Source of the DNA: Candidatus Iainarchaeum sp.
Lineage (GTDB): Archaea > Iainarchaeota > Iainarchaeia > JAFGOX01
NCBI GenBank assembly: GCA_016926295.1
Contig: JAFGOX010000041.1
Span: forward strand, 1 to 35,191
Direction of reading: 5' to 3'
Length of the DNA stretch: 35,191 bases
Part shown: positions 1 through 35,191 of the stretch, piece after piece
Layout: each line of letters begins with the position of its first letter
How positions within the stretch are numbered: the stretch's first letter is position 1
The notes under the pieces: generated by a model
The model's database searches: none
The model's input: the letters and a program-made list of their open reading frames with translations, nothing else
Told to the model about the DNA's origin: nothing
Translations under genes and position numbers: made by a program

Positions 1-270
1 GTGGCGACCTGCACAATTGAATCTGCAAGCGCGACTAATGATACAATTTCAATAAGGTTAACTAATGATGTCAGTGATGTTTCAGTTGATATGATTCATG
101 TAACCGGTGGAGAAACCCCTGGCAGTTATGCATGCGAAGGGCCAGACTTAACTTATGGGAATGTATCTGAAATCAATTCAACCACCTGCACAGGATTAAG
201 CATTGCTCCTAACGATGCATTGAGAATCACTGGAACAAAAAACTTGTGGTGCACAGCAACAGCAAGATAA
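1..270 (+). CDS. C-terminal part of a secreted or pilin-like protein (5' end outside window)
   Basis: This reading frame is open from the first base to a TAA at 268-270 and gives 89 residues. The GTG at base 1 need not be the real start, because the frame may continue upstream of the window. The fragment is rich in Thr, Ser, Asn and Val, has alternating beta-strand-like hydrophobics, four cysteines (residues 4, 45, 63, 84) and no charged helical stretch. That composition fits the exported C-terminal half of an archaeal surface or type IV pilin-like protein. No family-defining motif is visible, so the function is not assigned. A T-rich tract follows the stop. Confidence 0.5.
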   Translation: MATCTIESASATNDTISIRLTNDVSDVSVDMIHVTGGETPGSYACEGPDLTYGNVSEINSTTCTGLSIAPNDALRITGTKNLWCTATAR

Positions 271-280
271 AAACCACAAA

Positions 281-310
281 ATTTTCTCTTTTTCTTATTT
301 TTATTTAATA
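281..310 (+). terminator. T-rich transcription stop after the first gene
   Basis: Directly after the stop at 270 the plus strand carries several T runs separated by single C or A bases. Archaeal RNA polymerase terminates efficiently at oligo-T tracts without a strict hairpin requirement. The next transcript (5S rRNA) comes from the other strand, so the position fits. Assignment is by composition and position only. Confidence 0.45.
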
Positions 311-351
311 ATTAGAATTCAGCACGTATTAAACTTCAGAATTAGTGTTAA

Positions 352-469
352 AAGGTAGCAGCACGCTGGGCTTCCCGTGTGGAGCACAGTACCAACCAAC
401 GCACAGAAGGCTTAATTTCCAGGTTCGGAATGTTTCTGGATGTGGCCCCCCTGTTATGGCAGCTACCAA
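352..469 (-). rRNA. rrf: 5S ribosomal RNA
   Basis: The minus strand reads as a 5S rRNA of about 118 nt. The ends pair as helix I (GGTAGC at 467-462 with GCTACC at 359-354). The conserved core is present: CCGAACCTGG followed by AAATTAAGCC, then the GGTTGGTACTG and CACACGGGAAGCCC regions of helices IV-V. No 16S, 23S or tRNA lies beside it in the window, so this copy appears to be transcribed alone. A T/A-rich TATA-like element (minus strand GCTTTTTATTT, about 489-499) lies about 25 nt upstream and overlaps the T-tract that follows the tbp hairpin. Ends are accurate to a few bases. Confidence 0.95.
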
Positions 470-480
470 CTGAATACTTA

Positions 481-518
481 ATAAAAAGAAATAAAAAGCT
501 AAGCTATTTGACTTAGCT
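481..518 (-). terminator. Hairpin plus T-tract ending tbp
   Basis: A perfect 7-bp inverted repeat (AGCTAAG at 497-503, CTTAGCT at 512-518, 8-nt loop) overlaps the tbp stop codon (515-513). On the minus strand it is followed by a long T-rich tract (497-481). This looks like a classical intrinsic terminator. The T-tract sits where the TATA element of the downstream 5S rRNA gene would be, so one sequence may serve both roles. Confidence 0.55.
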
Positions 519-1079
519 CTTCAAGGTCTTGTTTATCAGCTCTTTTGTCTTGAGAATTCCCTGCTCTATATCCTTTCTGTTTCTGGCTCCTGCGCAAATA
601 AGCTTCCCTGTCCTGAACAGCAGGATTGCCACTTTCGGCTTGTCAAAATGTATGATTGCGCCGGGGAACTGCTCTGCCTCATATTCGACCAAATCTGAAG
701 ACAAGGCCAGATTGTAAAGGTCGATTACACGATCTAACTGGGATGATGCGACCATGTTCGAGACTTTGAATTCCTTGCTTCCGCGGAGCTTATTCTTCAA
801 GCTTGGGAACTTCTTCCTCAAAATGCCCATGAAGTTGCTGATTGCTTTTCCTATGTCATCCTCGTTGCTTGCACCTGTGCAGACTATTTTTCCGTTTCCA
901 AACACAAGTAATGTGCTTTTCGGGGATGAAAGTCTGACAATTGCGCCCGGGAACTGCTCTGGCTCAAATTCTACGTTTGACAGCTCCATGACCAAATCGA
1001 CAAGGTTTAGCTTAACTCCCAGTTCGCTTGAAGCGACCATATTTACAATAGTATAACTTGGAACTTTCTTTGCCGGCAT
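513..1079 (-). CDS. tbp: TATA-box-binding protein (TBP)
   Basis: This is the general transcription factor that binds and bends the TATA box and recruits TFB and RNA polymerase. The 188-residue product is two direct repeats of the TBP fold. Each repeat has NMVASS near its start and a matching EQFPGAI...(K)...LLF..GK(I/L)(V/I)C(T/A)GA segment about 40 residues later. Length is normal for archaeal TBP. I chose ATG 1079 because a GGTGG ribosome-binding site lies 6-10 nt upstream. A longer frame from a TTG at 1118 would translate through a TATA-like element and is unlikely. The gene is divergent from eL21 and ends in a hairpin terminator before the 5S rRNA gene. Confidence 0.96.
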   Translation of the reverse strand: MPAKKVPSYTIVNMVASSELGVKLNLVDLVMELSNVEFEPEQFPGAIVRLSSPKSTLLVFGNGKIVCTGASNEDDIGKAISNFMGILRKKFPSLKNKLRGSKEFKVSNMVASSQLDRVIDLYNLALSSDLVEYEAEQFPGAIIHFDKPKVAILLFRTGKLICAGARNRKDIEQGILKTKELINKTLKS

Positions 1080-1119
1080 ATCTACCCACCTTTTTAAAGA
1101 GTATTTAAATAGAGGCAAG

Positions 1120-1144
1120 AAGCCTTTTTAAAGGCTTTATAAAG
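1120..1144 (-). promoter_or_regulatory. tbp promoter: TATA box with adjoining palindrome
   Basis: On the minus strand a TTTATAAA box (about 1136-1143) lies about 60 nt upstream of the tbp ATG. It is followed at once by a 7-bp inverted repeat with a 4-nt spacer, AAGCCTT (1120-1126) and AAGGCTT (1131-1137). The repeat lies between TATA and the expected start site, where an operator would act. It also sits in the divergent region that serves eL21. Confidence 0.4.
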
Positions 1145-1224
1145 GACTTTTGACTGTACACATTTTAAAGGCTATTGGGTAAAATATACTGTAAATAGCG
1201 AAAGATTTAGTGAGAGGTGAGTAT

Positions 1225-1503
1225 ATGACAACAAAAACCCATGGGTATAGGTGCAAAACAAGACGCAAATTAAAGAAAAGAGGCCTAACTCACGTAACAG
1301 ACTTCATGAAGGAATTTAATGTTGGTGACAAAGTACTGATCAAGATAGATTCATCAGTGCAGACAGGACACCCGCACCCGAGATTCAACAACAGAACCGG
1401 ATTGGTTAAGGGAATGCAGGGAAACTCATACCTGGTTGAAATTATGGACATCAACAAGAAGAAAACCATGATAGTAAGTCCCATTCATCTAAAGCCACAA
1501 TAA
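1225..1503 (+). CDS. rpl21e: 50S ribosomal protein eL21 (L21e)
   Basis: eL21 is a large-subunit protein found only in archaea and eukaryotes. The 92-residue basic product has the family's N-terminal GYR...TR, the central FNVGDKVLIKI, the HPRFNNRTG loop and the C-terminal VSPIHLKPQ. The start is ATG 1225, preceded by the ribosome-binding site GAGGTGA at 1213-1219. An in-frame upstream GTG (1210) overlaps that site and is rejected. It opens the conserved archaeal cluster eL21-rpo4-DUF655-(ksgA), with 13 nt to rpo4. A TATA-like TTTTAAAG near 1162 or AAATATA near 1183 could serve as promoter. Confidence 0.95.
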   Translation: MTTKTHGYRCKTRRKLKKRGLTHVTDFMKEFNVGDKVLIKIDSSVQTGHPHPRFNNRTGLVKGMQGNSYLVEIMDINKKKTMIVSPIHLKPQ

Positions 1504-1516
1504 TTGGAGGATTATA

Positions 1517-1888
1517 ATGATTGGCAAGAAAATACTGGACAAGAAATATGTTTCATTACCCGCAGTAATGAAAATGCTAAATGAAAGACTGGGCGAAAAC
1601 GAGCCGAGCTACGAACAGGAGGCTACTTTAAAATATGTGGACAAATTCGCAAAAATAAGCTCCGAAGCAGCTGAAAAAATGGCAAAAGAGCTCATTGACC
1701 TAGGGTTCCTTGATGACAAAGAGGTTGTCAAGGTAATCGACATAATGCCACAGGACTATGATGACATAAATGCCATAGTTCAGAGAAGAACCGGCGTTTT
1801 AGAGACTAGTGACGCACAGAAAATCATAGACATTGTGAAGAAATACGAGAAAGAGAAGCCCAAAAAGAAAGAAACCAAATCCAAATAA
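1517..1888 (+). CDS. rpo4: DNA-directed RNA polymerase subunit Rpo4 (RpoF, Rpb4 homologue)
   Basis: Rpo4 pairs with Rpo7 to form the stalk of archaeal RNA polymerase, which contacts nascent RNA and aids promoter opening. The 123-residue product has the typical N-terminal VSLPAVMKML, a helical middle (YEQEATLKYVDKFAK), the HRDC-like helical C-terminal half (VVKVIDIMPQDYDDINAIV) and a lysine-rich tail. Length and charge fit the family. A GGAGG site precedes the ATG. It is co-directional and closely spaced with eL21 (13 nt) and DUF655 (10 nt), which is the standard archaeal arrangement. Confidence 0.93.
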   Translation: MIGKKILDKKYVSLPAVMKMLNERLGENEPSYEQEATLKYVDKFAKISSEAAEKMAKELIDLGFLDDKEVVKVIDIMPQDYDDINAIVQRRTGVLETSDAQKIIDIVKKYEKEKPKKKETKSK

Positions 1889-1898
1889 GTGATATATA

Positions 1899-2456
1899 AT
1901 GAAGGAAGAAAATGCATTGGTACTGGACTATCTGCCAGAGGGCAGGTACACTGATTACAAGCGTAATCCCATAGTGCAGGGTCTGGGCACCAGTCGTTTC
2001 ACCCTTCTTGAACTAATCCCAAAAGCAGGAACCAGCTTCGTTAACTTGGAGCAGGTATTTGTCGGAAAGGGAGACAGGGAAAAGATAACTCTTGTGAAAA
2101 GGGTGCTTAAGCCTAGCGAACTTACAAATGAGGCAAAGGCAAATCTTGAACCAGCAGTAGAGAAAATAGTTGATTCAGATATATCCCGATTCCTTAACTT
2201 CTACAACAAGGCCGGTTCACTGAGCGTCAGGCTTCACCAACTAGAACTGCTTCCGTCAATAGGAAAGAAACACGTCCAGAGCATAGTCAAGGAAAGGGAA
2301 AAGAAACCGTTTGAAAGCTTCAAGGAAATATCAGAAAGGATATCCTTATTGCCGAATCCAAAAAGAATAATTATACAAAGAATAATCTCTGAAATAAACG
2401 GAGAGGAAAAATATTATCTTTTTGCCAGACCAATGACCCCGCAAAAGAGGGTTTAG
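1899..2456 (+). CDS. DUF655 family putative nucleic-acid-binding protein
   Basis: The 185-residue product belongs to DUF655, an archaeal family of an OB-like N-terminal part plus a C-terminal helix-hairpin-helix. Visible marks are the N-terminal ALVLDYLPEG(R), the QG(L)GTSRFTLLELIPK segment, and the helix-hairpin-helix LHQLELLPSIGKKHVQSIVKERE at about residues 111-133. The function is not established; RNA or DNA binding is inferred from the fold and from its constant placement beside rpo4 and ksgA. The start follows rpo4 by 10 nt with a weak GTGAT site. The gene meets the next one tail to tail. Confidence 0.85.
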   Translation: MKEENALVLDYLPEGRYTDYKRNPIVQGLGTSRFTLLELIPKAGTSFVNLEQVFVGKGDREKITLVKRVLKPSELTNEAKANLEPAVEKIVDSDISRFLNFYNKAGSLSVRLHQLELLPSIGKKHVQSIVKEREKKPFESFKEISERISLLPNPKRIIIQRIISEINGEEKYYLFARPMTPQKRV

Positions 2457-2471
2457 TCTATTTGCTAAACC
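2450..2471. terminator. Hairpin at the convergent stops of DUF655 and the small coiled-coil gene
   Basis: A perfect 7-bp inverted repeat (GGTTTAG 2450-2456, CTAAACC 2465-2471) with an 8-nt loop covers the stop codons of both converging genes. On the plus strand it is followed by a T5 run at about 2477-2481. It may be a bidirectional terminator. Confidence 0.4.
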
Positions 2472-2682
2472 AACCCTTTTTCTTTGGTTTCTGCGGCGTT
2501 GAAGTCTCAGCATTCATGAAATCCATTTCAGATTCTATCATGTCCATTCTGTCGACTAACTCTTTAACCACATCAGTAAGCCTGTCAATCTGGCTTGCTG
2601 TCATTTTGTCCTTTACTTTTCCAGACTCCAGAGCATTTTTCACTGTGGTAAGTTTTGATTTGAGTTGTTTATAATTTGTCAT
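2458..2682 (-). CDS. Small charged coiled-coil protein, unknown function
   Basis: The product has 74 residues. Residues 1-55 are almost entirely charged/hydrophobic helix with heptad-like spacing (VVKELVDRMDMIESEMDFM), predicted to form a coiled coil. The tail is short, basic and proline-rich, ending KKKGWFSK. A clear ribosome-binding site GAGGTG lies 8 nt upstream of the ATG, which supports a real gene. I recognise no family. It is divergent from the KsgA-like gene and convergent with DUF655. A scaffold or adaptor role is only a guess. Confidence 0.65.
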   Translation of the reverse strand: MTNYKQLKSKLTTVKNALESGKVKDKMTASQIDRLTDVVKELVDRMDMIESEMDFMNAETSTPQKPKKKGWFSK

Positions 2683-2711
2683 GGGAAAATCACCTCGTTA
2701 TTATAAATACA

Positions 2712-2722
2712 CATTATTTATA
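2712..2722. promoter_or_regulatory. TATA box between two divergent genes
   Basis: A symmetrical TTTATAAA (about 2715-2722) is the best TATA box in this 63-nt gap. It lies about 28 nt upstream of the ATG at 2746, so the plus-strand mRNA would be essentially leaderless. Because it is symmetric it could also serve the minus-strand gene, although that would place the start site very close to its ribosome-binding site. Confidence 0.45.
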
Positions 2723-2745
2723 AACCATCACTTTGAGATTTCATT

Positions 2746-3507
2746 ATGGACTTATTATCTGAGCTTTACAAACTGATGATTAAATATCATTTCAAACAGG
2801 GAAAAAGCGAAAAAAGATTTATCCTGATTAATTCTGAAATTCTGAAATCAGTTGCAAAGGACCTGAATGCAAAGAAAGATGAAACTGTTTTTGTCAGATA
2901 TGCAAATGCCGGATTCGCAATAAGAGAGTTAAAATCCAAAATAATTGTTGCAGATGCAGAGCCGTATATAAAAGTTCTCAAGGGCGAACTTAAAAATATA
3001 AAAATTGTAAACCTGTCAGAGAAAGTAAAGGCAGAAAAGCTTCTTGTTTTCCCGCCAATAAACAAAGCAAAGGAAGAAACTGAAATGGCCGCAGTGAGCA
3101 AGGCAACAGCAATACTTCTTTTACCATTAGAGCTTGACCTTGCAATATCCGCATATCCGGGAGAGTATGATTACAGTGCAACCAGCGTGATAATCCAAAT
3201 CCTGTCTGAAATAAAGGAAAAGAAAATTGTTTTGCCCGCGGAATTCTATCCAAGAGCAGAAAGCAAGATGTACCTGATAAAACTAAAACCGAAAAAAAGC
3301 AGCATAAAGGACGCAGATCATTTCAAGAAATTCATTTCCGGACTGTTCAAGTACAAAAACAGGACAATACAGAAGGCGCTAAAACTCGCAAACAAAGAAA
3401 ACAATTGGAAGCTCTCTGATGAAAAAATAGAAAGTGTAAGCTTAGATGAAAAGGTTTTCCTGATAACTCCGAAAGAATTTGAAAAAATATACTGCGAACT
3501 TTTCTAA
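2746..3507 (+). CDS. Degenerate KsgA/Dim1-family protein (probable pseudoenzyme)
   Basis: KsgA/Dim1 normally N6-dimethylates two adjacent adenosines near the 3' end of small-subunit rRNA. The C-terminal half of this 253-residue protein follows the family: EYDYSATSVIIQ (like DYGRLSV.vQ), LPAEFYPRAESKMYLIKLKP (like vpp.aFyP.PkV.Saiv.l.P), and FKKFISGLFKYKNRTIQKAL (like F...vr..F.hRnK.v.kAL). The gene also occupies the ksgA position after eL21-rpo4-DUF655. The N-terminal half has lost the enzyme's marks. FILINSEIL at 25-33 matches the fLid segment, but motif I (ExGxGxG) is replaced by VRYANAG at 50-56, and the catalytic NLPY is replaced by FPPI at 102-105. I therefore infer loss of methylation with ribosome binding possibly kept. 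Start is leaderless ATG 2746. It overlaps the stop of the AMP phosphorylase gene by 4 bp. Confidence 0.75.
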   Translation: MDLLSELYKLMIKYHFKQGKSEKRFILINSEILKSVAKDLNAKKDETVFVRYANAGFAIRELKSKIIVADAEPYIKVLKGELKNIKIVNLSEKVKAEKLLVFPPINKAKEETEMAAVSKATAILLLPLELDLAISAYPGEYDYSATSVIIQILSEIKEKKIVLPAEFYPRAESKMYLIKLKPKKSSIKDADHFKKFISGLFKYKNRTIQKALKLANKENNWKLSDEKIESVSLDEKVFLITPKEFEKIYCELF

Positions 3508-5063
3508 ACCTTCATCGGCGTGATTTCAAAGTCCCTGCCGGTGTATTCCTCGATTATCATCTTTTCTATTTCTACCGGATTGTTTGCCTTTGCAAAATTC
3601 TGCGCGTCAAAAAGCTTTGCCTCATTCTCGGCAAATATCTCAAAAAGAATCTGGCCCTTCTTGACCCGCGAACCGTTCATAACATACAACTGAATTCCCG
3701 CCCCTTTTGTTATCGGCGAGCCTGCAATTCGCGCAATTTTGTTCACAGTTCTGTTGTTGATTATCGCCACAGTTCCGTTCTTTTCTGAGCGGAATTCATA
3801 TCTTTGCTTTCCGACAGGTATGTCTTCTGACTTTATATCAGGATTACCGCCCTGCGCCTTGATTATTCTCCTGAACTGAGTCAATGCCTTCTTGTTCTCG
3901 ATTGTCTTTTTCGCAATCTCATATCCTTCGCCCTTGCTGCAATGCCCGGCCATCTCCAGAAGTTTTCCGGCAAGCAGACAGGACTTGTCTGCCAAATCCT
4001 CAAATCTCTTTCCTTCAAGAATTTCCAGAACGTATTTTGACTCAAGCGCCGGCCCTGCCACTCTCCCGACAGGCTGGTCGCCGTCAGTTATCAAAACATT
4101 TACAATTATCCCGACTTTGGCGCCGACTTCCACAAATTTCCTCGCAAGCTCTTTCGCCTCATCCATATTCTTGACTTTGACATGCGGCCCCATAGGAATA
4201 TCTATGACTGCATAAGTCGCTCCAACCGCCAGTTTCTTTGCAAGAACAGATGAAACAAGCTGGCCCTGGGGGTCAAGGGAAAGCGGATGCTCTACTTTTA
4301 TGATCTTGTCATCAGCTGGCGCAAGATTTACTGAGCCGCCCCATATAAGCGCGCCACCGGTTTCGTCAACTATTCTTTTTATCTCGGCAATATTATGCTC
4401 AACCGGCATCAAAACCTCCAACGTGTCTGCAGTGCCGGCTGCTGACGTTATCGCCCTGCTACTAGTCTTTGGCATTATGTAACCCAAAGAAGTCACAATA
4501 GAAACAACAAGGGGAGATGTTCTGTTTCCGGCCACTCCGCCGATCGAATGCTTGTCTAAAATCTTCCTGTGCCCTAATCCAAGACTCTCCCCGCTTTCGA
4601 CCATGTGCTTTACCATTGACACAATCTCATCATCTGTGAAACCGTGATTGTAAACCCCTGCAACAAAATAGGTTATCTCGACCTCGCTCAGATTATTAGT
4701 GCTGATATCATAAATTATCTGCCCTATCTCTTCATCGCTTAGTGTCTCTCCGACCAGTTTCCTTTTTATCGCATCAATGGATTTCGGCTGTTCGGCAACA
4801 GTAATAAAAAGTTTGTCCCCTGTCTTCGAATTAAGCCTTTTCCCAACACTTCCAAATAAGCCTATCTGCTTGGGCTTGACAATTGTCTCTGTTGTGTTGA
4901 CTATTGCGGTCATCACTTTCTGGTTGGATGGATTTTTTATGCGCACACGCGACAAAGTAGGAGCATCAAGCTTTTTTGATGTAATTTCATTAAGGAGAAT
5001 TATTGGCTTGTCCGCATCCATGTCAAGTACCTTTGCTAACAAAGGCAGCTCATAGGTGTTCAT
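3504..5063 (-). CDS. deoA: AMP phosphorylase (NMP phosphorylase, archaeal DeoA-like)
   Basis: It catalyses phosphorolysis of AMP (and CMP/UMP) to the base and ribose 1,5-bisphosphate, the first step of archaeal AMP catabolism. The 519-residue length matches the archaeal family, which carries an extra N-terminal domain of about 85 residues compared with bacterial thymidine phosphorylase. Key segments are the helical domain from about 98, the phosphate-binding loop KHSIGGVAGN (171-180), TSSRAITSAAGTADTLE (200-216), and the C-terminal alpha/beta domain with SPITKGAGIQLY. The start is ATG 5061-5063, directly after the TGA of the isomerase gene. Its ribosome-binding site GAGGTGAT lies inside the end of that gene, so the two should be translationally coupled. 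Confidence 0.95.
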   Translation of the reverse strand: MNTYELPLLAKVLDMDADKPIILLNEITSKKLDAPTLSRVRIKNPSNQKVMTAIVNTTETIVKPKQIGLFGSVGKRLNSKTGDKLFITVAEQPKSIDAIKRKLVGETLSDEEIGQIIYDISTNNLSEVEITYFVAGVYNHGFTDDEIVSMVKHMVESGESLGLGHRKILDKHSIGGVAGNRTSPLVVSIVTSLGYIMPKTSSRAITSAAGTADTLEVLMPVEHNIAEIKRIVDETGGALIWGGSVNLAPADDKIIKVEHPLSLDPQGQLVSSVLAKKLAVGATYAVIDIPMGPHVKVKNMDEAKELARKFVEVGAKVGIIVNVLITDGDQPVGRVAGPALESKYVLEILEGKRFEDLADKSCLLAGKLLEMAGHCSKGEGYEIAKKTIENKKALTQFRRIIKAQGGNPDIKSEDIPVGKQRYEFRSEKNGTVAIINNRTVNKIARIAGSPITKGAGIQLYVMNGSRVKKGQILFEIFAENEAKLFDAQNFAKANNPVEIEKMIIEEYTGRDFEITPMKV

Positions 5064-5957
5064 TCAATCACCTCTGTGAATTAGTGAGACAAAAGTTGAC
5101 GGCAAAACAAAGCCTTTCTCGCAAATAATTGCATTCACATACTTTGATTCGGTCTTGTCAAATGCCGGATTCTTTACTTTGATTTTTTTATTTTTGAATG
5201 TTGCAACTTCTTTTGTCGACCTATGCTCTATTGTTGTGTGTTCCTTGATAAGAGTCTCGGGGTCAAATTTGTAAGTGCTTGCTGCAACATAATAAGGAAT
5301 ATCATATTTGTCAGCCAGAACAGCATAAATCGCAGTGCCAACTTTGTTGATAACATCTCCGTCAGAGGTTATCGCATCAGCGCCTGTAAGATAAACATCA
5401 ACATCACGCATAAGTTCCATCACTGCAGTGTCAACAATATAGGTCACATCAATTCCCGCTTTTGAAAGTTCCTCTGCGGCCAGTTTCCCCTGCAATAACG
5501 GTCTGCTTTCAGTGACGATAACATGCGGGTTTTTCTTCATTTTCTGCAAAGTTTTTATTAATTCCATAACAGTCGAAGAGTGGCAATGCGTTAAGATTGT
5601 TGAATCCTTTGGAATGTGATGCGCCCCTATAACCGCAATCTCCTCATTGACTTTCTTCAGCTCGTCAAAGTACCTGTTGCAGGCGTGCTTCAAACTTACT
5701 TTCGGATTGTCTGCGTATCTTATGTTTCGGTAAACAAAGGCAATTGATTTCCTGAGAGCAGGCTCAGTAGGCCTTTGGGCAATAAGATAATCAGCATTCT
5801 GCTTGAATTCCTTGAAAAACTGAGTTTTGGTTTTGTACTCATAATTAGAAAGAGATTTCAGTGCTTTTAATGAGCTTTTGGCTACATTGGTGGCCCCCTG
5901 AACTTTTAATGCTTTGATATCCCTACCAATAGACACAATTTCCTTTCTAAGCACCAT
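5064..5957 (-). CDS. e2b2: Ribose-1,5-bisphosphate isomerase (e2b2 type)
   Basis: It converts ribose 1,5-bisphosphate, the product of the next gene, to ribulose 1,5-bisphosphate, the substrate of type III RuBisCO. The 297-residue product belongs to the eIF2B-alpha-like family. It has ILTHCHSSTVMELI (catalytic Cys at residue 125) and LTGADAITSDGDVINKVGT (catalytic Asp at residue 194), matching the Cys and Asp known in the Thermococcus enzyme. I chose ATG 5957. A TATATAAA box at about 5988-5995 puts transcription start near 5965, so the upstream in-frame GTG at 5981 would lie outside the mRNA. First gene of a two-gene operon with AMP phosphorylase. Confidence 0.93.
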   Translation of the reverse strand: MVLRKEIVSIGRDIKALKVQGATNVAKSSLKALKSLSNYEYKTKTQFFKEFKQNADYLIAQRPTEPALRKSIAFVYRNIRYADNPKVSLKHACNRYFDELKKVNEEIAVIGAHHIPKDSTILTHCHSSTVMELIKTLQKMKKNPHVIVTESRPLLQGKLAAEELSKAGIDVTYIVDTAVMELMRDVDVYLTGADAITSDGDVINKVGTAIYAVLADKYDIPYYVAASTYKFDPETLIKEHTTIEHRSTKEVATFKNKKIKVKNPAFDKTESKYVNAIICEKGFVLPSTFVSLIHRGD

Positions 5958-5985
5958 ATAACCGCAAAGGAAAGAAGACACAAGG

Positions 5986-5999
5986 GTTTATATACTTTT
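5986..5999 (-). promoter_or_regulatory. TATA box of the AMP-salvage operon
   Basis: The minus strand has AGTATATAAAC at this point, a near-consensus archaeal TATA box. Its distance of about 30 nt from the ATG at 5957 implies a leaderless or very short-leader mRNA and decides the start codon choice. Confidence 0.6.
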
Positions 6000-6050
6000 T
6001 TAAGCTAGTTTCTATAAAAAGGCCAGCGAGTTATTGGGGTGGATTCAACT

Positions 6051-7184
6051 ATGGATAAAATTGTAAAAGATGCAGTGAGAAGAACAAGGTCAAATTTAAA
6101 ATCAAACAAAGAAACAAAAAAAAGATCAATCAAGAAAATGAATAATCTTGATGAGATACTAACAGAATGCACAGCAAAGATTAAAGTCATTGGAACCGGC
6201 GGTTCAGGAAACAATACATTGCAAAGAATGATGGAAATCGGAATAACCGGTGCACAAACAATTGCAATGAACACAGATGTTCAGCAATTGACTCACACCG
6301 AATCAGACGATAAGTTACTTATCGGAAAAGAAACCACCCAAGGTTTAGGCGCCGGCTCAGACCCTGACGTCGGAGAAGCAGCTGCAAAAGAATCAATGGA
6401 AGAGATTGGTGAAAAATTAGCAGATGCGGATTTAGTTTTTGTCACATGCGGACTTGGCGGGGGAACCGGTACAGGTTCAGCACCAGTAATCGCAGAAATC
6501 GCAAAATCAAAAGGCGCATTAACAATCGCTGTCGTAACTTTGCCTTTCACAGTTGAAGGCAAGAAAAGAATGGAAAACGCACTTGACGGTTTAAACAAAC
6601 TAAAGAAAGCCGCAGACACAGTTGTTGTTATCCCAAATGACAAACTACTTGAAGTAGCTCCAGACCTTCCAATCAAAGGGGCATTCAAAGTAGCAGATGA
6701 AGTTCTCACAAATGCAGTCAAAGGTATCACAGAGCTTATCACACTACCCGGACTTGTTAACCTTGACTTCGCAGACCTTAGAACTGTACTGCAGAAATGC
6801 GGCGCAGCAATGATAGGACTTGGCGAATCATCAAGAGACTCAAGCCTTGACTCAAGAGCACTTGATGCAGTTGAAAATGCATTGACATCACCATTACTTG
6901 ACATTGACATTTCAGAAGCAAGCAAAGCACTTGTCAACGTAACCGGTGGAAACGACATGACTTTGAAGGAAGCAGAAATGATTATGGAAGCAGTTGCAGC
7001 CAAAATACACCCAAACGCGCACATCATCTGGGGTGCCAGAATCGATGACGACTTGGGTAAGGCGCAAATACAGGCCATGGTCATTATCGCAGGTGGAAAA
7101 ATACCTTATTTGGAAGCAGTTAAGGAAGAAGTTATGCGGGACGGCAAAAGAACCGTTGACCTCGGCCTTGACTACATAGAATAA
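6051..7184 (+). CDS. ftsZ: Cell division protein FtsZ
   Basis: FtsZ is a tubulin-like GTPase that forms the division ring. The 377-residue product has the N-terminal [11 protein letters not shown] nucleotide-binding segment, the GGGTGTGS tubulin signature (136-143), the T7 synergy loop [10 protein letters not shown] (237-246) and a full C-terminal activation domain. It ends VDLGLDYIE, with only a short tail. A charged basic N-terminal extension of about 40 residues precedes the GTPase domain, as in archaeal FtsZ1. The start is ATG 6051 with GGGGTGG at 6035-6041; the in-frame GTG 6039 overlaps that site. It heads the ftsZ-secE-spt5-rpl11 cluster known from Euryarchaeota. Confidence 0.96.
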
Positions 7185-7245
7185 GCCCCAACGGCACGCC
7201 TTTAAATCTTTTGTTGTATTGTCAACATAGGACTAAGTGATTTTT

Positions 7246-7425
7246 ATGAGCAAATTCTCTGAATTGGTACATCAGTCAAAGAGAGTTATCAAAGCATCGA
7301 AGAAACCGACTACAAACCAGCTGAAGAACATTATGAGAGCAACTGGCCTGGGAATTGTGGTAATCGGGTTGATAGCCGTAGCAATGAAGCTGATTTTCAT
7401 TCTTACAGGCATAGCATACATTTAA
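7246..7425 (+). CDS. secE: Preprotein translocase subunit SecE (Sec61 gamma)
   Basis: SecE clamps the SecY channel of the Sec translocon. The 59-residue product has the amphipathic N-terminal helix followed by a TN(Q)LKNIMRATGLG hinge and one transmembrane helix (IVVIGLIAVAMKLIFILTGIAYI), the minimal archaeal SecE architecture. The start is ATG 7246; an upstream in-frame GTG (7237) is less likely because it forms part of the weak AAGTGAT site. A TATA-like CTTTAAATC at 7200-7208 could give it its own promoter. It lies between ftsZ and spt5 as in other archaea. Confidence 0.9.
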   Translation: MSKFSELVHQSKRVIKASKKPTTNQLKNIMRATGLGIVVIGLIAVAMKLIFILTGIAYI

Positions 7426-7434
7426 GGTGAATTA

Positions 7435-7860
7435 ATGGCATTTTATGGAATAAAAACACAAGTAGGAAGAGAGAACCTTGTTACAGACATACTAGAGATG
7501 CGTATCAAGCACGAAAACATACCTGTTTACTCATTGATTGTAATTCCGGGTATGAAAGGGTACATTGTGGCAGAAGCAGACAGCGCGCAGGCGATAGTTG
7601 ATGCAACAAGGGGCAACGCACACATGCTCAAGGAGCCATTAAACAGCGATGACATATTCAAATTATTAGAAACAGAACCAATCATGAAAGAACTGAAAGA
7701 GGGTATGAGGATTGAGGTTCTTGGCGGACCGTTCAAAGGAGCAAAAGCCAAGATACTCAGGGTTAACAAGGCAAAAGAGGAAGTTACAATTGAACTCCTT
7801 GAAGGAACAGTTCCTATCCCGATTACAATCAGGGCAGAATTCGTGAGGGTTATACAATAG
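7435..7860 (+). CDS. spt5: Transcription elongation factor Spt5 (NusG homologue)
   Basis: Spt5 closes the RNA polymerase clamp and raises processivity, and it can link transcription to translation. The 141-residue product has an N-terminal NGN domain (FYGIKTQVGRENLVTDIL at the start, VIPGMKGYIVAEAD in the middle) and a C-terminal KOW domain from about residue 88 (EGMRIEVLGGPFKGAKAKI). The start ATG has GGTGA just upstream. Its TAG is followed at once by GTGAAAAC, which would be the ribosome-binding region for a 17-codon ORF that overlaps rpl11. Confidence 0.95.
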   Translation: MAFYGIKTQVGRENLVTDILEMRIKHENIPVYSLIVIPGMKGYIVAEADSAQAIVDATRGNAHMLKEPLNSDDIFKLLETEPIMKELKEGMRIEVLGGPFKGAKAKILRVNKAKEEVTIELLEGTVPIPITIRAEFVRVIQ

Positions 7861-7869
7861 GTGAAAACA

Positions 7870-7923
7870 ATGATTAAATTTTGCAAAAATTTAAACCTTT
7901 TCAACACAGGGGGTGTTGAATAA
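7870..7923 (+). CDS. Possible 17-residue leader peptide upstream of rpl11
   Basis: An ATG at 7870, with AGGTGA beginning at the spt5 stop codon 5-6 nt upstream, opens a 17-codon frame (MIKFCKNLNLFNTGGVE). Its TAA (7921-7923) overlaps the rpl11 ATG (7923-7925) as TAATG, the typical geometry of translational coupling. Both hairpins of this leader lie inside the frame. Coding is unproven: it could be an attenuator-type leader ORF or simply chance in a structured leader. Confidence 0.35.
   Translation: MIKFCKNLNLFNTGGVE
7875..7922 (+). promoter_or_regulatory. Tandem hairpins in the rpl11 leader, second one holding the ribosome-binding site
   Basis: Two perfect 8-bp inverted repeats lie back to back. 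The first is TAAATTTT (7875-7882) / AAAATTTA (7886-7893) with a 3-nt loop. The second is TTCAACAC (7900-7907) / GTGTTGAA (7913-7920) with loop AGGGG. The G-rich ribosome-binding site for rpl11 (7909-7914) is in the second loop and arm, 8 nt before the ATG. This layout could regulate rpl11 translation. Alternatively the AT-rich first element could be a TATA box for an internal promoter. Confidence 0.5.
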
Positions 7924-8393
7924 TGACAGACGTGAAATTTCTTATCGAAGGCGGCAAAGGCGGGGGAGGAGCATTAGGAATGCAGCTCGGTCCATTAGGT
8001 TTGCCACTTAACGATATAACAAAGGAAATAAATGAGAAGACAAAGGACTTCACAGGAATGAAAGTCCCCGTTACCGTGCATGTTGAAGACAAGACAAAAA
8101 AATGGTCTGTAGAAGTCGGAACACCTCCGGTCTCAGCATTGATTTTGAAAGAAATCGGTGCAAAAAAGGGAACCGGAAAAGTAAAGGAACAGCCAACAGG
8201 CGACCTTAAGATGGAGCAGATAGTTAAGATTGCAAAAATGAAGAAAGACTCAGTCAACTCCACCAACCTTAAGGCAACGGTGCTGCAGATAGCCGGCAGC
8301 TGCGTATCAGTAGGCTGCACAATTGACGGCAAAAGGCCACAGGACGTCCAGAAAGAAATAAAAGACGGCAAGCACGACGCGCTTTTCGAATAA
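7923..8393 (+). CDS. rpl11: 50S ribosomal protein uL11
   Basis: uL11 binds the GTPase-associated centre of 23S rRNA at the base of the L10-L12 stalk. The 156-residue product has the N-terminal EGGKGGGGALGMQLGPLGLP rRNA/cofactor-binding loop, the linker region with TVHVEDKTKKWSVEVGTPPVSALI, and the C-terminal RNA-binding domain (LKATVLQIAGSCVSVGCTIDGKRP). Length is typical of archaeal uL11. Its start overlaps the stop of the 17-codon leader frame. The cluster is interrupted downstream by a PKD surface-protein gene before rpl1. Confidence 0.96.
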   Translation: MTDVKFLIEGGKGGGGALGMQLGPLGLPLNDITKEINEKTKDFTGMKVPVTVHVEDKTKKWSVEVGTPPVSALILKEIGAKKGTGKVKEQPTGDLKMEQIVKIAKMKKDSVNSTNLKATVLQIAGSCVSVGCTIDGKRPQDVQKEIKDGKHDALFE

Positions 8394-8415
8394 GCGCAAT
8401 CTCTTTCTAATTAAT

Positions 8416-8428
8416 AATATTTAAATAG
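8416..8428 (+). promoter_or_regulatory. TATA box for the PKD-protein gene
   Basis: ATATTTAAATA (about 8417-8427) lies about 25-30 nt before the ATG at 8451, indicating an own promoter and a leaderless mRNA. A GGTGA at 8428-8432 is too far from the ATG to act as ribosome-binding site. Confidence 0.5.
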
Positions 8429-8450
8429 GTGAAGGCATTATAGAAGCAGT

Positions 8451-10166
8451 ATGTACGCTGCTAAAAAGAAAATGCCGTTGTCCTTCAAGCACTTGCTTAT
8501 AGTTTTTGGACTTTCTATTTCAATAACTGTGGGAATAATCGCATTGCAGCTCATACTTAATATTAATATGCCCCCTATTCCAAAAATGGCAATAGGTTCG
8601 CCAAGGCTAGCAGAGGCAGAGCTTAAGTTCAGCGCAGCAGATTCTTTTGACCCTGACGGGAAAATAGTCGAGCATTTTTGGAATTTCGGCGATGGACTGG
8701 GCGCCAAAGGAAAGGATGTGACACACACTTATCTATCTGAAGGAACATACAATCTGACATTAACTGTAAGAGATGATGATGGCGGCGATGCATCACTAAG
8801 CCATGACCTTGTTATCATGCCAAGAAACATGCCCCCTGTAATTAGCGTTAATTATTCACAATCTTTCTTTACAATGACTCACCAGACTTTCGACGCAAGC
8901 GCATCAACTGATGAAGGGGCAATAGTAAGCTATTCATGGAATTTCGGAGATGGCGAAATCCTCACAGGGCCTGTTGTTACAAAAACATGGTACAAACCAG
9001 GAAATTACCAAGTGATACTGGATATTGTTGATAATTACGGAGCAACTGCAACACAAATTTTTGATATCTCTGTTGTAAATTCCCCACCAACGATTAATTT
9101 GAAAATAAGTAAAATAACTGCAGAGGCAAATGACCCTATAGATTTCGATGCATCAGACTCAACTGACAGAGAAGGGACTGTAGAGGGATACCTTTGGGAT
9201 TTCGGGGACGGAACAACTGCAACCGAACCAAAAGTAACGCACAAGTTCAGTCAGCCCGGAGAGTATAATGTAAACTTTACTGCAACAGACAATGACGGGG
9301 TAATTGAAACAAAACTAACAAAAATAAACATAATCGGAAATTACTGGCCGACTGCTGAGGCCGGAGAATCCTTCTCTGTAAGGGTTTTCAGCAATTTTGT
9401 TTTTGACGGAACCGGCGCGGATGCAGACGGGAAAATAGTTTTATATGAATGGGATGTTGAAAGCGACGGAATATACGACCTTAAATCAGAAAATACAGGA
9501 AGTTTGCAATACAGATACAATGAAACAGGAACATACACTGCAACATTAAGGGTTACTGATGATGAAGGCGCAACAGGAACTGACACAGTGACTGTGACAG
9601 TAAGGGACCAGAACAAAGCACCTACTGCGATGATGACCGTAGGAAACCAAAAAATAAAAGTAAACACAGACATAACATTCGACGCAACCCCTTCCTCTGA
9701 CTCTGACGGACAAATAGCAAGGTATGAATGGAACTTCGGGGACGGGTTCAAGTCCGATAAAAAAGTGGTAAAGCACCAGTATCCAAGTGATGGAAAATAC
9801 ACAGTAATATTAACTGTGGAAGACAATGAAGCCGCCAGAAACTCAATTTCAAAATACGTGATTGTTTACACTACTGCAAAAGACGAGGATGACTGGGTAA
9901 AACCCGTACCAGTAATAAGCTACAGGAAACTGGACTCACTGGTTTTTGAATTCTCAGACAACTCTTACGACCCTGACGGATACATAGCAAACAGAAAATG
10001 GGATTTCAATGGGGATGGAACCTTTGACGTCGACACAAACGAATGGGTTACCCCGATAAAAAAACAGTACACTTACGAAAAGGCCGGCAGCTATCTGGTC
10101 AAGCTCCTGGTAACTGATGATGACGGGGCTACAAAGTACCAGACGCAGTACATCTGGGTCGACTGA
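8451..10166 (+). CDS. Membrane-anchored surface protein with six PKD domains
   Basis: The 571-residue product has a short basic N-terminus, one transmembrane anchor (about 12-37) and then only Ig-like PKD domains facing outward. Six repeats of about 85-95 residues carry the WxFGDG-type core: NFGDG (78), NFGDG (164), DFGDG (250), a variant EWDVESDG (333), NFGDG (428) and WDFNGDG (517). Each is followed by the (G)TY.(v)tL.V.D..G strand. PKD domains usually mediate protein or carbohydrate binding at cell surfaces. There is no catalytic domain. It sits between rpl11 and rpl1 in an otherwise ribosomal cluster, with its own TATA box. Adhesion or envelope structure is inferred, not shown. Confidence 0.9.
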   Translation: MYAAKKKMPLSFKHLLIVFGLSISITVGIIALQLILNINMPPIPKMAIGSPRLAEAELKFSAADSFDPDGKIVEHFWNFGDGLGAKGKDVTHTYLSEGTYNLTLTVRDDDGGDASLSHDLVIMPRNMPPVISVNYSQSFFTMTHQTFDASASTDEGAIVSYSWNFGDGEILTGPVVTKTWYKPGNYQVILDIVDNYGATATQIFDISVVNSPPTINLKISKITAEANDPIDFDASDSTDREGTVEGYLWDFGDGTTATEPKVTHKFSQPGEYNVNFTATDNDGVIETKLTKINIIGNYWPTAEAGESFSVRVFSNFVFDGTGADADGKIVLYEWDVESDGIYDLKSENTGSLQYRYNETGTYTATLRVTDDEGATGTDTVTVTVRDQNKAPTAMMTVGNQKIKVNTDITFDATPSSDSDGQIARYEWNFGDGFKSDKKVVKHQYPSDGKYTVILTVEDNEAARNSISKYVIVYTTAKDEDDWVKPVPVISYRKLDSLVFEFSDNSYDPDGYIANRKWDFNGDGTFDVDTNEWVTPIKKQYTYEKAGSYLVKLLVTDDDGATKYQTQYIWVD

Positions 10167-10167
10167 A

Positions 10168-10247
10168 AGCTATTTAAAGCTAATTATGCATAGTATTTGT
10201 ATCTTATTGGCCGTTTTGACTATCTTAGGATAGGAGGTCGCGATAGA
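10168..10247 (+). promoter_or_regulatory. rpl1 promoter and leader with alternative GATAG pairings
   Basis: A TATA-like CTATTTAAAG (10169-10178) would start transcription near 10197 and leave a leader of about 50 nt before the rpl1 ATG. In the leader, CTATC (10220-10224) can pair with GATAG at 10229-10233 (4-nt loop, just before the AGGAGGT site) or with GATAG at 10242-10246 (enclosing that site, just before the ATG). The two folds exclude each other, so the leader could switch between an open and a closed ribosome-binding site. Archaeal L1 is known to repress its own mRNA, but I cannot show that this is its target. Confidence 0.4.
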
Positions 10248-10898
10248 ATGGTAAAGAAAGAAGAAATTGCACAGGCAATAGTCAAAGCTAAGGAATCGGA
10301 AAAGAAACGCAAATTTTCCCAAAGCGTAGATTTGATTGTAAACCTGAGAAAAATGGAATTCAAAGATCCTAGCAAAAGGTTCAACCTAGAGTTAACCCTG
10401 CCAAAAGGCCTTGGAAAAAATAAAAAAGGCGCTTTGTTCGCAAAGAGAATCATGGCAGACGAGGCAGCAGGAAAAATCGACAAAATCATAAGGGAAGAAG
10501 AGCTTGAAAAGCTTTCAAAGAAGGAAATAAAGAAACTTGCAGAAGAATACGATTTCTTCCTTGCAGATGTTACCCTGATGACAGTAATTGGTAAGAAAAT
10601 GGGTACAATCCTTGGTCCAAGGAGAAAAATGCCAAAACCACTACCTGATGTTAAAGCATTGCCAGTAATCTTGCCAAAATTAAAAAATACAGTTTTAATC
10701 TCAAATATAAGAAACGGAGAATTGGTATTGCATGCAAGCATTGGAACAGAAGCAATGTCTGATGAAGACCTTGTTACAAATGCAATGACAATACTAAATG
10801 CAATAATCGCAAAAATCCCAAGTGAAAAAGAAAACATCAGATCAATGATTATAAAAACAACAATGGGCAAACCAGTCAAGATTGAGGTGGCAGCATGA
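10248..10898 (+). CDS. rpl1: 50S ribosomal protein uL1
   Basis: uL1 forms the mobile L1 stalk on 23S rRNA and in archaea also acts as translational repressor of its own operon. The 216-residue product has SVDLIVNLRKMEFKDPSKRFNLE in the first domain, the conserved GKKMGTILGPRRKMPKPLP segment (about 113-131) in the second, and a C-terminal KTTMGKPVKIEV. The start is ATG 10248 with a strong AGGAGGT (10232-10238); an upstream in-frame ATG near 10197 would read through the leader and is rejected. Its TGA overlaps the rpl10 ATG (ATGA), so the two are coupled. Confidence 0.96.
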   Translation: MVKKEEIAQAIVKAKESEKKRKFSQSVDLIVNLRKMEFKDPSKRFNLELTLPKGLGKNKKGALFAKRIMADEAAGKIDKIIREEELEKLSKKEIKKLAEEYDFFLADVTLMTVIGKKMGTILGPRRKMPKPLPDVKALPVILPKLKNTVLISNIRNGELVLHASIGTEAMSDEDLVTNAMTILNAIIAKIPSEKENIRSMIIKTTMGKPVKIEVAA

Positions 10899-11956
10899 GC
10901 GCAGGAAAATTGAAAACCAAAAGTTTTCAAAATTCAACGCCCGGCGTTGAAGAATTCAGGAAAGGCGCTGAAAAGCCAGCTGCATGGAAAGCAGAGGCAG
11001 TAAGTGAGCTTGCAAATCTATTAGGCAGCTACAATACTGTTGCCCTTGCAAACATTAGTGGCCTACCTGCCGCACAACTTCAGACAATCAGAAAAGGTCT
11101 TCACAAAGACGTCAAAATTATCATGACCCGAAGAAGCCTTCTTAAAAGAAGCCTTGAAATAGTGAAAAAGAAAAACCTTGAGAAATTAAGCGACAATATT
11201 AACGGACCGTTTGTATTACTTTTATCAAACAACAATCCATTTGAATTATACAACACAGTAAACAAGAAAAAATCAAAAGCACCGGCAAAAGCAGGAATGA
11301 TTGCACCAAACGATATTGTTGTTAAGGAAATGGACACAGGAATTCCACCAGGGCCTGCACTGACAGATTTGAAAGTTGCAGGACTTGATGTAGCTCCGAT
11401 AGGCGGAACTATCAAAGTAAAGAAAGATTGCACTCTAACAAAGGCCGGAGAAGAAATTAACAGCGCAGTTGCAAATGCACTGGGAAAACTTGGCCTTAAA
11501 CCAATGGAAATTGGTATCAATATAGCCGCAATTTGGGAAAAGGAAATGGTTTACAGCGCAGATGTGTTACGCATAGACGAGGACGAAGTAAGAGCAAAAT
11601 ACAGCACTGCGGCGATGAATGCATTCAACTTGGCTTTCAGCATTGGCTACTTCACAACAGACAACATCAAGTTGTTCATACAAAAAGCAGCAAGGGAAGC
11701 AAAATCACTGGCAAGAGAGGCAAACATACTAACATCAGAAACAGTGGGCGAAGTTCTTGCAAAAGCAGACATGCAGGCAAAAGCAATTTCTGCAAAATTA
11801 GGGGATTACGCTTCAAAAGCCGTTGAAGAATCTTCAGAGCAAAGCACTGAAGAAAAACAACCAGAGGTTGTTGAAAAGAAACCAGAAGAAACTCCTGCTG
11901 AACCTTCCGCAGAAGAACCAAAAGAAGAAGCACCAGAAGGAGAAAAAACTGAATAA
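10895..11956 (+). CDS. rpl10: 50S ribosomal protein uL10 (P0 stalk base)
   Basis: uL10 anchors the L12 dimers and binds the GTPase-associated rRNA. The 353-residue product has the N-terminal rRNA-binding domain ([33 protein letters not shown]), the archaeal/eukaryotic insertion domain ([18 protein letters not shown] and [13 protein letters not shown]), the L12-binding helices (about 230-305) and a Glu/Pro-rich tail. The first 25 residues form an N-terminal extension before the usual fold. The tail ends EGEKTE and lacks the hydrophobic GLGALFG-type motif that archaeal P0 proteins usually share with L12. The start overlaps the rpl1 stop by 4 bp. Confidence 0.95.
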
Positions 11957-11988
11957 AAATTAAGAAATATTCACTAGGAGGTAATAGA

Positions 11989-12294
11989 ATGGAATACGTA
12001 TACGCAAGCATGTTGTTACACAGCGCAGGTCAGGAAATAAACGAAGCAAATGTAAAGAAAGTTCTTGACGCAGCCGGCGTTAAAGCAGACGACGGAAGAG
12101 TAAAAGCACTTATCGCTTCCTTAAAAGACGTAAATATCGAAGAAGCAATCAAATCCGCAGCAGTTCCAGTAGCCGCAGCAGCACCCACAGCACCAGCAGC
12201 TGGTGGAGCAAAGAAGGAAGAGAAGAAAGAGGAAGAAGATGGTGCCAAGGCAGAAGAAAGCGCAGCAGCAGGTCTTGGAGCATTATTCGGTTAA
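11989..12294 (+). CDS. rpl12: 50S ribosomal protein L12 (archaeal P1)
   Basis: This stalk protein recruits translational GTPases through its flexible acidic tail. The 101-residue product has the dimerisation N-terminal domain ([28 protein letters not shown]), an Ala/Pro hinge, a charged Lys/Glu linker and the conserved GLGALFG tail. AGGAGGT precedes the ATG. It ends the ribosomal cluster and is followed by a 10-bp inverted repeat with a T-rich loop. Confidence 0.96.
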
Positions 12295-12335
12295 GCCCTT
12301 ACTTCCTTTACTTTTTTTGTTTTAGGTAAGGGCTT
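12293..12335 (+). terminator. Terminator-like inverted repeat after rpl12
   Basis: A perfect 10-bp inverted repeat (AAGCCCTTAC at 12293-12302, GTAAGGGCTT at 12326-12335) starts inside the rpl12 stop codon. It encloses a 23-nt T-rich loop with a T7 run (12312-12318). T runs are the main archaeal stop signal, and the position at the end of the cluster supports termination. Confidence 0.6.
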
Positions 12336-12372
12336 CGAAAACCTTTTTATATAGAGCCATTTATATCTCTAC

Positions 12373-12654
12373 ATGGCAAAGAAAACTGTTTCAAAGAGAA
12401 CTGTATCTGAGAGTTCAGAAAAAAAACAGACTAAACTTTTAATCAAATACTTGAACTTTTGGGGAACTGAAATCTCATATTTGGCATTAATTTTCCTGGC
12501 TCTTTTCTCATTGCTGATAATCGGCGCAATGGGTTACCAACTAGATGAAACAAGCCGCTATCTTATTTACACAATAATCGCAATGGGATTCATTCTAGTT
12601 CTAACCGCACAATACAAAAGAAAGAGTCTGGAACGCGAACTGGAAAAGCTTTAG
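12373..12654 (+). CDS. Small two-helix membrane protein, unknown function
   Basis: The 93-residue product has a Lys/Ser-rich cytosolic N-terminus of about 30 residues. Two transmembrane helices follow, about 34-54 and 62-80, separated by the short loop GYQLDETSR. The C-terminus is charged (KRKSLERELEKL). A TATA-like TTTTTATATA at about 12345-12354 lies just under 30 nt upstream, so the mRNA is probably leaderless. It ends 9 nt before the S16 protease gene, whose ribosome-binding site overlaps its stop, so they likely form an operon. No family is recognised; a partner of the protease is a reasonable guess. Confidence 0.75.
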   Translation: MAKKTVSKRTVSESSEKKQTKLLIKYLNFWGTEISYLALIFLALFSLLIIGAMGYQLDETSRYLIYTIIAMGFILVLTAQYKRKSLERELEKL

Positions 12655-12663
12655 GGTGAGCTA

Positions 12664-14808
12664 TTGCAGATAAAATGGGCAGTCCTCATATTTTTTCTAA
12701 TTATCACACTAGCTAATTTCGCTAGTGCTATCAGCATAATTCTTCCTGCTGTAACAAAGGATGAGGTCGGACTGACAACCACTTTAAACGTAGGTATAAC
12801 TGCAGGAAATGGGCGTGTTTTCATGGCAACAAGCCCCCTAATCAGCACAAATACCCAGAAATCTGCAAGAGATGCTGTGGATGCAGCAGAAATCTACCTT
12901 AAAGAGGACCTAAGCCGGTATGATGTGCTGTTTAGCATAGATTCAGTAGCTACACAAGTAGACGGCCCTTCTGCGGGGGCGGCAATGGCCTTAGGAGTTA
13001 TTGCAGAGATGCAGAAAAGGAATATCCCCTCATCAGTAAGCCTTACTGGGACAATAAACAAAGAGGGTGAAATAGGGTATGTTGGCGGTGTGTTTGAAAA
13101 AGCATTGGCCGCGCATGAAATAGGAGTAAGTCTTTTCATAATTCCAAAAGGGGAGGCAATGCAAACTGCCCTTGTAGAGGAAACGCATGAGGTAACTCCA
13201 GGGCAATATACAACAACCCCTGTAAGCAAAGAAGTTGACCTAAGAGAATATGGCCCAAAAAACTGGAATATGATAATTGTCGAGGCAAGCACAATAAAAG
13301 ATGTTGTCCAGTATGCTTTTGCAACAGACATTAACACCGTTGTAATAAGCGAAGAAGATGACTATCCTGAATTCGATGCAAACCCTCTGCCTTTAACTCC
13401 CCGATTAGAAGGTTTCAAAACTTTTGTAATAAATTTCCTTCAAAGATGCCAGACAAATGTCAGCAACGCAAATTCCGCACTGGCACAAACAACAATCACC
13501 GACCAGTCGGTTATAAAAATAATCGGCAGCGAAATAGGGCGCGCACAGGACATGATTGACCAGGCAAACACGCTTATTGACAAAAACTACCTTTACACTG
13601 CAGCAAACTACGCATTCCTAGCATCAAACTCAGCCAATCTCGCGAAAGAGATTTTAGAGCATCCTTCAGCAATAATAGCAGGCTCCGAATATTACAAAGA
13701 GCTAAAAAACCAAAACCGTGCAAATTTGAATCTGACAATGGCATCATTATCAAACATAAAAATAACGCGTAATAATGTTGACTGGATTGTCTCAGCAAAG
13801 CAAAGGGCGCTTTGGGCAAAGGCAGAACTCGACGCATTGGATTTCATAGTAAGCGTGCAGAGCACCGAAGAGGTAAGCGGCTTGGACAATCTAAGAAGTG
13901 TGATAAGTGCGCAGGAATGGATAAGCACTGCCGACGAAATGATAGAAATCGCCAAAACAAAGGGCGGGGATGTTCTGGACATATCAAATCTAAAATATCT
14001 GTCAAATAACAAGACTATCGAACTTGAGGACTTAATCTCAACCACAACAATATCTGCCGACAATCAGGAATTGTTCAGCAGGTATTTTAATAGTGCAAAA
14101 GAGGCAAACACAAACGGATGGTACCTAACATCAATATACTCTTCGGCAGTTGCAAAAGGAATAATTGAGAGCCAGCAGATAACCGACAGAATAGTCTCAT
14201 CAACTGTCGACACAACTCAGCTTTTATCAGTACTGGAAAGCGACCTAAAGAACATGGAGGGAAGTGTTGAAAGCGCGCCGGCGCAGTTTGCAGAACTGTT
14301 CTGGCAGCACGCAAACTATTACAAGGATGCGGCAATATACCACAAAGAGCACCAGAAAAGCGACAAGGCCGAATCCGAGTTAAGCACAGGAATACTTCTC
14401 ATGTTCACATCAAAAAAATTAACAGATTATTCTAATGAAGCATACTCGCAAATAATATTCACAGAAGAAATTATCGAGGAAGAAACAGGCAGAATCTTGA
14501 TAAAATCAACGCCCAGCCTAATTGAAACTCTGCTTGCAATAACTGTGATACTTGGAATACTTGCAATAACAAGCATAACCTTAATCAAGACAAAATCGCA
14601 CTTTACAAAGGAACTACAAGCAATTGAGGAACCTGCACCCCAATATCCTGCAAACAGAGACGTTTCGCTTGATATAAAAACGTATGAGATTGCATTAAAG
14701 CATGCGAGAGAAGATTACCACAATAAGAAAATAAGCAAAATAAAATATGACAAACTATCAACGGCCTATGAAAACAAATTAAAAGAGCTTAGAAAGGAAA
14801 GAAGATAA
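12664..14808 (+). CDS. Membrane-anchored Lon-type (S16 family) serine protease without ATPase domain
   Basis: The 714-residue product starts with a signal peptide (QIKWAVLIFFLIITLANFAS). An S16 protease domain follows, with the catalytic Ser-Lys dyad: GPSAG (Ser103) and GGVFEKALAAHEIG (Lys146). Residues about 240-610 are a long helical region, then comes a transmembrane helix near 618-641 and a charged cytosolic tail of about 73 residues. No AAA+ domain is present. It matches the archaeal membrane-associated S16 proteases (COG1750 type), with the catalytic domain outside the membrane. The start is TTG 12664, preceded by GGGTGA; no better start would keep the signal peptide. Substrates are unknown. 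Confidence 0.88.
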   Translation: MQIKWAVLIFFLIITLANFASAISIILPAVTKDEVGLTTTLNVGITAGNGRVFMATSPLISTNTQKSARDAVDAAEIYLKEDLSRYDVLFSIDSVATQVDGPSAGAAMALGVIAEMQKRNIPSSVSLTGTINKEGEIGYVGGVFEKALAAHEIGVSLFIIPKGEAMQTALVEETHEVTPGQYTTTPVSKEVDLREYGPKNWNMIIVEASTIKDVVQYAFATDINTVVISEEDDYPEFDANPLPLTPRLEGFKTFVINFLQRCQTNVSNANSALAQTTITDQSVIKIIGSEIGRAQDMIDQANTLIDKNYLYTAANYAFLASNSANLAKEILEHPSAIIAGSEYYKELKNQNRANLNLTMASLSNIKITRNNVDWIVSAKQRALWAKAELDALDFIVSVQSTEEVSGLDNLRSVISAQEWISTADEMIEIAKTKGGDVLDISNLKYLSNNKTIELEDLISTTTISADNQELFSRYFNSAKEANTNGWYLTSIYSSAVAKGIIESQQITDRIVSSTVDTTQLLSVLESDLKNMEGSVESAPAQFAELFWQHANYYKDAAIYHKEHQKSDKAESELSTGILLMFTSKKLTDYSNEAYSQIIFTEEIIEEETGRILIKSTPSLIETLLAITVILGILAITSITLIKTKSHFTKELQAIEEPAPQYPANRDVSLDIKTYEIALKHAREDYHNKKISKIKYDKLSTAYENKLKELRKERR

Positions 14809-14810
14809 TC

Positions 14811-16049
14811 TTATTCTTCTTCCTCAGCAAGCTTAACTTCCTTTATTCCTTCTTTAGCCACATTCTTTACCTTAGGTCTTTGCCTGCTTACCACAAATAC
14901 GCCAACCGTACTTATTATCGCTGTGCTAAGTATTACTGTGAAAACAACATCTGCAAACCATGCGGTTCCTGCAAGGCCCATTGAGAATGGCAATGAAGCA
15001 AGAACAGCAGCCGCCAAACCCCTTGGCACCATAACGGTCATTACTTTGATGTCCAGTTGCTTTCCGTATGATGCAACCTTTGCTGCCAGTGGCCTAAGCG
15101 CCAAAATTCCTGCAGATATTACAATACCCATAAGCAAATAATAAAATTCCCCGATTGTAACAAGGATTCCCATGTAAACAAAGAAGAAAGTCCTGATAAA
15201 GAAAGTGACCAATGAGTGGAAGTTCTTTGTTGTCTCATCTAATCCGAATTCAACTTTCTGGTATTTCAGCATTGTTGATATCGCCTTTCCATTACCCAGA
15301 ACCAGACCGAACATAAGGCATGCAAATGCTCCGCTACCGCCTAATGCCTCTGCGCAGGCGTAGATAAGGAAAAGCATTGAGAATGTAACAACGTAAGCAT
15401 ACTGCTCGCGTATAAGGTGCCTTAAAGCGGGGAGCCACGCAAGACCTACCACTAGGCCCAGCATTGCACCAATAGAGAATGCGCCAGCAACTGACTTTGC
15501 GGCATCAAAGGGCGCCATTCCGGTAATAACCGTCTGTATAATTGCAATCGTGACAACAATACAAAGCACGTCGGTAACTGCTGACTCTATGCTAAGCACA
15601 ATTTTAGTATCATCTCCTACACCCGGTATCCTTGCAACTAACGGAATAACAATCGGAGAGCTAACTCCGCCAACAATTGCTCCAAGAAGAACACCATTAA
15701 GGACTGATTCTCCACTTGCTACAACTACAACCGCAGTAACAAGCAAAGACATTAAGAATGCGCACAAAGCCAAAAGAGTTCCACGCGGCGCCTCACGAAT
15801 AACCTTGTAAAGGTTCATATTAAGTCCGCCATCAAACAGAATAATTATAATAGCCACGGCCGCAAACATCTCTGAAACCTGCATGAACAAAGACGGGTCA
15901 ACAACGTTAAACAGAGGCCCCAAAGCCAAACCAAAAAAAAGCAACCAAATTACGTTTGGTATTGCGGTTCTTTTGAAAATGTACTCGCCAAAGAAGCCTA
16001 ATAGCATTACGGCTCCAATCAACACAAGAGGTATTATAACATCTGCCAT
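14811..16049 (-). CDS. Cation/proton antiporter, CPA (NhaP/KefB-like) family
   Basis: The 412-residue integral membrane protein has about 12 hydrophobic helices and no cytosolic TrkA domain. Family marks are ILFDGGLNMNL at about 70-80, the GGVSSPIVIPL segment at about 127-137, the ion-binding SIESAVTDVL (153-162, acidic Glu155 and Asp160), and MVPRGLAAAVLASLP near the C-terminus. These place it in the monovalent cation:proton antiporters that control cytosolic pH and Na+ or K+. Ion specificity cannot be read from sequence. It follows smc on the same strand after 50 nt and meets the protease gene tail to tail (2 nt apart). Confidence 0.9.
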   Translation of the reverse strand: MADVIIPLVLIGAVMLLGFFGEYIFKRTAIPNVIWLLFFGLALGPLFNVVDPSLFMQVSEMFAAVAIIIILFDGGLNMNLYKVIREAPRGTLLALCAFLMSLLVTAVVVVASGESVLNGVLLGAIVGGVSSPIVIPLVARIPGVGDDTKIVLSIESAVTDVLCIVVTIAIIQTVITGMAPFDAAKSVAGAFSIGAMLGLVVGLAWLPALRHLIREQYAYVVTFSMLFLIYACAEALGGSGAFACLMFGLVLGNGKAISTMLKYQKVEFGLDETTKNFHSLVTFFIRTFFFVYMGILVTIGEFYYLLMGIVISAGILALRPLAAKVASYGKQLDIKVMTVMVPRGLAAAVLASLPFSMGLAGTAWFADVVFTVILSTAIISTVGVFVVSRQRPKVKNVAKEGIKEVKLAEEEE

Positions 16050-16099
16050 TTAATCCCTACTAGATTAGTTGCTGGGCTTTTTAATAGTTTCGCATGGGA

Positions 16100-19000
16100 T
16101 TATTCTTCTATTTTAATCGTTTCATCTGTAATCGGCTTCTGAACATCCTTGCCTGAAAGCTTTAATCCGACTACAGAAGAGCCATCTGCACCCCTGGCCA
16201 CACCAATTACCTGGTCCACAGCCCTGATTACTATGTCATTGTGGCTGATAATCACAAACTGTGAAATGTTTGCATAGTTTTTCAGCAGACCGCCAAGTTT
16301 GTTTGCATTAACTGCATCTAAAGCCGCATCGGCCTCATCCAAAATATAAAACGGCGCAGGTTTGTGCTGCTGTATTGCAAACAGGAAAGCCAAGGAAGTG
16401 AGTGTTTTCTCACCGCCACTCAACGCGTCTATATTCCTGAGCATTGCCCTGCCTTTTGGAGCCGCCTCAATAAGCAGACCTGAATTGAACAGGTCTTCCT
16501 CATTGTCAATCTTAAGCGTTCCTTTGCCTTCAGTAAGCTGCGGATAAACAGTCTCAAAGTTCACTCTGATTGAATCGAATGTTTCTCTAAAGGCTTTTTC
16601 CCTCTTAGAATCAATCTTTGATATCATATCGAGAACTACTTCTCTCTCGCGTCTCAAAATGTCAATCTTTTCCTCAATCTCATTAATCTTCTGAAGATAC
16701 TCATCGTAAAGAGTAAGGGCGCGCATATTGACTGCGCCAAGAGCTTCGATTTTTGCTTCAAGCTCCGGAAGCTGCCTCATTAGGTCACTAACCGAATCCT
16801 TGAGCGGCTCAACGCCAACATATTGCTTGAATTCCTCTTTCAAATCTGCCAGCTTTGTCTCGACTTTTGCCATGTTGATTCTGGCCTCATTAACAGACGA
16901 TTCTATTCCGCTTATTCGGCCAAGATGCTTGCCTTTTGACATTCCCAGCTCTTCAAGCTTCTTGTCAACCGCATCTTTTCTTTCCAATAAAGTTTCAAGG
17001 CTCTTTGAAGTCTTCCTTAATTCAATCTCTTTCTTTTCAAGCTCTTTTGAAAGGATTGTGATACTGTTATTCGAAACCTTTATTTCATTGTCAAATGAAT
17101 CTGTTTCTTTTGAAATATTTTCAATCTGCGCAACAGTTTCTTTCTTTCTGATTTCAAGACCCTGCTCAATTTCAGTCTTAAGTCTCTGAACACCTACAGT
17201 CTGGGTTGACATCGACTCTTTCAATGCATCTATCTGCTTGCTCAAGTCGTCTATCTCCAGTCTGCTTTTGCTTGCACGAGATTTTGCAACCAGGGTTTCT
17301 ATCTCTTTCTTCTCAGTTTCCAGTTGGCTTATCTTTGTCAATAGTTTCTCTGATTCTTTCTTCTTAAGCTTAACATGTGATTCAATATCCTTAACAGAAA
17401 CAAGCAATCCCTTCTGCGTATCCCCTAGTTGCTCAGAAAGTATGTTTCTTTCTTTCTCAACTTCCTTGATTTTTCCCTCAATCTCTGCGCGCTTTTCCCT
17501 TAGCTCGTTTGACTCTATTCTCACGCGCTCGATATCGCTTAAGGCATTGCGCTTCATTGCCTCGACATCCATAACCTGCTGTTCAAGCTCCTTGACCCTT
17601 TTAACATCCTTAATCGTAAGCGTCTTCTTGTTCCTTGAACCACCAAGCATTACTCCGGAGGATTCTGATATATCGCCATCTTCGGTAACCATTCTTATTT
17701 TTCCGACGCCAACCTTTCTCGCACTCTCAATTTTGTCAATAACAAGTGTGTCTCCAAAAATATACTCAAATGCAGGCCTGAAAGATTCTCTGAAATCAAC
17801 CAGATTTATGGCAAAGTCAATTGCACCGGCATTCTTTGCAAGCGGTTTCACTTCTGCAGTAATGGCCCGCCCTCTGATTTTATTGAGCGGGATAAAGGCA
17901 ACCCTTCCAAGATTCTTCTTCTTTAGATAATTAATACAATCTGTTGCGGTCTTATCGTCATCCACCACAACATAAAACATCTTCGAGCCGATTGCAGTCT
18001 CGATTGCAACAGCATTATTATCAGAGTACTTGCACAAATCAGCGACAGTGCCGTATATTCCTGAAATTTCACTTTTCTTTTTTGCCTCAATAAGGGCGTC
18101 AACTCCGGGTGGCTGCATAAGTCCTGCTGATTTCAAGGTTGAAAGCGTTGTTTTAAGCGAAACATAATCCTCTCTTATTGCCTTAAGCTCGTTCTCAACT
18201 GTTTCAAATTTCTTGTTTACTCTTTTCTCTTCCTCAAAATATGATGATATGCTTCTGTTAACGGAGTCAAGTTCGTTCTTGTAGGATGCAAGCTCTTCTT
18301 CAATTGCATCATATCTTGACTGGGCTTTTTTGATTGCCTCTTCTGCGCCCTGAGACTGCTCCTTCTTTATTTCAATTTCCCTTGTGTATGCGTCAATCGC
18401 GGCTTTTAATAAATAGAACTGCTCTTTCAGTCCGTCAATCTCTATTGACTTCTTCCTGAGCTGTGACTCGTGTTCGTAAGCGGACTCGTCCTCTTGCTTG
18501 TATTTCTCAAGTAATTCAGTCTGCTTGTCTCGGAGGTCCTTTAATTTCTTAAGTTCTGGGGCATTCTTCTCTTCCAGTGCTTTCAGCTCATTCTCCTTCT
18601 GGGTAATTTCAGATTCAATATTTGACTGCCTTTCGCGCAACTCCTGAATCGCCTGTGTATTTTTGCTAATCTGCTCTTTTCTTGACTTTGTCTTTTCCTT
18701 GTTAAGCTCAATATCGGTTCTTAATTTTTCCATGTCCTGCGCAAGCTTTGTCTGACCTGCCCCACCAGATTCAAGGATTTCCTTGTTCAGGTCCTTGAGT
18801 TTTTTGTCCCATGTCGATATCTCCGCATCAAGTTCCTCAATCTTTTCCTTTGCCTCTTTTATTTTTGTATCGCTGCTCTCAAGCAGTTTCCTGTTGTGCT
18901 CAAAGTCTTTTTCATATCTCTGTATTTCAGAGCCAAGGACTGTTGATTTTATTCTTTTTACCTTTGTATTGAGTTCCTGGAATCTTTCAGCATCCTCTTT

Positions 19001-21445
19001 GTCCTTCTTCAATGCGTCAAGCATCTCCTGCCTTTCGCCCTTAATAATATGCCATTCCTTGATCTTGTCTTCGACCTTGTCCAGTTGTCTCAGGGACTCC
19101 ACTTTCTTCTCTTCGTACTCTGCAATCCCTGCAACCTCGTCAATCACGGTTCTTCTCATTCTAGGGGTCATTTCAATAACCCTTTCAATATCTCCCTGCA
19201 AAACAACGTTATGGCCGGAAGTACTGATATTAAGACTCATAAGCAACGCATGGATTGCGCTCCTTGTGGTCCTTTTCCCGTCAATTCTATAAACCGATTT
19301 GCCCTGTTTGTCAATTGTTCTCGTGACAACATAATCCTTTTCCCCGTCCTTTAGGACAACACTAACGCGGGCCTTGCCATCAACTGACTTGTGAAAAACT
19401 AGGTCACTTAATCTGTCTGCACGAATTGTCTTAAGACTGGAAATTCCAAAAACAAACATCAGAGCGTCAATTACATTGGAATTATGAACAATACAATTTT
19501 CTGCAACAAAATTATGATAAGGAATTACGGTTAAATCATAAACATATTTGTCTTTTGGGACAATCCTTCTTATATCTACTATTTCTTCCCAATAAACCTC
19601 TGAATTGGCCAATCTGCGTAACAACGTTATTTTTTCTCTTACTAGGACACTATTACTTTTCATAAGTTGTGAGAATGCTAATTTAATTTTAGATAAGGTT
19701 TGTCTGTTTGGTACTCTGGCGCCACGTATAAAATCACTAATATTATTCGCAACACCTGCATATTGTGCAAATCCTTTTTGACTTATTCTAAACGTGTGTA
19801 AAAATAAATCCAACCCCAAAAAAAGCTCATTTTCATTAACTTTTTCTATTTCATTTAATTTACTCTCAAAAATATCTGCAACCTCAATTAATCCTGCCCT
19901 ACTTGGTGCACAAGATCCTTCTAAATAAGCCTTAAGCTTTGGATGCCCAAAACCACTGAGTTCTTTTGAATTAACTCTTAATATAGAAAACAAATCACGA
20001 ATAATTGGCTGAACACCCGGTATAACATCAAAATTTGGATTTGTTTTTTTATTTTGGAAAGATTCTAAAACCTGCGTCAAAGTTTCTTTCTTTTTACCAA
20101 CAAGATAAATGTTTTCATTAAACAAACCTAAATTTCCCTTACCATAAATAGATAATCTATAATGGGTTCTACGAACTTTGTTCTTAGTATTAGCTGCACA
20201 TTTCTCAGTCTTACTAATTGTTGAAGAAATTCCTAACCTAAGCAGAAGCGTTTGCATAGCATATATTATATCTTTGCTGGCTGAAGTAAGTTCAAGATGA
20301 TTTTTAGAAACGTGGCCGTCACCAGAAAAATAACTTCCAATTAAGTGGCCTATTTCCTCATTTGTTAACTCAAACACAAAAGGACTAAATTTCTTAGTTG
20401 CTGCATGTGCACCTTGTTTTAAACCAAAAAGGTTTTCAAGATAAACGCCTGCAGCATGAGAAAAAATCATTGAATCATAGCAATTTGGCTTATACTTCTT
20501 TGTATATGCCATAGCCCCAAACAGTTTCTTTGATAGTTTTTCAAAATCTGCTATTATTTTCTTATCTTCATTAATAATTCTAATTTGATTTGAATTCTGG
20601 AACCCGCCTTCTGCGAATAAGTAACCCGCATACCTTGCCAAATCTGCACTAATTTTTGGAACTGCTACTGTTTTGTTTTGTGATTTTGATTTAATTTCTG
20701 TAACAAAGCTAACTATTTCATTTTCTCTACCAATTGCACATAATATTTTTACAAGCCAATAAATATTAACTGCTTGTTTATCCCTTATTCCTTTAATTAC
20801 ATTTTTTGGGATTCCAACTTTAACTGACACATTTACAACTGAACCATAAGCCTTCATTAAATCTGAAATTAAAGAATATACCTTATCTGAATAAGGAACA
20901 TAAATATTATCTTCAAGCCCAAATAAATTAAGTAATAAATTATCACGCCTAAGATTAACTTCTAATTTTCGCGGAGTTGCGACTTTAGAACCAACACTAA
21001 GTTCTTCTGCCTTAGCTGAAGTTATCTTTCCATCTTTTAGAATAATTAAGGGGTGATAAGGTGTTGTTGTAATTTCTTTTCCCGAGCGTAACTTTATATT
21101 TAATAAATTTTCAGGTGCAGTACGTTTTATGAATGCCGTAACTGGAACTTGCTCAATTTTTGCAGTATTTGGATTTAATGAAAGAATTTCTATGCCTTCG
21201 GGGTTACCCAAAGTAAAAATCCCATCATCCATATTTTCTGTTTCTGCGGTCTTAAGGAGTGCAGTATCTACAATATCTTTAATAGTTCTAACCTTTCCAT
21301 TCGCTAATTGAATCTTAGAATCTCCAACTAAACACTTGCCGGAGCCGTTTGCCCCCACAACCGCGGTCAACCCATTAGCAACGGGTATGTCTGCCTTCTT
21401 GAAAGACTTGAAATTTCTAAGTTTAAGCGCATGTATCTTAACCAT
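16100..21445 (-). CDS. smc: Chromosome segregation protein SMC, interrupted by an in-frame intein
   Basis: SMC is the ABC-type ATPase that compacts and aligns chromosomes. The 1781-residue precursor consists of residues 1-37, a 618-residue intein (38-655) and the rest; the spliced protein would be 1163 residues, normal for archaeal SMC. The N-terminal head has Walker A GANGSGK at 31-37, whose Ser follows the intein, and a Q-loop in VVLQGDIERV. Two long coiled coils flank a hinge containing ISGIYGTVADLCKY and AIETAIGSKMFYVVVDDD. The C-terminal head has the signature LSGGEKTLTSLAFLFA and Walker B FYILDEADAALD. No scpA or scpB is in the window. The start is ATG 21445, 34 nt after the upstream membrane-protein gene on the same strand. 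Confidence 0.95.
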   Translation of the reverse strand: MVKIHALKLRNFKSFKKADIPVANGLTAVVGANGSGKCLVGDSKIQLANGKVRTIKDIVDTALLKTAETENMDDGIFTLGNPEGIEILSLNPNTAKIEQVPVTAFIKRTAPENLLNIKLRSGKEITTTPYHPLIILKDGKITSAKAEELSVGSKVATPRKLEVNLRRDNLLLNLFGLEDNIYVPYSDKVYSLISDLMKAYGSVVNVSVKVGIPKNVIKGIRDKQAVNIYWLVKILCAIGRENEIVSFVTEIKSKSQNKTVAVPKISADLARYAGYLFAEGGFQNSNQIRIINEDKKIIADFEKLSKKLFGAMAYTKKYKPNCYDSMIFSHAAGVYLENLFGLKQGAHAATKKFSPFVFELTNEEIGHLIGSYFSGDGHVSKNHLELTSASKDIIYAMQTLLLRLGISSTISKTEKCAANTKNKVRRTHYRLSIYGKGNLGLFNENIYLVGKKKETLTQVLESFQNKKTNPNFDVIPGVQPIIRDLFSILRVNSKELSGFGHPKLKAYLEGSCAPSRAGLIEVADIFESKLNEIEKVNENELFLGLDLFLHTFRISQKGFAQYAGVANNISDFIRGARVPNRQTLSKIKLAFSQLMKSNSVLVREKITLLRRLANSEVYWEEIVDIRRIVPKDKYVYDLTVIPYHNFVAENCIVHNSNVIDALMFVFGISSLKTIRADRLSDLVFHKSVDGKARVSVVLKDGEKDYVVTRTIDKQGKSVYRIDGKRTTRSAIHALLMSLNISTSGHNVVLQGDIERVIEMTPRMRRTVIDEVAGIAEYEEKKVESLRQLDKVEDKIKEWHIIKGERQEMLDALKKDKEDAERFQELNTKVKRIKSTVLGSEIQRYEKDFEHNRKLLESSDTKIKEAKEKIEELDAEISTWDKKLKDLNKEILESGGAGQTKLAQDMEKLRTDIELNKEKTKSRKEQISKNTQAIQELRERQSNIESEITQKENELKALEEKNAPELKKLKDLRDKQTELLEKYKQEDESAYEHESQLRKKSIEIDGLKEQFYLLKAAIDAYTREIEIKKEQSQGAEEAIKKAQSRYDAIEEELASYKNELDSVNRSISSYFEEEKRVNKKFETVENELKAIREDYVSLKTTLSTLKSAGLMQPPGVDALIEAKKKSEISGIYGTVADLCKYSDNNAVAIETAIGSKMFYVVVDDDKTATDCINYLKKKNLGRVAFIPLNKIRGRAITAEVKPLAKNAGAIDFAINLVDFRESFRPAFEYIFGDTLVIDKIESARKVGVGKIRMVTEDGDISESSGVMLGGSRNKKTLTIKDVKRVKELEQQVMDVEAMKRNALSDIERVRIESNELREKRAEIEGKIKEVEKERNILSEQLGDTQKGLLVSVKDIESHVKLKKKESEKLLTKISQLETEKKEIETLVAKSRASKSRLEIDDLSKQIDALKESMSTQTVGVQRLKTEIEQGLEIRKKETVAQIENISKETDSFDNEIKVSNNSITILSKELEKKEIELRKTSKSLETLLERKDAVDKKLEELGMSKGKHLGRISGIESSVNEARINMAKVETKLADLKEEFKQYVGVEPLKDSVSDLMRQLPELEAKIEALGAVNMRALTLYDEYLQKINEIEEKIDILRREREVVLDMISKIDSKREKAFRETFDSIRVNFETVYPQLTEGKGTLKIDNEEDLFNSGLLIEAAPKGRAMLRNIDALSGGEKTLTSLAFLFAIQQHKPAPFYILDEADAALDAVNANKLGGLLKNYANISQFVIISHNDIVIRAVDQVIGVARGADGSSVVGLKLSGKDVQKPITDETIKIEE
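19481..21334 (-). other. Intein in the SMC Walker A motif (LAGLIDADG homing endonuclease type)
   Basis: The 618-codon insert starts at Cys (21334-21332), directly after GSGK, and ends HN (19486-19481) before Ser, giving the classical junction Cys1...His-Asn/Ser+1. Splicing blocks are visible: CLVGDSKIQL (A), TPYHP with His94 (B), YDLTVIPYHNFVAEN (F) and CIVHN (G). Between them lie two LAGLIDADG motifs, LARYAGYLFAEGG (232-244) and LIGSYFSGDG (331-340). Their acidic residues Glu242 and Asp339 are kept, so the endonuclease may be active. Helix-turn-helix-like modules occur at about 165-195, 445-480 and 515-555. Base composition is visibly more AT-rich than the flanking exteins: for example 13 G+C of 60 at 19801-19860 against 27 of 60 at 16861-16920. 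This fits horizontal arrival. Confidence 0.95.
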
Positions 21446-21479
21446 GTTGGGCCGCCCTGATATTTACTGTAGTTACTGA

Positions 21480-22292
21480 CTATTTCTTGTTTTCTGAATA
21501 ATAGTACGAAGGGACTAAAAACATATACCAAGCCAAAACCCCGTTTACAAGCGCCAGAGAGACGCTCAGAAGAGGCTCGTCCAGATTGATTAAGACAAAG
21601 CTTAGTAAGTTGAAAACTACCGTGACAATAATTCCGCTCGCCAAGACAAGCAGGAATATGTGCAAGTACTTGCCCCTTGAAAACTCCAGGCTTGCGCGTA
21701 TCGCCTTCTGCGGCTTCAAATCAGCATTCATTACAAATGCCGGAATTGCCACGAAAAGCTTTATTACAAACATGAAAGCCAGTACTGCAAATAATAGTAC
21801 GAATAATGTTGAAATTACTGTACTAATAATCCCCATATTCGGGAGTAATGTAAAGGCTTGGAACAATACAAGGAATAGCAATCCTACCACCATACTAAAA
21901 AGGAATAGCAGGAAGCTGAGTGATATCATTCCGGGGACTCTTTTGAATAATAATCCAAGCTCGTGAGAAAGGGGGGTGGTTTCTTTTGCTGACTTAACGC
22001 CGGCTGCTGCAAGGGCAAATAAGAAGACGCTAAAGAAGAATCCTACAAACCCTAACAGTATAAGGAAATTGAATGCGTCAGGCTGGGTTGCGTAAAGGGC
22101 GGACGGTACTGCTGCCAAGGGCTGGCCTGCCCCGAGGATGGTAAACATGGAGTCTGCCAAATCATATGACACATTTAGCAAATAGTCTGAAAATGCAAAA
22201 CTCATGATTAAATTTATAGCAATAAACAGAACCAAAATCAAGGGCGCTTTGGCGAATTGCTCAAAGGGCTTTATCAAATATTTTAGGCACAT
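21480..22292 (-). CDS. Multi-pass membrane protein, unknown function
   Basis: The 270-residue product has about six hydrophobic helices. An amphipathic N-terminus (CLKYLIKPFEQFAKAP) precedes the first helix. A conserved-looking cytosolic segment, NADLKPQKAIRASLEFSRGKYLHIF, sits before the fifth. That segment and the layout resemble DUF975/GDPD-membrane-domain-like proteins, but I cannot assign a function. I start at ATG 22292, which has GGTGG five nt upstream; an in-frame ATG at 22304 has its purine tract too close to act. A TATATAA-like box lies near 22335. It ends 34 nt before smc on the same strand. Confidence 0.75.
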   Translation of the reverse strand: MCLKYLIKPFEQFAKAPLILVLFIAINLIMSFAFSDYLLNVSYDLADSMFTILGAGQPLAAVPSALYATQPDAFNFLILLGFVGFFFSVFLFALAAAGVKSAKETTPLSHELGLLFKRVPGMISLSFLLFLFSMVVGLLFLVLFQAFTLLPNMGIISTVISTLFVLLFAVLAFMFVIKLFVAIPAFVMNADLKPQKAIRASLEFSRGKYLHIFLLVLASGIIVTVVFNLLSFVLINLDEPLLSVSLALVNGVLAWYMFLVPSYYYSENKK

Positions 22293-22398
22293 CTCTACCA
22301 CCATCTCCTTATTAAAACCTTTGCCTGCATAGGTTATATATTGAATTTAACCAACTAACGCACAAGTCTTTTTAAATGTATATAACAGGTGTTAAAGT

Positions 22399-22683
22399 AT
22401 GGAATTCCCATTGAAAATCAATATGTACTGCCCTAAATGCAACAAGCACTCCGAGCACAAGCTCAAGGAATGGAAAAAGGGTAAGCGAGACTTCATGAGA
22501 AAGAAAAGTAGATTTGTCTACGGAAAACGTTTCATGGGTTATGGTGCCAACAGGCCAAAGGCTACAGGCACTAAGAAGCAGGCAAAGCGTTTTATTGCAC
22601 TGGCAACCTGTAGTATCTGCAAAAGAAAAGTTTACTTCAAATCAGCAACAAGAATGAAAAAAGCACAATTAGCGCAAAAATAA
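22399..22683 (+). CDS. rpl44e: 50S ribosomal protein eL42 (L44e)
   Basis: eL42 lies near the E site of the large subunit. The 94-residue very basic product has the family's CPKC (11-14) and CSIC (74-77) zinc-binding pairs, plus GKRFMGYGANRPKATGTKKQAKRF in between. In many archaea it is followed by eS27 and eIF2-alpha. Here no such gene follows, and the next features are a C/D box sRNA and tRNA-Phe on the opposite strand. AGGTGTTAAAG lies just before the ATG, and a TATA-like TTTTTAAATG is at about 22370. Confidence 0.95.
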   Translation: MEFPLKINMYCPKCNKHSEHKLKEWKKGKRDFMRKKSRFVYGKRFMGYGANRPKATGTKKQAKRFIALATCSICKRKVYFKSATRMKKAQLAQK

Positions 22684-22723
22684 GCTATTTCTACTGGCAA
22701 TTTGTGAACAAATTTATACAATG

Positions 22724-22785
22724 TGAATCAGTAGCCAGTTTGCTCATCATTCCTAAGTCAGCGTTTGTTCACATCATCATCTTCT
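22724..22785 (-). ncRNA. C/D box small guide RNA (2'-O-methylation guide)
   Basis: The minus strand carries a complete archaeal double-guide C/D layout: C box ATGATGA (22780-22774), 12-nt guide, D' box CTGA (22761-22758), 7-nt spacer, C' box ATGATGA (22750-22744), 12-nt guide, and D box CTGA (22731-22728). Both guides are exactly 12 nt, the canonical archaeal spacing. The guides are TGTGAACAAACG and GCAAACTGGCTA, predicting targets CGUUUGUUCACA and UAGCCAGUUUGC. By the box+5 rule the methylated bases are U and C respectively. I cannot place these targets on rRNA or tRNA here. A TATA box sits 25 nt upstream of the predicted 5' end. It follows tRNA-Phe on the same strand. Ends are approximate. 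Confidence 0.85.
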
Positions 22786-22806
22786 TCTAAAGTAGGAGAA
22801 CAAGCA

Positions 22807-22814
22807 TTTATAAA
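22807..22814 (-). promoter_or_regulatory. TATA box of the C/D box sRNA
   Basis: A palindromic TTTATAAA lies directly after the 3' end of tRNA-Phe (22816). Transcription would start about 25 nt downstream, near 22785, exactly at the predicted 5' end of the sRNA. The sRNA thus probably has its own promoter rather than being processed from the tRNA transcript. Confidence 0.6.
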
Positions 22815-22815
22815 G

Positions 22816-22888
22816 TGGGAAGGGTGGGAATTGAACCCACGGCCTCTCGGTCTTCAGCCGAGCGCTCTCCCGACTGAGCTACCTTCCC
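22816..22888 (-). tRNA. tRNA-Phe (anticodon GAA)
   Basis: The 73-nt cloverleaf folds completely: acceptor GGGAAGG/CCTTCCC, D arm GCTC...GAGC, anticodon stem CTCGG/CCGAG with loop CTGAAGA (anticodon GAA), T arm GTGGG/CCCAC with loop TTCAATT, and discriminator A. No intron is present and CCA is not encoded. A TATA-like ATTTAAAG lies about 40 nt upstream on the minus strand. It is followed at once by the TATA box of the C/D box sRNA. Confidence 0.98.
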
Positions 22889-22997
22889 TAAAAGTCGGAT
22901 GTGAGATACTAAGCATTAGCGTAAAAAAGGCTTTAAATGTATTAGGTCAACCTGGCTGATTTCCTATTTAAAAATGTTTCCACGCTCTAGTTTATAT

Positions 22998-24269
22998 ATG
23001 AGGGCGGGGAGATTAATACTGCTATTGTTAATTTTGCCTTTTTTTGTTAATGCGTATGAGTGCAATGTAGATATTACTAACTACACGACTGACACAACAG
23101 TCAGCGCAAGCAGTTCAATACTGTACAAGATATATGTTGCCAACAAGGGCAGCGATACAATTGACCTTATTTTCACAACCAACAGTCCTTACAGTTATGA
23201 TATAGACCCATTAACAAAATCCTTAAGCCCCGGAAGGGGCCAGTGGGTTGACTTCAGGGTTTATGTCCCCAGCTCAGCAAGCAACGGGCAAAAGCAGATT
23301 AATTTCAATGCAGTAAGATACGACGGAAGCACAAGCTGTGTGAATGAGGGCTATCTGTCACTTTACGTGATAAACGGCTCGGGGAATACAACCAGTGACA
23401 GCTTAAGCTATGAGAATGTGGAAATAACCAACTGGCCTTCAGACATGTCAAGTCTGGCAGGGCAAAGCCTGACTTTCGGATTTGTGCTGAAGAACAGGAG
23501 CTATGACGGAATAAGTGTTGACGTAGGACTTGACACCCGCATCAAGTGGGAGTGCGATACAACCAATGTTTATCTGGGCCCTTATGACTCAAAGAATATA
23601 CAGTTCACTGTTTACCCGACAAACAATGACGCAGGGAACAACACAGTAAAGTTCTTTGCGAATTACAAAGGGCATACATTGAGAAAGGAACTGGGGCTTC
23701 TGGTCTATGAAACTACTGAGGCAAATGATAAAACAATAACCGAACCCATAACACAAATCGGGCAATTGACTTTGGAAACAAAAGATCTGGAACGAAAAAT
23801 AGTCGGAAACAATGTCGAGAATGAATTCACTTTAGTTGTAAAAAATGAGAATCCGTTTGATACAGTCGCAGAGGAAATAGTAGTTGAGGACATTCCCGAA
23901 GACTGGAGCGTAAAGATAGAAAGAGACTCGTTCATGGTTTTTTCCGGGGAAATTGCGGAAACAAAAATCAAAATAATTCCAATCGGTGAGACCAGGGATG
24001 CTACAGCAAAAATCAGCATTTACTATGCCGGACAGAAGACAGGAACAACGACTATTGAAATAAACGAAGAACTTACCCCTTTGGGAGGAAGCGGTTTATT
24101 CCTTGGAGCTAGCGGGGGCGTTTTGCAGGCTGTGCTTGCAATAGTCGGCGCGGTATTGTTGATTATGTTTATCTCTAATTTAGTTAGACGATATGAATAC
24201 GAAAGAACAACGAAGGAACAGGAGCTTGCAAAAAGAAAGCAGGAAGAGCAGATGAGGCATTATTTTTAA
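22998..24269 (+). CDS. Secreted, C-terminally anchored Ig-like surface protein (NEW3/APHP-like)
   Basis: The 423-residue product has a signal peptide (RAGRLILLLLILPFFVNAYEC). Several beta-sandwich repeats follow, with the pattern Y.(I/V)YVANKGSDTIDL...SPY...SPG....DFRVYVPSSASNG, typical of archaeal envelope domains related to NEW3/CARDB. A second one is near LVVKNENPFDTVAEEIVVEDIPEDWSV. A C-terminal transmembrane helix (AVLAIVGAVLLIMFISNLV) and a short basic cytosolic tail complete it. Extracellular Asn-X-Ser/Thr sites suggest glycosylation. I chose ATG 22998: TATTTAAAA at 22966-22974 lies about 28 nt upstream, so it is leaderless, and the earlier ATG (22974) would precede the transcription start. 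It resembles the gene at 26846. Its role is inferred as a cell-envelope component. Confidence 0.8.
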   Translation: MRAGRLILLLLILPFFVNAYECNVDITNYTTDTTVSASSSILYKIYVANKGSDTIDLIFTTNSPYSYDIDPLTKSLSPGRGQWVDFRVYVPSSASNGQKQINFNAVRYDGSTSCVNEGYLSLYVINGSGNTTSDSLSYENVEITNWPSDMSSLAGQSLTFGFVLKNRSYDGISVDVGLDTRIKWECDTTNVYLGPYDSKNIQFTVYPTNNDAGNNTVKFFANYKGHTLRKELGLLVYETTEANDKTITEPITQIGQLTLETKDLERKIVGNNVENEFTLVVKNENPFDTVAEEIVVEDIPEDWSVKIERDSFMVFSGEIAETKIKIIPIGETRDATAKISIYYAGQKTGTTTIEINEELTPLGGSGLFLGASGGVLQAVLAIVGAVLLIMFISNLVRRYEYERTTKEQELAKRKQEEQMRHYF

Positions 24270-24323
24270 AAATCAACAATCAACGAACCAAAAATACAAA
24301 TATTACTAATAGCATAATAAATC

Positions 24324-24554
24324 GTGAAGAAATTGAGAAGAGACTGGGGTGTTGAGCAGTTTCGGGCTGCCGAGCTGGAAATAAACCAATTGACAGAAAG
24401 AATAGACAATTTGGCAGCAAGGGACGATTTAAATCCTAACACGCAAAATGAGAGGCTGGACAGTTTAATCTGGGACAAATACTTATTGCAGATTAAGGTA
24501 AATAAAGAAAGGCTGCATATGAAAAGAATGCGGGAGAAACTTCTGGAGAATTAA
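24324..24554 (+). CDS. Small helical hypothetical protein
   Basis: The 76-residue product is nearly all charged helix (EQFRAAELEINQLTERIDNLAARD, then LIWDKYLLQIKVNKERLHMKRMREKLLEN) and is probably a short coiled coil or helical hairpin. The start is GTG 24324, with no clear ribosome-binding site. An AT-rich element about 30 nt upstream would allow a leaderless mRNA. One base separates its TAA from the next gene's ATG region, so the two genes probably form an operon. No family is recognised. Confidence 0.6.
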   Translation: MKKLRRDWGVEQFRAAELEINQLTERIDNLAARDDLNPNTQNERLDSLIWDKYLLQIKVNKERLHMKRMREKLLEN

Positions 24555-24555
24555 T

Positions 24556-24831
24556 ATGGATTATGAGGAAATAAAAAAAAATCCTGAGTATACCCGGATA
24601 ACTGACGAAATAACAAGGATAATTGAACTGACCCCCGAAGACATGTTTAATGCAATAAAGAAATGCCAAATAATGGGCCCGATTGTTGACTTCAAAGATA
24701 TTAAGAAAGACGAGTTCTTTATGAGCGAGTTCAATAAGATGAAACTAAAAATGATAGATATCGAGGCAGACCCACTGATAAGAAAAAGGAACGAACTGAT
24801 TGATTCATTAAAAAATAAAAATAAAAAATAG
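24556..24831 (+). CDS. Small hypothetical protein
   Basis: The 91-residue soluble product is rich in Glu, Lys and Ile, starts MDYEEIKKNPEYTRITDE and ends in a lysine/asparagine-rich tail. CTGGAG upstream of the ATG, inside the end of the previous gene, can act as ribosome-binding site. It has no signal peptide or membrane segment, and its two Cys/Met-poor helical segments flank a PIVDFKDIKKDEFFMSEF patch. No family is recognised. It converges with the membrane-protein gene at 24850. Confidence 0.6.
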   Translation: MDYEEIKKNPEYTRITDEITRIIELTPEDMFNAIKKCQIMGPIVDFKDIKKDEFFMSEFNKMKLKMIDIEADPLIRKRNELIDSLKNKNKK

Positions 24832-24849
24832 AGAAGACAAGAAAGATTT

Positions 24850-25593
24850 TTACCTTCTTTTCTTGGCTGCTACTCGAGTTGGTTTTGCTTCTAATCTTTC
24901 GAAGAAACCATCGAATACTTGTTGGTGTTTCTTTGCTGATATGGCAATTGGGTCTTTAAGTCCCCATCCAAGTGCGATTGCTACTCCAACACCTAATGCT
25001 ACAGATACTGCAGCTACGAAAAGCACAAATGCCTGTTGAAGTATTGATATGTCAACACCCGGTAAGAACATTGGTAATGCTATTACTAATGCCATATATC
25101 CTACAAATACCTTTATTACAAAGGCTACGCTTTCAGCCATTGCTAGTTCTTTCTTTCCAATGATCATGTCACCAATGTACCTTGCGAATAGTAAGGCTGC
25201 GACAACGATCAAGATACCTTGTGCTAAGCCAGGAAGGTATGCTAATACCCAAAGTATTACTGTTGAGAAGTATCCAAGGCTTACGATTTCTGTAGCTTGA
25301 CCAAGGAACAAGAATATTATGTACAGTGTAAGAAAGAAGTTTATTATTGTTGTTAATGTGTATTTTCCTAGAGTCGGTGTAATTCCCTGTTTCGCTATCT
25401 TTTCCTCTATTTCAAACTCATCCATGGCTTTCCTGACAATTGTTGTAATTATCCATGCTACGATATAACCAATAGCAAAGAAAAGCAATACAACAATAAG
25501 TGCTAAAAATGCACCCAGAATGCCAGTTGCGGTATCTGCGAAGAAAGCTGACAACTTAGCATAAACGGCTGTTGGGAGTGTTTCTGCTGTCAT
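24850..25593 (-). CDS. Multi-helix membrane protein, MscS-related conserved-TM-helix family
   Basis: The 247-residue product has about five transmembrane helices. Two copies of the conserved TM helix type seen in CmpX-like proteins are suggested: GYIVAWIITTIVRKAMDEFEIEE near the N-terminus and VALGVGVAIALGWGLKDPIAISAKK near the C-terminus. The Gly/Ala-rich helix GVGVAIALGWG resembles the pore-lining helix of mechanosensitive channels, but the MscS beta domain is absent. The C-terminus is basic (RVAAKKRR). A strong GGAGGTGA site precedes the ATG. A channel or membrane-stress role is inferred from the family. Confidence 0.75.
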   Translation of the reverse strand: MTAETLPTAVYAKLSAFFADTATGILGAFLALIVVLLFFAIGYIVAWIITTIVRKAMDEFEIEEKIAKQGITPTLGKYTLTTIINFFLTLYIIFLFLGQATEIVSLGYFSTVILWVLAYLPGLAQGILIVVAALLFARYIGDMIIGKKELAMAESVAFVIKVFVGYMALVIALPMFLPGVDISILQQAFVLFVAAVSVALGVGVAIALGWGLKDPIAISAKKHQQVFDGFFERLEAKPTRVAAKKRR

Positions 25594-25869
25594 TTAATCT
25601 TCACCTCCATATATGAAGTGACTTTAATAAGCATACTTTCTTTATAAAGGTTTTGATTTAGACTGGATTCAAAAGTAGTTACAAAAGACTAAACAACAAA
25701 AAGTTTTCCAGATATTTTCGGAACATAAATCAGGGCCATAGCGCAGAATGCAAAAACCTGAAGTGTTCCCATTGCTAAAAACAAAATACAAAAAGAATAA
25801 AAAGAATGAACGGGACAGCCCAAAAAAAGCTGCCCGCGTTGCATACACTTGAAATAGAGAAGAATTATC
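25594..25869. other. 276-nt gap with structured sequence between two minus-strand genes
   Basis: The part near 25600-25640 holds the ribosome-binding site and a CTTTATAAAG TATA box for the membrane-protein gene. Farther up, GGAACA and TGTTCC (about 25730-25767) with inner arms TCAGG/CCTGA form a long imperfect inverted repeat. Near 25815-25840, CGGGACAGC and GCTGCCCG with an A7 (T7 on the minus strand) spacer form a hairpin that may terminate the upstream TrmB-type gene. A 27-codon hydrophobic frame overlaps the larger repeat. No known RNA family is recognised. Confidence 0.4.
25689..25772 (-). CDS. Possible 27-residue hydrophobic small protein
   Basis: On the minus strand an ATG at 25772 opens 27 codons ending at TAG 25689. 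The peptide is one hydrophobic segment, GTLQVFAFCAMALIYVPKIS, then a short GKLFVV tail. It looks like a single membrane-spanning miniprotein. There is no ribosome-binding site, and the frame overlaps a long inverted repeat, so it may be chance. Confidence 0.2.
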   Translation of the reverse strand: MGTLQVFAFCAMALIYVPKISGKLFVV

Positions 25870-26634
25870 TTATTTCAGAAGTTTCTGGAAATTTTGGGCA
25901 AATTCTTGGCTTCTTACCCACAAGGCAACTTCGTTCTTTGCGCCACCGTTTTTTGCTTCAGGAGTTAAAAGCAAAATTGCGTGGTCGTTGTCGAACAACA
26001 TGAACCTGTATCCGTTTTCTGCGTGGTTCAAAGTAGCATAATCCCTCAACTTCTCTGCAGCTTTTGCATTTGCGCCTTTTATCGGTGCTCTAATGCTTAT
26101 CTTTACGCCTTTGTTCTTTGCGGCCTTCAAAGATTTCTGCAGTGTTGTTGATTTTCTTGCAAGCCCTGCTTCAGATGTCGATATGACAATGTTCTGGCTT
26201 GCATTTTCAATAAGCTCTTGCATCTTTGTGTAGATGTTACCTCTTCCTCTCAATGTCCATACAAGGTCCATTGACGCAGAATCAGCAATATCGCTACCAG
26301 AATCAGAAACAAGAACGTCTTTAAGTTCTCCAGTGATTGAATCAATGCTCTTAATGTGCGCTTCATGCTCAGAAGCTTTTGTTTTCTTAAGAACATCTGA
26401 AACTGCTGCTATTTCCCTTGCGCTGTATTTTACAGGTCTGCCGGGTTGTACCATGACAAAGCCCTTTTTCTCAAGGGATGCTAAAACATCATATTGCCTA
26501 GGTCTAGGTATCTTAGCCAAGGCACTTATTTTACCAGCTGTGGCTGAACCATTCTTTGACAATGCATAGTAGGTTCTAGACTCATACTGGTTTAGTCCAA
26601 GTTTTGACAATAAGTCTAATGCTGACTTTTCCAT
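25870..26634 (-). CDS. TrmB-family transcriptional regulator
   Basis: TrmB proteins are archaeal winged-helix regulators, often of sugar or energy metabolism. The 254-residue product begins with LLSKLGLNQYESRTYYALSKNGSATAGKISALAKIPRPRQYDVLASLEKKGFV, the TrmB winged helix, followed by VQPGRPVKYSA (the wing). A coiled segment follows (about 75-110). The C-terminal part has VISTSEAGLAR and KNKGVKISIRAP and ends with an effector-domain-like fold related to the phospholipase-D-like domain of the family. The ligand is unknown. GAGGTAGAGGAG lies upstream of the ATG. It is divergent from a surface-protein gene across a 211-nt region full of inverted repeats, which makes auto- and neighbour regulation likely. 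Confidence 0.85.
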   Translation of the reverse strand: MEKSALDLLSKLGLNQYESRTYYALSKNGSATAGKISALAKIPRPRQYDVLASLEKKGFVMVQPGRPVKYSAREIAAVSDVLKKTKASEHEAHIKSIDSITGELKDVLVSDSGSDIADSASMDLVWTLRGRGNIYTKMQELIENASQNIVISTSEAGLARKSTTLQKSLKAAKNKGVKISIRAPIKGANAKAAEKLRDYATLNHAENGYRFMLFDNDHAILLLTPEAKNGGAKNEVALWVRSQEFAQNFQKLLK

Positions 26635-26845
26635 TTTATTTCAACTCCTCTACCTCAAAGTGTATCTACTATACTATAATAACATTAGTAAAGTATTTAA
26701 ACATGTGCCCACTTATATTATATTAGTGTTACCCATAAGTAGGTGTAACAGGGGAGAATCAAGGGGAGAACAAAGTAAAATAAGCTCAAATAAGGCTTTT
26801 AAGCCAATATAAAGGCTTAATAACCCTTAAAAAGAAGGTGCCTAA
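26635..26845. promoter_or_regulatory. Divergent promoter region between the TrmB-type regulator and a surface-protein gene
   Basis: Several repeat elements crowd this gap. TACTA and TAGTA arms near 26671-26690 flank an AT-rich core by the regulator's promoter. CCCACTTAT (about 26708-26716) recurs in inverted, slightly altered form as ATAAGTAGG (about 26734-26742). TGTTAC/GTAACA arms surround the latter. GGGGAGAA occurs twice, 12 bp apart (26751, 26763). For the plus-strand gene the TATA box AATATAAA (26806-26813) is flanked by a perfect 7-bp inverted repeat TTAAGCC (26799-26805) / GGCTTAA (26814-26820), and a further GGCTT half-site adjoins at about 26794. A repressor binding there would cover the TATA box. 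Confidence 0.45.
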
Positions 26846-28372
26846 ATGAAGAAATTATGTGTCCTAATATGTCTTATTTTCATAGCTACAGTAGTTAATG
26901 CAGCCAGCCTAAGTGTAAACACACAACCAAACGAAATCACTCTTCAGGCAGGCAGCAACAAGACCGTTACTTTGAACCTTCACAGCGACACTATCCCTTT
27001 GGGGGTTAATATTTACGTAAATGAACCTTATTCAGTAAACGCATACACAAATAAGAGCTATTTCTACATGAATTCAAACGATACCAGCACAGATTTGTAT
27101 GTTTATGCGCCATGGGATGCCAACCCCGGAGATTATTACATTGAAATCGAGGCATACTCAAGCAATGAGTCTGCAAAAGCATATTTATTATTGCATATCA
27201 CTGAAAGACCCGAAGGCCCAGCATATGTGAATTTTACTTATGAGCCTGAATACTGTGTGGATTTGTACAGAGGGGAAAGCAAGATATTCAACCTTTGGGT
27301 GGAAAACGTGGGGCCGTCCAAAAGCTTTAACTTTGCTGTAGAGGAACAGCCAGATGACGTTGAGACAATAATCACACCATTCAGTTATGTGACAAACATG
27401 GGAAGCGGTGAAAAAATAAACAGAATCGCAACTGTGAAAGTCGGGGACGAAGCAGATCTTGGAGAGCAGAGTGTTCTGGTTGAATTAAGAGAAAAATCAA
27501 CAGACCGACTATATTCAACAGTAAACCTTTGTCTGAATGTTATGGAAAGAGAAGGCCTGTTGGTTTCTGCAAGCCCCGAGGAAATTGAAACTTACGGCGG
27601 AGAGACAGTTGAAGGAACAGTAATTGTAAAGAACACCGGAGACAAGGCAAAGGATTTGATACTTAGCTCGACTGTAGACTGGGCGAAATTATCAGAGAAC
27701 TCAGTCAGACTTAAGCCAGGAGAAACAAAAGAGATAAATCTTACAATGCAGGTTCCAACAGATCTGGAAAAAGGAAAATACGGAGTAAGGGTTACAGTAA
27801 AGAATGATATTACAAGAGCAGTAACTTTCTATCTTAATGTTCTGAAAGAGGATGTTGAAACAAGCTCAACAGTTTCACAATCAGAAATGAATACAAAAGA
27901 CGGAAAGCAGAATGTTGTCGACGCAGTTGTCACATTCAAGAACAATACAGAAAGCTCATATGAAAATGCAGAAATCAGAATAGATGACCTGCCTTCAGGT
28001 TGGAAATTCACTTCAGAAGTCTCAGAAATAACAATTAACCCGAAAGAGGAAAAATCAGTTCATGTTTACATCACCCCGAATGAAAGTGTGACAGAACCAA
28101 AAACAATCCATGTCTCACTTTACGAAAACGGAAGCAAGGTCGCAGAAGAGACGGTCACAATCGGCGAATACAATGTGCCGGCAGTTGGTATGTTCTCATT
28201 GGGAATGTTCTCAATAGAAAGTGTGATTATCCTGTTCCTTGCAACCGGATTACTTTACTTGGCTTGGGACAGATACAAAGACGAGATAATAAGCAGGTTC
28301 AGAAAAGAAAGGCCCGTACTTGCTCCGGAACCAGAAACTTCAAAAGAAGCTGAGGAAGAATTAGGAGACTAA
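26846..28372 (+). CDS. Secreted, C-terminally anchored Ig-like surface protein
   Basis: The 508-residue product has a signal peptide (KKLCVLICLIFIATVVNA) and about four beta-sandwich repeats. Recurrent segments of the NEW3/CARDB kind are visible: SDTIPLGVNIYVNEP, VENVGPSKSFNFAVEEQPDD, VIVKNTGDKAKDLILSS and VTFKNNTESSYENAEIRIDDLPSGW. A C-terminal transmembrane helix (SIESVIILFLATGLLYLAW) and an acidic/basic cytosolic tail follow. It shares layout with the protein at 22998 and may be an envelope paralogue. Its promoter carries an operator-like palindrome and faces the TrmB-type regulator. The end overlaps the stop of endA by 4 bp. Confidence 0.8.
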   Translation: MKKLCVLICLIFIATVVNAASLSVNTQPNEITLQAGSNKTVTLNLHSDTIPLGVNIYVNEPYSVNAYTNKSYFYMNSNDTSTDLYVYAPWDANPGDYYIEIEAYSSNESAKAYLLLHITERPEGPAYVNFTYEPEYCVDLYRGESKIFNLWVENVGPSKSFNFAVEEQPDDVETIITPFSYVTNMGSGEKINRIATVKVGDEADLGEQSVLVELREKSTDRLYSTVNLCLNVMEREGLLVSASPEEIETYGGETVEGTVIVKNTGDKAKDLILSSTVDWAKLSENSVRLKPGETKEINLTMQVPTDLEKGKYGVRVTVKNDITRAVTFYLNVLKEDVETSSTVSQSEMNTKDGKQNVVDAVVTFKNNTESSYENAEIRIDDLPSGWKFTSEVSEITINPKEEKSVHVYITPNESVTEPKTIHVSLYENGSKVAEETVTIGEYNVPAVGMFSLGMFSIESVIILFLATGLLYLAWDRYKDEIISRFRKERPVLAPEPETSKEAEEELGD

Positions 28373-28887
28373 GGCCTGAACCAGTTTATCTTGTAATAAG
28401 TAACATCTGATTCTGCATCAACAAGTGCAAGAACCAGACTAGTTTTTACCCCATGAGCTAATCTTGCAGCTCTGGCAAAATCAAATGCCTCGACATCCTG
28501 ATTCTCAGAAAGAATATGCAGAATGAATTCAGTATGAGCTTCATCCATTGACTTTCCTCTCGGATAGACCCTGAAATCAGTTCCGTATTTCAATCCGGTC
28601 CTGACTATGTATCCCCTTTCGCGTATATCATTGTAAACAGCGTATTTCGACATGAAGCGCTTCTCGATTTTTTCGCCTTTTTTCATTAACTGTTCAAAAG
28701 AAAGTGCCTTTGAGCTTGAAACTACTTCAAGCCTTCCCTTTTCAACAAGATAGGCTGCTTCGTACATACTAAGCATGAGCTTTTTGTATTTCAGCTCACC
28801 ATAGCCTTTCTGCTTCATCTCACTGGCAAAATCCATGTCAGATACGATAACCTTGTCCTCAACTAATTCTCCGCTAACTACTTTCAT
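28369..28887 (-). CDS. endA: tRNA-splicing endonuclease EndA
   Basis: EndA cuts introns from pre-tRNAs at bulge-helix-bulge structures. The 172-residue product has a divergent N-terminal domain and the catalytic C-terminal domain with the triad Tyr108 (DFRVYPRGK), His118 (DEAHTEF) and Lys148 (AHGVKTSLVLALVD). The spacing matches the Methanocaldococcus enzyme. The size fits the homotetrameric type. The start is ATG 28887 with GGTGAT 6 nt upstream, 12 nt after the stop of the USP-like gene, so the two are probably co-transcribed. The tRNA gene in this window has no intron. Confidence 0.94.
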   Translation of the reverse strand: MKVVSGELVEDKVIVSDMDFASEMKQKGYGELKYKKLMLSMYEAAYLVEKGRLEVVSSSKALSFEQLMKKGEKIEKRFMSKYAVYNDIRERGYIVRTGLKYGTDFRVYPRGKSMDEAHTEFILHILSENQDVEAFDFARAARLAHGVKTSLVLALVDAESDVTYYKINWFRP

Positions 28888-28899
28888 TCAATCACCTAT

Positions 28900-29274
28900 T
28901 CAAACAACGTCCAGTGTGCATTTCAAGTCCTTTTTCAGGTTCCTTACAACTTTTGAAAAGAAATCCTCAGGAGTAAAAAGCAGGATGACTTTATTAGCCT
29001 TGTGCAGTTTCGCTGTGTTTGCAATAATCCTTTCTATTTCCCCCCATTGGACTATTCCCTTTGTATTGACTCCTTTTCTTATAAGATAGTCCTCAATCAT
29101 CTCAACCTTTTTCTCAATCTCAGATATATGCCCTAGCTCAGAGCCTGACGCTTTGCCCATTCTTTCTGCATCAACTATGCCCAAAACAATCGCATCATCA
29201 GCCTCCTTGACAATATTGTTCAAAAAGGCCTTCTCAAAATCCTGTCCGAAAAGAACAGGCAGAATTACCTTCAT
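28900..29274 (-). CDS. Universal-stress-protein-like small protein
   Basis: The 124-residue product looks like a USP/Rossmann-type alpha/beta protein: a first strand KVILPVLFG, then DDAIVLGIVDA, a helix with conserved charges, GVNTKGIVQWGEIERIIANTAKLHKANKVILLFTPE, where the second-to-last strand usually carries the phosphate-binding loop. The classical GxxGxG(S/T) ATP-binding loop is not visible, so it may not bind ATP. It precedes endA by 12 nt on the same strand. A role in stress or in tRNA splicing is not supported beyond neighbourhood. Confidence 0.55.
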   Translation of the reverse strand: MKVILPVLFGQDFEKAFLNNIVKEADDAIVLGIVDAERMGKASGSELGHISEIEKKVEMIEDYLIRKGVNTKGIVQWGEIERIIANTAKLHKANKVILLFTPEDFFSKVVRNLKKDLKCTLDVV

Positions 29275-29314
29275 CCTATCTATAAAACTACCAAAGGTTG
29301 ATTTTTAAACGTTT

Positions 29315-29929
29315 ATGGCGGTTGTTAGTATGATGTTTTCTGAGCTTTTCAGGCAATGGATGGATATTTTCACACTGAAAATAGACATGAAAGAACTTTC
29401 AAAAGAGAAATCACAGTTAAGGGACGCGTTGATTTCCATCCTGCTTGCCGGTGTTTTGGTAGGCGTAATAAACATAATTAGGGCAATGATAGCCGGAAGC
29501 ATGGGAATAAGCACGACAAAGATTCTTTTTGGTTCTGCAGCTCCGGACATAGGACTTGAAATCGCAGCAATAGGAATTGTGGCAATGCCCGTGGCACTCG
29601 CATTCCTTTGGATAATTGTCAGTGGTGCAATGTATGCCGCAGCATTCGTCCTTGGCGGAAGGCACATGTTCACAGGTTATGCAAGAAATATCGGAATAAT
29701 ATTCGCTCCGTTCAGCATCGCATTCTCATTGACATCATATATATTACTTGCAGGGGCCGGCATATTGTTCCTGTACCAGATTGTTTTGGTTGTTTTGTTT
29801 GCCTGGCTGTTAACAATATTCACAATAACAACAAGGGAGTATTTCAGATTCAATACATTCAAGGCCGCATTAACAACGGTTCTGTTTTTGATAATAATGT
29901 TTTTCATAACCCCTGTACTTGCAGCTTAA
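29315..29929 (+). CDS. Membrane protein, Yip1-like
   Basis: The 204-residue product has an N-terminal amphipathic segment (FSELFRQWMDIFTLKIDMKELSKEKSQLRDALI). About five transmembrane helices follow, with a GG(R)HMFTGYARNIGIIFAPFSI segment between the middle ones. This is the layout of Yip1-domain proteins found in archaea, including the conserved loop before the fourth helix. Its function is unknown. An alternative start at ATG 29330 is possible. It is divergent from the USP-like gene across 40 nt that contain TATA-like sequences in both directions and ends one nt before the stop of the zinc-ribbon gene. Confidence 0.7.
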   Translation: MAVVSMMFSELFRQWMDIFTLKIDMKELSKEKSQLRDALISILLAGVLVGVINIIRAMIAGSMGISTTKILFGSAAPDIGLEIAAIGIVAMPVALAFLWIIVSGAMYAAAFVLGGRHMFTGYARNIGIIFAPFSIAFSLTSYILLAGAGILFLYQIVLVVLFAWLLTIFTITTREYFRFNTFKAALTTVLFLIIMFFITPVLAA

Positions 29930-29930
29930 A

Positions 29931-31259
29931 CTACTTGTTCTGAACAATTACTTTTGATTTGCACTTGGGGCATGTATACTCAGTCGTGTTTTCTTTTACA
30001 TTAACTGACTCTGCACAATTAGGGCAGAACTGTGTTCCGCAACTCGAGCAGAAAATCGCTTTCTTCAGCGGCGAACCGCAGGTCTTGCATGCTTTCTTTT
30101 CAGTGGTCTTGACTTTCTGTGTTCCTGCATCGGCACCAATTACATCAAGCTCTGCCATATCATCAATTGAAGGCAGGTCTTTCTTTCCAATTCCTTTATC
30201 TAGATCAACTATTGAAAGTTCATTATCCATTGTTGGCTCTGCATCGAGGTCTGATATTTCCCCGAATTTCAGAGGTTTCTCCCCCTCTCCAATTACACTA
30301 AGTTTTGGCATTTCCTCACTAAAGCCCACTGATGGAAGCGGTGCTTCGGTAAATGTAGGTGCTGGTGCGGCTTCGCGCCCTGGTCGACCCCTTCTTCCAT
30401 GTCTTTCAGGTCTTTCCCTGCCACGCTTTCTCTCGGCAGGTGGCGGTGATGGAGCTACTGCCCCTGGTGCGGGCGGTGCGGCCATGGGAACGGCTCGCAT
30501 TCTTTCCTCTCTTCTTTCTCTCCAGCTAAGATGTCTCTTTTCCTCTTTTGGCTTTTCTACCTTTTGCGGTTTTGGCTTTTCAGCTCTCTCGGGTTTGGGC
30601 TTTTCTGCTTTCGGCGCTTTCGGTTTCTTCACAAATCCAAACAAACCTTTCTTCGGCTTTTCAACTAACGGAATCTCTTCTTTCTTTTCAACTGCTTCTT
30701 TCAATGTCTTCTCTTTCGGCAAAGACTCTTTTGAAACCTTTATCGCACGCTTTTCTTTTGGAGTGACAACTGTAAGAAGTTCTGGCTCTTCAACTTCAAT
30801 CTCTGGCCTGCTGATAAACGGAATCTGAACTTTGGGAATTGAAATTCCTTTGCGCGGTTTCTCTGCCCTTACTATTCTCGCCTCAGCTTCCGGCTTTCTC
30901 TCTTTTAGTTTCTTGTAAAGGACATTCATTGGAACATTCTCGGCCTTTGCAACTCTTGTCTCCAGATACTTCTTAGGGACTGCAACCTCTATTTCAGATG
31001 GTGTAAACAATGCGGATTTTGTCTTTACAACCTGTATTGACACTGCGCCAATACCCAATAATGAAAAATACAATAAGTAAGGGAAAAACAATCCGATAAA
31101 AATGCTAACTAATGCTACGCCCCCGCCAATAATAACGCTTGCGCCCATTTTGTAGTCCATTGGCCATGAACGTACTTCCGGCAAGGCTAAACGGGTTATT
31201 GCATACCCAAAGGAACCAGACCCCAGTACAAGAAGGGCATATATCAAGACGTCAGACAT
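29931..31259 (-). CDS. Membrane-anchored Lys/Pro-rich protein with C-terminal zinc ribbon
   Basis: The 442-residue product starts with three hydrophobic helices (about 3-22, 40-75). It continues as a long disordered cytosolic region rich in Lys, Pro, Glu and Ala, with repeated KPKPERAEKPKPQKVEKPK-like stretches and a basic RGRERPERHGRRGRPGRE patch. It ends in a zinc ribbon pair: CKTC...CSSC and CPNC...CPKC. It thus looks like a membrane-tethered adaptor that may bind nucleic acid or protein. ATG 31259 was chosen because TTTAAATA at about 31286-31293 implies leaderless transcription; a TTG at 31274 is less likely. No family is recognised for the whole protein. Confidence 0.75.
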   Translation of the reverse strand: MSDVLIYALLVLGSGSFGYAITRLALPEVRSWPMDYKMGASVIIGGGVALVSIFIGLFFPYLLYFSLLGIGAVSIQVVKTKSALFTPSEIEVAVPKKYLETRVAKAENVPMNVLYKKLKERKPEAEARIVRAEKPRKGISIPKVQIPFISRPEIEVEEPELLTVVTPKEKRAIKVSKESLPKEKTLKEAVEKKEEIPLVEKPKKGLFGFVKKPKAPKAEKPKPERAEKPKPQKVEKPKEEKRHLSWRERREERMRAVPMAAPPAPGAVAPSPPPAERKRGRERPERHGRRGRPGREAAPAPTFTEAPLPSVGFSEEMPKLSVIGEGEKPLKFGEISDLDAEPTMDNELSIVDLDKGIGKKDLPSIDDMAELDVIGADAGTQKVKTTEKKACKTCGSPLKKAIFCSSCGTQFCPNCAESVNVKENTTEYTCPKCKSKVIVQNK

Positions 31260-31284
31260 CTTCCTATAAAACAAACAGGATTAT

Positions 31285-31713
31285 TTAAATCTTCTTGGTT
31301 TCCTTGAGTTTCCGGATAAACTTCCTGGCCTCCATCAAATCGCCCTCAGAAGGCAATCCTCTGTTATGTAATAAGTATAACAAGCTACCTTTACAGCCCC
31401 ATCTCCCTACAATGTTTGCGCTTTTAGCGTTTAATATATCTGCCATCTCGCGCAGGGCATCATCGTCAAAACCGTAAGTCCCGAACAAAATAACTTTCAG
31501 ACCGACCAAATCATCCAAGCTATTGAGGAACTTAACTATTTCCTTGGACGCAGACTTATTATAGCAACCTGTACCCACAGCCAGCAAATCAACATCGCCG
31601 ATTGAAACTACGTTCTTCACGTCTTCAGCAGTTGTACCAATCTCCTCGGCAATTGCATCAGCTACTTTTTTAGTATTTCCTGTGAGAGTTGAGTAAATTA
31701 CTTTAACATTCAT
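31285..31713 (-). CDS. Flavodoxin
   Basis: Flavodoxins are small FMN-binding electron carriers. The 142-residue product starts NVKVIYSTLTGNTKKVADAIAEE, with the TLTGNT phosphate-binding loop. It has VGTGCYNKSASKEIVKFLNSL for the second FMN loop (residues about 51-71) and VILFGTYGFDDDALREM for the third. The C-terminal part, WGCKGSLLYLLHN, is shorter than usual. I chose ATG 31713, which has AGGTGAAATT just upstream; an in-frame ATG 51 nt earlier would add a short hydrophobic peptide without a family match. Its redox partner is unknown. It lies 25 nt before the zinc-ribbon gene on the same strand. Confidence 0.88.
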   Translation of the reverse strand: MNVKVIYSTLTGNTKKVADAIAEEIGTTAEDVKNVVSIGDVDLLAVGTGCYNKSASKEIVKFLNSLDDLVGLKVILFGTYGFDDDALREMADILNAKSANIVGRWGCKGSLLYLLHNRGLPSEGDLMEARKFIRKLKETKKI

Positions 31714-31863
31714 AATTTCACCTGAACAGCATCCTATAAACAGAATAGGAATATGTGGCATCATCTAATTATTTGGCGCATTTATTGTGCGCTTACAACT
31801 AACCTGTGGCTTATATAAAAAGTTAAGTTTTTATGCAAAGCAGTAATTATAGATAGTGATAAT

Positions 31864-32394
31864 ATGGCGGTTCTGGATTTACTTTGGCTTCCGGTTTTTG
31901 CACTTATTGGAGCATTGATTCCTACATTGTTAATTATCCCCTTGGTTTTCATCGGAGTTTATCTTTACAGGCACTTCCAAAAGCATCTTGAAGGATGGAC
32001 ATGGATAATGCTTGTGCTCCTTGTATCCTTTATATTAATATTCATAGTGTCAACGATACTGTATTTCACCCCGTCAATAATCTCGCCATATCAAAGCTCA
32101 ACCCCTGAAGACGGGCTGATAATAGAAAATCCTATAGACAATGTAATCTACACATTTATGGCTGCTTTATTCTCGGTTTTCCTTAAATCCCTGGCCTTTA
32201 CAACCTTTACATTACCCTTTATATTCGTGGGCGACTATATATATGATAAGGTGAAAGCTAAAATTAAGCATGAACAGGGCTGGATTGTGGGGGTATTGGC
32301 AGGCACATATGTCACAGTGTTCATATTCGTACTAATAAGCTATATTTTACCTTGGTTCTATCCAAGCTTGGCTTACATGCTGTTCTTCATGTGA
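31864..32394 (+). CDS. Four-helix membrane protein, unknown function
   Basis: The 176-residue product has four predicted transmembrane helices: about 8-32, 46-68, 95-125 and 145-172. They are joined by a short extracellular loop (FTPSIISPYQSSTPEDGLIIENPIDN) and a basic cytosolic one (YDKVKAKIKHEQG). GTGATA lies just before the ATG. Four nt separate its stop from the start of the very large secreted-protein gene, so they are probably one operon. No family is recognised. A membrane partner or export aid for the downstream protein is only a guess. Confidence 0.75.
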   Translation: MAVLDLLWLPVFALIGALIPTLLIIPLVFIGVYLYRHFQKHLEGWTWIMLVLLVSFILIFIVSTILYFTPSIISPYQSSTPEDGLIIENPIDNVIYTFMAALFSVFLKSLAFTTFTLPFIFVGDYIYDKVKAKIKHEQGWIVGVLAGTYVTVFIFVLISYILPWFYPSLAYMLFFM

Positions 32395-32398
32395 GAAA

Positions 32399-35191
32399 AT
32401 GAATCAGTATATCAAAACCACCTTAAGCGTTTGCGCAATTTATCTTATTTTGCTAAGTGTGGTTGCAAGTTCAGTAGACGCACAGGCATATACGGGCCCT
32501 TTGGACTGCAATGACCGCGCGGGCTGTGATACAATCAGCCTGAGCAAAGAAGATGTTGACAGACTTTGGCAAGGACTGTATGGTGGAGATTCCCCAGTAA
32601 CTTTCCAGTCAGTTGAAGGAGGAGTTCTAACAGGGGTAAAATCAGATGTAGATGAAATCGTGACAACAGACGAATCCGGAGAGATTGCGCACGACCAGGA
32701 AATATCAACAGAGGAATTCTTCTGGGCCGGGCATCCTTTGGACAACCAGGTATGTCTGGGTCCGTTCTCTTTGGGTGCGCACATAACAAGAGACCTCAGA
32801 GTTGCGCAATGTCTTTCTGCAACAACAGAAGAGGCAAGGCAAAACTGCGAGGGCGTTTACGGTGACAATGACTTGATTGCAGACCTGAAAGCAGAAGTCG
32901 GAGCAGCACCGGACTACACAAAGAAGAACACTCTGATTAACGCAAGCTTCAACTCAAACATGCTTTGCTCCTCAGGGAACAACTGCAACTTTATCATATT
33001 CAGCGAATTCGAGAAAACATTCAACTTCACTTTGAGCGTTGTTGACATTGTTACAATTGCCGCGCCGGTTGTCGGAAAGGTCGCAACAACAAAAATACTT
33101 GGCGGAAAATCGGTTCTGGAAAGACTTAAGGTTGTCGGCGATGACTCATGGACAGAATCAATCCCCATACTCAAAACAATAGTCAAGAAATCCTATCCGG
33201 GGGCTTACAAAGACGAAGTTGCGGACATGATAGAAGCAAAATTCAAGTCAAGTAATGTTCTCAGATCAAAATACGGGGATGAAGGGTACAAATCATTCAA
33301 AAGCGTAAAAGATATTGACGGGGCACTTGATGACATTTACAAGAAAATGAGCCCGCGAGGTTTGGGCGAAACAGACGATGCGGCAAGACTTCAATTGCAG
33401 GCATTAAGAACCGAAGTTGCAAAGAAAGAGGCAAACATGGCAAAGGCTGGCGGAGGCTTCTATAACTCAAAAAAAGGAAGATGGGTCTCTGAAGACGATT
33501 ACGCTAGTGCGATAGCACCAGATGCAAAAACCAGCGACATAACTAATGTAGCTGATAATCTTTACGATGATGCTGCGTTAAAGAAAGCAGCACAGGCAAA
33601 CCCCACAGGGGGGATTGGTGATTTTGTAAGGGTGCCTGACCCTAAGGTTACTGCACCTGATAACCTTAAAATTTTAGATGATGAAGTAACAGAGCAAATT
33701 GCAAAATACAGATGGTCCACTGATGCCACAACAGGTGGAGCCCCGGGACTGGACTGGGCACAAGCAACAGACCAACAAAAAGAAATCTACAAACAAATAG
33801 CAATAAACGAGCAGAAGAAAGCTGTGCTTAATGGCGGAACAATTGAATTTGTTACTGACCAGGGCGCTACATATAAAGTAACCATTGACAAAACTGACGC
33901 TGAAGCATTTTCAAAAGAAATCATAAAAAAAGATGTATTAACAAAATCAACTAGTAGCGGAGGCTACATAGGCCTAACTGAAGAAGCAGGAGGAAAAATA
34001 CCTGCGCTTCCAAAAACATGGAGTGAAAAATACCTGCCTTCAGCAGCAGACCAGCAAAGTGTGGCAAAAGCCTACGCAGCAAAATTCGGAAAGTACACAG
34101 GCTATTATGGTTATCAGTTAATACTTAGGCCTGTAGGAAGGAACATTTTGAGAACTGCCGGCGGGGCAATCGGACTTCCAGTCGCAAGCTTCGCAGCTTA
34201 CAGAATACCTGCAAACTGGAGCACAGTCTACATGAAGCCCGGAAGTGAAAATGAAATTTACGATGACGCTTACATTGACATTTTATACAACAGGGAAGAC
34301 GACCCGAAGAACCCCTTCTCTGCTGACGGATTGGGAAATGGAAACCTGTTGCAAAGCTACATGGTACTGCTTGCAAGGCTTCCAGCAAACCTGCCAGTAG
34401 TTGGAGACGGGGTGCAGTCATGGATTGACGACCAGGAAAGAACAGACCACGTCGGAGACGGACAGGTGTATGTAACTTCACTGCCATTCGGAAAAACAGA
34501 AGAAGAGGCATCTTTCTCTGCGCAGGAAGGCGTTTTCATAATCAACAACGGAAAAACAAGCTTCTCTGCAAATGCATTGAGAATGTATGCGCTTGAGCTT
34601 CCTGACTCAGACGACAGGGAATTAGGACCTGTTGTTGCCACATACGCTCACCACACAGACCTTTCAATGCGCATGGCCGCAGGTGAGGGCGGACTTTCAG
34701 AAGGCGAGATAAATATCGGAGACGCAGCTAACAATAAAGAAGGCTGCTCGGACAATCCGTTAACTTATGATTTATTAGAGAAGACAGGAACAATGGGCGA
34801 AGGAACAAGATTAAACCTGAGTGCGGCAACTATTTTGACCGCATTCAACAACAACATGTGGCCGATACTTGGAACTTCATTCGCTGCAGCATCAGGACCT
34901 GTCGGGATTGCAGCATTAGTGCCAACACTTCTTGGACAGTGGGTAATCAATGAGTACGTAGTTGGCGACTGCATTGATACAACAGGTGGTTATTTCGTCA
35001 CAGGCCACCTTACAAAAGAGGAAGACGCTGCAGACGCAGGAGACATAGCAACTGACCTGGCGAATGCAGGAAAAGATTTCTTATCACCAACCTCAACAAG
35101 CGATGTACTTCCAACTCCGGATATATTAAAGGAAATAGATGCAAACGTCGCATCAATGCTGGGGGAAGCAGCAGGCGAACACCCGAAAATA
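32399..35191 (+). CDS. Very large secreted protein of unknown function (3' end outside window)
   Basis: From ATG 32399 the frame stays open for 931 codons to the last base and continues beyond. Residues 1-30 are a signal peptide (IKTTLSVCAIYLILLSVVAS, then VDAQA). The mature part begins YTGPLDCNDRAGCDTISLS and is rich in Asp, Ala, Gly and Thr, with scattered cysteines, for example LDNQVCLGPFSLGAHITRD and MLCSSGNNCNFIIF. Helical, charged stretches alternate with hydrophobic ones (IPILKTIVKKSYPGAYKDEV; SFAAASGPVGIAALVPTLLG). I see no known catalytic motif and no repeat of a common adhesin domain. Codon and base use match the neighbours. It is probably an exported or surface-attached protein, four nt after the four-helix membrane protein. 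Confidence 0.8.
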   Translation, partial: MNQYIKTTLSVCAIYLILLSVVASSVDAQAYTGPLDCNDRAGCDTISLSKEDVDRLWQGLYGGDSPVTFQSVEGGVLTGVKSDVDEIVTTDESGEIAHDQEISTEEFFWAGHPLDNQVCLGPFSLGAHITRDLRVAQCLSATTEEARQNCEGVYGDNDLIADLKAEVGAAPDYTKKNTLINASFNSNMLCSSGNNCNFIIFSEFEKTFNFTLSVVDIVTIAAPVVGKVATTKILGGKSVLERLKVVGDDSWTESIPILKTIVKKSYPGAYKDEVADMIEAKFKSSNVLRSKYGDEGYKSFKSVKDIDGALDDIYKKMSPRGLGETDDAARLQLQALRTEVAKKEANMAKAGGGFYNSKKGRWVSEDDYASAIAPDAKTSDITNVADNLYDDAALKKAAQANPTGGIGDFVRVPDPKVTAPDNLKILDDEVTEQIAKYRWSTDATTGGAPGLDWAQATDQQKEIYKQIAINEQKKAVLNGGTIEFVTDQGATYKVTIDKTDAEAFSKEIIKKDVLTKSTSSGGYIGLTEEAGGKIPALPKTWSEKYLPSAADQQSVAKAYAAKFGKYTGYYGYQLILRPVGRNILRTAGGAIGLPVASFAAYRIPANWSTVYMKPGSENEIYDDAYIDILYNREDDPKNPFSADGLGNGNLLQSYMVLLARLPANLPVVGDGVQSWIDDQERTDHVGDGQVYVTSLPFGKTEEEASFSAQEGVFIINNGKTSFSANALRMYALELPDSDDRELGPVVATYAHHTDLSMRMAAGEGGLSEGEINIGDAANNKEGCSDNPLTYDLLEKTGTMGEGTRLNLSAATILTAFNNNMWPILGTSFAAASGPVGIAALVPTLLGQWVINEYVVGDCIDTTGGYFVTGHLTKEEDAADAGDIATDLANAGKDFLSPTSTSDVLPTPDILKEIDANVASMLGEAAGEHPKI

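Follow-up and report, generated by a model that had tools for sequence, protein, structure and literature searches.

The smc gene of a very small uncultured archaeon, a Diapherotrites (DPANN) relative, is interrupted by a 618-residue intein inserted between the Lys and Ser of the SMC Walker A motif. We interpret this as a cis-splicing intein of class 1, carrying a LAGLIDADG homing endonuclease nested within it, which would excise itself, restore the ATP site and spread, and we place the probability of this reading at about 0.9. Most likely it is an ordinary homing element on whose splicing SMC function depends.

An intein in the Walker A motif of SMC

The window is the whole stretch of DNA analysed, 35,191 nucleotides in length, from a source genome of 592 kb in 52 contigs that is 79% complete. 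The smc open reading frame encodes a 1781 aa precursor, and its neighbours (FtsZ, ribosomal L1 and L10, a Lon C-terminal domain, TrmB and a tRNA intron endonuclease) fit an archaeal host. The features, all on the minus strand, are as follows.

16100..21445, minus strand: smc gene with in-frame intein (ORF translation and NCBIfam SMC_prok_A)
21335..21445, minus strand: N-extein, 37 aa, ending in the GANGSGK of Walker A
19481..21334, minus strand: intein, 618 aa, Cys1 to His-Asn, precursor residues 38–655
20945..21334, minus strand: N-terminal part of the splicing domain, about residues 1–130, with Cys1 and T91/H94 (alignment and model; approximate boundary)
19856..20944, minus strand: LAGLIDADG endonuclease and DNA-recognition region, residues 131–493, with E242 and D339 (approximate boundary)
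19634..19855, minus strand: 74-aa insert, residues 494–567, probably an XRE-like helix-turn-helix (alignment, weak helix-turn-helix matches and model)
19481..19633, minus strand: C-terminal part of the splicing domain, residues 568–618, with D600, H607, H617, N618 and the unique Cys614 (alignment)
16100..19480, minus strand: C-extein of SMC, 1126 aa plus stop, first residue Ser+1, hinge-type

Removal of the intein in silico leaves a 1163-aa SMC containing VVGANGSGK/SNVIDALMFVFG, in which the joined Walker A motif reads GANGSGK/SNVID. The host protein scores 758 bits against NCBIfam SMC_prok_A (cut-off 729), contains a hinge domain (E 4e-31), and is the only full SMC detected in this partial genome.

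A sequence-only reading of the window had proposed a 618-residue Cys1/HN-Ser intein between the Lys and Ser of the SMC P-loop, with two intact LAGLIDADG motifs and several helix-turn-helix-like modules, and the anatomy bears this out. Pfam (Intein_splicing, 9e-28; LAGLIDADG_3, 2e-18) and NCBIfam (intein_Nterm, 1e-16; intein_Cterm, 0.004) models together span the whole length of the insert, and its removal restores Walker A exactly. Cys1, the block B residues T91 and H94, the block F residues D600 and H607, H617–N618 and the +1 Ser are all present, and when 40 SMC inteins are aligned the seven of these that lie within the intein prove invariant. The intein thus has every sequence feature of the class 1 cis-splicing type, including exact host restoration, and its presence at 19481–21334 is far beyond chance. 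The LAGLIDADG acids E242 and D339 are both in place, each being kept in 39 of the 40 aligned inteins; the exception is an endonuclease-less intein in another genome of the phylum (G051).

An AlphaFold model of the intein (pLDDT 92.4, pTM 0.89) shows a confident intein-plus-endonuclease fold, so that the two acidic motifs are accompanied by the fold expected of a LAGLIDADG endonuclease. The nearest solved structures in a fold search are the TliVMA, PI-PkoII and PI-PfuI inteins, with I-DmoI also among the matches, and the helix-turn-helix-like modules appear in the model as helices at about residues 160–200, 442–472 and 508–536. PI-PkoII, PI-PfuI and TliVMA (2cw7, 1dq3 and 7qss) likewise have a splicing domain with a nested LAGLIDADG endonuclease, although identity over the fold match is only 15–17% and the window intein has an extra C-proximal module, probably XRE-like. 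The best sequence match in the PDB is to the Pyrococcus CDC21-1 (MCM) inteins 6rpp and 6rpq (3e-26), but at 168 and 279 residues these chains fall far short of the window intein, match only in the splicing domain and come from a different host protein.

From these intact residues we infer that the intein splices and that its endonuclease cuts. Following translation the intein would excise itself and GSGK would be joined to SNVID, rebuilding the ATP site; the precursor, in which GSGK is parted from Ser as the earlier reading had claimed, is predicted to be inactive as an ATPase. Homing would proceed by endonuclease cleavage of smc alleles that lack the intein, at their conserved P-loop DNA, with repair then spreading the element. 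Persistence at such a site could be explained both by imprecise loss, which would inactivate an important gene, and by P-loop DNA being conserved enough for the endonuclease to find it again in distant hosts.

SMC P-loop inteins are recurrent and patchily distributed

We scanned 85,462 species, each represented by a single genome, with a pattern consisting of an SMC-like P-loop followed by Cys1, widened because GxNG alone misses relatives with GANASGK. The scan returned 54 stretches, 50 of which read as an SMC P-loop with an intein start, and as the pattern is strict this is a lower bound. Two stretches (L088 and L118) were set aside as chance matches to the pattern and two others (L100 and L122) because their SMC identity lacked confirmation. 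The archaeal records are from Diapherotrites, Micrarchaeota, Woesearchaeota, Pacearchaeota, Nanosalinarum, Thermoproteota, Brockarchaeota and a Mnemosynella, and the bacterial records are from Omnitrophota, Acidobacteriota, Rokubacteria, Patescibacteria/Kaiserbacteria and one deltaproteobacterium.

Most of the inteins that could be read at both ends are 530–565 aa long and homologous along their whole length, and by sequence most appear to constitute a single homologous family; four (L054, L101, L102 and L115) are 160–190 aa and have no room for an endonuclease. The P-loop inteins in SMC of GW2011_AR10, Pacearchaeota, Woesearchaeota, Micrarchaeota, Omnitrophota and Acidobacteriota share with the window intein the insertion point and full-length homology (32–41% identity), but are without its 74-aa insert.

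Occupancy is patchy within the host phylum. Among 55 genomes searched with an SMC model the site is occupied in four (the source genome, G000, and G003, G032 and G051), empty in 43 and unresolved in eight, and a pattern search of 87 phylum genomes gave no SMC intein beyond those known. The site is also occupied in RS_17_2 (L138), a record titled Diapherotrites. The empty sites looked for in sister lineages are therefore common, and the relatives do not all share the intein by descent with a decayed endonuclease. Joined-site DNA in sampled empty alleles matches that of the window at only 10–15 of 20 core bases, so the alleles sampled include no recent donor or target. A search of 35 viral loci gave no close relative of the intein, the matches being distant and confined to parts of the endonuclease or to short stretches at the C-terminus, and we do not favour a virus as the carrier.

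The sequence-only reading knew of no archaeal SMC example. This holds for the literature, in which an open-access search found no paper on SMC inteins and the intein reviews checked, among them PMC5874633, make no mention of SMC, but it does not hold for genomes, as about 50 other species records are occupied. We take the absence of reports as a lead that SMC P-loop inteins are undescribed. With the site occupied in so many species, the intein does not represent a new kind of element; it is an uncommon resident that nonetheless recurs, and our verdict is of a real, intact-looking SMC P-loop intein that is ordinary in kind, at a recurrent and seemingly unreported host site.

Conflict between the SMC and intein trees

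In the SMC tree the Diapherotrites, including the window, group together (98/96), and tips with the intein are intermixed with empty ones. The intein tree, built without the extra insert, places the window intein as the basal branch of a DPANN clade (100/97) and the RS_17_2 intein among bacterial inteins (98/94), and an AU test rejects the five Diapherotrites inteins as one clade (p-AU 3e-6). The conflict between the two trees shows that the element has moved between lineages, and the RS_17_2 placement together with the AU rejection that entry into the SMC site, or exchange there, has happened repeatedly. The window intein also groups with SMC inteins apart from the RFC and MCM inteins of its own genome; as several branches in that tree are long, we treat this grouping as a lead.

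An alternative explanation is that the intein is an old, vertically inherited element of DPANN smc, retained in a few lineages and lost from most. The basal position of the window intein is consistent with this, and the endonuclease-less form in G051 shows that decay does occur, but the Diapherotrites inteins are not one clade although their SMCs are, and tips with an occupied SMC alternate with empty ones. We consider vertical descent across DPANN unlikely, though the window intein might nonetheless be long established in its own lineage. The G051 form is a mini-intein of 190 aa (L054:4962-5531, minus strand) and is sister to the 546-aa AR10 intein.

Base composition does not date the arrival

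The intein is more AT-rich than its exteins, as the earlier reading had stated (GC 0.318 against 0.419; GC3 0.193 against 0.446), and recent arrival had been proposed on that basis. We reject composition alone as evidence for this, since GC3 is below that of the exteins in 43 of 44 SMC inteins (mean gap 0.13; Wilcoxon p 1e-12, only indicative because the sequences are related to one another), and other inteins of the source genome, some with approximate or partial boundaries, show the same bias (0.26–0.33 against 0.36–0.44 in exteins). The gap of 0.25 in the window intein is the third largest of the 44 and its GC3 is the lowest among the inteins measured in its genome, which would suit recent arrival from an AT-rich donor; nevertheless, the generality of the bias and the lack of any relative above 41% identity make such an arrival doubtful.

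A distinctive insert and a junction-proximal cysteine

By alignment, the 74-residue insert is a new feature distinguishing the window intein from other family members, as residues 494–567 are missing from all other SMC inteins among the 40 aligned. In the model this region forms three short helices atop a long helical hairpin (pLDDT about 63–79), and it matches HTH_3 (E 0.032, 14.7 bits against a cut-off of 23) and the restriction-modification C protein 4yba (E 0.0097) weakly. It is probably an XRE-like helix-turn-helix, and most likely would contribute extra DNA contacts. A search of 86 other phylum genomes for a similar stretch gave one weak match only, and the host's own MCM intein, considered as a source, does not align with it.

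Cys614, close to the splice junction, is likewise unique among the 40 aligned inteins, the position elsewhere being I, V, L, M, F or T. It could in principle pair with Cys1, and the P-loop location ties SMC activity to splicing, raising the question of whether the intein is a domesticated switch in which redox, ATP, salt or temperature-responsive splicing times SMC activity; conditional splicing is reported for RadA and DnaB inteins (PMC5790916, PMC6195587). However, patchy occupancy and an intact endonuclease suit a selfish element, 43 relatives with empty sites manage without the intein, and Cys614 is not conserved across SMC inteins and so is no family-wide device. Regulation of condensation through splicing, as the earlier reading had proposed, is possible, but we think it very improbable that this intein is such a switch. 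The slimmest chance of all goes to a composite in which SMC P-loop inteins are a widespread and apparently undescribed allele common to archaea and bacteria, and in which acquisition of a DNA-reading helix-turn-helix and a junction Cys in this host would put SMC activity under the control of the cell through splicing.

Other inteins and SMC proteins

Further inteins are present in the source genome (contigs C34, C48, C29 and C13; L056, L060, L057 and L061), in MCM, PolB, the RFC P-loop, a radical SAM protein, where the CxxxCxxC motif is split, and a PEP synthase-like protein; free-standing LAGLIDADG proteins are also encoded. Elsewhere, an ABC-transporter-type ATPase (LSGGERQRVAVARAL) has a P-loop intein of the form GPSGSGK/C...HN/S (L139, G087:C2:12000-16500). 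ATPases of this kind are not otherwise known to us as intein hosts. In another record (L093) an SMC N-extein and intein continue into GyrB-like sequence (KNTDGSHIRTLLLTFFFRQ), either as an assembly chimera or through recombination between inteins.

Some archaeal hosts of SMC P-loop inteins have a zinc-hook-like SMC, in contrast to the hinge SMC of the window. Many Diapherotrites and, separately, Pacearchaeota (L052 and L079 C-exteins; L035–L049) have SMC_prok_A heads without a hinge, scoring 489 and 453 bits where Rad50 and ASRP models score far lower, with a CPVC or CPLC zinc-hook-like motif in the middle of the coiled coil; the two groups occupy separate positions in the SMC tree. An open-access literature search for zinc hooks in DPANN found no paper, and these proteins are possibly more novel than the SMC intein.

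Discussion

The P-loop inteins of RadA, RecA, DnaB and RFC are class 1 elements in the Walker A motifs of DNA-handling ATPases, often with an endonuclease (PMC5874633). The window intein shares their chemistry and type of insertion site and differs in its host protein, SMC, which extends the known range of P-loop intein hosts to an ATPase that organises chromosomes. A single insertion site is occupied in two domains and the trees plainly conflict, so the site is well suited to the question of why inteins become established in P-loops. Where a host has only one smc, splicing would be a prerequisite for ATP binding by any SMC, and the intein would offer a direct test between a tolerated parasite and a switch.
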